DNA of 64,000 bases from Mesorhizobium sp. M2A.F.Ca.ET.046.03.2.1 (lineage in GTDB: Bacteria; Pseudomonadota; Alphaproteobacteria; Rhizobiales; Rhizobiaceae): positions 4,762,001 to 4,826,000 of the forward strand of contig NZ_CP034449.1 of NCBI RefSeq assembly GCF_003952425.1, in the 5' to 3' direction. The notes under the pieces were generated by a model. That model ran no database searches and had not been told where the DNA came from. It saw nothing but the letters and a program-made list of their open reading frames with translations. The translations under genes were made by a program, and so were the position numbers. Below are positions 1 through 64,000 of this stretch, piece after piece (the first letter of the stretch is position 1; the number at the start of each line of letters is the position of its first letter).

Positions 1-884
1 AGCCGGTGCTCAGCCGGCAGATCAAGTCGCTCGAGGACAAGGTCGGCGTCGCGCTGCTCTATCGCAATGGCCGCGGCATCGTGCTTACGGAAGCCGGCAA
101 GATCCTGCAAAGCTACGCTGTGGCCCTGCTTGAGCAGGCCGCGCGCGCCGAGACGGAACTGGCGGCGCTGCGCTCGAACCCGCGTGGCACGATCGTGCTC
201 GGAATGCCGCCCTCGGTCGGCGTCGTGCTGACGGCGCCGCTGGTGCAGAATTTCCGCGTCCAGTTCCCGCAGGTGAGCCTGAGGGTGATCGAAGGCTTCA
301 GCGGCCATCTGCTCGAATGGCTGGTGATGGGCAAGATCGACGTCGCGGTCCTGTACAACGCGCCGAGGATGAACAATCTTCTGGCAGAACCCATCCTGCG
401 CGACGAGCTGTTCCTGCTCGGCGCCAAAAACGACCCACACAATCTCGGGCCAGGCCCTGTCGATGCGGACGTGATGTCCCGGCTGCCGATGATCCTGCCA
501 GCGAGGCCGCATGGCCTGCGCGTGGTGCTGGATCACATTCTCGGGTCCGCCGGCATCGAGCCGAATATCGAGGTCGAGGTCGACGCCATGCCTTCGACCT
601 TGCGGCTCGTCGAAGCGGGGATAGGCTACACCATCCTGTCTTATTCAAGCTGCCACAACCTCGTTGCCGAAGGCAGGATCAACTACTGGCGCATCCGCAA
701 TCCCCCGATCGAGCGGGAGCTGCTTCTGGCCACGTCCAGCCAGCGGCCAACCACGACGGTCATACGCGCGCTGACGACGCTCATCCGCGATGAGGTGCGT
801 GTCCTGCGCAAGCTCGGGGTCTGGGAGCCGCGTCCGCCGTCTCCTGGCCCTGAACCTGCCGCTCACCTCGGACGAGTGGGATAA
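1..884 (+). CDS. LysR-family transcriptional regulator (5' end outside window)
   Basis: DNA-binding regulator of the LysR family. The visible part opens inside the winged helix-turn-helix: the frame runs upstream from the first possible start (GTG at 6), and reading from base 3 gives PVLSRQIKSLE, the usual recognition-helix end, so the true start lies before the window. The rest is the two-lobed effector-binding domain (from about residue 60 of the visible part: IVLGMPPSVG, then a second lobe around MILPARPHGLR). About 292 residues are visible, so only some 30 are missing. The tail after residue 275 is proline-rich and poorly conserved in character. No target operon is visible in the window. 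The sensed ligand cannot be told from sequence. Confidence 0.9.
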   Translation, partial: PVLSRQIKSLEDKVGVALLYRNGRGIVLTEAGKILQSYAVALLEQAARAETELAALRSNPRGTIVLGMPPSVGVVLTAPLVQNFRVQFPQVSLRVIEGFSGHLLEWLVMGKIDVAVLYNAPRMNNLLAEPILRDELFLLGAKNDPHNLGPGPVDADVMSRLPMILPARPHGLRVVLDHILGSAGIEPNIEVEVDAMPSTLRLVEAGIGYTILSYSSCHNLVAEGRINYWRIRNPPIERELLLATSSQRPTTTVIRALTTLIRDEVRVLRKLGVWEPRPPSPGPEPAAHLGRVG

Positions 885-1303
885 GGAGCGAGCCATGCCG
901 GACGCGCGGGAAGGTACGGCGCTCCTCGGCATTGCCGGACGCAGATTCTCCGCTTGGGCTTCAGCGGTTCTCGCTATGAGGGGGGGCGTTCTTTCGTGCG
1001 AAAGGCGGTCTGCCGCGTCGCATTGGTTAGGATCTAACCCTGCCCGCGCTCGCACGTTGCCCGCACGCCGTGAGGCCATGCGATATACAAGATCTTCTTC
1101 GGCTTCCGCCCTCGAAGCCTGCGGCCGCAAGCTGACGTCTGCTTGCGGCCCGAATAGGATGCTGACCACCTCGACGTTGAGCGACGCTGTGGCGGACTGA
1201 GCGGATTCTTGGCGGTTTGTTACGCAGATTAAGGTCGCTTCGATCTTGAAGGACTTCAATAATGATCTAAGTGTATGAAATCATTGATTTATTAGGAAAA
1301 TTC
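885..1303. other. Gene-poor intergenic stretch with hairpins
   Basis: No convincing gene on either strand; the open frames here are arginine- and serine-rich shadows. It holds two inverted repeats: a 6-bp pair at 1025-1039 (GGTTAG/CTAACC, 3-nt loop) and a perfect 10-bp pair at 1123-1132 and 1141-1150 (GGCCGCAAGC/GCTTGCGGCC, 8-nt loop). Neither is followed by a T-run. The 3' part (about 1255-1300) is AT-rich, just past the 3' end of tRNA-Ser, and may be where the tRNA transcript ends. Confidence 0.5.
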
Positions 1304-1393
1304 TGGCGGAGAGAGCGGGATTCGAACCCGCGTTACGGTTTCCCGTAAACACACTTTCCAGGCGTGCGCCTTCAACCACTCGGCCACCTCTCC
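1304..1393 (-). tRNA. tRNA-Ser(GGA)
   Basis: A 90-nt class II tRNA on the minus strand. The acceptor stem begins GGAGAGG, the D-arm follows (GTGGCCGAGTGG), the anticodon stem CACGC/GTGTG encloses loop CTGGAAA with anticodon GGA (complement at 1357-1359), there is a long variable arm, the T-arm carries GGTTCGAATCC, and the 3' end has discriminator G and a genome-encoded CCA (1304-1306). It reads UCC and UCU codons. No integrase or attachment-site duplication is seen next to it. Confidence 0.97.
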
Positions 1394-1873
1394 GTCCTTG
1401 ACATCTCGCGCCGGCCGGTTTTGCCGCGCGGGTTGGGGAGATGCTCCCGTGGGAAGTCCTCGACGGACATGGTGTGCCTTCAACCGGCGGGCAACCCTTC
1501 CCTGCACCCGCTAGCCGTCTAGGCAAACAGGCGCGGGGCTCATCTAGTCGATCCGAAAGCGAATGCCAAGCCATAATGGCGATGCAAAGGCTTTTGGCCG
1601 TGGATGGCCTCGAAGGCCGCCGCAACGAGGGCGTGCCGCGCGTTCGCGTGATGTATGCGGGCCGACCCGTAAGACCGTTCGCGCCTAAGCTGCAGCCTGG
1701 TTTCAGCGTGCGTGAGAGGGTGGACAGCGATCTGCAGGCAATGTCGTGGAAGTCGACAAGGTGACCGCATTGGGGGGAATCTCCGCCGTAAGCTCGCGCA
1801 GGGGCATTGAGCCGGATCAAATTCCTTGCAGCCGTCGCCTTGCTATGTTGCTCGCTTCCCGGGACAAGGTTGA
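1394..1873. other. Gene-poor intergenic stretch
   Basis: About 480 bases between tRNA-Ser and the metallophosphoesterase gene. Open frames on both strands are short, lack a good ribosome-binding site and show no recognisable domain. No terminator, strong promoter or repeat of the families found elsewhere in the window is seen. It must contain the promoters for the tRNA gene (minus) and for the phosphatase-kinase pair (plus). Confidence 0.45.
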
Positions 1874-2614
1874 ATGCGCATCGCGATCCTGTCTGACATC
1901 CATGCCAACCGTGAGGCGTTCGACGCAGTCCTGGAGGTCGTTCGGGAGCAGGCGCCGGACCAGCTGGTTCTGCTTGGCGATCTGGTCGGCTACGGGCCCG
2001 ATCCTGTCTATGTGGTCGAGAAGGCCGCCGATCTGGTGGAGGGCGGCGCGTTCTGCATCAAGGGCAACCACGATGAAGCGGCGGCCTTGGGCCGGACCGA
2101 CATGACGGAGAACGCGCGGGCCGCCATCGAGTGGACTCGCGAACGGCTCGCCCAGGAGCATCTCGACTTTCTCGCGCAGCTGCCGCTTTCGCTCCGGTCC
2201 GAAGACCGGCTGTATGTGCACGCCAGCGCGGAGCGGCAGGAAAAATGGTTGTACATACGCGACGTCGACGCGGCAGAACGCTGCCTCTCCTCAAGCGATG
2301 CCCGCTTCATCTTCTGTGGCCATACCCACGTTCCAGCCATTTACTATGCTTTGCCCGGCAGACGGCCGGTTCATTTTCGGCCGCTGGACAATGTGGGGGC
2401 GCCCTTGTCCGAGCTTAGGCGGCATCTTGTCATCGTCGGGGCGGTCGGCCAGCCGCGTGACGGCAACCCGGCCGCCTGCTTCGCGCTTCTCGACACGGAA
2501 CGGCGTGAGGTGACGATGGTGCGCGTTCCTTACGATCATGAAGAAACCGCCCGCAAGATTCAGGCGTCAGGCTTGCCCGGGTGGCTCGGCATGCGCTTGA
2601 AGATCGGCCGCTAG
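1874..2614 (+). CDS. Calcineurin-like metallophosphoesterase
   Basis: A 246-residue cytoplasmic phosphoesterase of the YfcE/ApaH-like calcineurin superfamily. All metal-site blocks are present: D8-x-H10 (SDIHAN), GD at 35-36 followed by VGYGPDP, GNHD at 64-67, VH at 115-116 and CGHTH at 148-152. The start has AAGG about 6 nt upstream. Substrate is unknown; the family includes protein phosphatases, diadenosine tetraphosphatases and cyclic-nucleotide phosphodiesterases. It ends 18 bp before a Ser/Thr protein kinase gene on the same strand, so the two are probably co-transcribed, which makes a kinase-phosphatase pair a reasonable guess. Confidence 0.9.
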   Translation: MRIAILSDIHANREAFDAVLEVVREQAPDQLVLLGDLVGYGPDPVYVVEKAADLVEGGAFCIKGNHDEAAALGRTDMTENARAAIEWTRERLAQEHLDFLAQLPLSLRSEDRLYVHASAERQEKWLYIRDVDAAERCLSSSDARFIFCGHTHVPAIYYALPGRRPVHFRPLDNVGAPLSELRRHLVIVGAVGQPRDGNPAACFALLDTERREVTMVRVPYDHEETARKIQASGLPGWLGMRLKIGR

Positions 2615-2632
2615 TCAACCTGGAGGCGATGG

Positions 2633-4045
2633 ATGCAGAAGTTCGAGGCAGGGGCAAGCATCGATGGTTTCGAGCTCGTCGAGCGGCTTCAATCCGGCGG
2701 CATGGCAACGCTATGGCGCGCGAGAAATCCGAATTTCGATTTCCCGCTTCTGCTGAAGATACCGTTTCTCGACCCGGGCGGAGACGTTTCCGTCATTCTC
2801 GGCTTCGAAGCCGAGGAACTGATCCTCAAACGCCTGTCGGGTCCGCATGTGCCACGCTTCGCGGCATCCGGAAGCCTGGCGAAGGTTCCCTATATTGCCA
2901 TGGAGTTCGTCGCCGGCATCGGTCTGGCGGAGCTGACGAACCGCGCGCCACAGCCGCCGGACGAGGTGGCAAGGATCGGCGCGGAAATCGCGAAGGCGCT
3001 CGCCGCCTTGCACCGCCAGAAGGTCGTCCACCTAGATCTCAAGCCTGAAAACATCATTCTGGCCGAGCGCGGCGCCGTGCTCCTGGACTTCGGCCTCGCC
3101 CGCCATGCGGAGCTTCCGGACCTTCTCGGCGAAGAGAGTTCCGTGCCGATGGGCACGGCAGCCTATATGTCGCCGGAACAGGTGCTGGGCGAGAGGTCCG
3201 ATCCCGCAAGCGATATATTCGCGCTGGGCTGCATCCTCTATCAGCTCGCCACCGGCGAGGAGCCGTTCGGGCGTCCGGCCACCTTCGCGGGAATGAAGCG
3301 CAGGCTCTATCATGCGCCCAAGCCGCCGCGAGACATCGACAAGGCCGTGCCGAGGTGGCTGGAGGCCGTCATTGTTCGATGCATGGAAGTCGATAGATCC
3401 AGGCGCTATGGCGAAGCGGCGCATGTTCTTTCGGATCTCAGGAATCCCGATCAGGTTGTGGTCGCCAGGAAGAGCGCGCCATCGAAGGAACGGGCCTGGG
3501 GAGCGATCAGGAACTTCTTCCGCAGAACGGACGAGAAGTCGCTGGTTGGCAAGGCGGCGAGCTCGGCAGTGCGCGCCGGACCGCCGATCGTCTTGGCCGC
3601 GGTCGACCTTGCCAATGGAAGCGATGCGCTGGCCGGCGAGGTTCGCAACGAAACCGCGCGTGTCCTTGCGGCACGTCCGGATTCCTGGCTGGCCTGCGTG
3701 ACCGTGTTGAAGACCGAGATTGTCGGCAAGACACCGGATGTCGATGAATCAGGGCGCCTTGTCTATCTGCAGCGGCTGGTCGCGCTGAAGGACTGGGCGC
3801 GTCCGCTGCATCTGCCGGAGGACCGCATAAGCTATCACGTGCTGGAGGCGGTCAGTCCGGCCGACGCGATCCTCAACTATGCCGAGCACAATGATGTCGG
3901 GCACATCGTTGTCGGCGCCCGATCCTCTTCGGCAATTCGCCGCCACCTCGGCAGCGTGTCGACCAAGGTCGTGGCGCGGGCCCTTTGCTCGGTGTCGGTC
4001 GTGCGCTTGAAAGCGGTCGAGGAGGAAAGGCGGCTGTCGCCGTGA
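2633..4045 (+). CDS. Ser/Thr protein kinase with C-terminal universal-stress (UspA-like) domain
   Basis: 470 residues. The N-terminal Hanks-type kinase domain covers about residues 10-270: a Gly-rich loop at 19-30 (LQSGGMATLWRA), lysine K42, a catalytic loop HLDLKPEN at 133-140 (HLD in place of HRD; catalytic D135, K137, N140), DFG at 152-154 and a downstream MSPEQ. From about 315 to the end there is a Usp-like alpha/beta domain, ending with a stretch like the Usp nucleotide loop (HIVVGARSSS then a GSVST-like segment). There is no transmembrane or PASTA segment, so it is cytosolic. It follows a phosphoesterase gene by 18 bp. Targets are unknown; the Usp domain suggests stress or energy-state input (inference). 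Confidence 0.9.
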   Translation: MQKFEAGASIDGFELVERLQSGGMATLWRARNPNFDFPLLLKIPFLDPGGDVSVILGFEAEELILKRLSGPHVPRFAASGSLAKVPYIAMEFVAGIGLAELTNRAPQPPDEVARIGAEIAKALAALHRQKVVHLDLKPENIILAERGAVLLDFGLARHAELPDLLGEESSVPMGTAAYMSPEQVLGERSDPASDIFALGCILYQLATGEEPFGRPATFAGMKRRLYHAPKPPRDIDKAVPRWLEAVIVRCMEVDRSRRYGEAAHVLSDLRNPDQVVVARKSAPSKERAWGAIRNFFRRTDEKSLVGKAASSAVRAGPPIVLAAVDLANGSDALAGEVRNETARVLAARPDSWLACVTVLKTEIVGKTPDVDESGRLVYLQRLVALKDWARPLHLPEDRISYHVLEAVSPADAILNYAEHNDVGHIVVGARSSSAIRRHLGSVSTKVVARALCSVSVVRLKAVEEERRLSP

Positions 4046-4143
4046 AGTGGTCGGTGCTCTGCAAGCGAGCTTGACTTCGGCCTTGCCTGCCTGTCGACTG
4101 CTTGCAGAATTGCATTGGGCTTTGCGAGGGGCATTGTCCTGAC

Positions 4144-4845
4144 ATGGCATCGATCGACCAGCAACCCGCGGGGCGGCCGGACAGCGGGCTTTCCTTCATC
4201 CCAGTGGCCTGGCTCGTCATCGTCATGGGCCTGTCGGCCTATGGCCTGATCTCGAACTGGCGGCTGATCGGCGACTTCAGCCTGCCGGATAACGTCCTCT
4301 TCCTGATCTATGGCGGCCTCGCCGGCGGCGTCATCACCATTCTGTGGGGGCTGTACCTGCTTGGTCTCGCCTTCAACCGATCGGCCCGTTTCCCGCGCCA
4401 CTACACGATCTGGCAGGTCGCCATCATCATATGGATCCTGGTCCGCCAGGCCTATGTGCTGCTGGTGTCCGACTTCGTGTTCTCGGCCGAGGGGCTGGGC
4501 TTCACCGTCGCCGAGATCGCCGTCGGCCTGCTCTGTATCTATCTCCTGCGCAACGGGGCCGGCGCAGAGACGGTCTACGCCAACCTGGAGACCGAGCGGC
4601 CGCCGGTCTTCGTCTCGATCTTCGCCGCGCTGCTCGGCATCATCCTTGGCGGCGTGATCGGCGCATTTGGTGGGTTCTTCGCCGGTTCGCTGATCGCGGA
4701 CCTGACGCATATGAGCTGCTTCGAGGGCGCCTGCGGATTTTTCGCCGCTTTCATCGGGCTGGGCGGCCTGATCGTCGGCGCGATCGCCGGCGGCATTTTC
4801 GCAATCTGGCGGGTCAACCGGCGCGGGCCGCCGCGGGCTCGGTAA
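4144..4845 (+). CDS. Polytopic membrane protein of unknown function
   Basis: 233 residues from the ATG at 4144, which has GAGGGG about 13 nt upstream; an in-frame ATG at 4102 is possible but gives an extension without membrane character. After a short polar N-terminus there are about five to six hydrophobic segments (roughly residues 20-40, 55-80, 95-115, 125-135, 155-185, 205-225), several rich in Gly and Ala like packed helices. I recognise no domain. It lies 98 bp after the kinase gene on the same strand and could be part of that transcript. Confidence 0.65.
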   Translation: MASIDQQPAGRPDSGLSFIPVAWLVIVMGLSAYGLISNWRLIGDFSLPDNVLFLIYGGLAGGVITILWGLYLLGLAFNRSARFPRHYTIWQVAIIIWILVRQAYVLLVSDFVFSAEGLGFTVAEIAVGLLCIYLLRNGAGAETVYANLETERPPVFVSIFAALLGIILGGVIGAFGGFFAGSLIADLTHMSCFEGACGFFAAFIGLGGLIVGAIAGGIFAIWRVNRRGPPRAR

Positions 4846-4945
4846 TTTCAAGGTGTCAATTTCATGGGGGCCGCGATTGCGCGGGAACCACGCACGCTCT
4901 ATGTCGATGGCGGGGTAGACGGGAGCCTTCCCGGGGAGAGCGTCG

Positions 4946-5272
4946 ATGTTGCGTTTCATCTTTCGGCTGGCAGCCATGATAGCGCTGTCGATTTCGGTCA
5001 TCATGGCGGTGATCGACACTACACGCTCGGTCGCCGCCTCCTCGCTGGTGATGACGCCGCTCAACGCAAGCTGGCTGGCGGTCTCGCCGGATACCCGGGC
5101 CGCCTTCGAGAGCTTCGTGCGCGCCAAGGCAAGTCCGCTGGTGTGGGACGGCGCCTTCGCCTGGGTGCTCGCGCAGCCTGGTTTCGCCGTGTTCGCGGTG
5201 CTTGCTTTCCTGCTCTACGCCATTGGCTACCGGCGCAGGCGCCGGGGCGCGGAATTCGCTCCAAGTTCCTGA
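4946..5272 (+). CDS. Small conserved-type membrane protein
   Basis: 108 residues with a hydrophobic N-terminal segment (about 5-25), a polar middle and a second hydrophobic segment (about 75-95) followed by an Arg-rich cytoplasmic tail (RRRRR). The start at 4946 has GGAG 8 nt upstream. Two membrane helices with a periplasmic loop of about 50 residues is the simplest topology. I do not recognise a function, though the composition and ribosome-binding site support a real gene. Confidence 0.7.
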   Translation: MLRFIFRLAAMIALSISVIMAVIDTTRSVAASSLVMTPLNASWLAVSPDTRAAFESFVRAKASPLVWDGAFAWVLAQPGFAVFAVLAFLLYAIGYRRRRRGAEFAPSS

Positions 5273-5287
5273 AGGCTCTTGTTGCGA

Positions 5288-5352
5288 CGCTATTCCGGGC
5301 GGAATGCTACGGCGAAACCGCCGAGCCTGCCGCTTCACTTTTCCTGGAATTG
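5288..5352. repeat. Degenerate copy of the AAAACCGC/CACTTTT palindromic repeat
   Basis: About 65 bp with outer arms GCTATTCC and GGAATTGC and the 3' half CACTTTTCCTGGAATTGC identical to the standard element. The middle is enlarged and diverged. It lies just after a small membrane-protein gene and before the nucleoside-binding-protein gene. Confidence 0.7.
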
Positions 5353-5549
5353 CTCAAAGAGCCGTGCCGGACCGCCGGTAACCGCTTTTTCCAACAGGTC
5401 AAAAATCCACGTGAATTTTGTTTCGCGCCGTGCCAGATTGGCCGCGAGCGGGAAGGGCAAACACTTCCTGCCTGGCATCGCCAGCCTGCCGGAGAACCGG
5501 GCAGGCAGGCGGCGCAAAACGGAAAAATAACCGACAGGGTGTGGATCAC

Positions 5550-6539
5550 ATGAAACGTATCGTTCTCGGCCTTCTGGCCGCAACCGCAATGGTTCTTCCG
5601 GCTTTCGCCGCGGACGTGCAGCCGGCCATCCTCTATGATCTGGGCGGCAAGTTCGACAAATCCTTCAACGAGGCCGCCTATCACGGCGCCGAGAAGTTCA
5701 AGACCGAAACCGGCGTCGCCTATGTCGAATTCGAAGTCTCGAATGCCTCGCAGCGCGAGCAGGCGCTGCGCCGCTTCGCCGAGGACGGCCGCAACCCGAT
5801 CGTCATGGCCGGCTTTGCCTGGGAGGACGCGCTGAAAGCGGTCGCGAAAGACTATCCTGACCTGAACTTCGCCATCATCGACGATGCCGTCGACCTGCCC
5901 AATGTGCGCTCGCTGGTCTTTAAGGAGAACGAAGGCTCCTACCTCGTCGGCATCCTGGCGGCGATGGCATCGAAGTCGAAGAAGGTCGGCTTCATCGGCG
6001 GCATGGATATCCCGCTGATCCGCAAGTTCGAATGCGGCTATGTCGGCGGCGCCAAGTCGGCAGGTGCGACCGACGTCATCCAGAACATGACCGGCGACAC
6101 GCCGGCCGCCTGGAACGACCCGGCCAAGGGCGGTGAGATCGCCAAGACCCAGATCGACCAGGGCGCCGACGTGGTCTACGCGGCGGCTGGCGGCACCGGC
6201 GTCGGCGTGCTGCAGGCGGCGGCGGATGCCGGCAAGCTCGGCGTTGGCGTCGATTCCAACCAGAACGGCCTGCAGCCGGGCAAGGTGCTGACCTCGATGA
6301 TGAAGCGCGTCGACGTCGCCGTCTACAACGCCTTCATGGACGGCAAGAACGGCACCTTCAAGGGCGGCCTCCAGAATCTCGGCCTCAAGGAAGGCGGCGT
6401 CGACTACGCCATGGACGACAACAACAAGGCGCTGGTGACCGACGAGATGAAGGCAGCGGTCGAAAAGGCCAAGGCCGACATCATCGCCGGCAAGATCGAG
6501 GTGCACGACTATACCGCTGACAACAAGTGCCCCTATTGA
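5550..6539 (+). CDS. BMP-family nucleoside ABC transporter substrate-binding protein
   Basis: 330 residues, exported: signal peptide MKRIVLGLLAATAMVLPAFAA with cleavage near residue 20. The mature part is a PnrA/BmpA-type periplasmic binding protein, with the opening ILYDLGGKFDKSFNEAA, a central GFIGGMDIPLIRKFECGY and VVYAAAGGTGVGV. This family delivers purine and pyrimidine nucleosides to an ABC importer. The chosen start gives a proper signal peptide; the frame is open further upstream without one. It is followed by a strong terminator, and its partner ATPase and permeases begin about 1 kb downstream beyond two opposing genes, so it is probably transcribed separately and more strongly. Confidence 0.92.
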   Translation: MKRIVLGLLAATAMVLPAFAADVQPAILYDLGGKFDKSFNEAAYHGAEKFKTETGVAYVEFEVSNASQREQALRRFAEDGRNPIVMAGFAWEDALKAVAKDYPDLNFAIIDDAVDLPNVRSLVFKENEGSYLVGILAAMASKSKKVGFIGGMDIPLIRKFECGYVGGAKSAGATDVIQNMTGDTPAAWNDPAKGGEIAKTQIDQGADVVYAAAGGTGVGVLQAAADAGKLGVGVDSNQNGLQPGKVLTSMMKRVDVAVYNAFMDGKNGTFKGGLQNLGLKEGGVDYAMDDNNKALVTDEMKAAVEKAKADIIAGKIEVHDYTADNKCPY

Positions 6540-6560
6540 TCGGCAGCTGAAGCAGGGTTG

Positions 6561-6595
6561 AAACCGCCGGGCCAGCGCCCGGCGGTTTCGTTTTT
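6561..6595 (+). terminator. Rho-independent terminator after the BMP binding-protein gene
   Basis: Stem AAACCGCCGGG/CCCGGCGGTTT (6561-6571 with 6578-6588, extendable by one C-G pair) with a 4-6 nt loop, then a T-run at 6591-6595. It ends the binding-protein transcript before the opposing gene pair. Confidence 0.9.
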
Positions 6596-6645
6596 GGCCG
6601 GGGGTGATGCGGCCGACGATCGAAGCCGTGGCCGAAGGCGACATC

Positions 6646-7053
6646 CTATAACGTCCCGACGAGATAGCCGAGCGCGAAGGCTGCCAGCAGGGCGAGCGCA
6701 ATGACAAAACCAAGCCTGCCGCCAAGCGAATGCAGGCCGACGCCGTAGGGTTTGCGCTCGACCCGGTGGATCATCACCGGCGGCGGTTCGGCCTCGGGAG
6801 CGGCAATGCCGGCGAGCCGCGCCTGCATCTGCGGCAGTTCGGCAAGGCGTTGCGTGACCAGCTCCCAGCGATTGCCGCGCGCTCCGGGCGCCGCGGGATC
6901 AAGCGCGCGCAGGCGCTCGGCGAGCCGCAGCACCGTGTCGCGAAAGGCGGGATCGATCTCGAGGTCGCGCTCGGCGCGGGCGCGTTCTCTGTCGTTCATC
7001 AAGCCGAAGACATAGTCGCCGGCCCGGGCGACGCGGTCGCTTTCACTGGACAT
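6646..7053 (-). CDS. Membrane-anchored protein with anti-sigma-like N-terminus
   Basis: 135 residues. The N-terminal part (about 8-50: AGDYVFGLMNDRERARAERDL, then DPAFRD) resembles the short helical region of RskA/anti-sigma-K and ChrR-like proteins, where a small domain lies on the cytoplasmic side. A polar linker follows, then one transmembrane helix (about 112-133) at the extreme C-terminus. No sigma-factor gene is adjacent, so an anti-sigma role is only a guess. It starts 22 bp after slyX on the same strand, so the two probably share a transcript. Confidence 0.65.
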   Translation of the reverse strand: MSSESDRVARAGDYVFGLMNDRERARAERDLEIDPAFRDTVLRLAERLRALDPAAPGARGNRWELVTQRLAELPQMQARLAGIAAPEAEPPPVMIHRVERKPYGVGLHSLGGRLGFVIALALLAAFALGYLVGTL

Positions 7054-7075
7054 GGCCGTCTTTTCCCATGGCTCC

Positions 7076-7285
7076 TCACCAATGCGGCGGCTTGCTCACC
7101 GGCACGTCGGAGGCGGTCTGCTCCTCCAGTTCAAGGAACCGGTTGGTCAGGGCTGCAAGCTTGCGCTCCATGCGCTCGATCACCTTCCACTGTTCGGCGA
7201 TCTGGCCGGACAGTTCCTCGATGGTCTTTTCCTGCTCGGCGGCGCGGATTTCCAGCGTCGTCAGCCGATCGTCAGGCGTGGCCAT
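7076..7285 (-). CDS. slyX: SlyX family protein
   Basis: 69 residues, nearly all one amphipathic coiled coil (about 5-58: RLTTLEIRAAEQEKTIEEL and on to NRFLELEEQ) and the SlyX-type end PPHW. Length and layout match the family. SlyX has no well-established biochemical role. Together with the downstream gene it sits between the nucleoside-binding-protein gene and its ATPase gene, on the opposite strand. Confidence 0.9.
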   Translation of the reverse strand: MATPDDRLTTLEIRAAEQEKTIEELSGQIAEQWKVIERMERKLAALTNRFLELEEQTASDVPVSKPPHW

Positions 7286-7375
7286 GCAAAACCGTTCCTT
7301 GCGAATATGAAGCCTTCACCCAAGCAGATATTGGTGGGATGCCCACGAGTACCCGCTTATGCTCAGTTGGTTCTC

Positions 7376-7420
7376 GCAGGTTCCGATCGCAAAACCGCGG
7401 GACACTTTTGCGGAACCTGC
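7376..7420. repeat. Variant copy of the AAAACCGC/CACTTTT palindromic repeat
   Basis: Outer stem GCAGGTTCCG/CGGAACCTGC (7376-7385 with 7411-7420), inner stem GCAAAA/TTTTGC and loop CCGCGGGACAC. Compared with the standard element (outer GCAATTCC/GGAATTGC, inner GGAAAA/TTTTCC), both stems differ yet still pair, so the structure is kept while the sequence changes. Confidence 0.8.
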
Positions 7421-7541
7421 TCAGGTTCGAAATTGACAAGGGCGCGGGGATTTGTCGAGAGTGAACGGCCGATTGGCATAAGCGGGGCATCATGCTAGGC
7501 ATTTTGACCAAGCGATAAAAATACTGAGTGGGACAGGCTGC

Positions 7542-9074
7542 ATGGCGCAAGCCGCAATTGAGCTCATAGGCATCAACAAGAGCTTTGGCGCGGTGCGCGC
7601 CAACCGCGACATCAACCTGGAGGTCGCGCGCGGCACCATCCACGGCATTGTCGGCGAGAACGGCGCCGGCAAGTCGACGCTGATGTCGATCCTCTACGGC
7701 TTCTACCAGGCCGACAGCGGCGAAATCCGCGTCGGCGGCAAGCCTGTTTCGATCCACACCTCCAACGATGCCATCGCGCTCGGCATCGGCATGGTCCACC
7801 AGCATTTCATGCTGGTCGACAATTTCACGGTGCTGGAAAACGTCATCCTCGGTGCCGAAAGCGATGCGCTGCTGAAGAGCAGCATAACCAAGGCGCGCTC
7901 GGAGCTTGACCGACTGGAACGCGAATACGGCCTCGAGGTCGATCCCGACGCCGTCATCGAGGAGCTGCCGGTCGGCCTGCAGCAGCGCGTCGAGATCCTC
8001 AAGGCGCTCTATCGCGGCGCCGAGATCCTGATCCTCGACGAGCCGACGGGCGTGTTGACGCCGGCCGAGGCCGACCACCTCTTCCGCATCCTCAAGCAAT
8101 TGAAGGACCAGGGCAAAACGATCGTGCTCATCACGCACAAGCTGCGCGAGATCATGGCGATCACCGACACGGTTTCGGTCATGCGCCAGGGAACGATGGT
8201 CGCGACCAGGACGACAAAGGAAACCACGGTCGGCGAATTGGCCGAGCTGATGGTCGGCCGGCGCGTGCTGCTCAGGGTCGAGAAGGGCCAGTCGGAAGCC
8301 GGCGCGGTGAAACTGTCGGTGAAGAACCTGACGGTGAAGGACCAGCGCGGCGTCACCATGGTCGACGACGTTTCGTTTGACGTGCGCGGCGGCGAGATCG
8401 TCGGAATTGCCGGCGTTGCCGGCAACGGCCAGTCCGAGCTGCTGGAGGCGATTTCCGGCATCAGGCATGCGGTCTCCGGCGAGGTGATGCTCGACGGCAA
8501 GCCGATCGACCTCACCGGCAAGGCCGATCCCGGCGAATTGCGCGACCGCGGGCTGGCCCATGTGCCGGAGGACCGCCACCATGTCGGGCTGGTGCTCGCT
8601 TTCGAGGAAAACGAGAATTCCATCCTCGGCTATCACGATGACGAGCGCTATCTGAAGGGGCCGTTCCTCGACGTCGATGTCATCATGGCCGACGCCAAGG
8701 ACAAGATCGAGAAATACGACATCCGCCCCGCCAATCCGCGGCTGAAGACGGCCAATTTCTCCGGTGGCAACCAGCAGAAGATCGTGCTGGCCAGGGAAAT
8801 GGAACAGGACCCCGGCGTGCTGATCGTCGGCCAGCCTACGCGCGGCGTCGATGTCGGCGCCATCGAATTCATCCACAAGCGGCTGATCGCCATGCGCGAC
8901 CAGGGCAAGGCCGTGCTGGTGGTGTCGGTCGAGCTCGACGAGATCCGCTCGCTTTCCGACCGCATCCTGGTGATGTTCGCCGGCCGTGTCGTCGGCGAGC
9001 GCGGCCCCGAGGCGACCGAAGGCGAACTCGGCTTGCTGATGGCCGGCGTCGAGCACCAGGAGGCCGCCGAATGA
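7542..9074 (+). CDS. BMP-type nucleoside ABC transporter ATP-binding protein (two ABC domains)
   Basis: 510 residues in two tandem ABC domains, as in RbsA/MglA-like importers. Domain 1 (about 5-245) has Walker A GENGAGKST (38-46), a degenerate signature (LPVGLQQRVEI) and Walker B LILDEPT. Domain 2 (about 255-500) has a degenerate P-loop (GVAGNGQSEL), a clear signature SGGNQQK and a Walker B region VGQPTRGVDVG. It energises uptake of nucleosides delivered by the BMP binding protein. The stop codon overlaps the next permease start (ATGA), and the whole run to deoA is one probable operon. Confidence 0.95.
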   Translation: MAQAAIELIGINKSFGAVRANRDINLEVARGTIHGIVGENGAGKSTLMSILYGFYQADSGEIRVGGKPVSIHTSNDAIALGIGMVHQHFMLVDNFTVLENVILGAESDALLKSSITKARSELDRLEREYGLEVDPDAVIEELPVGLQQRVEILKALYRGAEILILDEPTGVLTPAEADHLFRILKQLKDQGKTIVLITHKLREIMAITDTVSVMRQGTMVATRTTKETTVGELAELMVGRRVLLRVEKGQSEAGAVKLSVKNLTVKDQRGVTMVDDVSFDVRGGEIVGIAGVAGNGQSELLEAISGIRHAVSGEVMLDGKPIDLTGKADPGELRDRGLAHVPEDRHHVGLVLAFEENENSILGYHDDERYLKGPFLDVDVIMADAKDKIEKYDIRPANPRLKTANFSGGNQQKIVLAREMEQDPGVLIVGQPTRGVDVGAIEFIHKRLIAMRDQGKAVLVVSVELDEIRSLSDRILVMFAGRVVGERGPEATEGELGLLMAGVEHQEAAE

Positions 9075-10210
9075 GCACGCCCTATGCCAAGCTGCCGGCC
9101 TGGGCCGATTACGGGCTGATCCCGCTGATCAACCTGTCGGTCGCCTTCATCGTCGCCGGTTTCGTCGTCATGCTGGTTGGCGAGAACCCGTTCCGCGCTG
9201 CCGTCATCCTCGTCGAAGGCGCCTTCGGCAGGGGCACGGGCATCGCCTTCACGCTCTTCTATGCCACCACCTTCATCTTCACCGGACTGTCGGTGGCGGT
9301 GGCGGCGCATTGCAGCCTGTTCAATATCGGCACCGAGGGCCAGGCCTATATAGGCGGCCTGGGCATCGCGCTCGTTTGCCTGAGCCTCGACAGCGTGATG
9401 CCCTGGTGGGTGATCTTTCCGATCGCGATCGTGGCCGCCGCTGCGTTCGGCGCGCTTTGGGGCCTGATCCCGGCCTATCTGCAGGCCAAGCGCGGCTCGC
9501 ACATCGTCATCACCACCATCATGTTCAACTTCATCGCGGCCTCGGTGATGGTCTATCTCTTGGTCGGCGCGCTGAAGCCGGCCGGCTCGCAGGCGCCGCA
9601 GACGCGCAATTTCCTTGCCGGGGCGGAACTGCCGAAACTCAACTGGGTGATTGAATTGTTCGGCGCCAAGATCCGCTCGGCGCCGCTCAACATCTGCTTC
9701 CTGCTGGCTCTGGTCATGGCCTTCCTGGTCTGGCTGCTGATCTGGCGCACCAGGCTCGGCTATGAGATGCGCACCTATGGCCACAGCCCGAAGGCGGCGC
9801 GCTATGCCGGCATTTCGGAAACCCGCATCATCATCACGGCGATGATGATCTCAGGCGCGCTGGCCGGCATGATGGCGCTCAACCCCGTCATGGGCGACCA
9901 GCACAATGTCGCGATCGATTTCGTGTCCGGCGCCGGCTATGTCGGCATCGCGGTGGCGCTGATGGGCCGGCTGCATCCGGTCGGCATCGTGCTGGCGGCG
10001 ATCCTGTTCGGCATGCTCTACCAGGGCGGCGCCGAGCTTGCCTTCGAGATGCCGGCGATCAGCCGCGACATGATCGTCATCATCCAGGGCCTTGTCATCC
10101 TGTTTGCCGGCGCGCTGGAGCATATGTTCAGGCCTTACATCCAGGCGCTTTTTGCCTCGGTCAGTCCGAAGTCGGTCGGCATGCAGGCGGTCAAGGGGAC
10201 AGGGGCCTGA
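9071..10210 (+). CDS. BMP-type nucleoside ABC transporter permease 1
   Basis: 379 residues, an inner-membrane permease of the branched-chain/ribose/BMP superfamily (BPD_transp_2), with about ten hydrophobic segments. The conserved loop reads FNIGTEGQAYIGGL, and the EAA-like region is around RLGYEMRTYGHSPKAARYAGI, typical of the YufP/NupP-like subunit. It overlaps the ATPase gene by 4 bp and is followed after 1 bp by the second permease, indicating translational coupling. Partners: the double ATPase upstream and the BMP binding protein at 5550-6539. Confidence 0.93.
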   Translation: MSTPYAKLPAWADYGLIPLINLSVAFIVAGFVVMLVGENPFRAAVILVEGAFGRGTGIAFTLFYATTFIFTGLSVAVAAHCSLFNIGTEGQAYIGGLGIALVCLSLDSVMPWWVIFPIAIVAAAAFGALWGLIPAYLQAKRGSHIVITTIMFNFIAASVMVYLLVGALKPAGSQAPQTRNFLAGAELPKLNWVIELFGAKIRSAPLNICFLLALVMAFLVWLLIWRTRLGYEMRTYGHSPKAARYAGISETRIIITAMMISGALAGMMALNPVMGDQHNVAIDFVSGAGYVGIAVALMGRLHPVGIVLAAILFGMLYQGGAELAFEMPAISRDMIVIIQGLVILFAGALEHMFRPYIQALFASVSPKSVGMQAVKGTGA

Positions 10211-10211
10211 G

Positions 10212-11183
10212 ATGGATATGTTCAACGCAATCGTCCAGGTGCTGGACTCGACCATCCGCCTTTCTGTGCCGCTGCTGCTCGCCTGCCTGGCTGGCCTCTA
10301 TTCGGAACGGGCCGGCATCTTCGACATCGGGCTGGAAGGCAAGATGCTGGTCGGCGCCTTTGCCGGGGCGTCGGCCGCCGCGGTCTTCCACTCGGCCCTG
10401 ATCGGCCTCGGCACGGCAATCCTGATCTCGGTCGCTTTTGCCCTGGTGCACGGCTTCGCCTCGATCACCCATCGCGGCAACCAGATCGTGTCCGGGGTGG
10501 CGATAAATTTCATCGCCGCCGGATCGACCATCATCCTCGGCCAGGCTTGGTTCCAGCAGGGCGGGCGCACGCCGGCGCTGCAGCCGGGCGAACGCTTCGA
10601 GGCGATCATCTGGCCCGGCGCCGAGGCGATCAGGGATGTGCCGATCATCGGCCCGATCTATGCCGAGCTGATCTCAGGCCACTCGATCCTGGTCTATTTC
10701 GCCTTCGCCATGGTGCCGTTCACCTGGTGGGTGCTGTTTCGCACCCGCTTTGGGCTCAGGATGCGCGCCGTGGGTGAGAACCCGGCTGCCGTCGACACCG
10801 CCGGCATTTCGGTCCCCTGGCTGCGCTATCGCGCGCTGATCTGCACCGGCATCCTGACCGGGGTCGCCGGCGCCTACCTGTCGATGGTCCAGAATGGCGG
10901 CTTCGTGAAGGACATGACGGCGGGCAAGGGCTATATCGCGCTGGCCGCGCTGATCTTCGCCAAGTGGAAGCCGGTCAACGCCATGTTCGCCTGCCTGCTG
11001 TTCGGCTTCCTCGACGCGGCCTCGATCCGCCTGCAGGGGTCGCCGCTTCCCCTTGTCGGCAAGGTGCCGGCGCAGTTCATGCAGGCGCTGCCCTATGTGC
11101 TGACCGTCATCCTGTTGGCTGGCTTCATTGGCAAGGCCATACCGCCGCGCGCCGGTGGTGTGCCCTATGTCAAGGAACGCTGA
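10212..11183 (+). CDS. BMP-type nucleoside ABC transporter permease 2
   Basis: 323 residues, the second membrane subunit (YufQ/NupQ-like). Motifs are ERAGIFDIGLEGKML in the first third and FGLRMRAVGENPAAVDTAGI as the coupling loop. It starts 1 bp after the first permease stops. Its own stop codon lies inside the first unit of a 15-bp tandem repeat (11176-11220), so the frame ends at three successive in-frame TGA codons. Confidence 0.93.
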   Translation: MDMFNAIVQVLDSTIRLSVPLLLACLAGLYSERAGIFDIGLEGKMLVGAFAGASAAAVFHSALIGLGTAILISVAFALVHGFASITHRGNQIVSGVAINFIAAGSTIILGQAWFQQGGRTPALQPGERFEAIIWPGAEAIRDVPIIGPIYAELISGHSILVYFAFAMVPFTWWVLFRTRFGLRMRAVGENPAAVDTAGISVPWLRYRALICTGILTGVAGAYLSMVQNGGFVKDMTAGKGYIALAALIFAKWKPVNAMFACLLFGFLDAASIRLQGSPLPLVGKVPAQFMQALPYVLTVILLAGFIGKAIPPRAGGVPYVKER

Positions 11184-11220
11184 GGTCGGGAACACTGAGG
11201 TCGGGAACGCTGAGGCTGGA
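11176..11220. repeat. 15-bp tandem repeat x3 that includes a stop codon
   Basis: Units at 11176-11190 (AACGCTGAGGTCGGG), 11191-11205 (one mismatch) and 11206-11220 (three mismatches). The first unit contains the last two codons and TGA of the upstream permease gene, so two more in-frame TGA codons follow. The repeat fills part of the gap before cdd. Confidence 0.85.
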
Positions 11221-11271
11221 TTTTCGTTCGGCGACCGGCATTTGAACAAGATCGTGGGAGAGAAGAACCGG

Positions 11272-11664
11272 ATGTCGCATGATCTGTTCGAGGCGGCGAA
11301 GACGGCGATGGCCAAGGCCTATGCGCCCTATTCGAAATTCCCGGTGGGCGCCGCGCTTCGCACCGAGGACGGGCGTGTCTTCACCGGCGCCAATATCGAG
11401 GTGGCGTCCTATCCGGAAGGATGGTGCGCCGAGACGACCGCGCTCGGCCATTACATCATGGGCGGCGGCGGCAGGATCGTCGAGATCGCCGTGATCGCCG
11501 AACGCATGGCCAAATGCTCGCCCTGCGGCGGCTGCCGGCAGCGGCTGGCGGAATTCTGCCGGCCGGACACGAAGCTCTATCTCTGCGACAACACCGGCGT
11601 GGCCGAGACGGTCACCATGGGCGAGATGCTGCCTTACGGCTTCAGGGGCGATATCTTGAAATGA
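11272..11664 (+). CDS. cdd: Cytidine deaminase
   Basis: 130 residues, the small tetrameric type. It deaminates cytidine and deoxycytidine to uridine and deoxyuridine. Zinc and catalytic motifs are CAE (in EGWCAETTAL) and PCGGCRQ; the substrate-side segment PYSKFPVGAAL is also present. The start at 11272 has GGAG/AGAAG upstream. It overlaps the next gene by ATGA. In the operon it acts on nucleosides brought in by the transporter encoded just upstream. Confidence 0.95.
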   Translation: MSHDLFEAAKTAMAKAYAPYSKFPVGAALRTEDGRVFTGANIEVASYPEGWCAETTALGHYIMGGGGRIVEIAVIAERMAKCSPCGGCRQRLAEFCRPDTKLYLCDNTGVAETVTMGEMLPYGFRGDILK

Positions 11665-12464
11665 AGGAAGCGCTGGATCATCTGGTCGAGAAGCTGGACG
11701 GGCTGGCGCCCAAGGCGGCGCTTGTGCTGGGCTCGGGCCTTGGCGGGCTGGTCGACCAGGTCAAGGATGCCAGGCGCGTCTCCTATGCGGAGTTGCCGGG
11801 CTTCCCGCGCAGCGGTGTTTCAGGCCATGCCGGCGAGGTGGTTGCCGGGCATTTCGCCGGCACGCCGGTGCTGATGCTGTCCGGCCGCGCGCATTATTAC
11901 GAGCATGGCAACGCCGCCGCGATGCGCCCGGCACTGGAGGTGCTCGCCGGCATCGGCATCTCGCATCTGATCCTCACCAACGCCGCCGGCTCGGTCGATC
12001 CCGAGATGGGACCGGGCTCGGTGATGCTGATCACCGACCACATCAATTTTTCCGGCTCCAATCCGCTGATCGGCGAGCCGAGCGACCGCCGTTTCGTCGG
12101 CCTCACCGAGGCCTACGATGCCGGCCTGCGCGGCGCGATCGAAAGGGCGGCCAAGGCAACCGGCACGGCGCTGCACAAAGGCGTCTATATGTGGTTCTCC
12201 GGACCCTGCTTCGAAACGCCTGCCGAGATCCGCATGGCGCGCGTCATGGGCGCCAACGCCGTCGGCATGTCGACCGTGCCGGAGGTCATTCTCGCGCGTT
12301 TCCTCGGGCTCAAGGTTGCCGCCTGCTCGGTCATCACCAACCTGGCGGCCGGCATGACCGGAGCGGAACTCTCGCACCAGGAAACCAAGGACATGGCGCC
12401 GATCGGCGGCGCGCGGCTGGCGACGATCCTGCGGCGCGTCTTCCAGGGCGGCTTGCCCGACTGA
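11661..12464 (+). CDS. Purine nucleoside phosphorylase (trimeric PNP family)
   Basis: 267 residues. It splits inosine, guanosine and related nucleosides with phosphate to base plus (deoxy)ribose-1-phosphate. Family motifs: phosphate-site LGSGLGGL near the N-terminus, SGRAHYYEHG, TNAAGSV, the base-site block SGPCFETPAEIRM and GMSTVPEV. The MTAP relatives of this fold differ in the base-site block, so PNP (PunA/XapA type) is preferred. It overlaps cdd and deoA by a few bases on either side, indicating coupled translation. Confidence 0.92.
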   Translation: MKEALDHLVEKLDGLAPKAALVLGSGLGGLVDQVKDARRVSYAELPGFPRSGVSGHAGEVVAGHFAGTPVLMLSGRAHYYEHGNAAAMRPALEVLAGIGISHLILTNAAGSVDPEMGPGSVMLITDHINFSGSNPLIGEPSDRRFVGLTEAYDAGLRGAIERAAKATGTALHKGVYMWFSGPCFETPAEIRMARVMGANAVGMSTVPEVILARFLGLKVAACSVITNLAAGMTGAELSHQETKDMAPIGGARLATILRRVFQGGLPD

Positions 12465-13780
12465 TGCTGCCGCAGGAGATCATCCGCCGCAAGCGCGACG
12501 GCCACAGGCTCTCGTCCGACGAGATCGCGGCCTTCGTCGCGGGGCTGACGGCCGGCACCATCTCCGAAGGCCAGGTCGGCGCTTTCGCCATGGCCGTATT
12601 CCTCAACGGCATGAGCCGCGAGGAAGCGGTGGCGCTGACGATTGCCATGCGCGATTCCGGCGACGTGCTCGACTGGTCCGACCTGCCTGGCCCGGTCACC
12701 GACAAGCATTCGACGGGCGGCGTCGGCGACAATGTCTCGCTGATGCTGGCGCCGATCGTCGCCGCCTGCGGCGCCTATGTGCCGATGATCTCCGGCCGCG
12801 GCCTCGGCCACACCGGCGGCACGCTGGACAAGATGGATGCCATTCCCGGCTATGCCAGCCAGCCGGATTTACCGCTTTTCCGCAAGACGGTGCTCGAGAC
12901 CGGCTGCGCCATCATCGGCCAGACCGCCGATCTGGCGCCCGCCGACCGCAGGCTCTACGCGATCCGCGATGTGACGGGAACGGTCGAATCCATACCGCTG
13001 ATCACCGCTTCGATCCTGTCGAAGAAGCTTGCCGCGGGCCTGGGCTCGCTGGTGCTCGACGTCAAGCTCGGCAACGGCGCCTTCATGGAAAAGTCGCGCG
13101 ATGCGGTGGCCCTGGCGAACAGCCTGGTGGAGGTCGCCAACGGCGCCGGCCTGAACGCATCGGCGCTGGTGACGGGCATGAACGAACCGCTGGCCTCCGT
13201 GGCCGGCAACGCGGTCGAGGTGAAGAATGCCGTCGACTTCCTCACCGGTCGTTTTCGCGACAAGCGTCTGGAGGACGTGACGCTGACGTTGGCGGCCGAG
13301 ATGCTGCAGTCGGCGGGGCTGGTTTCGTCGCAGCAGGATGGCCTCAGGCGTGCGACCGAAGCGCTCGCCGGCGGCCGGGCGGCTGCCGTCTTCGCGCGGA
13401 TGGTGTCCGTGCTTGGCGGCCCAGGCGATTTTATCGAGAACGCTGAAAAATATCTGCCGAAGGCGCAGGTCGAACTGGCGGTGAAAGCGGAACAGGCCGG
13501 CTTTGTGACCGGCATCGCCACGCGCGATATCGGGCTTGCCGTCGTGACGCTTGGCGGCGGGCGTTCCCATCCGGACGACAGGATCGATCATGCGGTCGGT
13601 TTGACCCGGCTGTTGCCGGTCGGCGCGGAGTTGCGCGCGGGGGAGGCGCTGGCGCTGGTCCATGCCCGTACCGACGCGGAGGCGGAGACAGCAGCGGCGG
13701 CGGTGAGAGCCGCTTACACGATCGGCAGTTCCAAGCCGCCCGCCGAGAAGACCGTGCTCAGGCGGATATTGGCTCGATAA
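12464..13780 (+). CDS. deoA: Thymidine phosphorylase
   Basis: 438 residues, the usual length for the bacterial enzyme. It converts thymidine and deoxyuridine to base plus deoxyribose-1-phosphate. The family signature is clear: the phosphate-binding block KHSTGGVGD and SGRGLGHTGGTLDK, then the helical N-domain partner region and the C-terminal alpha/beta domain. Start ATG at 12464 overlaps the preceding stop (TGATG). Last gene of the transporter-salvage operon; its stop codon lies inside a very long terminator hairpin. Confidence 0.95.
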   Translation: MLPQEIIRRKRDGHRLSSDEIAAFVAGLTAGTISEGQVGAFAMAVFLNGMSREEAVALTIAMRDSGDVLDWSDLPGPVTDKHSTGGVGDNVSLMLAPIVAACGAYVPMISGRGLGHTGGTLDKMDAIPGYASQPDLPLFRKTVLETGCAIIGQTADLAPADRRLYAIRDVTGTVESIPLITASILSKKLAAGLGSLVLDVKLGNGAFMEKSRDAVALANSLVEVANGAGLNASALVTGMNEPLASVAGNAVEVKNAVDFLTGRFRDKRLEDVTLTLAAEMLQSAGLVSSQQDGLRRATEALAGGRAAAVFARMVSVLGGPGDFIENAEKYLPKAQVELAVKAEQAGFVTGIATRDIGLAVVTLGGGRSHPDDRIDHAVGLTRLLPVGAELRAGEALALVHARTDAEAETAAAAVRAAYTIGSSKPPAEKTVLRRILAR

Positions 13781-13830
13781 AGCAGGTCACCGTTTCGCGG
13801 AAACGGTGACCTGCTTTATCTGTTTTGTTT
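13776..13830 (+). terminator. Long-stem terminator overlapping the deoA stop codon
   Basis: A perfect 21-bp stem (13776-13796 with 13800-13820), loop GCG, followed by a T-rich tail (TGTTTTGTTTT). The deoA stop codon TAA (13778-13780) is inside the left arm. Because the neighbour is convergent and the hairpin is symmetric it may also stop transcripts from the minus strand. Confidence 0.9.
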
Positions 13831-13834
13831 TGAC

Positions 13835-13878
13835 GCAATTCCGGACGGAAAACCGCTGCACACTTTTCCTGGAATTGC
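13835..13878. repeat. AAAACCGC/CACTTTT palindromic repeat (standard form)
   Basis: 44 bp: outer arms GCAATTCC/GGAATTGC, inner arms GGAAAA/TTTTCC, loop CCGCTGCACAC. It lies between the deoA terminator and the 3' end of the aspartic protease gene. Confidence 0.9.
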
Positions 13879-13889
13879 TTATGACACAC

Positions 13890-14456
13890 TTACTGGACAA
13901 GCAGCAGCGCGCCGTCTTGGACCTGGTATTTCTGCAACCGCTGCAGGAAGCTCATGCCGATGAGGTTGGTCTGCAGCGCCCGGTCGTCGAGCACCATCGC
14001 CTGGACGTTGTCGACCGAGATCTTGCCAATCTGCAGGTGGTCGACTGTCACAACAGCGGCCTTGATCGCCCCATTGGCGGTGTTCGCCTGTTGATTGAAA
14101 TCTGACGGGTTGAGCGAGATGCCGATCCTGCGCGCGGTCGAGGCGTTGATGGCGACCAGTGTCGCGCCGGTGTCGATCATGCCATCGATCTGCCGGCCGT
14201 TGAGCTTGAACTGGGATGTGAAATGGCCGCGGGCATCGGCATTGACCAGAACCTGCCGGCCGAGCGGCAACGGCGCCGCTGGCTTGCTCGGCACCGAAGC
14301 GAGGTTGACTTGGGGCTCGGCCTTCGGCGCCGCCGGCCGCGCGGCATCGGTCGATTTGAGCAGTCCGTCCACCAGATGCGGATTGGCCTGAAAGACGATC
14401 GGAATCGAGGCCGAGGTTCCGGCAAAAATACCGAGGATGAGAAGCTTGCGCAGCAT
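13890..14456 (-). CDS. Retropepsin-like clan AA aspartic protease, single-pass membrane protein
   Basis: 188 residues from the ATG at 14456 (an in-frame start 8 codons earlier is possible but lies before the signal-anchor). The N-terminal hydrophobic segment (about 3-22) targets the protein to the membrane or periplasm; a Pro/Ala-rich linker follows. The protease domain covers about 75-188, with the single DTGA active-site motif (MIDTGATLVAIN) and a C-terminal GMSFLQRL, typical of the TIGR02281/retropepsin-like family that dimerises to form one active site. Substrate unknown. It is convergent with deoA. Confidence 0.88.
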   Translation of the reverse strand: MLRKLLILGIFAGTSASIPIVFQANPHLVDGLLKSTDAARPAAPKAEPQVNLASVPSKPAAPLPLGRQVLVNADARGHFTSQFKLNGRQIDGMIDTGATLVAINASTARRIGISLNPSDFNQQANTANGAIKAAVVTVDHLQIGKISVDNVQAMVLDDRALQTNLIGMSFLQRLQKYQVQDGALLLVQ

Positions 14457-14562
14457 GGATGCCCCTTGGATCAAGGCCACATCCTAACGCTGGCATGGTG
14501 TTTGCCGCTTTAATGTGCGCCGGAACCGCGCGGTTGTGTAAACGCGCGGTAAACGGATGCGC

Positions 14563-15192
14563 TCACTTTGTCCCGTACATGCGATCGCCGGCGTCGCCGA
14601 GGCCGGGCATGATATAGCCCTTGTCGTTCAGCTGGCGGTCGATCGAGGCGGTGAAGATCGGCACATCCGGATGCGCCTTGGTGAAGCGCTCGATGCCTTC
14701 GGGGGCGGCAAGCAGGCAGAGGAAGCGGATGTTGGTGGCGCCGCGTCCCTTCAGCTTGTCGATGGCGGCAATCGCCGAATTGGCGGTCGCCAGCATCGGA
14801 TCGACGACGATCACCAGGCGGTCGGCAAGGTCGCTCGGCGCCTTGAAGAAATATTCCACCGCTTCCAGGGTCTCATGGTCGCGGTAGAGGCCGATATGGG
14901 CGACGCGGGCGGCTGGCACCAGATCGAGCAGGCCCTCGAGCAGGCCATTGCCGGCGCGCAGCACCGAGGCGAAGACCAGTTTCTTGCCTTCCAGCGTCGG
15001 CGCCTCCATCTCCTCGATCGGCGTCTCGATCATGGTCGTGGTCAGCTCGAGATTACGGGTCACTTCATAGCCGAGCAGCAGCGAGATCTCGCGCAGCAGC
15101 CGCCGGAAGCCGGCCGTCGAGGTCTCCTTCTTGCGCATGATGGTCAGCTTGTGCTGGACAAGGGGGTGGTCGACGACGGTGACGCCCTGCAT
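14563..15192 (-). CDS. upp: Uracil phosphoribosyltransferase
   Basis: 209 residues, normal length. It makes UMP from uracil and PRPP. Visible motifs: [15 protein letters not shown] (dimer/uracil side), the PRPP loop in [15 protein letters not shown] and the C-terminal uracil-binding block [16 protein letters not shown]. The start has AGGAG 6 nt upstream. It is on the opposite strand to the nucleoside operon but completes the pathway: uracil released from imported uridine or deoxyuridine is captured as UMP. It shares its direction with add, 128 bp upstream. Confidence 0.97.
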
Positions 15193-15320
15193 CGTGATCT
15201 CCTGAAATTCCGGCTGCTGGAAGCGACCCTAGCGACAATGCGCCGGCCAAGGAACCGCCCGGCGGCCATCCACCACAGCTTTTGCCTTAAATCCAGAAGA
15301 AGAACGAATCCAGCGGAGAG

Positions 15321-16349
15321 TTAGCGGCCGACGCCGTTGACACGGGCAAGCAGGGCGGCCTTGGTTTTCTTGTCCACGAAGGCTGCCTCGATGGCCGTCC
15401 GCGTCACGGCGGTAAGCGCCTTGTCGTCCATGCGGAAATGCTCGGCGGCGATATCGTATTCGCGCTTCAGCGAGGTCCAGAAATAGGGCGGGTCGTCGGA
15501 GTTGAGCGTCACCTTGCAGCCGGCGGCGCGCAGCGCCGGAAAGGGATGGTCGGCGAAGCTGTCGAAGACTTTCAGCGCGATGTTGGAGCCCGGGCAGCAT
15601 TCCAGCACCACGCCCTGGTCGGCGATGCGGCGGACGAGGTCGGGGTTCTCGATGGCGCGAACGCCATGGCCGATGCGGGCAGGGCGGATGTGGTCGAGGG
15701 CGGCCGCCACACTTTCCCAACCCATCAGCTCGCCGGCATGGATGGTGATGCCGAGGCCGGCTTCACGCGCGATCTCGAAGGCGCGCACATAGTCCTCGAA
15801 ATCGCCGATGCGCTCGTCGCCGGCGACGCCGAAACCGGTCACCAGCGGATGGCCGCAGCGCGCCGCGAAGCGTGCGGCCTGCTCGATCGCCTCGACTCCG
15901 ACATGGCGCACGCCGGTGACGATCATGCGGCCTTCGATCCCTGTCTTGGCCTTGGCGCGGGCCATGCCTTCGCCCAGCGCATCGGTATAGGCTTTTGGCG
16001 AGAGGCCAGCCTTCTTCGCATGGTCCGGCGAGGTGAAGACCTCGGAATAGATGGCACCGTCGCGAGCGAGGCTGGTCAGATAATAGTCGGCGAGGCGCGC
16101 ATAATCGTCTTCCGTGCGAAACAGGTCGGACGCGAAATCATAAGCGGCGAGAAAGGAGGTGAAATCGTGCCAGACGAAGGAGCCATCTTGGATATAGGGC
16201 GAAGGATCCTTGCCATATTTGCGGGCCTGGGCAACGACAAGCTCGGGGGCCGCCGCGCCTTCGATGTGGCAGTGCAGTTCGGCCTTCAAGATCATGCGGT
16301 CATTGCGCGCGGCATGCTGTTCTCGCACGGAATCTGGCCGGAAAATCAT
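15321..16349 (-). CDS. add: Adenosine (or adenine) deaminase family protein
   Basis: 342 residues from the ATG at 16349, which has GAAAGG 6 nt upstream; a later ATG at 16295 lacks a ribosome-binding site. Zinc amidohydrolase fold: HCH (ELHCHIEGA), HAGE, and SDDPPYF near the C-terminus, with a GHG block between. Adenosine deaminases of E. coli type usually have TDDP here, while adenine deaminases of this fold have SDDPxYF, so adenine or another amino-purine is a real alternative. Either role fits the nucleoside salvage neighbourhood. Divergent from ubiE. Confidence 0.85.
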
Positions 16350-16463
16350 GCGGGACCTTTCTCGACCGGGTTTTGCAAGCGCGGCCGAAAACCGCGCCTT
16401 GGACAATAGCGTCGGCACCATCGATCGGCTATGGTCCCGCCGGTTTTATGACGGATCAAAATA

Positions 16464-17240
16464 ATGTCAGTTGAGAGAACCACGGCCGCGGGCGGCATGG
16501 AAACCTCCTATGGTTTCAGGAAGGTCGGGGCAGGCGAGAAGCAGCCCCTGGTCAACGACGTCTTCCATAAGGTGGCCAATCGATACGACCTGATGAACGA
16601 TCTGATGTCGGCCGGGTTGCATCGGTTGTGGAAGGACGCAATGGTCGCCTGGCTGAACCCGCCGAAACGGCCGGGCTGGAAGGTGCTCGATGTCGCCGGC
16701 GGCACCGGGGACATCGCCTTCAGGATCGTCGAGGCCAGCCATCGCCAGGCCCATGCCACCGTGCTCGACATCAACGGTTCAATGCTCTCCGTCGGCCGCG
16801 ACCGCGCCGAGAAGCAGGGGCTTGCGGCAAACACCGACTTCGTCGAGGCCAATGCCGAGGAATTGCCGTTCGAGAGCGAGACCTTCGACGCCTATACGAT
16901 CGCCTTCGGCATCCGCAACGTGCCGCGCATCGAGGTCGCCCTTGCCGAAGCCTATCGCGTGCTGAAGCGCGGCGGCCGGTTTCTGTGCCTTGAATTCTCG
17001 GAGGTCGAGATGCCGCTGCTCGACAAGGCCTATGAGGCCTGGTCGTTCAACGCGATCCCCAGGATCGGCAAGGCGGTGACCGGCGACGGCGAGCCCTATT
17101 CCTACCTCGTCGAATCCATCCGCAAGTTCCCCAACCAGCAGAATTTCGCGGCGATGATCGCCCGCGCCGGCTTCGATCGCGTCACCTTCCGCAACTATTC
17201 GGGCGGCATCGCCGCCCTTCATTCCGGCTGGAAGCTTTGA
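16464..17240 (+). CDS. ubiE: Ubiquinone/menaquinone biosynthesis C-methyltransferase
   Basis: 258 residues, a SAM-dependent class I methyltransferase that methylates the ring in ubiquinone synthesis. Motifs: [20 protein letters not shown] near residue 35, SAM motif [14 protein letters not shown] (around 75-87), and the UbiE signatures AFGIRNV and the C-terminal [15 protein letters not shown]. First gene of ubiE-ubiB-coaBC, the usual rhizobial order. Its stop codon is inside the first unit of a 15-bp tandem repeat. Confidence 0.96.
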
Positions 17241-17293
17241 GGCGGGACCTTTGAAGCAGGCCCCCTTGAAACAGGCCCTCTTGAATCGGGATG
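17235..17293. repeat. Imperfect 15-bp tandem repeat x4 starting at the ubiE stop codon
   Basis: Units at 17235-17248 (14 bp, CTTTGAGGCGGGAC), 17249-17263, 17264-17278 and 17279-17293, each with a CTTGAA-like start and a GGCCC or CGGG end. The first contains the last sense codon and TGA of ubiE. It fills the whole gap to ubiB. Confidence 0.75.
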
Positions 17294-17297
17294 GCCA

Positions 17298-18872
17298 ATG
17301 AGCAGCGTCGGCGCCGCCTTCAGGCTCGCCCGGGCCGGCTGGGTGCTGGTCCGCGAGGGCGTCGTCGCGGCGTTGCCGGGCGAGGAGCTCTCCGGCATGC
17401 CGAAATTCGGCTGGAGCGTTGCGCGACTTTTCACCCGGCGGCGGGCGCTGAGCTATCAGCGCGGCGACAGGCTGGCGCGCGCGGTGGTGCGGCTCGGGCC
17501 TTCCTATGTCAAGCTCGGCCAGTTCCTGGCAACGCGGCCCGATGTCGTCGGCAACGACATGGCGCTCGACCTCGCGCTGTTGCAGGACAAGATGCACACC
17601 TTTCCGAAGGCGGAAGCGGTCCACGCGATCGAGGCCTCGCTCGGCCGCAGGATCGACGATCTCTATTCGAGCTTCGGTGAGCCGGTGGCGGCGGCCTCGA
17701 TCGCGCAGGTGCACAGGGCCGAGGTCATGCGCGAGGGCACTGCTTCGCGCGTGGCGGTGAAGGTCATCCGGCCCGGCGTGCGGCACCGCTTCTTCCAGGA
17801 CCTCGAAAGCTATTTCCTCGCCGCCCGCCTGCAGGAAAAATACATCCCATCGTCGCGCCGGCTGCGCCCGGTCGAGGTGACGCAGACGCTGGCGCAGACC
17901 ACCAGGATCGAGATGGATTTGCGGCTCGAGGCGGCAGCGCTTTCGGAGCTCGGCGAGAACACCAAGGACGATCCGGGGTTCCGCGTGCCGGCAGTCGATT
18001 GGGAACGGACCGGCCGCGACGTGCTCACCATGGAGTGGATCGACGGCGTCAAGATGAACGACATCGCCGGCCTTGCTGCCGCCGGTCATGACCTCAAGGC
18101 GATCGCCACCAATCTCATCCAGTCGTTCCTCAGGCACACGCTGCGCGACGGCTTTTTCCATGCCGACATGCATCCGGGCAACCTGTTCGTCGAGGCGGAC
18201 GGCACCATCGTTGCCGTCGATCTCGGCATTGCCGGGCGGCTCGGCAAGAAGGAGCGGCGCTTCCTGGCGGAGATCCTCTACGGCTTCATCGTGCGCGACT
18301 ATCAGCGCGTCGCCGAAGTGCATTTCGAGGCGGGCTATGTGCCGCGCCAGCACAATGTCTCGGCCTTCGCGCAGGCGATCCGCGCCATCGGCGAGCCAAT
18401 CCACGGCCAGTCGGCCGACACCATCTCGATGGCGAAGCTTTTGACGCTTCTTTTCGAGGTCACCGAGCTGTTCGACATGGCGACGCGACCGGAGCTGATC
18501 CTGTTGCAAAAGACCATGGTGGTCGTCGAAGGCGTCGCCCGCACGCTCGATCCGGCCTTCAACATGTGGAAGACCTCCGAACCGGTGGTGGGCGACTGGA
18601 TCGCCGGCAATCTCGGTCCGCGCGGGCTGCTCACCGACGCGCGCGACGGCGCCAAGGCGCTGCTGGCACTCGCCCGCCAGGCGCTGGACCTTGCCGCCCG
18701 AACCGACCGGCTGTCGCGCGAGATCGACCTGATGGCCGAGAACGGCCTGCGCTTCGACGAAGCGACCGCGCAAGCCATCGGCGAGGCTGAAGCGCGCCAC
18801 ACCCGGTCCGGCCGCGTGGCGCTGTGGGTGATCGCGCTGACGCTGATCTACATCGCGTGGAAATCGCTCTGA
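17298..18872 (+). CDS. ubiB: UbiB-family atypical kinase/ATPase for ubiquinone biosynthesis
   Basis: 524 residues, typical length. It supports ubiquinone biosynthesis at the membrane through an atypical protein-kinase-like fold. Hallmarks: KxGQ motif KLGQ at 72-75, Ala-rich loop AAASIAQVHRA at about 131-141 replacing the Gly-rich loop, lysine K155 in AVKVIRPG, the catalytic-loop region HADMHPGNLF and the metal motif VDLGI. A C-terminal transmembrane segment (last 20 residues, VALWVIALTLIYIAW) anchors it. It follows ubiE by 57 bp that consist mostly of tandem repeats. Confidence 0.95.
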   Translation: MSSVGAAFRLARAGWVLVREGVVAALPGEELSGMPKFGWSVARLFTRRRALSYQRGDRLARAVVRLGPSYVKLGQFLATRPDVVGNDMALDLALLQDKMHTFPKAEAVHAIEASLGRRIDDLYSSFGEPVAAASIAQVHRAEVMREGTASRVAVKVIRPGVRHRFFQDLESYFLAARLQEKYIPSSRRLRPVEVTQTLAQTTRIEMDLRLEAAALSELGENTKDDPGFRVPAVDWERTGRDVLTMEWIDGVKMNDIAGLAAAGHDLKAIATNLIQSFLRHTLRDGFFHADMHPGNLFVEADGTIVAVDLGIAGRLGKKERRFLAEILYGFIVRDYQRVAEVHFEAGYVPRQHNVSAFAQAIRAIGEPIHGQSADTISMAKLLTLLFEVTELFDMATRPELILLQKTMVVVEGVARTLDPAFNMWKTSEPVVGDWIAGNLGPRGLLTDARDGAKALLALARQALDLAARTDRLSREIDLMAENGLRFDEATAQAIGEAEARHTRSGRVALWVIALTLIYIAWKSL

Positions 18873-18878
18873 TTGCTT

Positions 18879-18909
18879 GCAATGCTAGCATCCAATTTGC
18901 TAGCGTTGC
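18879..18909 (+). promoter_or_regulatory. Inverted repeat resembling a FitA/VapB-type antitoxin operator
   Basis: Arms GCAATGCTAGCA (18879-18890) and TGCTAGCGTTGC (18898-18909), one mismatch, 7-bp spacer, about 26 bp before the start of the FitA-like reading frame. It carries two TGCTAGC half-sites. As I recall it, the operator bound by gonococcal FitAB has TGCTATCA/TGATAGCA half-sites, so the resemblance is notable. It lies between ubiB and the fused gene. Binding is inferred, not shown. Confidence 0.7.
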
Positions 18910-18935
18910 AGGCAGTTGACGGTTGGAACGGGATC

Positions 18936-19181
18936 ATGGGCACGATTACTGTCCGTAATCTAGCGGACGACGTGAAGCAGAGATTGCGCGAACGTGCTGC
19001 AGCACGCGGCGTGTCCATGGAAGAACAGGCGCGCGAGATCCTGGGCAGAAGCGTTCTGTCCGCAGGAGCGGCGACCGCCCCGGAGGGCGAGAGCCTTTAC
19101 GCGGCGATCCGCGGTCTGGTCGAGCCGCATGGCGGCTTTGATATTGAGCTGCCACTGCGCGGCCAATCCGTGGGAAGCCGC
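18936..19181 (+). other. Orphan FitA-like antitoxin segment without toxin or stop codon
   Basis: This is the antitoxin part of the fused frame. In ordinary fitAB or vapBC modules this gene ends a few residues after the IELP-type tail and overlaps a PIN-domain toxin gene. Here the frame runs straight into coaBC and no PIN motif is found on either strand nearby. The retained operator upstream suggests the domain could still bind its own promoter. Confidence 0.75.
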
Positions 19182-20414
19182 ATGACTCTCTCCGGCAAGC
19201 GCATCCTGCTGATCATCGGCGGCGGCATCGCCGCCTATAAATCGCTTGATCTGATACGGCGGCTGCGCGAGCGCGGCGCTTCTGTGCGGGTGGTGATGAC
19301 CTCGGCAGCGCAGGAATTCGTCACCACGCTGTCGGTCGGCGCGCTTTCGGCCGACCACGTCTTTACCGACCTGTTCGACCGCAAGGACGAGCACGATGTC
19401 GGCCATATCAGGCTGTCGCGCGAGGCCGACCTGCTGGTCGTGGCGCCGGCCACCGCCGACCTGATGGCGAAGCTTGCCAACGGCCATGCCAATGACCTTG
19501 CCTCGACGGTGCTGCTGGCCACCGACAAGAAGGTGCTGATGGCCCCTGCAATGAACCCGAAGATGTGGGCGCACGCCGCTACACGCCGCAACCGGGCGAC
19601 GCTGCAGAAGGATGGCATCGCCTTTATCGGCCCCGCCAAAGGCGAGATGGCCGAAAGCAACGAAGCGGGCGAGGGCCGCATGGCCGAACCGCTGGAGATC
19701 GTCGCCGCGATCGAGACGATGCTTGACGAGAAGCCGAAGCCGCTTGCCGGCCGCAGGATCATCGTCACCTCCGGGCCGACGCATGAGCCGATCGATCCGG
19801 TGCGTTACATCGCCAACCGCTCTTCGGGCAAGCAGGGCCATGCCATCGCGGCCGCGCTGGCAAAGCTCGGCGCCGATGTGCGGCTCGTTTCCGGTCCGGT
19901 CACCATTGCCGATCCGGCCGGCGTCGCGACCACCCATGTCGAAACGGGCGCCCAGATGAAGGAAGCGGTCGAGAGCCTGCTGCCGGCGGATGCCGCTGTC
20001 TTTGTCGCGGCGGTCGCCGACTGGCGCACGGCCAACGCCGCCGGCGAGAAGATCAAGAAGGTGGCGGGCGAGGGGCCGCCTGCGCTGCAGATGGTCGAGA
20101 ACCCGGACATCCTGGCCGGCATCGGCCATCATGCGCAGAGGCCTGGCCTTGTCGTCGGCTTCGCTGCCGAAACGCAGGATCTCATCGCAAATGCCGAGGC
20201 CAAGCTCAAGAAAAAGGGCGCCGACTTCATCGTCGCCAACGACGTCTCGCATGAAAGCGGCATCGGCCCATCGGGCGTGATGGGCGGCGACCGCAACAAG
20301 GTGCGCATCGTCTCCAGGGCCGGCGTTGAGGAGTGGCCGGAGATGGGCAAGGACGAGGTGGCGGCGCGGCTTGCCGCGCTGATTGCGGAGCGGCTGCAGA
20401 CCGTCGTGGTGTGA
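18936..20414 (+). CDS. coaBC: FitA-like antitoxin domain fused in frame to CoaBC
   Basis: From ATG 18936 the frame is open for 492 residues. Residues 1-82 are a complete FitA-like antitoxin: a ribbon-helix-helix (TITVRNLADDVKQRL then RGVSMEEQAREIL) and a toxin-binding tail (AAIRGLVEPHGGFDIELP). With no stop, CoaBC follows from ATG 19182 (410 residues): phosphopantothenoylcysteine decarboxylase with the PAMNPKMW active-site block, then phosphopantothenate-cysteine ligase with TSGPTHEPIDPVRYIANRSSGKQG and AAVADWR. CoaBC makes 4'-phosphopantetheine for CoA. ATG 19182 has GGGAAG 4 nt upstream, so CoaBC alone may also be made. No PIN toxin gene is nearby. Operon position after ubiB is the usual rhizobial one. 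Confidence 0.88.
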   Translation: MGTITVRNLADDVKQRLRERAAARGVSMEEQAREILGRSVLSAGAATAPEGESLYAAIRGLVEPHGGFDIELPLRGQSVGSRMTLSGKRILLIIGGGIAAYKSLDLIRRLRERGASVRVVMTSAAQEFVTTLSVGALSADHVFTDLFDRKDEHDVGHIRLSREADLLVVAPATADLMAKLANGHANDLASTVLLATDKKVLMAPAMNPKMWAHAATRRNRATLQKDGIAFIGPAKGEMAESNEAGEGRMAEPLEIVAAIETMLDEKPKPLAGRRIIVTSGPTHEPIDPVRYIANRSSGKQGHAIAAALAKLGADVRLVSGPVTIADPAGVATTHVETGAQMKEAVESLLPADAAVFVAAVADWRTANAAGEKIKKVAGEGPPALQMVENPDILAGIGHHAQRPGLVVGFAAETQDLIANAEAKLKKKGADFIVANDVSHESGIGPSGVMGGDRNKVRIVSRAGVEEWPEMGKDEVAARLAALIAERLQTVVV

Positions 20415-20450
20415 GGCCGAAACCGGCGCTTCGGTCGCCGGCCCTCGACG

Positions 20451-21818
<1,368 letters not shown>

Positions 21819-21848
21819 CTAGATAGCACTTGGCGCGGGTGCAGTAAA

Positions 21849-21877
21849 ATTGATAGTAATCGGATCCGGATATCAAT
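21849..21877 (+). promoter_or_regulatory. Candidate LysR-type operator between dgdA and its divergent regulator
   Basis: Perfect 7-bp inverted repeat ATTGATA (21849-21855) and TATCAAT (21871-21877) with 15 bp between, containing the palindrome CGGATCCG. It ends 9 bp before the regulator start and lies 60 bp upstream of dgdA, the position expected for an LTTR that represses itself and controls the divergent gene. Confidence 0.6.
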
Positions 21878-21886
21878 GGATTTGAT

Positions 21887-22744
21887 ATGCAGGCTCCACT
21901 CGATCTCAAGCTCCTGTCGACATTCGTGCGCGCGGCGCATTCCGGCACGCTGAGCGCCGTGGCGGTGCAGGTCGGGCGCACGCAATCGGCCGTGACCATG
22001 CAGATCCAGCGATTGGAAGAAGCGCTTGGCCAGAGCCTTTTTCATCGCAGCGGCAGCGGCGTGCGGCTGACCGGCAGCGGCGAACGTTTTCTGGCCTATG
22101 CCGAGCGCATCCTCAGAATCCATGACGAGGCGATCTCGGCCTTTTCCGACCAGGGCCTGCATGGGTCGATCATCTTCGGCAGCCCCGAAGACTATCTGAG
22201 CGCGTTCTTCCCGGCGCTCTTGAAGAGTTTCGGCACAATGTATCCCGATGTCGAGATCAAGGTGGTCTCGGCGCCGACGGTCGAACTGCGCACGCTCATC
22301 AATGCGCGTCAGGTCGATCTGGCGCTCGTTTCCACACCCAATCCAGGCGATGCGCCGGATGTCGTGCGCAGGGAATCGCTGGTCTGGGTCGGCAGCCGGC
22401 CAACCCTGGAACTCTACGATTTCGGCGACACCGTCCCACTCGCCCTGGCTGCGTCGAACGCGATCGACCACAAGGGGGCCTGCGAGGCCATGACCCGCGC
22501 CGGCCTGCGCTACAAGATAGCCTATGCCTCCAACAGCCTTGCCGGGCTGATCGCCGTTGCGCGGTCAGGGCTGGCGATCAGCGTGATGGCGGAGGGGGCG
22601 GTGCCGCCCGATCTCCATATTCTCGGCGCTCCGCTTCCTCCGCTGCCCGGGCTCGGTATCGTGATCATTTTCGCCGATGCGGAACGATCGCCCGCGGCCA
22701 CGGCCTTTGCCGATCACATCCGCAAGGTTCTGCCGTCGCTTTGA
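21887..22744 (+). CDS. dgdR: LysR-family regulator, probable DgdR
   Basis: 285 residues: winged helix-turn-helix at about 5-65 (LKLLSTFVRAAHSGTLSAVA, then QSAVTMQIQRLEEALGQSLF) and an effector domain after a linker helix. Divergent from the dialkylglycine decarboxylase gene, so control of that gene by its substrate is likely (inference from the Burkholderia dgdR-dgdA pair). No Shine-Dalgarno sequence is obvious because the candidate operator lies just before the ATG, so the message may have a very short leader. Confidence 0.8.
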   Translation: MQAPLDLKLLSTFVRAAHSGTLSAVAVQVGRTQSAVTMQIQRLEEALGQSLFHRSGSGVRLTGSGERFLAYAERILRIHDEAISAFSDQGLHGSIIFGSPEDYLSAFFPALLKSFGTMYPDVEIKVVSAPTVELRTLINARQVDLALVSTPNPGDAPDVVRRESLVWVGSRPTLELYDFGDTVPLALAASNAIDHKGACEAMTRAGLRYKIAYASNSLAGLIAVARSGLAISVMAEGAVPPDLHILGAPLPPLPGLGIVIIFADAERSPAATAFADHIRKVLPSL

Positions 22745-22789
22745 GGGTCTGCCGCCTCGCAGCTCTCGATAAGCTCGTGGTCTGGAACG

Positions 22790-24241
22790 TCAGCCCGTGG
22801 CCATTTGCGGCCGGTTCGCCGTCAACGACATCCTGAGCGCGGCCAGGCACCCGACGATCCCGAGCGGCACGAAAGCCAGGAACAGCCAGCCGGCGACGAT
22901 CGCGGCCGCCTCGCGACTCAGGCCATCGGAGAACCCACAGGCATTAGCGATAATGCCGGCAAGGGCGGCGCCTACCGCATAGCCGATGCGCTGCATCGTC
23001 GGCACGGCGGCCGAGGCGATGGTCTGTTCGCCCTCGCGCGCCGAGGCGACGATCACGCGCGTCAGGAACGGCCAGGCGACGCCGAAGCCGCCGCCCTGCA
23101 GAAGGGCGCAAAGCAGGATCAGCGGGATCGAGCCGGTCGGGATCGTGTAGGCGAAGCCGGCAATGCCGCAGGCGATCATCAGCGCGCCGACGACGATGAT
23201 CGACCGCTCGCGATGCAGCGGCGCATTGGCGACGAGGATCGACAGGATCGACCAGGCAATCGATTCGGCGGCGATGATATAGCCTGTCGTCAGGATCGGG
23301 ATGCCGTGCAGCGTGGTCAGCAGCAACGGCCCGTAAATGGCGAAGGTGCAGGTCGCCACGGAGGAGGCGGCCACCATGGTCATGCCGCTGCCGAGCGCGG
23401 AATTCCAGGAAAAAAGTTGCGAGGGAAACAGGCGCGAGCGCGGCTTCAGCGCATCGACGCGGAAGAACAGCGCGAGGCCGGCCAGGCCGAGCAGTATGAG
23501 CAGCGACGAGCGCAGCAAGGCGATGTCGACGCCAGCGGCGGCGATCAGCACGACGCTGACGGCAAGGCATCCGAGCGCCAGGAAGGGAAAGGCGGGCGTC
23601 GGGCCGGCGCCGGCCTGCGGCCGCTTCGCCTGCGGCGTGCCAAGCACGGCGAAGCTTGCGAGCGCCATGGCCGCACCGCCAAACGTGAAGACACCGAAGG
23701 CCCAGCGCCAGGACAGGAAATCGACCATGATTGCGCCGAGCATCGGGCCACTGAAGGCGGCGACACCCCAAATCGCCGAGATGATGCCGAAAAGCTGCGG
23801 CCAGATATTGCGCGGGAACAGGCGCTCGACCGAGACGAAGGCGAGCGAGACGAGCGCACCACCGCCCAGGCCCTCGACCAGCCGCCCGGCCAGGAAGACC
23901 GGCATCGATGGCGCGGTGGCGCAGACCAGCGCGCCAGCGGCATAAAGAAGGGCTGCGGCTATCATGTTGGTGCGCAGGGCGACGAAGCTGACCAGCCGGC
24001 CGGCGGCGGCACCCGCGACGATGGCGCCGAGTTCGTATACGGCCAGCGACCAGCCGACGAACTGCACGCCGGCAATATCGCCGACCATCGCCGGCATGAC
24101 CGTCGCGATCATCGTCTCATTGGTGGCATGGAGCAGGATGCCGAGGCTGATGAAGCAGAAGCGTGCCAAGTCGCCATTTGCCCACAGCGCGGGCCAATCT
24201 ATCTTGTCGCCACCTGCCTTGTTGCCGCTTGCTGCCGTCAC
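22790..24241 (-). CDS. MFS transporter (DHA-type efflux)
   Basis: 483 residues with about 12-14 hydrophobic segments. The first loops show ATVMPAMVGDIAG and a GRLVEGLGGGALVSL block similar to motif C/antiporter segments of drug:proton antiporters, so an efflux role is favoured. The C-terminal half is less conserved. Convergent with the LysR gene at 21887-22744. It ends only 45 bp from that gene's stop; no terminator with a T-run is clear between them. Substrate unknown. Confidence 0.85.
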   Translation of the reverse strand: MTAASGNKAGGDKIDWPALWANGDLARFCFISLGILLHATNETMIATVMPAMVGDIAGVQFVGWSLAVYELGAIVAGAAAGRLVSFVALRTNMIAAALLYAAGALVCATAPSMPVFLAGRLVEGLGGGALVSLAFVSVERLFPRNIWPQLFGIISAIWGVAAFSGPMLGAIMVDFLSWRWAFGVFTFGGAAMALASFAVLGTPQAKRPQAGAGPTPAFPFLALGCLAVSVVLIAAAGVDIALLRSSLLILLGLAGLALFFRVDALKPRSRLFPSQLFSWNSALGSGMTMVAASSVATCTFAIYGPLLLTTLHGIPILTTGYIIAAESIAWSILSILVANAPLHRERSIIVVGALMIACGIAGFAYTIPTGSIPLILLCALLQGGGFGVAWPFLTRVIVASAREGEQTIASAAVPTMQRIGYAVGAALAGIIANACGFSDGLSREAAAIVAGWLFLAFVPLGIVGCLAALRMSLTANRPQMATG

Positions 24242-24394
24242 GTCGATCTCCTGCTTGCGATCCGCAGCCTCATCCGCATTGCGAATGGGCGCCAGGTCCA
24301 GTTCGGCAGGGCTTGTAGAACCTCAAGCGCGGTTGAGCTCAAGAGGCTTTTTCGCTTGTCGTGGAAGGAAGGCTCCACCGGCCCTGGTGGTCAG

Positions 24395-24877
24395 TCAGTT
24401 CGCTGTGCTGCGCAGCTGGAACTGGCTGACGCCGATGGCGATGTTGAGACCGGTCTGGGTCTGGACGCTGAGCGGCTGCAGAGTGAAGGCGTTGCCGGTG
24501 CCGCCGACCAGGAGATTGGCGCCGGCGCCGACCGCGGCGGTCACTTCGGCGCTGGCGCCGACATAGTCGCCGGCAAGCGCACCCGGGGCGTAGATGTTGT
24601 TCATCGGCGTCAGCACCAGCCAGCGCATCACGCTCTGGCTGGTCGTGCCGATGTCGAGACCATACTTGTTGACGGCGCCGAAATAGGCTTCCGGCGCGAA
24701 GGTCTTGTCGGCCGGCATGAAGGTGCAGCTCAGATCCTTGCTTGAGCCGAAGACGAAGCCGCTGCCGCCGCCGATGGCGCAATCCAAGACGCCGAGCTCA
24801 ACGCCGCCGGTCTCCGCTCGGGCCTGCCCGGCCAGTGCAACGATCGCCATCGCGGCTGCGGCGATGATCCTCGACAT
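24395..24877 (-). CDS. DUF992-type exported protein (copy 1)
   Basis: 160 residues from ATG 24877, with GAGGGGGG just upstream. Signal peptide (about 1-21, AAAAMAIVALAGQARA), then a small beta-rich domain typical of DUF992: LGVLDCAIGGGSGFVFGSSK near the start with two Cys, and a glycine-rich ending GAGANLLVGGTG then TLQPLSVQTQTGLNIA. Function unknown; family members are periplasmic. A second copy of the same family follows upstream in the genome (25026-25502), a tandem duplication. Confidence 0.85.
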   Translation of the reverse strand: MSRIIAAAAMAIVALAGQARAETGGVELGVLDCAIGGGSGFVFGSSKDLSCTFMPADKTFAPEAYFGAVNKYGLDIGTTSQSVMRWLVLTPMNNIYAPGALAGDYVGASAEVTAAVGAGANLLVGGTGNAFTLQPLSVQTQTGLNIAIGVSQFQLRSTAN

Positions 24878-24900
24878 ATGTCCCCCCTCTTCTTTTTGAC

Positions 24901-24944
24901 GCAATTCCGGACGGAAAACCGTGTCTCACTTTTCCTGGAATTGC
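24901..24944. repeat. AAAACCGC/CACTTTT palindromic repeat
   Basis: 44 bp with outer arms GCAATTCC/GGAATTGC, inner arms GGAAAA/TTTTCC and a diverged loop (CCGTGTCTCAC). Located between the two DUF992 genes, just upstream of copy 1. Confidence 0.9.
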
Positions 24945-24946
24945 TC

Positions 24947-24992
24947 AAAAGCATGCGGCCCGGAACGGCTACAATGTCCTGTTCCGGGCCGC
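24947..24992 (-). terminator. Rho-independent terminator after DUF992 copy 2
   Basis: Read on the minus strand, stem GCGGCCCGGAAC/GTTCCGGGCCGC (24981-24992 with 24955-24966) with a 14-nt loop, then ATGCTTTT. It sits 33 bp past the stop of copy 2, so the two DUF992 genes are probably transcribed separately. Confidence 0.8.
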
Positions 24993-25025
24993 GCGTATAG
25001 GCGGATGTCGTTAGCGGCTGAGCGC

Positions 25026-25502
25026 CTATTTGTAGGAGTGGACGAGGTCCAGCGACGCCACCGCGACGGCCAGGTTGACGCCGGTCTGCGCCTGCACGCT
25101 GAGCGGCTCCAGCATGAAGGCGCCGTCGAGGCCGCCGACCAGGAGATTGGCGCCGCCGCCGGTCACGACGGAAGCCTCGGCGTTGACGCCGTAATAGCTG
25201 CCGGCGAGGTCGCCCGCCTCATGATGGCGCGTGGCGCCGAGCACCGCCCAGACCAGCTGGCCCTGATGCGTCTGGCCGATGTCGACGCCGAGCTTGGAGA
25301 TCATGCCGGTGTACTGCTCGGCCGGATCGTGATGATAGGGACGGAAGGTGCAGGACACGCCCTTGTTGGACGTGATGACATAGCCGACGCCGCCGTCGAT
25401 CGTGCAATCGAGCGTGCCGAGCCGGAGCGTGCCGGCGCTGACTGGGGAAGCGAGGACCGTGGCGGCAAGCGCGGCAGCGGCACAGGCAAGGGATTTGATC
25501 AT
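25026..25502 (-). CDS. DUF992-type exported protein (copy 2)
   Basis: 158 residues from ATG 25502 (AAAGG upstream). Signal peptide about 1-22 (ending SPVSAG). The mature domain parallels copy 1: LGTLDCTIDGGVGYVITSNK, a second Cys in SCTFRPY, and the ending GGGANLLVGGLDGAF then LQPLSV-like LEPLSVQAQTGVNLA. Paralogue of 24395-24877; no enzymatic motif is visible. Confidence 0.85.
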   Translation of the reverse strand: MIKSLACAAAALAATVLASPVSAGTLRLGTLDCTIDGGVGYVITSNKGVSCTFRPYHHDPAEQYTGMISKLGVDIGQTHQGQLVWAVLGATRHHEAGDLAGSYYGVNAEASVVTGGGANLLVGGLDGAFMLEPLSVQAQTGVNLAVAVASLDLVHSYK

Positions 25503-25708
25503 TGGAAAGGTCCTTTCGCGAAAATCTTGGCCCCGGCTTAAACGGTCGAGGTGCAAGGAGCGTTCCGCCGAAAACTTGGCGCGAACATGGCAAAGGTTAA
25601 CGCACTGCCCTGGGCGGTTAACGGATCGCTATCGGCGTCGCCACGGCGCAACACTGCGGCCGCCGGCGGCGACCGCGCCTGGCGCGAGATGCCCTTCCGT
25701 TACAGGCT

Positions 25709-26560
25709 TCAGCTGGCGTTGCCGCCGGTGCGCGACAGGCCGTCCTTGGCCGGCTGGTAGTTCGGGTCGAGGTGGATCGCCTCGCGGTAGGACTTGGCGG
25801 CCCTGACCTTGTCGCCACGGCGCTCGTAGATCAGCGCCTGGTTGGCCCAGGCCTCGGCATTCTTGCCGTCGAGCTTGATGGCCATGTTGAAGTCGGAGAA
25901 GGCGTTGTCCTCGTCGCCTGTCGCAAGATAGGAGAGGCCGCGGCCGTTGTAGGGCTCGGCGGCGTCCGGCGCCAGCGAGATGGCGGTCGAGAAGTCCTCG
26001 ATGGCGAATTTGTGCTGGCCCTGGCTCTGATAGATCAGACCGCGATTGTGGTAGGCGCGCGCATCCGTGGTGTCGAGCTGGATCGCCTTCTGGAAGTCGT
26101 TGAAGGCATCCTGGGTGCGGCCCGCCTTACGGTAGAGATTGCCGCGGCCGATATAGGCGGCATCGTAGTTGGCGTTGATCTGGATCGAGCGGTTGTAGTC
26201 GGCCAGAGCGGCTTCCTGATTGCCGAGGAAACGCTGAATCAGCGCGCGATTCGAGTAGGCCTGGTAGAAGTTCGGATTGAGCTGGATGGCCTGGTTGAAG
26301 TCCTTGAGCGCCGCCTGGTACTGGCCGCCGCGGCCATAGGCCGAGCCGCGCACATTATAGCCCTCGGGATCCTGCGGATTGCGCTGAATGACCGCCGAGA
26401 GCGAGGAGATGTTCTCGCTTGAGCCTTGCGCCTTGTCGATCGAGTTGAACTCACCTGTCGGGGCCGTCTGGCATGCTGCAAGCATCAGACCCGAAAGCAG
26501 GGCCGCCGTCAGGGCGAAGCCGCGAAAACCGGTTCCACGCTCCACGGTAATAGCGTTCAT
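25709..26560 (-). CDS. Tetratricopeptide-repeat lipoprotein
   Basis: 283 residues from ATG 26560 with GAGGAC 4-6 nt upstream. Lipoprotein signal with lipobox LAAC (about residue 27-30), so it is anchored on the periplasmic side of a membrane. After a short linker come about six TPR units (about 55-265), each with the A/N-x-R-G-x-x-Y pattern such as GYNVRGSAYGRGGQYQAAL and AYSNRALIQRFLGNQEAAL. It resembles NlpI-like scaffold proteins; partners are unknown. Located downstream of rpsU, separated from it by a terminator. Confidence 0.88.
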   Translation of the reverse strand: MNAITVERGTGFRGFALTAALLSGLMLAACQTAPTGEFNSIDKAQGSSENISSLSAVIQRNPQDPEGYNVRGSAYGRGGQYQAALKDFNQAIQLNPNFYQAYSNRALIQRFLGNQEAALADYNRSIQINANYDAAYIGRGNLYRKAGRTQDAFNDFQKAIQLDTTDARAYHNRGLIYQSQGQHKFAIEDFSTAISLAPDAAEPYNGRGLSYLATGDEDNAFSDFNMAIKLDGKNAEAWANQALIYERRGDKVRAAKSYREAIHLDPNYQPAKDGLSRTGGNAS

Positions 26561-26620
26561 CTTTGTCCTCACTGCCGCAGCGCCGTCAGTCCGTTCCCTC
26601 TCCGACCGGCTCGAATCTAT

Positions 26621-26660
26621 AAACAAAAAGGTGGCGGCGATTCCGCATCGCGCCACCTTC
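26621..26660 (-). terminator. Rho-independent terminator of rpsU
   Basis: On the minus strand, stem AAGGTGGCG/CGCCACCTT (26651-26659 with 26628-26636) followed by TTTTTGTTT. It separates rpsU from the downstream TPR lipoprotein gene. Confidence 0.85.
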
Positions 26661-26691
26661 GGTATCCTTCGAAAAGGACGAAAAATAGGCG

Positions 26692-26964
26692 TTATGAGCG
26701 CGGCGAACGCGGCGCGCCACCAGCACCGGCCGGAGCCGGACGCGGGGTCATCGGCAGCAGGCCTTCGCGCTGGGCGCGCTTGCGGGCCAGCTTGCGGGCG
26801 CGGCGCACGGCTTCCGCCTTCTCGCGGGCACGCTTCTCGGACGGCTTCTCGTAGTGACCGCGCATCTTCATTTCACGGAAGATACCTTCGCGCTGCATTT
26901 TCTTCTTCAGCGCGCGAAGCGCCTGATCAACGTTGTTGTCGCGGACGAGTACCTGCACGGGCAA
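26692..26964 (-). CDS. rpsU: 30S ribosomal protein S21
   Basis: 90 residues. Starts with the S21 pattern [20 protein letters not shown], then [24 protein letters not shown] and a very basic Arg/Lys-rich tail. The last about 20 residues are Pro/Ala/Gly-rich, longer than in E. coli but usual in Rhizobiales. Part of the small subunit platform involved in initiation. Confidence 0.97.
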
Positions 26965-27131
26965 TCCTGTCTTCGGGTTTGAAATCGTTAGGCAATCGGC
27001 AATAGCCGAGATGCCTCCGCGGCGAGTTGCACCGCGAATTGTGGCGGCTGATAGCAGAATCAGGCCGGGATGTCCACCGCTGATTGCGGGAAAGCGCGAT
27101 CAAAAACCGGAGCAGTGCGCTAGGCCGCGAT

Positions 27132-27524
27132 TCAATCTTCCACCGCCGCCAGATGGAGGCGTGCGAAATCCTCGAAAAACTCGCCGTAATCGCAGGTGAT
27201 TTCCTCGCCGGCGGCGATGTCGCGAATGGCGGTGGCGCCGCCATATTGCGAGAAATCCGTGTTCGGCCGCTCGGAGTGGTTCATGAAGCGGCCATTGTCG
27301 ACCTCATAGACCATGAAGCCGGGCTTGTCCGGGCTCGGATAGGCATAGCGGTCGAGCAGTTCCCTCAGATGAGGGGATGCCGCTTCATATTTTTCCATCG
27401 GAATCAGGCGGTCGAAATCGGGATCGAGCCGCCAGATCGAAGCACCTTTGCGGATCGGCTCGGCAGCGAAGACACCGACGCCCTCGATGGCGCTCTGCGC
27501 AACATAGGTCCTGATCAGCAGCAT
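27132..27524 (-). CDS. SET-domain protein (protein-lysine methyltransferase family)
   Basis: 130 residues from ATG 27524, nearly all SET domain. Motifs: IEGVGVFAAEPIRKG near residue 13-27, FMNHSERPN at 80-88 and EEITCDYGEF at 107-116, which form the SAM and catalytic site. No post-SET cysteine cluster. Bacterial SET proteins of this size are found in many alphaproteobacteria and their targets are mostly unknown. Stands alone between rpsU and the YrdB-like gene. Confidence 0.88.
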   Translation of the reverse strand: MLLIRTYVAQSAIEGVGVFAAEPIRKGASIWRLDPDFDRLIPMEKYEAASPHLRELLDRYAYPSPDKPGFMVYEVDNGRFMNHSERPNTDFSQYGGATAIRDIAAGEEITCDYGEFFEDFARLHLAAVED

Positions 27525-27690
27525 CGTTCCGGTCCGATTTCGACGGGAAACGAAAATCGTCAAAACGGGCCGAAATGCAAGGCCGTATCGCGATATTTCA
27601 GCGGATGAGTGTGCCCGCCGTCCGCCTCACGGATCACGTCCGGTTGATCGAAGCGTCCGGCTTCGGCCGCGGCAAAGGCTGCTGTTGCCC

Positions 27691-28059
27691 CTACTGCCGC
27701 AACAGCCAGCCCAGCCGGTCCAGGGAGAAGGCGTAGGTGAGGGCGATCAGCAGGGCCATGACGATGCCCGCGGCCGCATGACCGACCAGATAGAATCCGG
27801 CGGCGCCGCCGAACAGGATGACGAGTTCCAGCGCCAACCGCGCCGCGCCCGGCACAGGAACCGGCGCGCGGCCTGACCGGCTTGGGTCGTCAGGAACCGC
27901 GAAGGTTCCCCACAGTGCAGCCGCAACAAGCGGCAAGGCCAAGGCGAAGAGCCAGCGCCACCATCCTTCGGACAGGCTCCAGCCTGCCATGCCGAGCCCG
28001 AGCAGCGCAGCAAGTTCCAGCAGAAAGCGCAGGGTCAGATTCCACCAGGCGTTGCCCAT
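27691..28059 (-). CDS. YrdB-like (DUF2568) membrane protein
   Basis: 122 residues from ATG 28059 (AGGA upstream). Four hydrophobic segments; the family pattern WNLTLRFLLELAALLGLG, a WLFALALPL-AAALWG-F stretch and an R-rich loop (DDPSRSGR) are visible. Function unknown. Divergent from soxB, with about 200 bp between that must hold both promoters. Confidence 0.8.
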   Translation of the reverse strand: MGNAWWNLTLRFLLELAALLGLGMAGWSLSEGWWRWLFALALPLVAAALWGTFAVPDDPSRSGRAPVPVPGAARLALELVILFGGAAGFYLVGHAAAGIVMALLIALTYAFSLDRLGWLLRQ

Positions 28060-28256
28060 ATTGATCCTGTAGGTCTCGGAGCAGCCGGTATGGCCGATCG
28101 CGGCCGCGGCTACCAGCCCGGACGCCATCCTTTCGGCATGGCGCAAAGCGGCAAGCGCCGTCGCAAACAGCGCAAGGATGACATCGCGGTTTCGCTAGTG
28201 ATACTCCTCGCGTGACGGGCGGACGACATCCGCGATTTTTGGCGCGAGGCTATAAC

Positions 28257-29510
28257 GTGAAGAAATATTCGGTATTCGCCATCGCCCGCGAGGCGATGCG
28301 CGGCCACAAGGGCTGGAAAGAGCAGTGGACCTCGCCCGAGCCGAAGAAGGAATACGACGTCATCATCGTCGGCGCCGGCGGGCACGGCCTGGCGACGGCC
28401 TATTACCTGGCGAGCGAGCACGGCATCACCAACATCGCGGTGCTGGAAAAGGGCTGGCTCGGCGGCGGCAACACTGGTCGCAACACCACAATCATCCGCT
28501 CCAACTATCTCTATGATGAAAGCGCCGGCATCTACGACCGTGCGCTGAAGCTGTGGGATGGATTGAGCCAAGAGCTCAACTACAACGTCATGTATTCGGC
28601 GCGCGGCGTCATGATGCTGGCGCACAACGTGCATGACGTGCAGGTGTTCAAGCGCCATATCCACGCCAACCGCCTCAACGGCATCGACAATGAATGGCTG
28701 ACGCCGGAAGAGGCGAAGGCATTCTGCCCGCCGCTCAACATCTCCAAGGAAGCGCGCTATCCGGTAATGGGCGCCGCGTTGCAGCGGCGCGGCGGCACGG
28801 CGCGCCATGACGCGGTGGCGTGGGGCTATGCGCGCGGCGCTTCGGCGCGCGGCGTGCACATCATCCAGAACTGCGAGGTCACGGGCATCAAGCGGGCGGC
28901 GAACGGCGCTGTCAGCGGCGTGGAGACGACGCGCGGCTTCATCGGCGCCAAGAAGGTCGGCGTGGTGGCGGCCGGCCATTCCTCGGTCATCATGAACATG
29001 GCCGGCGTGCGCATGCCGCTCGAAAGCTATCCGCTGCAAGCGCTGGTGTCGGAGCCGGTCAAGCCGGTGGTGCCCTGCGTGGTGATGTCCAACACCGTGC
29101 ATGCCTATATCTCCCAGTCCGACAAGGGCGAGCTCGTCATCGGCGCCGGCACCGACCAGTATGTCTCCTATTCGCAGACCGGCGGCCTGCACATATTGCA
29201 GCACACGCTGGACGCCATCTGCGAGATGTTCCCGATCTTCACCCGCATGAAGATGCTGCGCTCCTGGGGCGGCATCGTCGACGTCACGCCCGACCGCTCG
29301 CCGATCCTGGCGAAAACACCGGTCAAGGGGCTTTACGTCAATTGCGGCTGGGGCACCGGCGGCTTCAAGGCGACGCCCGGCTCGGGCAATGTCTTCGCGC
29401 ACACGATCGCGAAGGACGAGCCGCACCCGATCAACGCGCCTTTCACCCTCGAGCGCTTCCGCACCGGACGCCTCATCGACGAGGCCGCGGCGGCGGCGGT
29501 GGCGCACTGA
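28257..29510 (+). CDS. soxB: Sarcosine oxidase beta subunit
   Basis: 417 residues from GTG 28257 (GAGG 8 nt upstream), matching the normal length; an upstream ATG at 28212 would add 15 residues. FAD-dependent subunit of heterotetrameric sarcosine oxidase, which oxidises sarcosine to glycine with transfer of the methyl carbon to tetrahydrofolate and release of H2O2. Nucleotide-binding motif [17 protein letters not shown], then [13 protein letters not shown], where the covalent flavin region lies nearby, and [14 protein letters not shown] at the C-terminus. First gene of soxBDAG. Confidence 0.96.
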
Positions 29511-29582
29511 TGATGGCTCAGTCGCATTGCGATCAACAGGCCGACGCGCGCGTCGGTCACGGCAAGTTTTAGGATCACCCAG

Positions 29583-29879
29583 ATGCTTCTCATCCGCTGT
29601 CCCTATTGCGAGGAAGAGCGCCCGGAACTCGAGTTCCGCAATGCCGGCGAGGCGCATATCGCGCGCCCGACGAACATTGCCGCCGAGAGCGACGACGATT
29701 TCGAGAAATTCTTCTTCATCCGCGCGAACCCGAAGGGCGTCATCTATGAGCGCTGGCGCCACATCCATGGCTGCGCGCGCTTCTTCAACGCCGTGCGCGA
29801 CACCGTCACCGACAAGTTCGTCATGACCTACAAGGCCGGCGAGCCGAAGCCCGCGAAGCTGCCCGGAGCCGCGAAATGA
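29583..29879 (+). CDS. soxD: Sarcosine oxidase delta subunit
   Basis: 98 residues, a zinc-binding small subunit: IRCPYCEEERPELEF at the N-terminus (CxxC), HIHGCARFFNAVRDT in the second half supplying the remaining ligands. Starts 72 bp after soxB and overlaps soxA by ATGA. Confidence 0.95.
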   Translation: MLLIRCPYCEEERPELEFRNAGEAHIARPTNIAAESDDDFEKFFFIRANPKGVIYERWRHIHGCARFFNAVRDTVTDKFVMTYKAGEPKPAKLPGAAK

Positions 29880-32869
29880 ACGCCATGTTCCGCATTTCCG
29901 GCGCCGGTCGCCTCAGCCAGGCGAAGACCGCCTCCTTCAGTTTCGACGACAAGTCCTATGTCGGCATCGAGGGCGACACGCTCGCCTCGGCGCTGCTCGC
30001 CAACGGCGTGCATCTGGTCGGGCGATCGTTCAAATACCATCGGCCCCGCGGCGTCCTGTCGGCCGGCGCGGAAGAGCCGAACGCGCTGGTGCAGATCGTG
30101 CGGGACGATGCTCGCAAGACGCCGAATGTGCGCGCCACTGTCCAGGAGCTCTATGACGGGCTGACCGCCCATTCGCAGAACCGCTGGCCGTCGCTTTCCT
30201 TCGACGTCGGCGCCGTCAATGACATCGCCTCGCCGCTATTTTCGGCCGGCTTCTACTACAAGACCTTCATGTGGCCGAAGGCCGCTTGGAAGAGCCTTTA
30301 CGAGCCGAAGATCCGCGCCGCGGCCGGCCTTGGCGTTTCTCCGGACAAGCCGGACCCGGACCACTATGCCGCGCGCTACGCGCATTGCGAGGTGCTGGTG
30401 TTGGGCGGGGGCGCTGCCGGCATTGCAGCTGCCCTTGCCGCCGCCGAAACGGGCGTGCGGGTGATCCTCGCCGACGAGCAGGCCGAATTCGGCGGCAGCC
30501 TGCGCTTCGAGAGCGGCGCCAAAATCGAGGGCGAGAATGGCTATGCCTGGGCGCAAGCCGCGATCGCCAGGCTCAAGGCGATGGACAATGTGCGGGTGCT
30601 CTCCCGCACCACGGCTTTCGGCTATTACGCGCAAAACTTCGTCGGCTTGGTAGAGCGGGTCAGTGATCACCTGAAGAATCCCGGCCACGACCTGGCGCGC
30701 GAACGCCTGTGGCAGGTGCGCGCCAATCGCGTCGTCATCGCCACCGGCGCCATCGAGCGCCATATGGTGTTCGCCAACAACGACCGTCCGGGCGTCATGC
30801 TGGCTTCGGCGGCGCGCACCTATCTCAACCACTATGGCGTCGCGGTGGGCAGGAATGTCGGCGTCTATACGGCCAATGATTCCGCTTACGCTGCGGCGAT
30901 CGATCTCAAAAAGGCCGGCGTCAACATCGCGGCCATCGTCGACCTGCGCGACAATCCGTCGGGGCCGGTGATCGACGAGGCGAGGGCGCTCGGCATCGAG
31001 ATCAATTTCGGCCGCGCGGTGGTGAGCGCCGGCGGCAAATTGCGCGTGTCGTCCATGACCGTGCAGCCGAAGAATGGCGGCGGCGGACGCACCATCCCGG
31101 TCGACGCGATCCTGATGTCGGCCGGCTGGACGCCGTCGGTGCATCTGTTCTCGCAGTCGCGCGGCAAGGTCGCCTTCAACGACGAGACCAAGCGCTTCGT
31201 GCCCGGCACCTACGCGCAGGATTGCGTCTCGGTCGGCGCCTGCAACGGCACGGACGGGCTGGACGCGACGGTAGACGAGGCCTATGCGGCCGGCGCCAAG
31301 GCGGCGAAGGAAGCCGGCGGCAAGGCCGGAAAAGGCGCCAAGCCAAAGGTCGATGCCGGCGAGAGCTGGTCGCGCGGCATGCTGGGCGCTGCCCCCGGCG
31401 CCGGGCAAGGCACCACGGTCAAGGCCTTCGTCGATTTCCAGAACGACGTCACCGCCAAGGACATCCGCCAGGCGGTGCATGAAGGCATGCGCTCCATCGA
31501 GCACGTCAAGCGCTTCACCACTAATGGCATGGCGACCGACCAGGGCAAGACGTCCAACATGCATGGCCTGGCGATCGCCGCAGAGGAACTCGGCAAGCCG
31601 ATCCCGCAGGTCGGCCTCACCACGTTCCGCGCGCCCTATACGCCGGTCACTTTCGGTTCGATCGTCGGGCACGCGCGCGGCGCGCTGTTCGACCCGACCC
31701 GGCGCACGGCGACGCATTGCTGGGCGGTACGCCAAGGTGCGGTGTTCGAGGATGTCGGCCACTGGAAGCGCGCCTGGTATTTCCCCAAGGCGGGCGAGGA
31801 CATGCACGCCGCCGTCAACCGCGAATGCGTGACGGTGCGCAAGGTGGGCGGCCTGTTCGACGCCTCGACGCTCGGCAAGATCGAGGTGGTCGGGTCCGAC
31901 GCGGCGAAATTCATGGAGCTGCTCTACACCAATCCGTGGGAGAAGCTGGAAACTGGCCGCTGCCGCTACGGTATCATGCTGCGCGAGGACGGCTTCATCT
32001 ATGACGACGGCGTCGTCGGTCGACTGGCACCGGACCGTTTCCATGTGACGACGACGACCGGTGGCGCGCCGCGCGTCATGAACCATATGGAGGATTACCT
32101 CCAGACCGAGTTCCCGCATCTCAATGTCTGGCTGACCTCGATCACCGAGCAATGGGCGGTGATCGCGGTGCAGGGGCCCAAGTCGCGCGACATCATCGCG
32201 CCGCTGGTCGAAGGCATCGACATGTCGGACGAGGCGATGCCGCATATGTCGGTGCGCGAGGGCAAGATCTGCGGCGTGCCGACAAGGCTGTTCCGCATGT
32301 CCTTCACCGGCGAGCGCGGTTTCGAGGTCAACGTACCGGCCGACTACGGCGAGGCGGTCTGGGAAGCGCTGTGGGCCGAAGGGCAGAAGCATGGCGCGAC
32401 CGCCTACGGCACCGAGACGATGCACGTGCTGCGCGCCGAGAAGGGCTATATCATCGTCGGCCAGGACACCGACGGCACGGTGACGCCGAACGATGCCGGG
32501 CTCGACTGGGCGGTCGGCAAGAAGAAGACCGACTTCGTCGGCATTCGCGGCCTGACCCGGCCGGACCTGGTGGCCAAGGGCCGCAAGCAGCTTGTCGGGC
32601 TGAAGACCAAGGACCCGAAAGTCGTGCTGGAAGAGGGCGCGCAGATTGTCGCGGATCCGAAGCAGCCGATCCCGATGAAGATGATTGGCCACGTCACCTC
32701 CAGCTACTGGTCGGAGAATTGCGGCCGTTCCATCGCGCTGGCGCTGGTTGCCGGCGGCCGCGATCGCATGGTTGAGACGCTCTATGTGCCGATGCCGAAC
32801 GGCACGATCGAGGTGGAAGTCACCGGTATGGTGTTCGTCGACGAGAAGGGAGAACGCCTCAATGGCTAA
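29876..32869 (+). CDS. soxA: Sarcosine oxidase alpha subunit
   Basis: 997 residues. N-terminal region (about 20-110) is a 2Fe-2S-ferredoxin-like fold without the cluster (FSFDDKSYVGIEGDTLASAL). The middle has a Rossmann NAD/FAD-binding segment (VLVLGGGAAGIAAALAAAE, about residue 175). The C-terminal third is the GCV_T-like folate-binding domain (from about 600; TGERGFEVNVPADYG). Length matches the family. Couples sarcosine oxidation to methylene-tetrahydrofolate formation. Overlaps soxD and soxG by a few bases. Confidence 0.96.
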   Translation: MNAMFRISGAGRLSQAKTASFSFDDKSYVGIEGDTLASALLANGVHLVGRSFKYHRPRGVLSAGAEEPNALVQIVRDDARKTPNVRATVQELYDGLTAHSQNRWPSLSFDVGAVNDIASPLFSAGFYYKTFMWPKAAWKSLYEPKIRAAAGLGVSPDKPDPDHYAARYAHCEVLVLGGGAAGIAAALAAAETGVRVILADEQAEFGGSLRFESGAKIEGENGYAWAQAAIARLKAMDNVRVLSRTTAFGYYAQNFVGLVERVSDHLKNPGHDLARERLWQVRANRVVIATGAIERHMVFANNDRPGVMLASAARTYLNHYGVAVGRNVGVYTANDSAYAAAIDLKKAGVNIAAIVDLRDNPSGPVIDEARALGIEINFGRAVVSAGGKLRVSSMTVQPKNGGGGRTIPVDAILMSAGWTPSVHLFSQSRGKVAFNDETKRFVPGTYAQDCVSVGACNGTDGLDATVDEAYAAGAKAAKEAGGKAGKGAKPKVDAGESWSRGMLGAAPGAGQGTTVKAFVDFQNDVTAKDIRQAVHEGMRSIEHVKRFTTNGMATDQGKTSNMHGLAIAAEELGKPIPQVGLTTFRAPYTPVTFGSIVGHARGALFDPTRRTATHCWAVRQGAVFEDVGHWKRAWYFPKAGEDMHAAVNRECVTVRKVGGLFDASTLGKIEVVGSDAAKFMELLYTNPWEKLETGRCRYGIMLREDGFIYDDGVVGRLAPDRFHVTTTTGGAPRVMNHMEDYLQTEFPHLNVWLTSITEQWAVIAVQGPKSRDIIAPLVEGIDMSDEAMPHMSVREGKICGVPTRLFRMSFTGERGFEVNVPADYGEAVWEALWAEGQKHGATAYGTETMHVLRAEKGYIIVGQDTDGTVTPNDAGLDWAVGKKKTDFVGIRGLTRPDLVAKGRKQLVGLKTKDPKVVLEEGAQIVADPKQPIPMKMIGHVTSSYWSENCGRSIALALVAGGRDRMVETLYVPMPNGTIEVEVTGMVFVDEKGERLNG

Positions 32870-33443
32870 GGCTGCTGCCAAGACAAAAGCTGCTGCATCC
32901 GCTTCCGTCGAACGGCGTCCCGCGCTTGCCGGCCGCACGTTGTCGGCGCCCTGCGTGAAGGTGGAGATGTTGCCGCCGGCCGAACGCATCTCGCTGCGCG
33001 CGCCACAGGCTTCGCTCGCCGCGCTCTCCAAGGCGCTCGGCGTGACGCTGCCGGTCAAGCCGAAGAGCTCGGCGACGAAGGACGGGCGCACGGCGCTGTG
33101 GCTCGGCCCGGACGAATGGCTGGTCATCGACGAGGCCGGCAACGATCCGCTCGCCGACTGCGCCAAGGTGACGGCGCTGCATTCGGCGGTCGGCATCTCG
33201 CATCGCAATGTCGGGATTTCGGTTTCCGGGCCTGCTGCCGCGGCGACGGTCAATTCGGGCTGTCCGCAAGACCTGTCGCTCGAGGTTTTTCCGGTGGGTG
33301 CTGCCTCGCGCACCATTCTCGGCAAATCCGAGATCGTGCTGCTGCGCACCGCAGCCGATGCGTTCCGCGTGGAATGCTGGCGTTCCTTCTCGGACTATGT
33401 CTTTACTTTGCTGTCGGAAGCGGCGAGCGACGCGGCGAACTGA
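32862..33443 (+). CDS. soxG: Sarcosine oxidase gamma subunit
   Basis: 193 residues, starting 8 bp inside the end of soxA. Contains the typical LGPDEWLVID block and a C-terminal region shared with the GCV_T family barrel (FRVECWRSFSDYVFTLLSEA). The N-terminal 20 residues are Ala/Lys-rich. Last gene of the operon; a hairpin follows at 33500-33535. Confidence 0.94.
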   Translation: MAKAAAKTKAAASASVERRPALAGRTLSAPCVKVEMLPPAERISLRAPQASLAALSKALGVTLPVKPKSSATKDGRTALWLGPDEWLVIDEAGNDPLADCAKVTALHSAVGISHRNVGISVSGPAAAATVNSGCPQDLSLEVFPVGAASRTILGKSEIVLLRTAADAFRVECWRSFSDYVFTLLSEAASDAAN

Positions 33444-33499
33444 TCCTCGCAGCAATTGGTGCGAGGAACCATCGCCGGTCCGCCTCGTTTCCACGATTC

Positions 33500-33535
33500 G
33501 AGCGATTGAGCGTTTGGCAAGACGCCCAATCGCTC
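33500..33535. other. Hairpin after soxG
   Basis: Arms GAGCGATTG (33500-33508) and CAATCGCTC (33527-33535), perfect 9-bp stem with an 18-nt loop that can pair further inside. There is no clean T-run, so it is either a weak terminator or an mRNA 3'-end stabiliser. Confidence 0.55.
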
Positions 33536-33550
33536 AAAATATTGCTCTGA

Positions 33551-33829
<279 letters not shown>

Positions 33830-33862
33830 GCCTGGGCCGATCGCTCGAGGCTATAGGCAAAA

Positions 33863-33895
33863 CGAAAAAGGGCGGCCAAGTGCCGCCCGTTTTCG
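33863..33895. terminator. Bidirectional terminator
   Basis: Stem GGGCGGC/GCCGCCC (33870-33876 with 33882-33888), loop CAAGT, flanked by AAAAA on the left and GTTTTC on the right. It serves the convergent small genes at 33614-33829 (plus) and 33918-34151 (minus). Confidence 0.88.
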
Positions 33896-33917
33896 TATGA
33901 AATCTTACCAGTGGCGC

Positions 33918-34151
33918 TTACAGGCCGGGCACGAACCAAGGGTTTACGTCGATGCCAAGCTTCGGGCTCTTCGGCTGGGTCTTGGCGGTGTCCGCCTTAT
34001 CGACCGAACCGGTGGCGGTGCAATCGAGGGTCACATTGGCATTGGTCTGGGTGCAAGCAGCCGGGGCATGCTTGGCCGGCTGGCTCGCGCCGGCAAAGGC
34101 GGCGCCCGAGAAAGCCAGAACGGCAGCCAGGGTGAGGATGATCTTCTTCAT
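33918..34151 (-). CDS. DUF680-like small periplasmic protein
   Basis: 77 residues from ATG 34151 (GGAG 7 nt upstream). Signal peptide MKKIILTLAAVLAFSGAAFA with cleavage around residue 20; the short mature part has two Cys (AACTQTN...DCTATGS). The N-terminus and size match DUF680 proteins described mainly in Mesorhizobium and relatives. Function unknown. Upstream are repeated GTAC motifs. Confidence 0.78.
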   Translation of the reverse strand: MKKIILTLAAVLAFSGAAFAGASQPAKHAPAACTQTNANVTLDCTATGSVDKADTAKTQPKSPKLGIDVNPWFVPGL

Positions 34152-34164
34152 TTTCCGTCTCCAG

Positions 34165-34240
34165 TCGTACATGTACGATATAGCGTACAAATACGGTTAA
34201 CGGAAACTGAATTCAAGAGGGAATTTGTACGTGTACGATA
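34165..34240. promoter_or_regulatory. GTAC palindrome and direct repeat upstream of the DUF680-like gene
   Basis: TCGTACATGTACGA at 34165-34178 is a perfect 14-bp palindrome. GTACATGTACGATA (34167-34180) recurs as GTACGTGTACGATA at 34227-34240, one mismatch, exactly 60 bp away. TATAGCGTACA at 34179-34189 resembles TACAGCGTATA, the minus-strand reading of 35001-35011, in front of the TetR gene. This looks like an operator region. Confidence 0.5.
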
Positions 34241-34316
34241 AATTTTCTTGAACGTAAGAATTCGTCGGCGCGAATCCAGGCGATGGGCTATCAGGGAAAA
34301 GCGCCGCAACCGGCGG

Positions 34317-34961
34317 TCAGCAGTTGACGGGTGTTTCGGTCAGCGAGGGGATATCCTGCACCGACAATGAGGCCAGCATGAAGTCGCACATCCGCTTCAC
34401 ATACGCCTGCGGATCACCGAACGGATAGAAGGGGAAGGTGATCAGCAGCGAAATCGTGCCGTGGCCGACGGTCCACAGCATGGTGGCGATAGCGCGCGGA
34501 TCGCCCTTGAGCTTGCCGGCGGCCACGCAGGCCTCGACCCGCTTGATCAGCACCTTCATGGCGGGGTTGCCCGCTTCCATGTCCTCGTAGCTGCGGCCCT
34601 CGGGCAGCCGGGTCTTCTCGGTCATGAAGACGGTGCGGTATTCGTTTGGATTGCCAAGGCCGAAAGCGGCATATTCGGTCATCACCGCCTTGAGCGCCTC
34701 GATCGGATCGTCGGCGGGGTGTTCCTCGATGCGACGGGCGAGCGTTTCGAAAGCGTCCTCGGCGAGCGCGAACAGGATGTCCTGCTTATCGGCGAAATAG
34801 GAATAGACCGACATGGGCGCATAGCCGACGCGCTTGGCAAGCTTGCGGATGGTCAGGCCTTCGTAGCCCTCCTCCTGAACAAGCTTGTGAGCTGCCGCGA
34901 CCAGCTCGGAGCGAAGCTCAGCCTTCTGCTTTTCGCGGCGTTTCTGAACGCTCAGCGTCAA
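34317..34961 (-). CDS. TetR-family regulator
   Basis: 214 residues. Helix-turn-helix at about 15-62 (ELVAAAHKLVQEEGYEGLTIRKLAKRVGYAPMSVYSYFADKQDIL, typical TetR). C-terminal ligand domain with helix GTISLLITFPFYPFGD. Transcribed in the same direction as the acyl-CoA gene block upstream of it but separated by two repeats; it may control that block, itself or the DUF680-like gene. Confidence 0.9.
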   Translation of the reverse strand: MTLSVQKRREKQKAELRSELVAAAHKLVQEEGYEGLTIRKLAKRVGYAPMSVYSYFADKQDILFALAEDAFETLARRIEEHPADDPIEALKAVMTEYAAFGLGNPNEYRTVFMTEKTRLPEGRSYEDMEAGNPAMKVLIKRVEACVAAGKLKGDPRAIATMLWTVGHGTISLLITFPFYPFGDPQAYVKRMCDFMLASLSVQDIPSLTETPVNC

Positions 34962-35000
34962 TGTGCGCTGCCTTTTGTCGTTGGTTGCCTGACGAAATTA

Positions 35001-35011
35001 TATACGCTGTA
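35001..35011 (-). promoter_or_regulatory. Candidate TetR operator
   Basis: TATACGCTGTA on the plus strand (TACAGCGTATA on the minus strand), imperfect palindrome 40 bp upstream of the TetR start. A close variant, TATAGCGTACA, is at 34179-34189. Confidence 0.4.
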
Positions 35012-35069
35012 CGGAAACGGACAAGAGAGCAGGCTGGTTCCCTTGCGTGCGCTCCAACCTCTGTTAAAC

Positions 35070-35114
35070 GCAATTCCAGACGGAAAACCGCTGAGGCACT
35101 TTTCCTGGAATTGC
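35070..35114. repeat. AAAACCGC/CACTTTT palindromic repeat (tandem copy a)
   Basis: 45 bp with outer arms GCAATTCC/GGAATTGC, inner GGAAAA/TTTTCC, loop CCGCTGAGGCAC. First of two copies only 12 bp apart. Confidence 0.9.
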
Positions 35115-35126
35115 GCTTTGTCAGAC

Positions 35127-35170
35127 GCAATTCCGGACGGAAAACCGCAAAACACTTTTCCTGGAATTGC
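35127..35170. repeat. AAAACCGC/CACTTTT palindromic repeat (tandem copy b)
   Basis: 44 bp with outer arms GCAATTCC/GGAATTGC and loop CCGCAAAACAC. It ends at 35170, directly against the stop codon of the SDR gene (35171-35173). Confidence 0.9.
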
Positions 35171-35947
35171 TCAGATCGCCCCGATGCCGCCGTCGAGCGC
35201 CAAAGCATGGCCGGTCATGAAGGAATTGGCCGGGTCGGCGAGGAACAGGATGCCGGTCGTGATCTCGTCGACCTCGCCGATACGCTTCATCGGCACGCCG
35301 CGCGTGAGCTCGGCAAGCGCTTCGGCTTCGGGCGCTCCAGTGAAGCGGACGAAGCCGTCGACCATCGCCGTCCTGGTGTGCGCGGGACAGACGGCGTTGA
35401 TGCGGATGCCCTTGCTGGCATATTCCACGGCGGCCGAGCGCGTCAGCCCGACGACGCCATGCTTGGCGGCGGCATAGACCGAAAGCTTGGGCGCGCCGGA
35501 GAGACCGGCGACGGAGGCGATGTTGACGATGACGCCGCCCTTGCCGTTTTCCCTGAACTGCCGCTCCATCCGAGGGATCTGGTGCTTCATGGCGTAGAAG
35601 ACGCCGAGCAGGTCGACCTCCACCACGCGGCGCGCCTCCTCGGACGTGACCTGCGGCAGACGTACGAAGTTGTGCACGATGCCGGCATTGTTGACGGCGA
35701 TGTCGAGCCGGCCGAATTTTTCGACGGCCAGTTTGACAAGATCCTCCGAGAGCTTTTCATCGGCGATGTTGCCGGCAAGGATCGCGGTCTGGGCGTCGAG
35801 GGTTGCGGCGAAATCGGCAAGCGCGGCCTCGTTGAGGTCGGAAAGAACCAGCTGCGCGCCTTCGACGGCAAAGGCCTTTGCCGCGCCGCTGCCGAGACCG
35901 CCTATCGCACCGGTGATCAGCACCGTCATCCCATCGAAACGGCCCAT
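35171..35947 (-). CDS. Short-chain dehydrogenase/reductase (SDR)
   Basis: 258 residues, classical SDR: cofactor motif TGAIGGLGSGAA (about 12-23), NNAG at about 86-89, catalytic Ser in IASVAGLSG and YAAAK (Tyr-x-x-x-Lys), ending with LALDGG. Probably NAD-dependent oxidation of a hydroxyacyl-CoA or similar, given neighbours APH-type kinase, MaoC hydratase and acyl-CoA dehydrogenase. Starts 16 bp after the APH gene. Confidence 0.9.
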   Translation of the reverse strand: MGRFDGMTVLITGAIGGLGSGAAKAFAVEGAQLVLSDLNEAALADFAATLDAQTAILAGNIADEKLSEDLVKLAVEKFGRLDIAVNNAGIVHNFVRLPQVTSEEARRVVEVDLLGVFYAMKHQIPRMERQFRENGKGGVIVNIASVAGLSGAPKLSVYAAAKHGVVGLTRSAAVEYASKGIRINAVCPAHTRTAMVDGFVRFTGAPEAEALAELTRGVPMKRIGEVDEITTGILFLADPANSFMTGHALALDGGIGAI

Positions 35948-35963
35948 TTGTCCGCTCTCCGCT

Positions 35964-37001
35964 TCAGCTCTTCTTGTCGATCAGCTCCACCGCCAGCGCG
36001 GCAAGCAGTTTGACGGCCTCTCCGTAGGTCTTGGCCCTCTCGGGATTGGAGGCATTGCCGTCCAGCGCGCGGCGATAGACGCCCTGGCAGATCGCCGCCA
36101 GCCGAAAGAATGAGAAGGCCAGGAAGAAGGTCCAGTTGCCGATCTCGTCAAGGCTGCGCCGCTTGCAATAGGCCGCGACATAGGCCTCCTCGGACGGCAG
36201 GCCGGCGGCGACGCGGTCGACGCCGCCGAGGCCGCGAAAGCCCGAGGCATGCGGCAGCCGCCACTGCATGCATTGATAGGCGAGGTCGGCGAAGGGATGG
36301 CCGAGCGTCGACAGCTCCCAGTCGAGCACCGCGATGACTTTCGGCGCATCGAGCGCGAACATCATGTTGTCCAGCCGGTAGTCGCCATGGACGAGCGAAA
36401 CGCGGCCGTCATCGGTCGGCATATGGGTCTCGAGCCACGCAACCAGCCTGTCAATATCGGCTATGGTTTCGGTTTCGGAGGCCCGGTACTGGCCGGCCCA
36501 GCGCGCAAGCTGGCGTTCGAAATAGCTGCCGGGTTTGCCGAAATCGCCAAGGCCGACCGCGTCCACATCGACATCGTGCAGGGCGGCGAGCGTGGCATTC
36601 ATGGCATCGTAGATCGCTGCCCGCTCGTCATTGCCGGAAGCGTCCGGCAGCGACGGATCCCAGAAGACGCGGCCGTCGAGATATTCCATGACATAGAACA
36701 TGCGGCCGATCGGCGATTCCTCGCCCGAGAGATGCAGCATGCGCGGCACGGGCACAGCCGTGCCGGCAAGCGCCCGCATCACCCGGAATTCGCGGTCGAC
36801 CTGGTGCGCGGATTTCAGCAATTGTCCCGGCGGCTTGGCGCGCAGGACATAGCGGCCGCTGGCGGCGGTCAGGAGATAGGTCGGATTGGACTGTCCGGAT
36901 TTGAATTTTTCAATGGCGGACAGACCGGCAAAACCCGGGACATGCGCCTCGAGATAGGGCGCAAGCGCCGCCTTGTCTATGGCACCGGCCTCGCCGCTCA
37001 T
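35964..37001 (-). CDS. APH/choline-kinase-fold phosphotransferase (ACAD10/11 kinase-like)
   Basis: 345 residues with the aminoglycoside-phosphotransferase fold: nucleotide lysine in GRYVLRAKPPG, catalytic loop LVHGDYRLDNMMF (HGD...N) and metal aspartate in VIAVLDWELSTLG. The set of motifs, including FKSGQSNPTYLL at the N-terminus and LDWELSTLGHPFADLAY, matches the kinase domain of ACAD10/ACAD11 and bacterial homologues next to acyl-CoA dehydrogenases. Those are linked with phosphorylation of 4-hydroxyacyl-CoA (family knowledge). Overlaps the MaoC gene by 4 bp. Confidence 0.88.
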   Translation of the reverse strand: MSGEAGAIDKAALAPYLEAHVPGFAGLSAIEKFKSGQSNPTYLLTAASGRYVLRAKPPGQLLKSAHQVDREFRVMRALAGTAVPVPRMLHLSGEESPIGRMFYVMEYLDGRVFWDPSLPDASGNDERAAIYDAMNATLAALHDVDVDAVGLGDFGKPGSYFERQLARWAGQYRASETETIADIDRLVAWLETHMPTDDGRVSLVHGDYRLDNMMFALDAPKVIAVLDWELSTLGHPFADLAYQCMQWRLPHASGFRGLGGVDRVAAGLPSEEAYVAAYCKRRSLDEIGNWTFFLAFSFFRLAAICQGVYRRALDGNASNPERAKTYGEAVKLLAALAVELIDKKS

Positions 37002-37483
37002 GCGTTCTCAGGCTGACGCTCGATCAGCGTCAACGTCAGCCAACGAGCCGTCAGCGCCGGCTTCTTCGAGCCTTCGATCTCAATGGTCACGTCATGCGCC
37101 GTCTGCACCCAGCCGGATGGCCTCACCTTGACGTCGGCCAGCACGAAACGGGTGCGGATGCGGGCGCCCGTCTTCACCGGCGCCAGGAAGCGCAGCGTAT
37201 CGAAGCCGTGGTTGACGCCCATCTTGGTGTTTTCCAGCGGCGGCATGGTCTCGAAGGTCATGGCCGACAAAAGCGACAGCGACAGAAAGCCATGCGCGAT
37301 GGTGCCGCCGAACGGCGTCTCGCGCTCGGCGCGCTCCGGATCGCAATGGATGAACTGGTGGTCGTCGGTCGCATCGGCGAACTGGTCGATCATGCGCTGT
37401 GTCACCGTTCGCCAGGGCGAGACGCCGACCTCCTTGCCGACGCTTGCCAGAAGCGTATCGAGACTGATCGGTTCCACGCTCAT
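36998..37483 (-). CDS. MaoC-like (R)-specific enoyl-CoA hydratase
   Basis: 161 residues from ATG 37483 with GGAGG just upstream (2-nt spacing). Hot-dog fold with the hydratase motif QFADATDDHQFIHCDPERAE and FGGTIAHGFLSLSLL. Hydrates a trans-2-enoyl-CoA. The gene overlaps the phosphotransferase gene and follows an SDR gene through a 41-bp tandem repeat. Confidence 0.9.
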   Translation of the reverse strand: MSVEPISLDTLLASVGKEVGVSPWRTVTQRMIDQFADATDDHQFIHCDPERAERETPFGGTIAHGFLSLSLLSAMTFETMPPLENTKMGVNHGFDTLRFLAPVKTGARIRTRFVLADVKVRPSGWVQTAHDVTIEIEGSKKPALTARWLTLTLIERQPENA

Positions 37484-37494
37484 GTCCTCCGCAC

Positions 37495-37576
37495 CCCCGC
37501 CCGGATTCCTTGAACCGGGCATCTTATTCCTTGAACCCCGCCCGGATTCCTTGAATCGGGCGTCTTACTCCTTGAA
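37495..37576. repeat. 41-bp tandem repeat x2 that includes the end of the SDR gene
   Basis: Units 37495-37535 and 37536-37576, three mismatches in 41. The second unit includes the last three sense codons and the stop codon of the SDR gene. Each 41-mer itself consists of two halves sharing ATTCCTTGAA or ACTCCTTGAA, and each can form a GCCCGG/CCGGGC hairpin. Confidence 0.85.
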
Positions 37577-38380
37577 CAACGTCATTCCATGCTGCACCGA
37601 CTGGCCGCCGTCGATAGGCAGGATGGCGCCGGTGACATAGCTTCCGGCACGGCTGCACAAATAAAGCGTTGCGCCGGCAATGTCATCCGCCACGCCGATG
37701 CGGCCGAGCGGAACATGGTTACCAACATGTTTCGCCTGCTCCTCGGTCGCTGTGGCGAAGGCCGTCATACGGCTCTGGAAAGGACCGGGGGCAAAGGCGT
37801 TGACGGTGATGCGGCGGGCGGCGAATTCGATCGCCAGCGTGCGCGTCAGATGATGCACGGCGGCCTTGGAGGCGGCGTAGGAATAGGCGTCGTCGGCAAG
37901 CGGCTGGGTGCCCATCACCGAGCCGAGATTGATCACGCGGGCCGGATCCTCGTCGCTTGCCGCCGCGTCAAGCAGCGGCAAAAGCTCCCGCGTCAGGTGG
38001 AAGACCGCGGTGACATTGACGCCGAACACCTTGGCCCAGGCGTGATAGGGGAAATCCTGCAGCGGCGCGCCCCAGGAAATGCCGGCATTGTTGACCAGGA
38101 TATGCAGGCGCTCCGTGCGCGCCTTCACCTCAGTGACAAGAGCGGCGATGCCAGCTTCGCTGGACACGTCGCCGGCAAAGCCCTCGGCCTGGCCGGAGCC
38201 GCCGAGCGCGTTCAATTCGTTAGCGACTTTTGCGCAATCCTCGCCCTTGCGCGAGGCGATCATCACATGGGCGCCGGCGCGGACCAAGCCGGTCGCCACC
38301 ATGCGGCCAATGCCGGTCGCCGCGCCCGTCACCAGCGCGGTCTTGCCGGCGACCGAGAACAGCTTGTCCAGATAGCTCAT
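37565..38380 (-). CDS. Short-chain dehydrogenase/reductase (SDR)
   Basis: 271 residues from ATG 38380 (GGAGGAA upstream). Cofactor loop TGAATGIGRMVA, NNAGISWGAP, catalytic region LGSVMGTQ then YSYAASKAA, and IDGG near the C-terminus. The TGxxxGIG pattern and lack of a clear acidic residue for NAD suggest NADP is possible. Substrate unknown; probably acts with the MaoC hydratase and acyl-CoA dehydrogenase. Divergent from the acyl-CoA dehydrogenase gene. Confidence 0.9.
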   Translation of the reverse strand: MSYLDKLFSVAGKTALVTGAATGIGRMVATGLVRAGAHVMIASRKGEDCAKVANELNALGGSGQAEGFAGDVSSEAGIAALVTEVKARTERLHILVNNAGISWGAPLQDFPYHAWAKVFGVNVTAVFHLTRELLPLLDAAASDEDPARVINLGSVMGTQPLADDAYSYAASKAAVHHLTRTLAIEFAARRITVNAFAPGPFQSRMTAFATATEEQAKHVGNHVPLGRIGVADDIAGATLYLCSRAGSYVTGAILPIDGGQSVQHGMTLFKE

Positions 38381-38496
38381 TGCATTCCTCCGCACCCCCG
38401 GTCAAACCGGCGAGGGGACTCGCGTTGACAAGGCTAGCCGAAGTACGGTCATCCTTGCCACGGGTAAAGATTTATCTGCGAAAGGGACCGGAAGCG

Positions 38497-39737
38497 ATGG
38501 CGGACATGAATCTCGGCATGACCGAGCGGCTGAAGCCGATCCACCAGCGTGTAGCGGCTATGGTTCGCGACGAGATCGCGCCACTCGGGGAGGAGTTTCT
38601 GGCCGAAATCGGCAAGGAGGGCGACCGCTGGGCCTACACCGCCAGGCAGACCGAAATCCTCGAAGGCTTGAAGAAGACGGCGCGGGAGCGCGGGTTGTGG
38701 AACTTCTGGCTGACCGATTCCAAACGCGGCTACGGTCTTTCCACCGTCGAATATGCCTATCTGGCAGAGGAGATGGGCAAGGCGCATCTCGGCGCCGAGA
38801 CCTTCAACTGCTCGGCGCCCGACACCGGCAACATGGAGGTGCTGGAGCGCTACGGCTCGGAGGCGCACAAGCGGGACTGGCTGGAGCCGCTGCTCGAGGG
38901 GAAGATCCGCTCGGCCTATCTGATGACCGAGCCGGATGTTGCCTCCTCGGACGCGACCAACATCTCGATGCGCTGCGAGCGACAGGGCGGCGATTATGTG
39001 CTGAACGGCGAGAAATGGTGGGCGTCCGGCGCCGGCGATCCGCGCTGCGCCATCTATATCGTCATGGTCAGGACCGGATCGGACGAGGAGCCGCAGCATC
39101 GCCGGCATTCGATGATCCTGGTGCCTTCCGACAGCAAGGGCGTCACCAAATTGCGGCCGATGCAGGTCTATGGCGACGATGACGCCCCGCACGGCCATAT
39201 GCATCTGAGATTCGAGAATGTGCGAGTGCCGGCGGCGAACCTCATCCTCGGCGAGGGCAGGGGCTTCGAGATCGCGCAGGGGCGGCTGGGGCCGGGCCGC
39301 ATCCATCATTGCATGCGCGCCATCGGCCAGGCCGAGATGGCGCTGGAGATGCTGTGCCAGCGCTCGGTGCGGCGCGAGGCCTTCGGCCAGTCGCTGGCCA
39401 AGCTCGGCGCCAATTTCGACATCATCGCCGAATGCCGCATGGAGATTGAGATGGCGCGGCTCTTGTGCCTGAAGGCGGCGTGGATGATCGACCAGGGAGA
39501 CGCGCGCGCGGCCGCCCCTGGATCAGCCAGATCAAGGTGGTGGCGCCCCGCGTCGCGCTGAAGGTCACCGACGAGGCGGTGCAGATGTTCGGCGCGCAAG
39601 GCATCAGCCAGGACACGCCGCTCGCCCGCTCGTGGACGCATCTGCGGACGCTGCGGCTGGCGGACGGGCCGGACGCCGTGCACCGGCGCCAGGTGGCGCG
39701 CACGGAACTGAAGAAATACACGCAGGAAAAGGTCTGA
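38497..39737 (+). pseudogene. Acyl-CoA dehydrogenase with a single-base frameshift
   Basis: Start ATG 38497. Reading frame 1 gives a normal acyl-CoA dehydrogenase (ACAD10/11-like) through ACAD middle-domain motifs YLMTEPDVASSDATNI and NGEKWWASGAGD to MIDQGDARAA. At about 39511-39518 the frame is lost: the second frame carries PWISQIKVVAPRVALKV and AVQMFGAQGISQDTPLA to a stop at 39737. Restoring one missing base (GGCCGCCCC to GGCCCGCCCC) gives an uninterrupted protein of about 412 residues. Could be a sequencing error or a true mutation. Partner of the adjacent APH-type kinase gene. Confidence 0.85.
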
Positions 39738-39742
39738 CAGCC

Positions 39743-40780
39743 ATGACGCTTCCATCGCAAATGCGAGGTCTGCTGCTTGTCGGCGACGGTTACACCAGAA
39801 CGCCTTCGGCGGCCGCGCTGGAAGCGATGGAGCCTTACCTTGAGCCCGGCAGCATAGCCGTGCCGGAGCCGGGGCCGACACAGGCGCTGATCAAGGTCAG
39901 CCTCGCCTCGATCAACCCCTCCGACATTGCCTTCATCAAGGGCCAGTACGGCCAGCCGCGGGTCAAGGGCCGTCCGGCAGGTTTCGAGGGCGTCGGCATG
40001 GTCGTCGCCACCGGCGACGTCCCGTACGCAAAAAGCCTGACGGGCAAGCGGGTCGCCTTCGCCACTGGCGTGTCGAACTGGGGGGCGTGGGCGGAGTATG
40101 CGGTTGCCGAGGCCGCGTCCTGCATCCCGCTCATCGACACGGTGCGCGACGAGGATGGCGCCGCGATGATCGTCAATCCGCTGACCGCCTTGGCCATGTT
40201 CGACATCGTCAGGGAGGAGGGCGAAAAGGCCTTCGTCATGACCGCAGGCGCCAGCCAGCTCTGCAAGCTGATCATCGGGCTGGCGAAAGAGGCGGGTTTC
40301 CGGCCGATCGTCACCGTGCGCCGTGACGAGCAGATCCAACTGCTGAAGGACCTCGGCGCCGCCCATGTGCTCAATGAGAAGGCGGCGGATTTCGAGGCCG
40401 TGCTGCGCGAAACCATGAAGGCCGAGCAGCCGCGCATCTTCCTCGACGCGGTCACCGGCCCGCTGGCTTCAACTATCTTCAGTGCCATGCCGAAGCGGGC
40501 ACGCTGGATCGTCTATGGCCGGCTCGACGCCGAGCCGACGGTAATCCGCGAGCCGGGGCAACTGATCTTCCAGCACAAACGCGTCGAGGGTTTCTGGCTG
40601 GCTGAATGGATGCGCCAGTTCCGCGACAGGCTGGGGCCGGCGGTGCTGGAGGCGGAGAAGCGCTTTTCCGACGGACGCTGGTCGACCGACGTCACGGCGG
40701 TCGTGCCGCTGGACGAGGCGATGGCACGGCTGCCGGCGGAGCTCGCAAAGCCCAACGGAAAGGTGTTCATCAGGCCCTAA
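39743..40780 (+). CDS. Zinc-independent MDR family oxidoreductase (quinone oxidoreductase-like)
   Basis: 345 residues from ATG 39743 (AAGG upstream). Medium-chain dehydrogenase/reductase fold: GroES-like N-domain (VSLASINPSDIAFIKGQYG), FEGVGMVVATG and a Rossmann C-domain (FVMTAGASQLCKLIIGLAKE). No structural zinc cysteine cluster, so NADPH-linked reduction of an enone or enoyl-CoA is likely. It starts 5 bp after the acyl-CoA dehydrogenase gene. Confidence 0.88.
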   Translation: MTLPSQMRGLLLVGDGYTRTPSAAALEAMEPYLEPGSIAVPEPGPTQALIKVSLASINPSDIAFIKGQYGQPRVKGRPAGFEGVGMVVATGDVPYAKSLTGKRVAFATGVSNWGAWAEYAVAEAASCIPLIDTVRDEDGAAMIVNPLTALAMFDIVREEGEKAFVMTAGASQLCKLIIGLAKEAGFRPIVTVRRDEQIQLLKDLGAAHVLNEKAADFEAVLRETMKAEQPRIFLDAVTGPLASTIFSAMPKRARWIVYGRLDAEPTVIREPGQLIFQHKRVEGFWLAEWMRQFRDRLGPAVLEAEKRFSDGRWSTDVTAVVPLDEAMARLPAELAKPNGKVFIRP

Positions 40781-40854
40781 ACTGCTGGGCGCCGATTTGA
40801 ACACAAAGCTGTGATCGGCAAGGGAGCGGCCGAAAAACGCCGTTGTCTCGCCTT

Positions 40855-40877
40855 CCGTTGCCACGCGCTGGCAACGG
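40855..40877. other. Inverted repeat in the gap before the GT87 gene
   Basis: Perfect 8-bp arms CCGTTGCC (40855-40862) and GGCAACGG (40870-40877) with a 7-nt loop. No T-run follows. The 198-bp gap otherwise shows no feature and must hold the promoter for the envelope-sugar operon. Confidence 0.45.
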
Positions 40878-40978
40878 TCACGCTCGGATGTTCTATTTCA
40901 TTTCGATGTGATATCTGGCCGGCGCTTGAGGCCAAACGGCGATGGGAAAGCCGTTCTGGTCGGAATGCGGGGTGCGCT

Positions 40979-42142
40979 ATGATGGTAACCAAGCCGGTTT
41001 TCGACCGTTTGGGGTTTTGGCTTTGGGTCGGGTCGTTTCTGATTGTGCTTAGCCTGGCGCTGTGGTCGCCCGACGCGCGTTCGGTGGTCCATATCTATAG
41101 ACATGGCAGCGAAGCTTTTCTCGGCGGAGAACCGCTGTATCAGGTCGAAGTCGCCATGGGGTACCTATATGCTCCCGCCTTCGCTGTCCTCTATGTTCCG
41201 CTGCTGAAGCTCGGGCCGTATCTGGGCAATGTTTTGTGGCACATGCTGGGCTTCGGGGTGCTTACCTTTGCCGCGATGCGCCAGGTCCGTAAGGTGGGCG
41301 GCGAGGAGCAGACATGGCTCCTGTCTTTCGGTCTCTTCCTCGCCCTGCCGGTTTCGCTGGCAGCGCTTCGCAACGGCCAGGCGACGATCCTGCTTACCGG
41401 GGCGTGCTGGTTTCTGACGCTGTCGGCACTCGAGGGGCGCCGCGCCGAATGCTTCTTCTGGGCCATGCTTGCGATCATCGCCAAGCCGACCGCGATCATC
41501 ATGCTGCTGCTGGCGGGAGCGCTGCGCCCCAGATTGATACCGGCGCTGGTGCTGGCGGTCCTCGTCGTGCTCGCCATCCCCTATGGCTTTGCATCGACGG
41601 ACTATATCAACGCGCAATATCACGATTTCTTCCGGCTGCTGACTTCGATGACGGTCGATCCAACCGGCCCCTTCGTTCCGGCCGACTTCACGGCGCCGTT
41701 CACGCGGTTTGGGATGCCGATCCCTGAATCCGTGGCGACGATCCTGCGCGTCGTCGCCGGTTTGCTCACACTTTGGCTGGTGCTCCAGTTCGATAGGCTG
41801 GACTCCAACCTCGGCGGACTCGCCATCTTCCGCGCCGCGGCATTCTACATGTGCGTCTTCAATCCGCGTGTCGAGCAGAACACCTATGCCATGGTGGCAG
41901 TGCCCGCGGGTCTCTCCATCGCCTTGCTTTGGCGGGAAAAGGGAGCCGGTGCCGTGCGCTGGTTCCTGGCAACGCTCCTCTTCGTCACCGGACTGACCAG
42001 TGTCGATCTGCGACTGCACGACCTTTTCCATCTGTGGTTCCGACCGCTCAGCGTCAGCATAATTGCCTGCGTGCTCATCGGCTGGCTCTGGACGCGAGGC
42101 AGACAGAAGGCGCCAGCCGCGGGAGCCGTCGCCCGTGGCTGA
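40979..42142 (+). CDS. GT87 (DUF2029) family membrane glycosyltransferase
   Basis: 387 residues from ATG 40979 (a second ATG follows at 40982). About ten hydrophobic segments. The GT-C fold of GT87 enzymes uses a polyprenyl-phosphate sugar donor on the periplasmic side; the expected acidic residue of the first loop is in the SPDARSVVHIYRHGSEAFLGGEPLY stretch (first part: WSPDARSVVHIY). It is the first gene of an operon with a GT2 enzyme, deacetylase and flippase, and is the best candidate for the final sugar transfer. Stop overlaps the next start. Confidence 0.82.
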   Translation: MMVTKPVFDRLGFWLWVGSFLIVLSLALWSPDARSVVHIYRHGSEAFLGGEPLYQVEVAMGYLYAPAFAVLYVPLLKLGPYLGNVLWHMLGFGVLTFAAMRQVRKVGGEEQTWLLSFGLFLALPVSLAALRNGQATILLTGACWFLTLSALEGRRAECFFWAMLAIIAKPTAIIMLLLAGALRPRLIPALVLAVLVVLAIPYGFASTDYINAQYHDFFRLLTSMTVDPTGPFVPADFTAPFTRFGMPIPESVATILRVVAGLLTLWLVLQFDRLDSNLGGLAIFRAAAFYMCVFNPRVEQNTYAMVAVPAGLSIALLWREKGAGAVRWFLATLLFVTGLTSVDLRLHDLFHLWFRPLSVSIIACVLIGWLWTRGRQKAPAAGAVARG

Positions 42143-43103
42143 GAGGCTCGACGTCATCGCGCCGTTCTTCAACGAGGCCGAATCCGCGATTGCCTTCGTC
42201 GGGCTGCTCGACAGGCTCGAGGCTGCCGTGGTGGAGCGCTTCGGCCTGACGGTGCGCAAGATCCTCGTCGATGACGGCAGCCACGACGGCAGCGCCGAGA
42301 CTTTCGCGGCGGCCCTGTCAGGTTCCTGGGAGATCGTGCGGCTCAGCCGCAATTTCGGCAAGGAAGCCGCGGTGCTCGCCGGGCTCGACCATTCCCGCGG
42401 CGACCTGGTCCTGATCATGGACTCCGACCTCCAGCATTCCATGGACATCAGCCTGAAGATGATCGGCGAGCTGGTCGACGATCCGGAGATCGATGTCGTT
42501 TATGCGCAGAACGATCGGCGGGAGGGCAGTTGGCGGCGCAGCCAGCTGGCGCGGCTTTTCTACAAGCTGATCAACAGCAGCCAGCGCTTCGATATCCCCG
42601 AAAATGCCGGGGACTTCCGCGTCATGCGCGGCGCCGTGGCGCGCGCCCTGACCAGCGTGCGCGACAAGCGTCGCTTCAACAAAGGCCTGTTCGCCTGGGC
42701 GGGCTTTCGCCAGAAGGCGGTGCTTTATTCGCCGGAAAGCCGCGCCAGCGGCACGTCGAAATGGAGCCGGTTCAACCTGATCGCGTTCTCGCTCGAAGGG
42801 TTCACCTCGTTTTCCGTGATCCCGCTGCGCATCATCAGCCTCATCGGATTGCTGGCGGCATTTGCCGGTCTCGCCTATGGCGTGAAAGTGGTCTTCGAGG
42901 TGCTGTTCTATGGCATCGCCGTGCCCGGCTATCCAAGCATCATGGTCGCCGTCGTGTTGCTGGGCGGCCTCAACCTGGCGCTGCTCGGCCTGATCGGCGA
43001 ATATGTCTGGGTCACGCTCAGTGAAAGCAAGGACCGGCCCGTCTACATCGTGCGCGACGTGCTGCATGGCAATGCCGCCGAGCAGGTTGCTCCCGACAGA
43101 TGA
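42135..43103 (+). CDS. GT2 family polyprenyl-phosphate glycosyltransferase (GtrB/ArnC-like)
   Basis: 322 residues from GTG 42135, which overlaps the previous stop codon. Catalytic GT-A domain about 1-230: APFFNEAESAI near the start, VDDGSHDGS, and the DxD-type motif DSDLQHS. Two C-terminal transmembrane helices (about 235-260 and 270-295) are typical of GtrB/DPM1-like enzymes that load a sugar on undecaprenyl phosphate at the cytoplasmic face. Followed by a deacetylase gene with a 4-bp overlap. Confidence 0.88.
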   Translation: MAERLDVIAPFFNEAESAIAFVGLLDRLEAAVVERFGLTVRKILVDDGSHDGSAETFAAALSGSWEIVRLSRNFGKEAAVLAGLDHSRGDLVLIMDSDLQHSMDISLKMIGELVDDPEIDVVYAQNDRREGSWRRSQLARLFYKLINSSQRFDIPENAGDFRVMRGAVARALTSVRDKRRFNKGLFAWAGFRQKAVLYSPESRASGTSKWSRFNLIAFSLEGFTSFSVIPLRIISLIGLLAAFAGLAYGVKVVFEVLFYGIAVPGYPSIMVAVVLLGGLNLALLGLIGEYVWVTLSESKDRPVYIVRDVLHGNAAEQVAPDR

Positions 43104-43921
43104 CCAGGTCGATCCGCCTGATCGCCGACGATTATGGGCTGGCGCCGGGAGTCTCGAGCGCGATCCTCGACCTGATCGAGCGCGGCCGCCTGACCGGAAC
43201 CGGATGCATGACCGGTTTTCCCGAATGGGAAGAGGCGGCGGCGCGCATCAGGCCGTTCCGCCGTCGGGCTGCCGTCGGGCTGCATCTGACCCTCACCGAT
43301 CAGGCCGCCGCGACCAGTTCGTCGAGCCTGGCGCCGGAAGGCAGGCTGCCGGGGCTCGCCTCCCTCGCGCTGCCGGTGCGGCGCGGGCGTATCGACGAGC
43401 CGGACGTTCATGCCGAGCTCGACGCCCAGTACGACCGCTTCGTCGAAGCGCTGGAAGGCCCGCCCGACTATATCGACGGACACCAGCATGTGCATTTTCT
43501 TCCCGTGGTACGGAATTGGCTGCTCGCGCGGTTCGGGGCAAGCGCGGGCAAACCGGCGCTGCGAGGGGCGCCGGGACTTCCGGGCATGGATGCTGCGGCG
43601 GCGAAGGTCGCGGCGGTCGCCGCTCTGGCCGCAGGGTTCAACGGAGCGATGCGCCGGGCCGGCTTTAGCGTCTTGACGCCGCTTTCCGGGATCTATGACT
43701 GGCGGCAGCCGGAGAGGTTCGCTTCAACGCTGCGCGCCGCGATCAAGACCTTGCCCGAACAAGGGGTGTTCATGTGCCATCCGGGCCATGTCGATGACAT
43801 TTTGCGGGCGCGAGACCCGATGCAGGCCGCGCGCGAGGTTGAGTACGCGGTTCTTTCCTCGCAGGATTTCGGCGACATCCTCGACAAGGCCGGAGCCCAC
43901 GTCATGGATGGTAGCGCATGA
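43100..43921 (+). CDS. ChbG/HpnK (YdjC-like) carbohydrate deacetylase, NaxD-like
   Basis: 273 residues. Metal-dependent deacetylase: ADDYGLAPG (D10, D11), GLHLTLT with His, DGHQHVHFLP and a C-terminal MCHPGHVD. The family includes NaxD, which removes the acetyl group from undecaprenyl-phosphate-linked N-acetylhexosamine for lipid A modification, and HpnK in hopanoid synthesis. The surrounding GT2, GtrA and GT87 genes favour a polyprenyl-phosphate-sugar substrate. Overlaps its neighbours by 4 bp at both ends. Confidence 0.88.
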   Translation: MTRSIRLIADDYGLAPGVSSAILDLIERGRLTGTGCMTGFPEWEEAAARIRPFRRRAAVGLHLTLTDQAAATSSSSLAPEGRLPGLASLALPVRRGRIDEPDVHAELDAQYDRFVEALEGPPDYIDGHQHVHFLPVVRNWLLARFGASAGKPALRGAPGLPGMDAAAAKVAAVAALAAGFNGAMRRAGFSVLTPLSGIYDWRQPERFASTLRAAIKTLPEQGVFMCHPGHVDDILRARDPMQAAREVEYAVLSSQDFGDILDKAGAHVMDGSA

Positions 43922-44328
43922 GCAATGCCGGCCAGCCGCAGCGTTCGACCGGCAACAAGATCGTCCGCTTCGCTCTTGTCGGACTGGTCAACACCGGCAT
44001 CGACCTCACCGCATTCTACCTGCTGCTCAAGCTCACGGCGCCGGCTTTGGCCGCCAATGTCGGCGCCTGGTTCGTCGCGGTTCTCTTTTCCTTCGTTGCG
44101 AACCGCTTCTGGTCGTTCGAGCGGGACCCGGACATACGGCTGCACCATTCCTTCCTGCGCTTCGTGTCGCTGGGCGCGTTGATCTCGCTGGGCGTTTCCA
44201 GTCTCTCGATCGCGGCGCTGGCAGGAGCCATCGGCGTGTGGCCGGCCAAGATCATCGGCGTCGTGGTGGCGGCCGTGCTGAATTTCCTGGCCGCGCGCTG
44301 GTCGATCGAGGGGCGGTTGTTGAGGTGA
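43918..44328 (+). CDS. GtrA-family membrane protein (polyprenyl-linked sugar flippase)
   Basis: 136 residues, four hydrophobic segments, with the GtrA pattern IVRFALVGLVNTGIDLTAFYLLL and FVANRFWSFE. Family members are thought to flip polyprenyl-phosphate-sugars across the inner membrane. Last gene of the operon; starts inside the deacetylase stop (ATGA). Convergent with the RpiR gene. Confidence 0.88.
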   Translation: MSNAGQPQRSTGNKIVRFALVGLVNTGIDLTAFYLLLKLTAPALAANVGAWFVAVLFSFVANRFWSFERDPDIRLHHSFLRFVSLGALISLGVSSLSIAALAGAIGVWPAKIIGVVVAAVLNFLAARWSIEGRLLR

Positions 44329-44435
44329 GTCCAAGGACTTCGCTGCCCGGCCGGCTGGATGTTGGGACCCGATCCATTAATCTGTCTGCGCCGGACGCGG
44401 TCCCGATCCCTGCCGCACTTTCGTGAAGGCCTAAT

Positions 44436-44479
44436 GCATGTCGCCCAAAAGTGCGCAGCGGTTTTGGACCACGACATGC
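44436..44479. repeat. Variant AAAACCGC/CACTTTT palindromic repeat, opposite orientation
   Basis: 44 bp. Read on the minus strand it has outer arms GCATGTCG/CGACATGC, inner arms CCAAAA/TTTTGG and loop CCGCTGCGCAC. Both stems differ from the standard element but still pair. It lies between the convergent GtrA and RpiR genes. Confidence 0.9.
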
Positions 44480-44525
44480 ATAGAAACAACAAGCTGAAGC
44501 ACTGAGGCCGTTCAGACGCGACGCG

Positions 44526-45350
44526 CTAGCGCAAGCTCTCCAGATCGCGGATGCGCTTGGCGCCGGCGGCTTCCAATTGCCTCGTCACAGCGCCAATCAG
44601 GGTTTCGGCGACGACGAACAGAGCGGCGGACGAATCCCAGGCCGAAGGCACGGCAGTGCGTCCGGCGATCACATGGCGGGCGAAGCGGGCGATCGGCGAC
44701 AGCCATTGGTCGGTAAAGAGGATGATCTGCACGCCGCGGTGATGCGCCTTCTCGGCGAAGCGGACGAGGCTTTCCTGGTAGCGGCGGATGTCGAAGATCA
44801 CCAGGACGTCGCGCTTGCCCATGTCGATCAGGCGGTCGCGCCAGATGCTCTCCTGGCCGGCGAGGTGATAGACATCCGGCTGGATGATGGCGAGATGGGC
44901 GGCCATGTAGCGCGCCAGCGGATCGGTGAAGCGGCCGCCGATGAGGAATGTCTTGCCGCGCCGCTCGGCAAGCCGCGCCGCGATGTCGGCCAGCTGTTTG
45001 TCGGTGAGGTGGCGGAAGGTCTCGCGCAAATTGTCGAGCGTCGCCTCCAGCATCGGCGAGACGGCGCCGCCGGCCGAGCCCGGATTGAGCGTGCGCGAGG
45101 CGGGCGACTGCAATTGCGCGGCCAGCTCATCCTGCAACGCCGACTGGAATTCGGGGTAGTTCTGGAAACCCAGCCTGGCGACGAAACGCAGGATCGTCGG
45201 CGAGGACACGCCGGCCGCGGCCGAGAATTCGGCGACGGTCTTCAGCCCGGTCATAGGATAGTTGGCAATCAGCGTCTGGGCGGCGCGGCGCTCGCCGGCC
45301 GGCATCGCGCCGATGCGGTCGGAGATCAGTTCGGCAATGCTGGAAATCAT
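44526..45350 (-). CDS. MurR/RpiR-family transcriptional regulator
   Basis: 274 residues from ATG 45350 (GGGGG upstream). N-terminal HTH_6 domain (about 1-75, SSIAELISDRIGAMPAGERRAAQ, then SSPTILRFVARLGFQNYPEFQ) and a C-terminal SIS domain (about 110-265) that normally binds a phosphosugar or similar. Divergent from the amidohydrolase gene, with an inverted repeat between, so it probably regulates the amino-alcohol block to the right. Confidence 0.9.
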   Translation of the reverse strand: MISSIAELISDRIGAMPAGERRAAQTLIANYPMTGLKTVAEFSAAAGVSSPTILRFVARLGFQNYPEFQSALQDELAAQLQSPASRTLNPGSAGGAVSPMLEATLDNLRETFRHLTDKQLADIAARLAERRGKTFLIGGRFTDPLARYMAAHLAIIQPDVYHLAGQESIWRDRLIDMGKRDVLVIFDIRRYQESLVRFAEKAHHRGVQIILFTDQWLSPIARFARHVIAGRTAVPSAWDSSAALFVVAETLIGAVTRQLEAAGAKRIRDLESLR

Positions 45351-45398
45351 GGTTTTCCCCCACCCGTTGACCCGTCGCCGCCGTTTTCCCGAATTCGC

Positions 45399-45419
45399 GT
45401 TTGACAAAGCCGGTCAAAC
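45399..45419. promoter_or_regulatory. Candidate RpiR operator
   Basis: Perfect 7-bp inverted repeat GTTTGAC (45399-45405) and GTCAAAC (45413-45419) with a 7-bp spacer, in the divergent promoter region. It overlaps a TTGACA-like -35 element (45401-45406). Confidence 0.55.
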
Positions 45420-45496
45420 TGTATGAAATCATTCACCGGGACGCAATGAGGCAAAATACGTAACATAAGATACAGCGCTCCCGAGGGGACGGCAGT

Positions 45497-46315
45497 ATGG
45501 AGAAAGCATGGCCCGCCAGCCTTGCACCGTCGGAGACCGTAAGGGTGACCAACCCTGGCGGCTCGAGCCCCTTCGTCTTCACCTGCGACCACGCCTCGAA
45601 CTTCCTGCCAGCCGAATTCGGCACGCTGGGGCTGTCCCTTGAAGACCTTTCCCGCCACATCGCCTGGGATCCCGGCGCGCTGCCCGTCGCCAGCCGCATG
45701 GCCGAGGCGCTCGACGCCACTTTGGTCGAGACCCGTGTGTCGCGCCTCGTCATCGACTGCAACCGGCCGCTCGACGCGCCCGACCTCGTGCCGCCGGTCA
45801 GCGAGACGACAGTCATTCCGGGAAATTCCGGCCTGTCCGATAAGCAGCGCGCCGCGCGGGTCGACCTTGCCTGGCGCCCGTTTCATGACGCCATCTCCGG
45901 GATCGTCGACCGGCGGCTGGCGCGTGGACAGGAGACGCGGCTGGTCTCGGTGCACTCCTTCACGCCGGTCTACAAGGGCAAGAGCCGGCCCTGGCATATC
46001 GGCATCATCCATGATGACGACCGCAGGTTGGCGGCGCCGCTGATATCGGCGTTGCAGCGGCTTTCGGGCGTCACCGTCGGCGTCAACGAACCCTATTCGC
46101 CGGCCGACCGCGTCTACTTCACGCTGGAGCGGCATGCGCGCACGCGCGGCCTTGCCTGCGCGATGATCGAAATCCGCAACGACGAAATCGCCGGCGACAC
46201 CGGGCAGCGGAAATGGGCGGATCTGCTCACAGGCATATTCTCGAATCTGGAGCCTGAGGAGGCCAGGGGCTCCCGACAACGCGCAATGGGAAAGTCAGTA
46301 CAGTCGGCCAGTTAA
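45497..46315 (+). CDS. N-formylglutamate amidohydrolase-family protein
   Basis: 272 residues, PF05013-type zinc amidohydrolase fold: FVFTCDHASNFLP (His), RLVIDCNRPLDAPDL (Asp/Arg block), VSVHSFTPVYKGKSRPW and a C-terminal AMIEIRNDE. HutG-type enzymes of this family hydrolyse N-formylglutamate; here no hut genes are nearby, and the neighbours suggest it may cleave another glutamyl or acyl amide. First gene of the block with a permease, a glutamine-synthetase-like ligase, ALDH and alcohol dehydrogenase. Confidence 0.88.
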   Translation: MEKAWPASLAPSETVRVTNPGGSSPFVFTCDHASNFLPAEFGTLGLSLEDLSRHIAWDPGALPVASRMAEALDATLVETRVSRLVIDCNRPLDAPDLVPPVSETTVIPGNSGLSDKQRAARVDLAWRPFHDAISGIVDRRLARGQETRLVSVHSFTPVYKGKSRPWHIGIIHDDDRRLAAPLISALQRLSGVTVGVNEPYSPADRVYFTLERHARTRGLACAMIEIRNDEIAGDTGQRKWADLLTGIFSNLEPEEARGSRQRAMGKSVQSAS

Positions 46316-46334
46316 GAACCAACAGGGGACTAAA

Positions 46335-47897
46335 ATGTCAGCGCAAGACTATACGGAACACGACAAGCACGAGGACTTAAAGGTCCTCCACGGAATGGGC
46401 TATGCCCAAGAATTGTCGCGAAGCATGAGCCGCTTCTCGAACTTCGCGATCTCCTTCTCGATCATCTGCATTCTTTCAGGCGGCATCAACTCCTTCGCCC
46501 AGGCGACGTCTTCGATCGGCGGCGCCGGCGCGGGCATAGGCTGGATCGTCGGCTGCGCCGTTTCCGGGTTCTTCGCCCTTGCCATGGCGCAGATCGCCTC
46601 GGCGTTCCCGACAGCGGGCGGTCTCTATCATTGGGCCTCGATCCTCGGCAACCGGTTCACCGGCTGGCTCACCGCCTGGCTCAACCTGCTCGGCCTGATC
46701 ACCGTGCTAGGCGCCATCAACATCGGCACAGCGTTCTTCTTCACCGGAACATTCGGGAGCTGGTTCGGGATGACCGGAACGCCGGGGGAAATTGTCGGGT
46801 TCGTCGCTTTCATTACCGTGCTGCAGGCTTTGCTCAATCATTTTGGCATCAAGCTGACAGCCCTGCTGACCGATGCTTCCGGCTTCATCATTCTCGGCAC
46901 AACTGCGGTGTTGATCGTGGCCTGCCTGGTGTTTGCCCCGGCGATCGACGTCACCCGGCTTTGGACCTTCACCAACTATTCAGGTGACGCTGGCGGCGGC
47001 GTTTTTCCGCAGACCGACTCTATGAGCTATCTCTTCCTGCTCTGCCTGCTTTTGCCGGTCTACACCATCACGGGATATGATGCTTCGGCACACACATCGG
47101 AAGAGACACTGAAGGCCGCGCACTCGGTTCCGCGGGCGATTGTTTCATCCGTGGTCTGGTCCTCACTGATTGGCTGGGTGATGCTATGCGCCATCGTTCT
47201 GGCGATCCCGGATCTGGCGGCGGGCGCAAAGCAGGGCTGGAACGTCTTTTTCGCCACGATGGACGCGATTCTGCCGGTATGGCTGAAGGAGCTGCTCTAT
47301 CTGGGTATCCTGATCGCGCAGTTTCTGTGCGGTCTCGCCACGGTGACCTCGGCCTCGCGCATGTTGTTCGCCTTCTCTCGCGACGGCGGCATGCCGGTCG
47401 GGTCGGCCGGGCTCGCCAAGGTCAGCCCAGCCTGGCGCACGCCGGTCAACGCGATCTGGACCGCTGCGGTCCTCGAGATCATCTATGTCTTCCTTGCCCA
47501 GTTCATCTCGATTGGCGGCACCAACATCTACACCATCGTCGTCAATTCGACGCTGGTCTTCCTGTTCCTGTCCTTCATCATTCCGATCGTGCTCGGCATG
47601 ATGGCTTTCGGAACTTCGAAGTGGCCGAACCCGGGCCCGTGGAACCTCGGCGGTGGCGTTTTCAAGCTGTTCTGCATTCTGTCGATTATCGGCATGGCGA
47701 TCATCTTCTACATCGCGGTTCAACCGCCAAACGACAAGGTGCTCTACATCACCATCGGCTTCATCATCTTGACCGCCGTGCTCTGGTTCGGCTTCGAGAA
47801 CCGCCGCTTCCAGGGTCCGCCGATCGGTGAGCAGATAGCGGCGCGCCAGGCGGCGATCAAGGCGGCCGAGCAGGCGGTCGGCGAGACCGGCAACTGA
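46335..47897 (+). CDS. APC-family amino acid/choline-type permease
   Basis: 520 residues, about 12 transmembrane helices. The N-terminal pattern LSRSMSRFSNFAISFSIICILSG and the conserved GYDASAHTSEET loop are of the amino acid/choline transporter subfamily of APC (GABA, choline or ethanolamine carriers). The soluble N- and C-terminal tails are short. It starts 19 bp after the amidohydrolase gene and is followed by a strong terminator. Confidence 0.88.
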   Translation: MSAQDYTEHDKHEDLKVLHGMGYAQELSRSMSRFSNFAISFSIICILSGGINSFAQATSSIGGAGAGIGWIVGCAVSGFFALAMAQIASAFPTAGGLYHWASILGNRFTGWLTAWLNLLGLITVLGAINIGTAFFFTGTFGSWFGMTGTPGEIVGFVAFITVLQALLNHFGIKLTALLTDASGFIILGTTAVLIVACLVFAPAIDVTRLWTFTNYSGDAGGGVFPQTDSMSYLFLLCLLLPVYTITGYDASAHTSEETLKAAHSVPRAIVSSVVWSSLIGWVMLCAIVLAIPDLAAGAKQGWNVFFATMDAILPVWLKELLYLGILIAQFLCGLATVTSASRMLFAFSRDGGMPVGSAGLAKVSPAWRTPVNAIWTAAVLEIIYVFLAQFISIGGTNIYTIVVNSTLVFLFLSFIIPIVLGMMAFGTSKWPNPGPWNLGGGVFKLFCILSIIGMAIIFYIAVQPPNDKVLYITIGFIILTAVLWFGFENRRFQGPPIGEQIAARQAAIKAAEQAVGETGN

Positions 47898-47909
47898 CCT
47901 TCGCTTCAT

Positions 47910-47949
47910 GACCATGGCCGGCGCAATGCCGGCCATGGTCTCGTTTTTT
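47910..47949 (+). terminator. Rho-independent terminator after the permease gene
   Basis: Perfect 13-bp stem (47910-47922 with 47928-47940), loop GCAAT, then TCG and six Ts. It lies inside the predicted pathway block, so either the ligase gene has its own promoter in the 35 bp left or some transcription reads through. Confidence 0.92.
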
Positions 47950-47984
47950 CCCTTTCAAATCGACAGCACTGGAGCGCCAAAGGA

Positions 47985-49355
47985 ATGGCCGGGAATTTCT
48001 CGTTCGATCAGTTGAAGAAGGCGGTCTCGAACGGCGAGATCGACACGGTGCTGGCCTGCATCGTCGATATGCAGGGCCGGCTCTCGGGAAAACGCTTCCT
48101 GGCCCAGTATTTCGTCGATTCCGCGCATGGCGAGACGCATGGCTGCAACTATCTGCTCGCCTGCGACATCGATATGGAGCCGGTACCGGGCTACAAGGCG
48201 GCGAGCTGGTCGAAGGGCTATGGCGACTTCGTCATGAAGCCCGACCTGTCGACGCTCCGGCGCATTCCGTGGCTGGAGAAGACGGCGCTGGTTATTTGCG
48301 ATGTGCTCGACCATCACACGCATGAGGATCTTGGGCACTCACCCCGCGCGATCCTCAAGAAACAAGTCAAGCGCCTGCAGGAGCGCGGCTATATCGGCTA
48401 TTTCGCCTCCGAGCTCGAATTGTACCTGTTCAGCGAAACCTACGAGTCGGCCCGCAAGAAGCACTGGCAGGGGCTCGACAGCGCCTCGCCCTATATCGGC
48501 GACTACCAGATCGGCATCACCACCAAGGAAGAAGGCGTCATGCGCCGGCTTCGCAACGAGATGGAGGCGGCCGGCATTCCGATCGAGAACTCCAAGGGCG
48601 AGTGGGGCCCCGGCCAGGAAGAGATCAATGTGCGCTATGCCGAAGCGCTCGACATGGCCGACCGCCACGTCATCCTGAAGAACGGCGCCAAGGAAATCGC
48701 CGATTCCGAAGGCAAGGCCATCTCCTTCATGGCCAAGTACAATTACGGGCTCGCCGGCAATTCCAGCCACATCCACAATTCGCTGTGGAGCGCCGACGGC
48801 AAGACGCCGCTGTTCTTCGACAAGAAGGCCGAGTGGACGCTGTCGAGCCTCGGCCAGCAATGGGCGGCCGGCCAGCTCAAATACGCCAAGGAGTTCACCT
48901 GGTTCCTGGCGCCCTACATCAACTCCTACAAGCGCTTCCAGGCAGGCACCTTCGCGCCGACCAAGATCATGTGGAGCGAGGACAATCGCACCGCAGGCTT
49001 CCGGCTCTGCGGCGAGGGCACCAAGGGCATCCGCATGGAATGCCGCATCGGCGGCGCCGACCTCAATCCTTATCTCGCCTTCGCGGCGCTGATCGCGTCG
49101 GGCCTCGCCGGCATTGACGAGAAGCTGGAACTGCAGAAGCCTTTCGTCGGCGATGCCTACCAGGCCTCGCGACTTCCCGAGATCCCGAAGACGCTGCGCG
49201 ACGCGACCGAGACGCTGGCCAAGTCGAAGATGCTGAAGCAGGCCTTCGGCGAGGAGGTAATCGAGCACTATGTGCACACCGCCCGCTGGGAGCAGTTCGA
49301 ATACGACCGCCGCATCACGGATTGGGAACTGCATCGGGGCTTCGAGCGGTATTAA
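47985..49355 (+). CDS. Glutamine-synthetase-family gamma-glutamyl-amine ligase
   Basis: 456 residues, complete GS fold: beta-grasp about 15-105, catalytic domain after that. ATP/metal motifs: SELELYLF, GPGQEEINVRYAEALDMADRH, NSSHIHNS (GS has a GSGxH variant) and the NRTAGFRLCG/RIGGADLNPYLAFAALIASGLAG ending. The sequence is of the PuuA/GlnT type rather than housekeeping GlnA. Likely attaches glutamate to an amine other than ammonia, with the flanking ALDH and alcohol dehydrogenase processing the product. Confidence 0.85.
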   Translation: MAGNFSFDQLKKAVSNGEIDTVLACIVDMQGRLSGKRFLAQYFVDSAHGETHGCNYLLACDIDMEPVPGYKAASWSKGYGDFVMKPDLSTLRRIPWLEKTALVICDVLDHHTHEDLGHSPRAILKKQVKRLQERGYIGYFASELELYLFSETYESARKKHWQGLDSASPYIGDYQIGITTKEEGVMRRLRNEMEAAGIPIENSKGEWGPGQEEINVRYAEALDMADRHVILKNGAKEIADSEGKAISFMAKYNYGLAGNSSHIHNSLWSADGKTPLFFDKKAEWTLSSLGQQWAAGQLKYAKEFTWFLAPYINSYKRFQAGTFAPTKIMWSEDNRTAGFRLCGEGTKGIRMECRIGGADLNPYLAFAALIASGLAGIDEKLELQKPFVGDAYQASRLPEIPKTLRDATETLAKSKMLKQAFGEEVIEHYVHTARWEQFEYDRRITDWELHRGFERY

Positions 49356-49393
49356 GCTGCCGCGTCAGCGTCGGCACTGCCCATCACCCTTAA

Positions 49394-49495
49394 CCTCTCC
49401 CGTGAGGACGAGGAGAGGGGTAGCGGGCGTCGGAACGCTTCCCTTCTCCCCGTCACTATGCGGGAGAAGGTGCCGGCAAGCGGATGAGGGCAGGC
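49394..49495. repeat. REP-like intergenic repeat with two hairpins
   Basis: First hairpin arms CCTCTCC/GGAGAGG (49394-49400, 49412-49418), second CCTTCTCCCCG/CGGGAGAAGG (49442-49452, 49461-49470), followed by the tract TGCCGGCAAGCGGATGAGG. I recognise this CTTCTCCCCG...CGGGAGAAGGTGCCGGCA pattern as widespread in rhizobial genomes. It fills most of the gap between the ligase and ALDH genes. Confidence 0.75.
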
Positions 49496-49537
49496 CATGC
49501 GCATATCGATTGTTGTAAAACTGCGAGGACTTATAAA

Positions 49538-50926
49538 ATGACCGAAACGGTCAAGCTGAAATCCCCCATCGACGGCTCGATCTATGCCGAGCGGCCGGTC
49601 GCGACCGACCACGCGATCAACGCGGCGGTCGAGCGCGCCAGGGCGGCGCGGGAGAAATGGGCCGAAACGCCGGTCGTCGAGCGCGGCAAATACATGCTGG
49701 CGATGCTCGAGGCGCTGTTCGCCATGACCGACGAGATCGTGCCGGAGATCGCCTGGCAGATGGGGCGGCCGGTGCGCTACGGCGGCGAGTTCGGCGGCGT
49801 CAAGGAACGCACCAACTACATGGTCGAGATCGCTGAACAGGCACTCAAGCCGGTCATGGCCTCCAATCCGAAGGAGGGTTTTCGGCGCTATGTGAAGAAG
49901 GTGCCGCTCGGCGTCGTGCTGGTGATCGCGCCTTGGAACTATCCCTATCTCACCGCCGTCAACACCATCGTGCCGGCGCTGATGGCCGGCAGCGCCGTCA
50001 TCCTCAAGCACGCGGCACAGACGTTGCTCGTCGGCGAACGCTTCCAGCAGGCTTTCGACAGAGCGGGGCTGCCCCTGGGGCTGTTCCAGAACCTCGTCAT
50101 GAACCATGCCCAGACCGAGAAGCTGCTCGGCTCCGGCAAGATCGACCATGTCAACTTCACCGGATCGGTCGGCGGCGGCCGCGCCATCGAGGAGGCGGCG
50201 GCCGGCACCTTCATGACGCTCGGCCTCGAACTCGGCGGCAAGGATCCGGCCTATGTGCTGCCCGACGCCAAGCTGGACCATGCGGTCGCCAATCTTGTCG
50301 ACGGCGCCTTCTACAATTCCGGCCAGTGCTGTTGCGGCATAGAGCGCGTCTATGTGCACGAGAAGGTCTATGACGAGTTCGTCGAAGGTTTCGTCGCCGA
50401 GACGAAGAAGTATGTCGTCGGCAATCCGCTGGAACAGGCGACCACGATGGGCCCGATGGCGCAGGCGCGCTTCGCCGACCTGATCCGCGAGCAGAAGGCC
50501 GAGGCGCTGCGCAAAGGCGCGACCGCACATATCAACATGAGGGTCGAGAACGACAGGGCGGGCTCGCCCTATCTGGCGCCGGAAGTGCTGACAGAAGTCG
50601 ACCACCAGATGAGCGTCATGCGCGAGGAAAGTTTTGGGCCGATCGTCGGCATCATGAAGGTGCGCAACGACGAGGAGGCGATCGCGCTGATGAACGACAG
50701 CCCCTATGGGCTGACCGCGTCGATCTGGACACGCGACACCGAGCGCGCGATCGCCATCGGCGACCGCGTCGAGACCGGCACCGTGTTCATGAACCGCTGT
50801 GACTATCTGGACCCGGCGCTGGTCTGGACCGGCGTCAAGGACACCGGCAAGGGCGCGGCGCTCTCGGCCATCGGTTACGACAATCTGACCCGGCCGAAAT
50901 CCTATCACCTGCGCGAAACGATCTGA
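49538..50926 (+). CDS. NAD(P)-dependent aldehyde dehydrogenase
   Basis: 462 residues from ATG 49538 (GAGGAC upstream). Classic ALDH: cofactor region APWNYPY (131-137), FTGSVGGG, general base E231 in LELGGKDP, catalytic Cys C265 in YNSGQCCCGIER, and KYVVGNPLEQ. The substrate is presumably the aldehyde made by the neighbouring iron-type alcohol dehydrogenase. Preceded by a REP-like repeat and followed after 17 bp by the alcohol dehydrogenase gene. Confidence 0.92.
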   Translation: MTETVKLKSPIDGSIYAERPVATDHAINAAVERARAAREKWAETPVVERGKYMLAMLEALFAMTDEIVPEIAWQMGRPVRYGGEFGGVKERTNYMVEIAEQALKPVMASNPKEGFRRYVKKVPLGVVLVIAPWNYPYLTAVNTIVPALMAGSAVILKHAAQTLLVGERFQQAFDRAGLPLGLFQNLVMNHAQTEKLLGSGKIDHVNFTGSVGGGRAIEEAAAGTFMTLGLELGGKDPAYVLPDAKLDHAVANLVDGAFYNSGQCCCGIERVYVHEKVYDEFVEGFVAETKKYVVGNPLEQATTMGPMAQARFADLIREQKAEALRKGATAHINMRVENDRAGSPYLAPEVLTEVDHQMSVMREESFGPIVGIMKVRNDEEAIALMNDSPYGLTASIWTRDTERAIAIGDRVETGTVFMNRCDYLDPALVWTGVKDTGKGAALSAIGYDNLTRPKSYHLRETI

Positions 50927-50943
50927 CCTTTCGAAAGACAAAA

Positions 50944-52115
50944 ATGTCCAAGCTGATCTCCAAATGGAACTACCCCACCACCGTCCGCTTCGGCGCCGGG
51001 CGCATCAAGGAATTGCCTGATGTGCTCAATGCGACGGGCATCAAGCGGCCGCTCTTCGTCACCGATCCGGGCCTTGCGAAACTGCCCGTCGTCGCCTCGA
51101 CGCTGAAGATCTTCGACGATGCCAAGATCCCATACGGCGTCTTCTCGGAGGTGAGGCCCAACCCGGTGGAGTCCAATCTCACCGCCGGCATCGCGGTGTT
51201 CAAGAAGGGCAAGCATGACGGCGTCATCGCCTTCGGCGGCGGCTCCGCGCTCGACCTCGGCAAGCTCATCGCCTTCCAGGCCGGGCAGACACGGCCCGTT
51301 TGGGATTTCGAGGATATCGGCGACTGGTGGACCCGGGCCAATTCGGACTTGATTGCGCCGATCATCGCGGTGCCGACCACGGCGGGCACGGGGTCCGAGG
51401 TTGGCCGCGCCGGCGTCATTACCAATGAGGAGACCCATACCAAGAAGGTCATCTTCCATCCGAAGCTTCTGCCGGCGATCGTCATTGCCGATCCGGAACT
51501 GTCGGTCGGAATGCCGCCCTTCATCACGGCCGGCACCGGCATGGACGCGCTGGCGCACTGCCTGGAGGCCTATTGCGCGCCGGGCTATCATCCGATGGCC
51601 GACGGCATCGCGGTGGAAGGCATAAGGCTAGTGTTCGAGAACCTGCCGAAGGCTTTCGCCAACGGCAAGGATCTGGTTGCGCGCGCCCATATGATGAGCG
51701 CGGCGGCCATGGGCGCCACCGCTTTCCAGAAGGGGTTGGGGCCATCCATTCGCTGTCGCATCCGATCGGCGCGCTCTACGACACCCATCACGGCATGACC
51801 AACGCGGTGTTCATGCCCTATGTGCTGGCCTTCAACCGCGAGGCGATCGAGGATCGTATCGCACGGCTCGCCGCCTATTGCGGCATCAAGGGCGGCTTCG
51901 ACGGCTTCGCCAAGGCCATCATCAAGCTGCGTAAGGAGCTCAAGGTGCCGCACGCGCTGCCCGGCCTGATCAAGGGGCTCGACATGGACAAGAAGCGCAA
52001 GACCCTGATCGCCGATATGGCGGTGGTCGACCCGACCGCCGGCGGCAACCCCGTGAAGCTCACCAAGAAAGCAGCGCTGACGCTGCTCGAAAATGCCATC
52101 GCCGGCTCCGTCTGA
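50944..52115 (+). pseudogene. Iron-containing alcohol dehydrogenase with a single-base frameshift
   Basis: Family III (Fe-ADH) dehydrogenase: cofactor motif FGGGSALDLGK, PTTAGTGSEV and TGMDALAHCLEAY are in the first frame, which runs out at 51798. At 51738-51741 (TTGGGGCC) one G appears to be missing; in the next frame the protein continues with AIHSLSHPIGALYDTHHGMTNAVFMP to a stop at 52115. The lost part includes two of the metal-ligand histidines, so the truncated product would be inactive. Restored length is about 390 residues, normal for the family. Sequencing error or genuine mutation; the rest is fully conserved. Confidence 0.85.
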
Positions 52116-52359
52116 GAAGCCGGCCTCGATGCCGAGGAGTTGAATAAGGGAACACTCGAGAAAAAGGGAGGAGGGGCAAAATCAAGGCAGCTAACCATTA
52201 GCCGGAAAATTAAGCGCGGGCTAATTGCTACAGTCCGTTAAAAAGAGTTAACTTTTTTCGCTGTGGGGCTCCGGTTTCAAAAAGCCTTCATCTGGCTGTC
52301 ACACGAAAACGATACCCGCATCGCAGGCGCTTAGCGCGCCAGTTCAACGGAGAGAACAC

Positions 52360-53466
52360 ATGTTCAAGTTCATGGGGAAAGTGCTTTCCCTCTCGGCCGC
52401 GGCGCTCTTCGCGTCGACGGTGATTTCGTCCGCCGCTTCGATGGACGATCTCGTCAAGGCCGCGAAGGCGGAAGGCCAGCTCACTGTCATCGCGCTTCCG
52501 CATGACTGGTGCGGCTACGGGGCAGTGATCGACGCTTTCAAGGCTAAGTATCCGGAAATCACCATCAACGAACTCAACCCCGACGCCGGCTCTGGCGACG
52601 AGGTCGAGGCGATCAAGGCCAACAAGGACAACAAGGGCCCACAGGCCCCTGACGTCATCGACGTCGGCCTGTCCTTCGGTCCGACCGCCAAGAAAGACGG
52701 TCTGATTCAAGCTTACAAGGTATCGACCTGGGATTCGATCCCGGACAGCGCCAAGGATGCCGATGGTTTTTGGACGGGCGACTATTACGGCGTGCTGTCG
52801 TTCTTGGTGAACAAGGATCTTGTGAAGGAAGCTCCGGCTGACTGGGCAGACCTGCTGAAGTCAGATTATGCCAACACCGTCGCCCTCGCCGGGGATCCGC
52901 GTGCCTCGAACCAAGCGATCCAGGCGGTCTACGCCGCCGGCCTGTCCGGTGGTGCCGCTGCTGGTGAAGCAGCCGGCACAGCAGGTCTCGACTTCTTCAA
53001 GAAGCTCAATGCCGCTGGCAATTTTGTGCCGGTCATCGGCAAGCCAGCCACGCTGGCCCAAGGTCAGACCCCGATCCTGGTCACCTGGGACTACAACGCG
53101 CTTGCCGGCCGCGACACGCTGAAGGGCAATCCGCCGGTCGACGTCGTTGTGCCTAAGACCGGCGTCGTTGCCGGCGTCTATGTGCAGGCGATCAGCGCTT
53201 ACGCGCCGCATCCGAATGCCGCCAAGCTCTGGCTCGAGTACCTTTACTCCGACGAAGGTCAGATTGGCTGGCTGAAGGGTTACTGCCATCCGATCCGGTT
53301 CAACGACCTCGCCAAGAACGGCAAGCTTCCGGCCGATGTGATGGCCAAGCTGCCGCCGGCCGAAGCCTACGCGTCGGCCGTGTTCCCGACCCTCGACGAG
53401 CAGGGTAAGGCCAAGGAGGCGATCACCAAGAACTGGGACGCCACTGTCGGCGCCAACGTGAAGTAA
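52360..53466 (+). CDS. ABC transporter substrate-binding protein (polyamine/aminoethylphosphonate/iron type)
   Basis: 368 residues with a signal peptide (about 1-26, LSLSAAALFASTVISSAAS). The mature part is a type II periplasmic binding protein of the PotD/AfuA/PhnS group: DDLVKAAKAEGQLTVIALP, then PDVIDVGLSFG, LVNKDLVKEAPADWADLLK and LWLEYLYSDEGQ. Upstream 244 bp holds the promoter. Its permeases and ATPase follow in one operon. The ligand cannot be read from sequence, but an amine or aminophosphonate would fit the neighbouring amino-alcohol block. Confidence 0.9.
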   Translation: MFKFMGKVLSLSAAALFASTVISSAASMDDLVKAAKAEGQLTVIALPHDWCGYGAVIDAFKAKYPEITINELNPDAGSGDEVEAIKANKDNKGPQAPDVIDVGLSFGPTAKKDGLIQAYKVSTWDSIPDSAKDADGFWTGDYYGVLSFLVNKDLVKEAPADWADLLKSDYANTVALAGDPRASNQAIQAVYAAGLSGGAAAGEAAGTAGLDFFKKLNAAGNFVPVIGKPATLAQGQTPILVTWDYNALAGRDTLKGNPPVDVVVPKTGVVAGVYVQAISAYAPHPNAAKLWLEYLYSDEGQIGWLKGYCHPIRFNDLAKNGKLPADVMAKLPPAEAYASAVFPTLDEQGKAKEAITKNWDATVGANVK

Positions 53467-53478
53467 CGGAATGAAATG

Positions 53479-53502
53479 GCCGGGCGGCTCTGGCCGCCCG
53501 GC
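53479..53502 (+). other. Intercistronic hairpin after the binding-protein gene
   Basis: Perfect 10-bp stem GCCGGGCGGC/GCCGCCCGGC with loop TCTG, not followed by a T-run. Such hairpins between a binding-protein gene and its permease genes commonly protect the upstream message and give higher binding-protein expression. Confidence 0.6.
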
Positions 53503-53527
53503 GCTTCTCCCAGACGGTAGCCTGCGC

Positions 53528-54442
53528 ATGACCGACCTCTCGCTCTCCAACCAGACAATTGCGGGAAAGACCGCACCGCCCAGCGAAGCGCGCGCGTTGC
53601 GGCTGCCGACGCAATGGATCGGCGTTGCGCCCTTCTTCATCTTCGCGGTCATGTTTCTCATCCTGCCCACGCTCTACCTGATGCTGGGCGCGTTCCAGAA
53701 TGAGGCTGGTGAGTTCACGCTGGAAAATCTCATCGCCCTGTCGGAGCCAAATATCGTTGCGGCCTACTTGATTTCGATCAAGGTCAGCCTGGCATCGGCG
53801 CTCATCGGAGCCTTCGCCGGCCTGGCTATCGCCGTTGCCATCGTGCGCGGCGGCTTGCCCAATTGGATACGGTCGGCGACACTGACCTTTTCCGGGGTAG
53901 CCTCCAATTTTGCCGGCGTCCCTCTGGCATTTGCCTTCCTCGCAACGCTTGGACGCCTCGGCCTCGCCACGGTGATCCTCAACGCCGTGTTTGGCCTCAA
54001 CATCTACGCGCATGGCTTCAACATCTTGTCGTTCTGGGGCCTCACGCTGACCTACGTCTATTTCCAGATTCCGCTGATGGTGGTCATTATCGTGCCAGCG
54101 ATAGACGGACTGAAGAAGGAATGGGGCGAGGCTGCCGCGACACTTGGCGCGACGACGGCCCAGTACTGGCGGATGGTCGTGATCCCGGTGATCTGGCCGA
54201 GCTTCCTCGGCACCGTTATCCTCCTGTTCGCCAACGCCTTCGGAGCGATTGCCACCGCCTATGCGTTGACCGGCTCGTCGCTCAACATCGTGCCCATCCT
54301 CCTCTACGCGCAAATCCGCGGCGACGTGCTTCACAACGCGCATCTCGGGTATGCGATCGCCTTCGGCATGATTGTCATCACCGGCCTCGCCAATGTCTTT
54401 TACATCTGGTTCCGGACGCGTTCGGAGAGGTGGCTGAAATGA
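53528..54442 (+). CDS. ABC transporter permease 1
   Basis: 304 residues from ATG 53528; an in-frame ATG at 53471 would add 19 residues overlapping the intercistronic hairpin and is less likely. Six hydrophobic segments and the EAA coupling loop (EWGEAAATLGATTAQYWRMVVIPVIWP) of binding-protein-dependent permeases. Overlaps the next permease start by ATGA. Confidence 0.92.
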   Translation: MTDLSLSNQTIAGKTAPPSEARALRLPTQWIGVAPFFIFAVMFLILPTLYLMLGAFQNEAGEFTLENLIALSEPNIVAAYLISIKVSLASALIGAFAGLAIAVAIVRGGLPNWIRSATLTFSGVASNFAGVPLAFAFLATLGRLGLATVILNAVFGLNIYAHGFNILSFWGLTLTYVYFQIPLMVVIIVPAIDGLKKEWGEAAATLGATTAQYWRMVVIPVIWPSFLGTVILLFANAFGAIATAYALTGSSLNIVPILLYAQIRGDVLHNAHLGYAIAFGMIVITGLANVFYIWFRTRSERWLK

Positions 54443-55230
54443 AGACCGGACGCTTCTGGGCCTGGGTCGTCTTCATCCTTGGCGCGGCCTATTTCTTTAT
54501 CCCGCTGATCGCGACTGCGGAATTCTCGATGCGCATGCGTCGCGGCGCCTACTCGTTCGACGCCTATCAGATCGTGCTTGGCGACGCCCGCTTCCAGGCG
54601 ACATTCATGTACTCGGTGGTTGCCGCCATATTCACCATCATCCTCGGCGTGCTGGTGGTGGTGCCGGCGGCTTATTGGATCCGGCTGCGCCTGCCGCAGC
54701 TCAGGCCGATCGTCGAGTTCATCACGCTGCTGCCGCTTGTCATCCCGGCGATCGTCATCGTGTTCGGCTACATCAGGATGTACGGCTCGAATTCGCCGCT
54801 GCCGTTCCTGGCGAACGATACGGCCACCAACGCCCTGCTGGTGATCGGCTACGCGACGTTGTCGCTGCCGTATATGTATCGGGCGGTCGATACAGGCCTT
54901 CGCACCATCGATGTGCGCACGCTGACGGAAGCGGCGCAGATCCTCGGCGCCGGTTGGCCCACTATCATTACTCGGGTGATTCTGCCAAACGTGCTGATCG
55001 CCGTGCTCTCCGGCGCCTTTCTGACTTTTGCCATCGTCATCGGCGAGTTCACGATGGCCAGCCTGCTCAATCGTCCGGCCTTCGGCCCCTATCTGCAGAA
55101 CATCGGCGCCAACCGCGCCTATGAACCGGCGGCGCTTGCCATCATCGCCTTTGCCATTACCTGGGGCTGTATGTCACTGATCCAGATCCTGTCCCGCTTC
55201 GCGCCGAAATCGGCGAACCGACCGAACTGA
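54439..55230 (+). CDS. ABC transporter permease 2
   Basis: 263 residues, six hydrophobic segments and EAA loop TLTEAAQILGAGWPTIITRVILP. Second membrane subunit of the importer, most like PotC-type permeases. Its stop is 11 bp before the ATPase gene start. Confidence 0.92.
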   Translation: MKTGRFWAWVVFILGAAYFFIPLIATAEFSMRMRRGAYSFDAYQIVLGDARFQATFMYSVVAAIFTIILGVLVVVPAAYWIRLRLPQLRPIVEFITLLPLVIPAIVIVFGYIRMYGSNSPLPFLANDTATNALLVIGYATLSLPYMYRAVDTGLRTIDVRTLTEAAQILGAGWPTIITRVILPNVLIAVLSGAFLTFAIVIGEFTMASLLNRPAFGPYLQNIGANRAYEPAALAIIAFAITWGCMSLIQILSRFAPKSANRPN

Positions 55231-55241
55231 AAGCAAAAGCC

Positions 55242-56306
55242 ATGGCCGAGCCGTTCCTCTCCATCCAGCATGTGCGAAAATCCTTCGGCGCCACGACCGT
55301 GGTCGAGGATTTCAATCTCGACGTCGAGCCGGGTGAATTCGTCTCCTTCCTCGGCCCGTCCGGCTGCGGCAAGACGACGGTGCTGCGCATGGTCGCCGGC
55401 TTCGAGGAGCCGTCGGGAGGTAAGATCGTCGTCGGCGGCAAGGACATCACCCGGTTGAAGCCCAACCAGCGCAATGTCGGCATGGTGTTCCAGGCCTATG
55501 CGCTGTTCCCGAACCTGACGGTCGCGCAGAATATCGGCTTCGGCCTCAAGGTGGCGGGCATGTCGAAGCCGGCCATCGATTCCCGAGTGGCCGAGATGCT
55601 CGACATCATCAAGCTGCCGCAGATGGCTGACCGCTATCCCTACCAGCTCTCGGGCGGCCAGCAGCAGCGCATCGCGCTCGCGCGGGCGATTGCCCCGAAA
55701 CCCAAACTGCTGCTGCTCGACGAACCGCTGTCAGCGCTCGACGCCAAGGTGCGCGTGTCGCTGCGCGAGGAAATCCGCTCGATCCAGAAGAAGCTCGGCA
55801 TCACCACAATCTTCGTCACGCATGACCAGGAAGAGGCGTTGTCGATCTCCGACCGCATCGCGGTGATGTATGGCGGCAGGGCCGAGCAGGTCGGCACGCC
55901 ATTCGAGATCTACAACCGGCCGGCGACCAAGTTCGTCGCCAATTTCGTCGGCACGCTCAACGTGCTGGAAGGCAAGGTCACCGACGCCGCCTCGGGCAAG
56001 GTGCAGGTCAACAGCCAGGAAGTCTCGCTAAAGGGCAAGCTCAACGGCTCCAAGTCCGGCGACACACTGTCGCTCGCGCTGCGGCCGGAAGCGATTTCAC
56101 TGGGGCGGCAGCCCGGGCATGACGCCAGCCTGTCCGGCGAAATCGCCGAAGTGCATTTCCTCGGCTCTGTGATCCGCGTGCGCGTCGGCATCGGCGGCAA
56201 CACGGTGTCGCTCGACACATTCAACAATTCGACGACGCCGCCGCCGGTCGTCGGCGACAAGGCGGACATTTCGTTTTCGTCGGGCGATATGCTGGTTCTG
56301 CACTAG
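55242..56306 (+). CDS. ABC transporter ATP-binding protein with TOBE domain
   Basis: 354 residues: Walker A GPSGCGKTT (about 38-46), Q-loop, signature LSGGQQQR, Walker B LLLLDEPLSALD and switch His in THDQEEAL. Residues about 270-350 form a TOBE regulatory domain (LRPEAISLG, then VHFLGSVIRVRV). Typical of the PotA/FbpC/MalK group. Ends the operon. Confidence 0.95.
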   Translation: MAEPFLSIQHVRKSFGATTVVEDFNLDVEPGEFVSFLGPSGCGKTTVLRMVAGFEEPSGGKIVVGGKDITRLKPNQRNVGMVFQAYALFPNLTVAQNIGFGLKVAGMSKPAIDSRVAEMLDIIKLPQMADRYPYQLSGGQQQRIALARAIAPKPKLLLLDEPLSALDAKVRVSLREEIRSIQKKLGITTIFVTHDQEEALSISDRIAVMYGGRAEQVGTPFEIYNRPATKFVANFVGTLNVLEGKVTDAASGKVQVNSQEVSLKGKLNGSKSGDTLSLALRPEAISLGRQPGHDASLSGEIAEVHFLGSVIRVRVGIGGNTVSLDTFNNSTTPPPVVGDKADISFSSGDMLVLH

Positions 56307-56431
56307 GCTGTGTTGATATTCAGGTGAGGCCGGCCTGCAAATGGCGGTCTCCTGCGCTTCTGGCCTGACAAATCAACAGTATCCTAGCTCGAGGTACTGC
56401 CAAGCCTCGTGTTTCATCGTTACGATGAGCC

Positions 56432-57982
56432 ATGGCCCTCTTCGAGCTCACCCTCATCCTGCTTCTGATCGCCGTCGCGCTGACGGCGCTGTCGCGCCGT
56501 CTCGAGATACCCTATCCGTCGCTGCTGGCGCTTGCAGGCGTTGCGCTGGCCTTCGTGCCGGGCGCACCAACGATCGAGATCGATCCGGAACTGGCGCTGG
56601 CGCTGTTCATCGCGCCGGTGCTGCTCGACGCCGCCTATGACACCTCGCTGCGCGACCTGAAACGCTACCGGCTGTCGCTGCTGCTTCTGGCGCTCGGCGC
56701 CGTCGTGTTCACCACCGTGGTGGTTGCCTTCGTAGGCTGGAAGATGGCCGGCCTTCCGATCGCGGCGGCGATCGCGCTAGGCGCCATCGTCGCTCCGCCG
56801 GACGCGGTCGCGGCGAGTGCCGTGCTCGGCCAGTTCAGGGTGCCGCACCGCATCACAGCCATTGTGCAGGGCGAGAGCCTGCTCAACGATGCCACCGCGC
56901 TGCTGATCTACCGGATATCGGTTTCGGCGGCCATCGGCTCGGTCATGCTTAAGGACGCAGTGCCCGTCATCCTGCTTGCGACGATCGGCAGCGTCGTCGC
57001 CGGCTATGTGTTCGGCCGAGTGTCGCTGCTCGCGCTGACGCGCATCGAGGATGCGGCAAGCAGCACCGTGGTGCAGTTCGCCGGAACCTTCGCCGTCTGG
57101 ATCATTGCCGACAAGCTCGGTCTCTCCGCTATCATCACCATCGTCGTCTATGCGATCACCATCGCGCGGACCGCGCCACGCCGGATGTCCGCGAGGCGGC
57201 GCGTCAGCACCTATTCGGTCTGGGAGTCGGCCGTCTTCGTGCTCAATGTCTTAGCTTTCGTGCTGATGGGCCTGCAGGCTCGATCAATCGTCGGCCGGCT
57301 CTCCGGCGACGGGCAAGGCGAGGCCTTCCTCTTCGCTGCCACCGTGCTGGCCGTCGTCATCGTTGCGCGTCTCGTTTGGGTGATGGGCTACGTTGCGGTG
57401 ATAAAGCAGTTTAAGCGTTTCGACGGCGAAGGGCAGAAGCGGGATGCGCCGACGTTTCGCGGCGCGGTGCTTGTCGGCTGGTGCGGCATGCGCGGGCTGG
57501 TGACGCTGGTGGTGGCCATCGCCTTGCCCGCCGACTTTCCCGGCCGCGACCCGATCGTGCTGGCGGCCTTCGCCGTCGTGCTCGGAACGCTTGTGCTGCA
57601 GGGCATGAGCCTGAAGCCGCTGCTGCGCCGGCTCAACTTCGAACGGGATACCTCGATCGACCGCGAAGTGGCCGAGGCCCGGGTGGCCATCATGCAGGCG
57701 GCGCTTGATGTGCTGAGCCGCAAGACCTCGTCCGCTGCCGCGGTCGTACGTGAACAATACGAGGCGCAACGCCGGATCGCCGAAAATCCGGACGATGCGC
57801 AAGCCGCGACGGAATACGACCGATTGCGTCTTTACGCCATCAAGCGGCAGCGTGACAGGCTGGAGGAGCTGCGCAGCAACGGCACGATCGGCGACGAGGC
57901 CTATCACCGGCTGGAAGAGGAGATCGACTGGTCAGAACTGGCGGCGGCTCCCGCCGGAAGCTTCCAGCCGCTCACCACCTGA
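56432..57982 (+). CDS. CPA1-family sodium/proton antiporter
   Basis: 516 residues, about 12 transmembrane helices in the first 400 residues. Conserved blocks: GAIVAPPDAVAASAVL (PPDAVA with the ion-binding Asp) and QGESLLNDATALLIYR (ND pair). The C-terminal 115 residues are cytoplasmic and charged, probably regulatory. Likely exchanges Na+ or K+ for H+. Stands alone, 126 bp after the ABC operon. Confidence 0.92.
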   Translation: MALFELTLILLLIAVALTALSRRLEIPYPSLLALAGVALAFVPGAPTIEIDPELALALFIAPVLLDAAYDTSLRDLKRYRLSLLLLALGAVVFTTVVVAFVGWKMAGLPIAAAIALGAIVAPPDAVAASAVLGQFRVPHRITAIVQGESLLNDATALLIYRISVSAAIGSVMLKDAVPVILLATIGSVVAGYVFGRVSLLALTRIEDAASSTVVQFAGTFAVWIIADKLGLSAIITIVVYAITIARTAPRRMSARRRVSTYSVWESAVFVLNVLAFVLMGLQARSIVGRLSGDGQGEAFLFAATVLAVVIVARLVWVMGYVAVIKQFKRFDGEGQKRDAPTFRGAVLVGWCGMRGLVTLVVAIALPADFPGRDPIVLAAFAVVLGTLVLQGMSLKPLLRRLNFERDTSIDREVAEARVAIMQAALDVLSRKTSSAAAVVREQYEAQRRIAENPDDAQAATEYDRLRLYAIKRQRDRLEELRSNGTIGDEAYHRLEEEIDWSELAAAPAGSFQPLTT

Positions 57983-58208
57983 CGGATTTCAGCGAAAGCG
58001 TGGGCGTTTGCGGTGGCGATTCACCGCAGCGCCTGCCCGGGATTGCATCAGCACACGGAGATAGAGCGGATCGCCTCCGTGGGAAAGCGAAACGGTTTGG
58101 CAAACGTGGTTCGCAGGCAGCATTGGACTATTCCGCTCGTCCTCGCGGTCCATTGAAACGCTGACGGCGAGGGGCTACTGCGATCCTCAGAAGTGAGCCG
58201 GTTAATCA

Positions 58209-59126
58209 ATGAAGCTGATCAGCTACAACATCCAGTATGGCTACGGCAGCGACGGGCGCTATGATCTTTCCCGCGCCGCCAGGCTGGTGGACGGCGCCGA
58301 CATCATCGCGCTGCAGGAGGTCGAGCGGCATTGGCTGCGAACCAATGAGGACGACCAGCCCGAGGTCCTGTCAAGGCTGTTGCCCGACTATTACTGGGTC
58401 TATGGCCCCGCCTTCGACATGGACGCCAGCGAGAAGCGCGACGGTCGCGTCGTCAACCGCCGGCGGCAGTTCGGCACGATGGTGCTGTCGAAGCTGCCGA
58501 TCGTCTGGTCGCGGCTGCATGCACTGCCGATGCGCCGCACGCTGAGACCGCTCAACACCCGCAACGCGGCGCTGGAATGCATGATCCGCACGCCGGCTGG
58601 GCCGGTGCGGGTGCTTTCCCTGCATCTTGCCCATATCGCCGCCGAGGAGCGGCTGGAGCAGATCGACTATCTGCTGGCCGAGCATCGTCGAGCGCCATCC
58701 GATGGCGGCCCGTGGAGCGGCGCCGACGACGAGCCGCAGCGCAACTGGTCGAACGGCCAGGCGGAGCCCGCAAACCCTCAGGCGGCGATCTGGCTTGGCG
58801 ATTTCAACATGGAGCCGGGCAGCGCCGAATACCGGCGTATTACCGGCAGCATGCCGTATCATCCCGGCGCGGCCTATATCGACGGCTTCGTCGATGCCGC
58901 CGCCGTCGCCAGCGAGCCTGGGCCGGATTTCCACACGCATGAAAAGATCATCGACGGCAGGCTGGCGAAACGCCGGCTCGACCATTGCTTCGTCGGCGGC
59001 ATGCTGGCCAGGCGCGTCCGTTCGGTGACAGCGGATATCGGCGCGGTGGCATCAGACCATTTTCCGCTAAGGGTCGAGATCGACCTGGAAACGCCGGGCA
59101 TCGGCTCAAGTCTGGCGGGCAGGTGA
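58209..59126 (+). CDS. Endonuclease/exonuclease/phosphatase-family protein
   Basis: 305 residues. Metal-dependent phosphodiesterase/phosphatase fold: ISYNIQYGYG at the start (Asn), LQEVER (metal Glu), HLAHI (His), LGDFNMEPGS (Asp/Asn) and SDHFPL at the C-terminus (catalytic His). No signal peptide. Substrate could be DNA, a phospholipid head group or inositol phosphate; not decidable here. Followed after 7 bp by the EamA transporter gene. Confidence 0.9.
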   Translation: MKLISYNIQYGYGSDGRYDLSRAARLVDGADIIALQEVERHWLRTNEDDQPEVLSRLLPDYYWVYGPAFDMDASEKRDGRVVNRRRQFGTMVLSKLPIVWSRLHALPMRRTLRPLNTRNAALECMIRTPAGPVRVLSLHLAHIAAEERLEQIDYLLAEHRRAPSDGGPWSGADDEPQRNWSNGQAEPANPQAAIWLGDFNMEPGSAEYRRITGSMPYHPGAAYIDGFVDAAAVASEPGPDFHTHEKIIDGRLAKRRLDHCFVGGMLARRVRSVTADIGAVASDHFPLRVEIDLETPGIGSSLAGR

Positions 59127-59133
59127 GGCGGGC

Positions 59134-59979
59134 ATGACGCTGTTCGTCTTCCTGGCTGTGCTCTCGGCGGCAGCCATGCACGCGATCTGGAACGCGCTGG
59201 TCAAGGTGCATCTCGACCGCTTCCTGTCGATCACGCTGATGACGCTCGGCATGGGCGCCGCGGCGCTCGTGGTGCTGCCCTTTGTCGAGATGCCGAAGGC
59301 CGAGGTCTGGCCATTCATCCTCGCCTCGGTCTTCTTCCACATGGGCTACCGGACATTCCTGATCGGCGCTTACAAGGCCGGCGATTTCGCCCAGACCTAT
59401 CCGCTGGCGCGCGGCACCGCGCCGCTGCTCTCGGCGCTGGGCGGCATTGTGTTGGTCGGGGAGGTGCCTGCGCCGCTTGCCATCCTCGGCATCGTGCTGT
59501 TGTCGATCGGCACGCTGGTCATGTCGTTTCGCGGCGGCGCGCATCTGGAAAGGCTCAATCTGCGCGCCGTCGGCTTCGCGCTTGGCACATCGATCTTCAT
59601 CGCCAGCTACACGCTTTCCGACGGCAGCGGCGCGCGGCTGGCGGCGACCGCGACGAGCTACGCCGCCTGGCTGTTCGTCTGCGATGCGACGTGGGCGCTG
59701 GTGCTGTGCATCGTCTTTCGCGGATCGCAATCGCTTCCGGTGCTGGCCCGCGACTGGAAGGCTGGGCTGTTCACCGGCGTGCTCAGCGGCGCGGCCTACT
59801 GGATCGTCATGTGGGCGATGACCAAAGCGCCGATCGCGTCAGTTGCGTCGCTGCGTGAAACCTCGATCCTGTTCGCCATGCTGATCTCGGTGCTGGCGCT
59901 GGGCGAGAAGATGACCGCCTGGCGCGCCACGGCCGCGCTCGGCATCGTCGCCGGTGTCGTCGCGCTGAGAATGGGTTGA
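59134..59979 (+). CDS. EamA/DMT-family transporter
   Basis: 281 residues with ten hydrophobic segments in two EamA halves (about 5-130 and 150-280), each ending in a VLLSIGTLVMS- or LGIVAGVVAL-type helix. Likely a metabolite exporter; substrate unknown. Probably co-transcribed with the preceding endonuclease/phosphatase-fold gene. Confidence 0.9.
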   Translation: MTLFVFLAVLSAAAMHAIWNALVKVHLDRFLSITLMTLGMGAAALVVLPFVEMPKAEVWPFILASVFFHMGYRTFLIGAYKAGDFAQTYPLARGTAPLLSALGGIVLVGEVPAPLAILGIVLLSIGTLVMSFRGGAHLERLNLRAVGFALGTSIFIASYTLSDGSGARLAATATSYAAWLFVCDATWALVLCIVFRGSQSLPVLARDWKAGLFTGVLSGAAYWIVMWAMTKAPIASVASLRETSILFAMLISVLALGEKMTAWRATAALGIVAGVVALRMG

Positions 59980-60127
59980 TTGCCATTCACCCGAACACGG
60001 TCATCACCTGGCCGCGCTCGCTGGTGAGGTTCAAGGCGGTCCTCCTTTTGTGTCCCCAAAAGGAGCGATATGTTCCACGGCGGGCAAAGGAGAACGGGAC
60101 AGCTGCCGGTTTTAAGCCGGCGAGCGG

Positions 60128-60445
60128 TCACATTTGCGTCACCTCGAGATCGATGACCATCAGCCCCTCGGTGCCGTGTTCAAGCGCGGCGACAAGGCGC
60201 GCGCCGGCGCGCTGATGCGCCTCGTGCACGAGATAGGCGTCACGGGCGACGGCATCGCGAAAGTCGATGGTGAAACCGTGCGTTAGACCGCGCGCGAAAG
60301 GCTCGGGACTGACATTGGCGCTGAAATGCACCTTGCCCATGCCGTCGATGACGGCGCGCAGCGCTTCGAGGTCGGCATGGATCGCCGCGCGTTCGGTTTC
60401 AGGAACGTCATCGCGAAAGCGGACAAAGACGCAGTGGCGGATCAT
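60128..60445 (-). CDS. Dabb (stress-responsive A/B barrel) domain protein
   Basis: 105 residues, a single dimeric alpha-beta barrel domain: MIRHCVFVRFRDDVPETER at the start and the central SANVSPEPFARGLTHGFTIDF and DAYLVHEAHQ blocks typical of the family. Function unknown, some members act in catabolic pathways as cyclases or stress proteins. Last gene of a minus-strand block with GMC and SDR oxidoreductases. Confidence 0.9.
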   Translation of the reverse strand: MIRHCVFVRFRDDVPETERAAIHADLEALRAVIDGMGKVHFSANVSPEPFARGLTHGFTIDFRDAVARDAYLVHEAHQRAGARLVAALEHGTEGLMVIDLEVTQM

Positions 60446-60455
60446 CGTTGATGCC

Positions 60456-62084
60456 TCAAGCCGCCTGATTGCCCTTGAACACGGCCGGCGGCAACGGCTC
60501 GCGGCCTAGGATGAGGTCGGCACCCTTTTCGCCGATCATGATGGTCGGCGCATTGGTGTTGGAAGAGGGGACTCGCGGCATCACCGACGCATCGCAGACG
60601 CGCAAGCCCTCGATGCCGCGCAGCCTGAGATCGGGTGTCACCACCGCCATCGCGTCATGGCCCATGCGGCAGGTGCCGACAGGATGATGATCGGTCTTGG
60701 AGGTGCGGCAGGCATAATCGAAGAGATCGGCGTCGCTCTGCAGGTTCGGACCCGGAAGCACCTCGCGCAACACATAGGGCTGCAGCGCCTTCTGCCGCAT
60801 GATCTCGCGCGCCAGCCTGAGGCCCTTGATCGACATGTCGCGGTCATACGGGTCGGACCAGTAGTTCGGATCGATCAGCGGGTGGTCGGCCGGGTCGGCG
60901 CTCTTCAGCCGCACCGTGCCGCGCGAGCGGGGACGCAGGAAGGCGGAGTTCAGCGTCACGCCCGGGTTCTTCAGCTTCTCGACGCCGGCCTCGATGCCGG
61001 AGCCGAGACCGAGATGGAACTGGATGTCGGGCGAGGCGGCCGTCGGGTCGGCGTACCAGAAGCCGCCGGTCTCGAACAGGCTCGAGGCAACGGGACCCTT
61101 CTTGAGTAAGAGGTACTGCAGCCCGGCCCATAGGGTGCGGTGCAGCTTCGCGTAATTGTCATAGGTGTGGTCGCCGGTGCATTCGGCGATGACGAAGAGA
61201 TCGAGATGATCTTGCATGTTGGAGCCGACGCCTGGCAGGTCATGCACCGGCGTGACGCCGACCGATTTCAGATGATCGGCCGGGCCGATGCCCGACTGCA
61301 TCAGGAGCTTGGGCGAGCCGATCGCGCCTGACGAGACGATCACCTCGCGTTCGGCGCGCAGGATGGTCTTTTCGCCACCTGGCCTGTCGACGACCTCGAC
61401 TCCGATAGCGCGGCCCTTCTCGACGACGACGCGGGTGACGAGAACGTCCGTCCGCACCGTCAAATTCTTGCGGGCGCGGATCGGCTTCAGATAGGCGACG
61501 GAGGCGGACGAGCGCCGCGCGTTCTTTTGGGTCAGCTGGTAGTAACCGACGCCTTCTTGGGCAGCGCCATTGAAGTCCGGGTTGAAGGGTATGCCCATTT
61601 CCTGTCCGGCGCGGAAATAGGCCTCGCAGATCGGCAGCGGCGAGATCGGATTGGAGACGCCGAGCGGACCCTGGTCGCCATGGAAATCGTTGGCGAAGCG
61701 CTGGTTGTTCTCGGCGCGCTTGAAATAGGGCAGCACGTCGCGATAGCCCCAGCCGGCGACCCCCTCTTCCTTCTCCCAAGCGTCGTAGTCGCGGGCATTG
61801 CCGCGCGTGTAGATCTGGGCGTTGATCGACGAGCCGCCGCCGACGACCTTGGCCTGCGTGTACCAGAAGACGCGGTCCTTCATGTTTCTCTGCGGCACGG
61901 TCGACCAGCCCCAGGAGGCGATGCCCTTTGTCATCTTGGCGAAGCCGGCCGGCATGTGGATCAGCGGATGCCAATCCTTGCCGCCGGCTTCCAGGAGCAG
62001 GACGGAATTGCCCGGATCCTCGCTCAGCCGGTTGGCGAGAACGCAGCCGGCCGGGCCGGCGCCAACAATGATGTAGTCAGCCAT
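60456..62084 (-). CDS. GMC-family flavin oxidoreductase (choline-dehydrogenase-like)
   Basis: 542 residues. FAD-binding motif VGAGPAGCVLANRLSE at the N-terminus, GMC signature GGGSSINAQIYTRGN and SSGAIGSPKLLMQSGIGP, catalytic region HHPVGTCRMG with a C-terminal NTNAPTIMIGEKGAD. Oxidises an alcohol to an aldehyde. Choline dehydrogenase is close in sequence type, but no betA/betB neighbours are seen here, so the substrate is open. Adjacent to an SDR and a second GMC gene on the same strand. Confidence 0.9.
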   Translation of the reverse strand: MADYIIVGAGPAGCVLANRLSEDPGNSVLLLEAGGKDWHPLIHMPAGFAKMTKGIASWGWSTVPQRNMKDRVFWYTQAKVVGGGSSINAQIYTRGNARDYDAWEKEEGVAGWGYRDVLPYFKRAENNQRFANDFHGDQGPLGVSNPISPLPICEAYFRAGQEMGIPFNPDFNGAAQEGVGYYQLTQKNARRSSASVAYLKPIRARKNLTVRTDVLVTRVVVEKGRAIGVEVVDRPGGEKTILRAEREVIVSSGAIGSPKLLMQSGIGPADHLKSVGVTPVHDLPGVGSNMQDHLDLFVIAECTGDHTYDNYAKLHRTLWAGLQYLLLKKGPVASSLFETGGFWYADPTAASPDIQFHLGLGSGIEAGVEKLKNPGVTLNSAFLRPRSRGTVRLKSADPADHPLIDPNYWSDPYDRDMSIKGLRLAREIMRQKALQPYVLREVLPGPNLQSDADLFDYACRTSKTDHHPVGTCRMGHDAMAVVTPDLRLRGIEGLRVCDASVMPRVPSSNTNAPTIMIGEKGADLILGREPLPPAVFKGNQAA

Positions 62085-62090
62085 TGTTCC

Positions 62091-62852
62091 TCACAAGCGT
62101 GGCACCGAGAGCGCGCCGTCGACATCGATGACCGATCCGGTCGAAAAGCCGAATTTGCCGGAGGCGAGCGCCGCAACCACGGCGCCGATGTCGGCGGCTT
62201 CGCCCCAGCGTTTTGCCGGCACCAGGCCGTCCTCGATCAGCGCGTCATATTTGGCGGAGACGCCAGCGGTCATATCGGTGCGGATGATGCCCGGCCGTAC
62301 CTCGAACACGCCGATGTTCTCGGGCGCGAGCCGCAGCGCCAGATTCTTCACCCACATTGAAAGGCCGGCTTTGGAAATGCAGTAGTCGGCTCGTTCCGGC
62401 GAAGCCATGTTGGCGCTGACTGAAGTGATGGTGATGATCGATCTGGCTGAGCCGGCAGATGCCGCCAGCATAGCCTTGGCGATGGCCTGGCTGAGGAACA
62501 CCGTGCCGCGCAGATTGATATTCAGCGCGCGGTCGAAATTCTCCGGCTTAAGCTCCAGCAGGTCGCCGCGGACAACGGCGCCGATGCCGGCATTGTTGAC
62601 CAGGCAATCGATGCGACCGAAGGCGCGCATGGCTGCCTCGACCAGTTTCGAATGGCCGGCGAGATCCGCGATGTCGCATTGGGCGTAAGTGAAATTCGCG
62701 CCCCGCCCCACGATCGTGTCGGCAAGGCCGTCGGCAGGTCTCTCGGCAAGGTCGGCCACCAGAATGTCGAAGCCGGCATCCGCCAATGCCTCGGCGCAGG
62801 CGAGCCCTATGCCGCGCGCGCCGCCGGTGACGATGGCTGCCGGGCGAGTCAT
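62091..62852 (-). CDS. Short-chain dehydrogenase/reductase (SDR)
   Basis: 253 residues. Cofactor loop TGGARGIGLACA, acidic residue VADLAERP suggesting NAD, NNAGIGAV, catalytic ITITSVSANMASPERADYCISKAG (first part shown: TSVSANMASPERADYCISK; YCISK is the YxxxK). Its start overlaps the end of the upstream GMC gene by 4 bp, so the SDR and both GMC enzymes are likely one catabolic operon. Confidence 0.9.
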   Translation of the reverse strand: MTRPAAIVTGGARGIGLACAEALADAGFDILVADLAERPADGLADTIVGRGANFTYAQCDIADLAGHSKLVEAAMRAFGRIDCLVNNAGIGAVVRGDLLELKPENFDRALNINLRGTVFLSQAIAKAMLAASAGSARSIITITSVSANMASPERADYCISKAGLSMWVKNLALRLAPENIGVFEVRPGIIRTDMTAGVSAKYDALIEDGLVPAKRWGEAADIGAVVAALASGKFGFSTGSVIDVDGALSVPRL

Positions 62853-64000
62853 GCCGCAAGCTCCGTCTTTCGAAGGTAATCAGCAACCCGCAGCGCCTGC
62901 GCCGCGATCGACAGCGCCGGATTGACCGCGGCGGAGGTCGGCAGGAACCCGCCGTCGACGATGAACAGGTTCCGGTGATCCCAGGCGCGGCAGAAGGGGT
63001 CGAGCGGCGAGGTGGCCGGGTCGTTGCCCATCTTCACCGTGCCGCATTGGTGCGAGGGCGTGCGCTTGTCGAAGGGGCGCGACAGCACGATTGGATAGCC
63101 GCAGGCGCGCAGGTTCTCGCGCATCACCTTGGTCAGGCCTTCCAGCGACTGCATGTTGGAGCGCCGCCACTGCATGACGATCTCCTTGCCGTCGACCATG
63201 ATGCGGCTTTCGGGATCGGGCAGGTCCTCGCACATCAGGTACCAGTCGACGGCGTGGCCGGCCATGAAGTCGAGCACGAATTTCGGCATCGTCTTCACAT
63301 TGGCCTTGAGCATGTTGCCGTCGATCTTGCCGAGCAGTTGCACATTGCCGAGCGGCTTGCCGCCCTTGCCGTCCGACAGATAGTAGTCGTTGAGCATCAG
63401 CGTCTTCTGGTAGACGCTATTGTTGCGGCGGCGCGGATCGATCGCCAGCATGGCGCTCGAATTGTGGTTCATGAAATTGCGTCCGACCTGGTCGGAGCTG
63501 TTGGCGAGGCCTTTGCCTTTCGCCGAGGGCGAGCGCAGCAGGATGGCGGCCGAGTTGATCGCGCCGGCGGAGAGGATGACGAGCTTCGGCGACAGCGTCT
63601 TTTGCGCGCCGTTCTGGGTATAGTGGATGGCGGTGATCGTCTTGCCGTCCGGCGCGGTTTCGAGCCAGTCGACATGGGCGCCGGTTTCCAGGCGGATGTT
63701 CGGATCCGTCAGCGCCTCGGCCAGCGGGCCGGTCTGCGCGTCGATCTTGCCCTGGCCGGTGTTGGGGAAGGCGTCCCAGCCGGTCTTGCCTTCCTTCAGC
63801 CAGGTCTCGATGTCGACGCCGAGCGGCAGCGATGCCGGATGCAGACCGAGACCTTTCAACTCGGCGCGGGCGCGGGCGATCGGCGGCTCGTCCGGCACCG
63901 GCTTGAAGGGATAGGGGATTGAATGGAACGGCTCGGTCGGGTCTTCGCCGAGCGCGCCGCGCACGCGAAAGAGCTGCTCGGCCTTCGAATACCAGGGCTC
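62849..64000 (-). CDS. GMC-family oxidoreductase (5' end outside window)
   Basis: C-terminal part of a GMC oxidoreductase. The frame stays open to the window edge (reading EPWYSKAEQLFRVRG before the first internal Met), so it starts beyond 64000 and lacks its FAD-binding N-terminus here. Visible motifs: LVILSAGAINSAAILLRSPS, CGTVKMGNDP (catalytic His region) and the ending VDGGFLPTSAAVNPALSI. Of the gluconate/other sugar GMC type rather than choline type by its C-terminal motif HQCGTVKMG. Overlaps the SDR gene by ATGA. Confidence 0.88.
   Translation of the reverse strand, partial: EPWYSKAEQLFRVRGALGEDPTEPFHSIPYPFKPVPDEPPIARARAELKGLGLHPASLPLGVDIETWLKEGKTGWDAFPNTGQGKIDAQTGPLAEALTDPNIRLETGAHVDWLETAPDGKTITAIHYTQNGAQKTLSPKLVILSAGAINSAAILLRSPSAKGKGLANSSDQVGRNFMNHNSSAMLAIDPRRRNNSVYQKTLMLNDYYLSDGKGGKPLGNVQLLGKIDGNMLKANVKTMPKFVLDFMAGHAVDWYLMCEDLPDPESRIMVDGKEIVMQWRRSNMQSLEGLTKVMRENLRACGYPIVLSRPFDKRTPSHQCGTVKMGNDPATSPLDPFCRAWDHRNLFIVDGGFLPTSAAVNPALSIAAQALRVADYLRKTELAA

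Follow-up and report, generated by a model that had tools for sequence, protein, structure and literature searches.

The gene for the CoA-biosynthesis enzyme CoaBC is fused in frame to a ribbon-helix-helix (RHH) antitoxin domain in Mesorhizobium sp. M2A.F.Ca.ET.046.03.2.1, and this fusion, carried by the 64,000-nucleotide stretch of DNA analysed here (the window), is real. From sequence comparison, it is probable that a fitAB-type pair lost its toxin, that its antitoxin was fused to coaBC and that the resulting protein, RHH-CoaBC, represses rhh-coaBC. Most likely, judging mostly from the genes of a second and older class of such fusions (type B), RHH-CoaBC would work like PutA, the enzyme acting as repressor of the gene that encodes it. 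If this is true, RHH-CoaBC would add a self-regulating enzyme to those known, in a pathway that is essential and is under study as a drug target, and would exemplify how the decay of a toxin-antitoxin (TA) pair can feed host regulation, its scar still readable; the repeated fusions would form a natural series for how metabolic enzymes become transcription factors.

The fused gene and its junction

The fusion gene (18936..20414, + strand) is open from the ATG at 18936 to the TGA ending at 20414 and encodes 492 residues, as the earlier note had read when it described an RHH antitoxin running into CoaBC without a stop. Two separate genes in the window are ruled out by the absence of any stop in the frame 18936-20414. 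The DNA-binding domain and the enzyme share one chain according to Pfam, which finds three domains above their cut-offs: FitA-like_RHH (PF22513; residues 3-39, 54 bits for a cut-off of 27), Flavoprotein (PF02441; 110.7 bits) and DFP (PF04127; 220.5 bits). The FitA-like domain, delimited by Pfam, a profile search and likeness to the antitoxin of locus L016, covers residues 1-42 (18936..19061, +). It is followed by a toxin-binding-like segment, which aligns with the tails of the L016 and L077 antitoxins and now serves as a linker (residues 43-76; 19062..19163, +). CoaBC proper runs from its old start, a second in-frame ATG at 19182 that is present as previously proposed (19182..20414, +), and comprises the CoaC domain (residues 88-260; 19197..19715, +) and the CoaB domain (residues 270-458; 19743..20309, +). 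The upstream neighbour in the ORF list (17298..18872, +, stop at 18870-18872) is presumably ubiB, a name taken from the ubiE-ubiB gene order.

The window CoaBC is matched by the bifunctional CoaBC (Dfp) of M. smegmatis (6tgv) at 7.5e-80; both enzyme domains are present in each, but the window fusion adds an 82-residue N-terminal segment, predicted to bind DNA, and an operator-like repeat. The RHH is 76% identical to the L016 antitoxin over 42 residues. As a single query against PDB sequences it returned nothing significant; a 25-row RHH profile found FitA as its best PDB matches (2h1o at 2.4e-5, and 2bsq). AF2 modelled both the RHH and the full-length protein with low confidence (mean pLDDT 65, below 50 at residues 38-81). 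No match reached E 0.001 in a fold search with the RHH; in its ranking, all of it short of that threshold, VapBC antitoxins, FitA and AmrZ stand on top, followed further down by CopG, by Arc and, at rank 37, by the DNA-binding domain of PutA.

The junction retains a trace of the missing toxin. At L016 (in the same-genus genome G027) and L077 (in Mesorhizobium escarrei), the gene order is antitoxin, PIN toxin, coaBC, the stop of the toxin gene overlaps the coaBC ATG, and the antitoxin tails align with residues 43-76 of the window protein; the L077 toxin is a PIN protein by Pfam (PF01850, 3.1e-12). The toxins end in NPWEGA-stop at L016, NPWETA-stop at L077 and NPWEAR-stop at L148. In the window, positions 19165-19185 (+) read NPWEAA-stop in the second frame, immediately before the ATG at 19182, that is, the last six codons and the stop of a FitB-like PIN toxin gene, out of frame with the fusion and recognized by alignment with the sister loci. 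Counted on the alignment, 433 bp of the L016 sequence between antitoxin tail and toxin end are missing from the window; against L077, a few stray bases align inside the gap and the remnant is likewise visible. As the same toxin end persists out of frame beside a 433-bp gap, the toxin was deleted and its last codons kept as linker DNA. Where L016 and L077 have a cognate PIN toxin gene next to the antitoxin, the window retains 21 nt, and no PIN toxin lies between the fusion parts, in line with the earlier statement that none lies nearby. Toxin loss, which had been proposed from the window alone, is strongly supported by this scar and by the toxin-bearing sister loci, and so is the origin of the window fusion by a toxin deletion that joined the antitoxin to coaBC. 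The fusion shares with FitAB and VapBC an RHH and a presumed operator, and its sister loci carry such a module at the coaBC site; it differs from them in that the toxin is deleted and the partner of the antitoxin is a fused metabolic enzyme.

A like origin is indicated for other young fusions. The RHH of L022 is 98% identical to an antitoxin of L073 and that of L027 is 83% identical to the L078 antitoxin (42 residues in both cases), and, at L027, the DNA directly 5' of CoaBC matches the spacer that follows the toxin at L028 and L079.

Unfused modules are frequent at this site. A PIN-like ORF lies directly 5' of coaBC in 71 of the 79 loci with a separate RHH gene (for example L016, L073, L087 and L097), and all five such ORFs tested were confirmed as Pfam PIN. 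Among the eight remaining loci, a PIN is readable in four (L156, L159, L184, L199), no PIN toxin was found upstream of coaBC in L239 and L244, and L107 and L162, filed as separate-RHH loci, have no clear RHH on inspection. The spot upstream of coaBC looks like a repeated landing place for several kinds of RHH and PIN modules pointing into coaBC. A tandem pair of RHH genes precedes coaBC in L064, L073 and L098, and many of the PIN toxins have similar ends (GDCFAYALAK...HTDIEPALKPA), which may be a family motif.

Distribution and number of the fusions

A search of 37 genomes of the genus, including the window's own, gave a CoaBC match in 36, of which 27 (the window included) are fused and align from residue 1 and nine are not. 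The recurrence of the fused frame in these genomes and in other genera rules out a sequencing error or a single odd strain, and the earlier reading of a single odd locus gives way to that of a widespread architecture. RHH-CoaBC occurs in at least 20 genera of the window's family, namely the window's own, 17 others and those of L170 and L247, a lower bound since genera were counted among the matches listed; it also occurs in a second family (two genera, L301-L309) and in a third (one genus, L310), the loci of both families being a picked subset of the matches. An HMM of the RHH sorts 271 rows into 109 fused, 80 with the RHH in a gene of its own and 82 without it; these rows, duplicates included, correspond to 270 loci plus the window, which is present twice (as L001), and some genomes entered by two routes.

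On a tree of 241 CoaBC sequences (L001 omitted and identical CoaBC merged, from 270; states set by hand to 'none' for L198 and to 'XRE' for L122 and L169), the fused state needs 24 changes, losses included, at least nine of them on starred branches alone. The RHHs of type B form nearly one cluster: all 76 assigned by rule have a type-B nearest neighbour, with two label changes, one perhaps due to L081, which was misfiled outside type B. Eight other fused RHHs resemble free antitoxins more than they resemble type B. This RHH comparison, although its 42 residues are weak evidence for deep order, rules out a single origin for all fusions. The fusions comprise one old, widespread type B, spread by vertical descent or by transfer, and about seven young events, to which the eight others and their copies belong: the window with L031; L032; L019/L069; L022; L027; L075/L112; and L111. 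The window and L031 likely share one fusion event, a sharing likely rather than proven because the L031 junction differs from that of the window by an insertion, and the database relatives P0002-P0009 probably belong to it too.

Fusions of the same RHH to other enzymes were sought with the type-B RHH alone (P0122, residues 1-60), among proteins of about 270-850 aa. The best 120 of the 403 matches all carry CoaBC domains (both in 118, the first only in two), and none of these 120 joins the RHH to a non-CoaBC enzyme.

Operator, selection and start codon

Between the ubiB stop and the fusion ATG lies an operator-like inverted repeat (18874..18914, found by repeat search), with 17-nt arms TGCTTGCAATGCTAGCA (18874-18890) and TGCTAGCGTTGCAGGCA (18898-18914) that are 88% complementary and separated by a 7-nt spacer. 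The earlier note had rightly located it 26 nt before the ATG at 18936; the 12-bp arms that it reported (18879-18890 and 18898-18909) are too short and correspond to the inner part of the repeat, for which a search of the 7.37-Mb genome allowing three mismatches gives a single location. A promoter scan with a consensus of E. coli type found none at the window locus. A -35-like CTTGCA (18876..18881, +) can be proposed on the pattern of type-B promoters, which conserve a CTTG, and a -10-like CTAGCG (18900..18905, +), within the right repeat arm and after an 18-nt spacer, by likeness to the type-B CTATCA, to which it is a poor match.

In type B the presumed operator is nearly invariant. An alignment of 52 distinct loci of the genus (out of 64, 12 being left out as duplicates or for N) displays two elements, TGATTGCATTGCTATCATTGC (21 columns) and GTGCAATCA (9 columns), that are 92-100% conserved, the second ending one base 5' of the ATG; the columns between them are mostly 27-83% conserved, with one at 98% and three consisting mostly of gaps. 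A CTTG, followed after a 17-bp spacer by a CTATC that lies inside this operator, is found in 48 of the 52 loci and a close variant in two more. This arrangement fits the alphaproteobacterial promoter consensus. As CTATC belongs to the operator, a protein bound there would cover the -10. The left element stands at a variable 49 to 53 positions from the ATG in the loci that the motif matched (all but 7 of the 52), as would suit a protein whose flexible arms hold two sites.

Such sites go with the RHH. At least two TGATTGCA-like sites (within 110 bp upstream, one mismatch allowed, shuffled means under 0.1) precede 87/87 type-B genes, 6/8 young fusions and 28/63 separate-RHH loci (63 scored of 68, three having no start found and the others too short an upstream region), as against 1/75 coaBC genes without RHH and 0/2 helix-turn-helix fusions; L081 (two sites) is placed here in type B and L019 (at least two) among the young fusions. 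The two young fusions below two sites are L027, with one, and L022, with none; L022 has a second RHH gene upstream.

The RHH itself is under selection. Across 52 distinct type-B genes from the genus, the dN/dS ratios (RHH 0.059, CoaBC 0.102, linker 0.404) show that purifying selection acts on the RHH no less strongly than on the enzyme. These figures describe type B and not the window's own lineage, since DNA of the window type is limited to L031 and L032. This constraint bears on the possibility that the antitoxin part is an inert leftover, CoaBC being translated mainly from the ATG at 19182. Such a passenger role would suit a fusion that is fairly young in the window's lineage, the internal ATG kept in the window and in L032, and the possible ribosome site GGGAAG that precedes it in the window. 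Some annotations would suit it as well: the database entry P0033 (410 aa) begins at the old start with MTLSGK, with the same body as P0002, which reads ITLSGK there and whose longest contig equals that of P0033 in length, and P0028 begins inside the RHH, at residue 35 of a type-B fusion. These annotations disagree, which leaves room for rare or internal starts, and in 30 of the 52 type-B genes the linker contains at least one possible start codon in frame (ATG, GTG or TTG). However, the Met at the old start is missing in all eight of the window-type database relatives (P0002-P0009) and in L031, and 47 of the 52 type-B genes have no ATG between residue 43 and CoaBC; together with the constraint on the type-B RHH, this makes an inert leftover unlikely.

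A role of the RHH in assembly or localisation rather than in transcription, for example by stabilising the oligomer, would agree with the dimerisation typical of RHH domains. It would also agree with the dodecameric state of mycobacterial CoaBC, whose core is formed by CoaC (PMC7794376). This role is very unlikely, as it leaves unexplained the operator-like sites that go with the RHH, the conservation of the operator and the helix-turn-helix domains fused to other CoaBCs.

The autorepression model and related systems

The retention of the RHH beside a presumed binding site points to control of coaBC by the enzyme itself. The autorepression that the earlier note had suggested is well supported, if indirectly and mostly from type B, by the type-B operator lying over the promoter, by selection on the RHH and by the loss of the internal ATG. 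As the scar and the sister loci show, a fitAB-type antitoxin-toxin pair once stood between ubiB and coaBC, and a deletion of about 430 bp took away almost the whole PIN toxin and fused the antitoxin in frame to coaBC, which thereby took over the operator and promoter of the TA module. If the particle is a dodecamer as in mycobacteria, its 12 RHH domains could pair into six dimers; bound to the repeat, these would cover the -10 region and so repress rhh-coaBC, and, by extension from type B, flexible linkers may let one particle hold two nearby sites. FitAB is described as a hetero-octamer that uses two RHH motifs to bind its operator (PMC3384007). The amount of CoaBC would thus feed back on its own transcription. 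Since CoaB is inhibited by CoA and CoA thioesters (PMC7794376), binding of CoA or acyl-CoA to CoaB might tune repression, although this control by CoA level is a guess. Type B, an older fusion of a like kind, would do the same in many relatives.

The presumed target of this repression is coaBC itself. The type-B operator is found at the fusion gene in eight of nine same-genus genomes and is absent from G000, whose operator is of another form; elsewhere in the nine genomes there is one extra match, in G011, at three mismatches. No wider regulon was seen at up to three mismatches, either for the type-B operator in the nine genomes or for the window operator in its own genome. The earlier suggestion of a link between CoA supply and a TA network accordingly finds little support. 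The same holds for a CoaBC-borne antitoxin, in which the RHH and tail would still neutralise a PIN toxin encoded elsewhere and so tie a CoA enzyme to toxin control. The window type does keep an antitoxin-like tail, partly conserved in relatives, and so does the type-B protein L115, but a pattern for the FitA-like tail retrieves just five of 95 distinct fused sequences, the window among them, and free RHH genes mostly have their toxin gene adjacent. Moreover, the window's genome encodes one other FitA-like RHH (150 of 184 candidates scored) and one distant relative of the L016 FitB, 33% identical and outside the window (PIN gene at G000:C1:3371550-3371945). A toxin-neutralising RHH-CoaBC is therefore highly improbable, and autorepression is retained as the preferred reading.

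The closest known parallel would be PutA (trifunctional proline utilisation A), a bifunctional flavoenzyme that, like RHH-CoaBC, bears an RHH at its N-terminus and is described as an autogenous repressor (PMC5293562). The PutA enzyme and its pathway are unrelated to CoaBC, and the window fusion protein has no Pfam match to the proline dehydrogenase domain of the PutA family proper. Furthermore, PutA represses the put regulon, whereas the RHH-CoaBC site was found only at its own promoter. The PutA RHH is not known to derive from a TA module. BirA and NadR are also biosynthetic enzymes that repress transcription, with other folds and ligands than RHH-CoaBC.

The open-licence literature yielded no paper describing the fusion, nor any on FitA together with TGCTATCA, an absence that is no proof. 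The domain columns of the protein database already list the three domains together, and the architecture is thus on record, though apparently undescribed.

Other DNA-binding domains seem to have been captured by CoaBC too. The CoaBC of L311 (family f16) has an N-terminal HTH_3 domain (29.4 bits, cut-off 23 in Pfam); in genus g83, the N-terminal helix-turn-helix of L122 reaches just 17.8 bits, below the cut-off, and that of L169 is assigned by likeness to L122. We lean, if only slightly, towards a more general view, in which coaBC would be a recurrent sink for DNA-binding domains: TA insertion, toxin loss and antitoxin capture would lead to a dodecameric, CoA-responsive autorepressor bridging two operators, with XRE-type helix-turn-helix domains captured likewise and independently. 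The CoaBC of L318 carries an N-terminal extension of about 75 aa, devoid of Pfam match and helix-turn-helix-like by eye.

Elsewhere in the window, the ORF list includes two neighbouring ORFs (24395-24904 and 25026-25556, both on the - strand) that encode similar small secreted-looking proteins, which we take to be DUF992-like and which may result from a tandem duplication.
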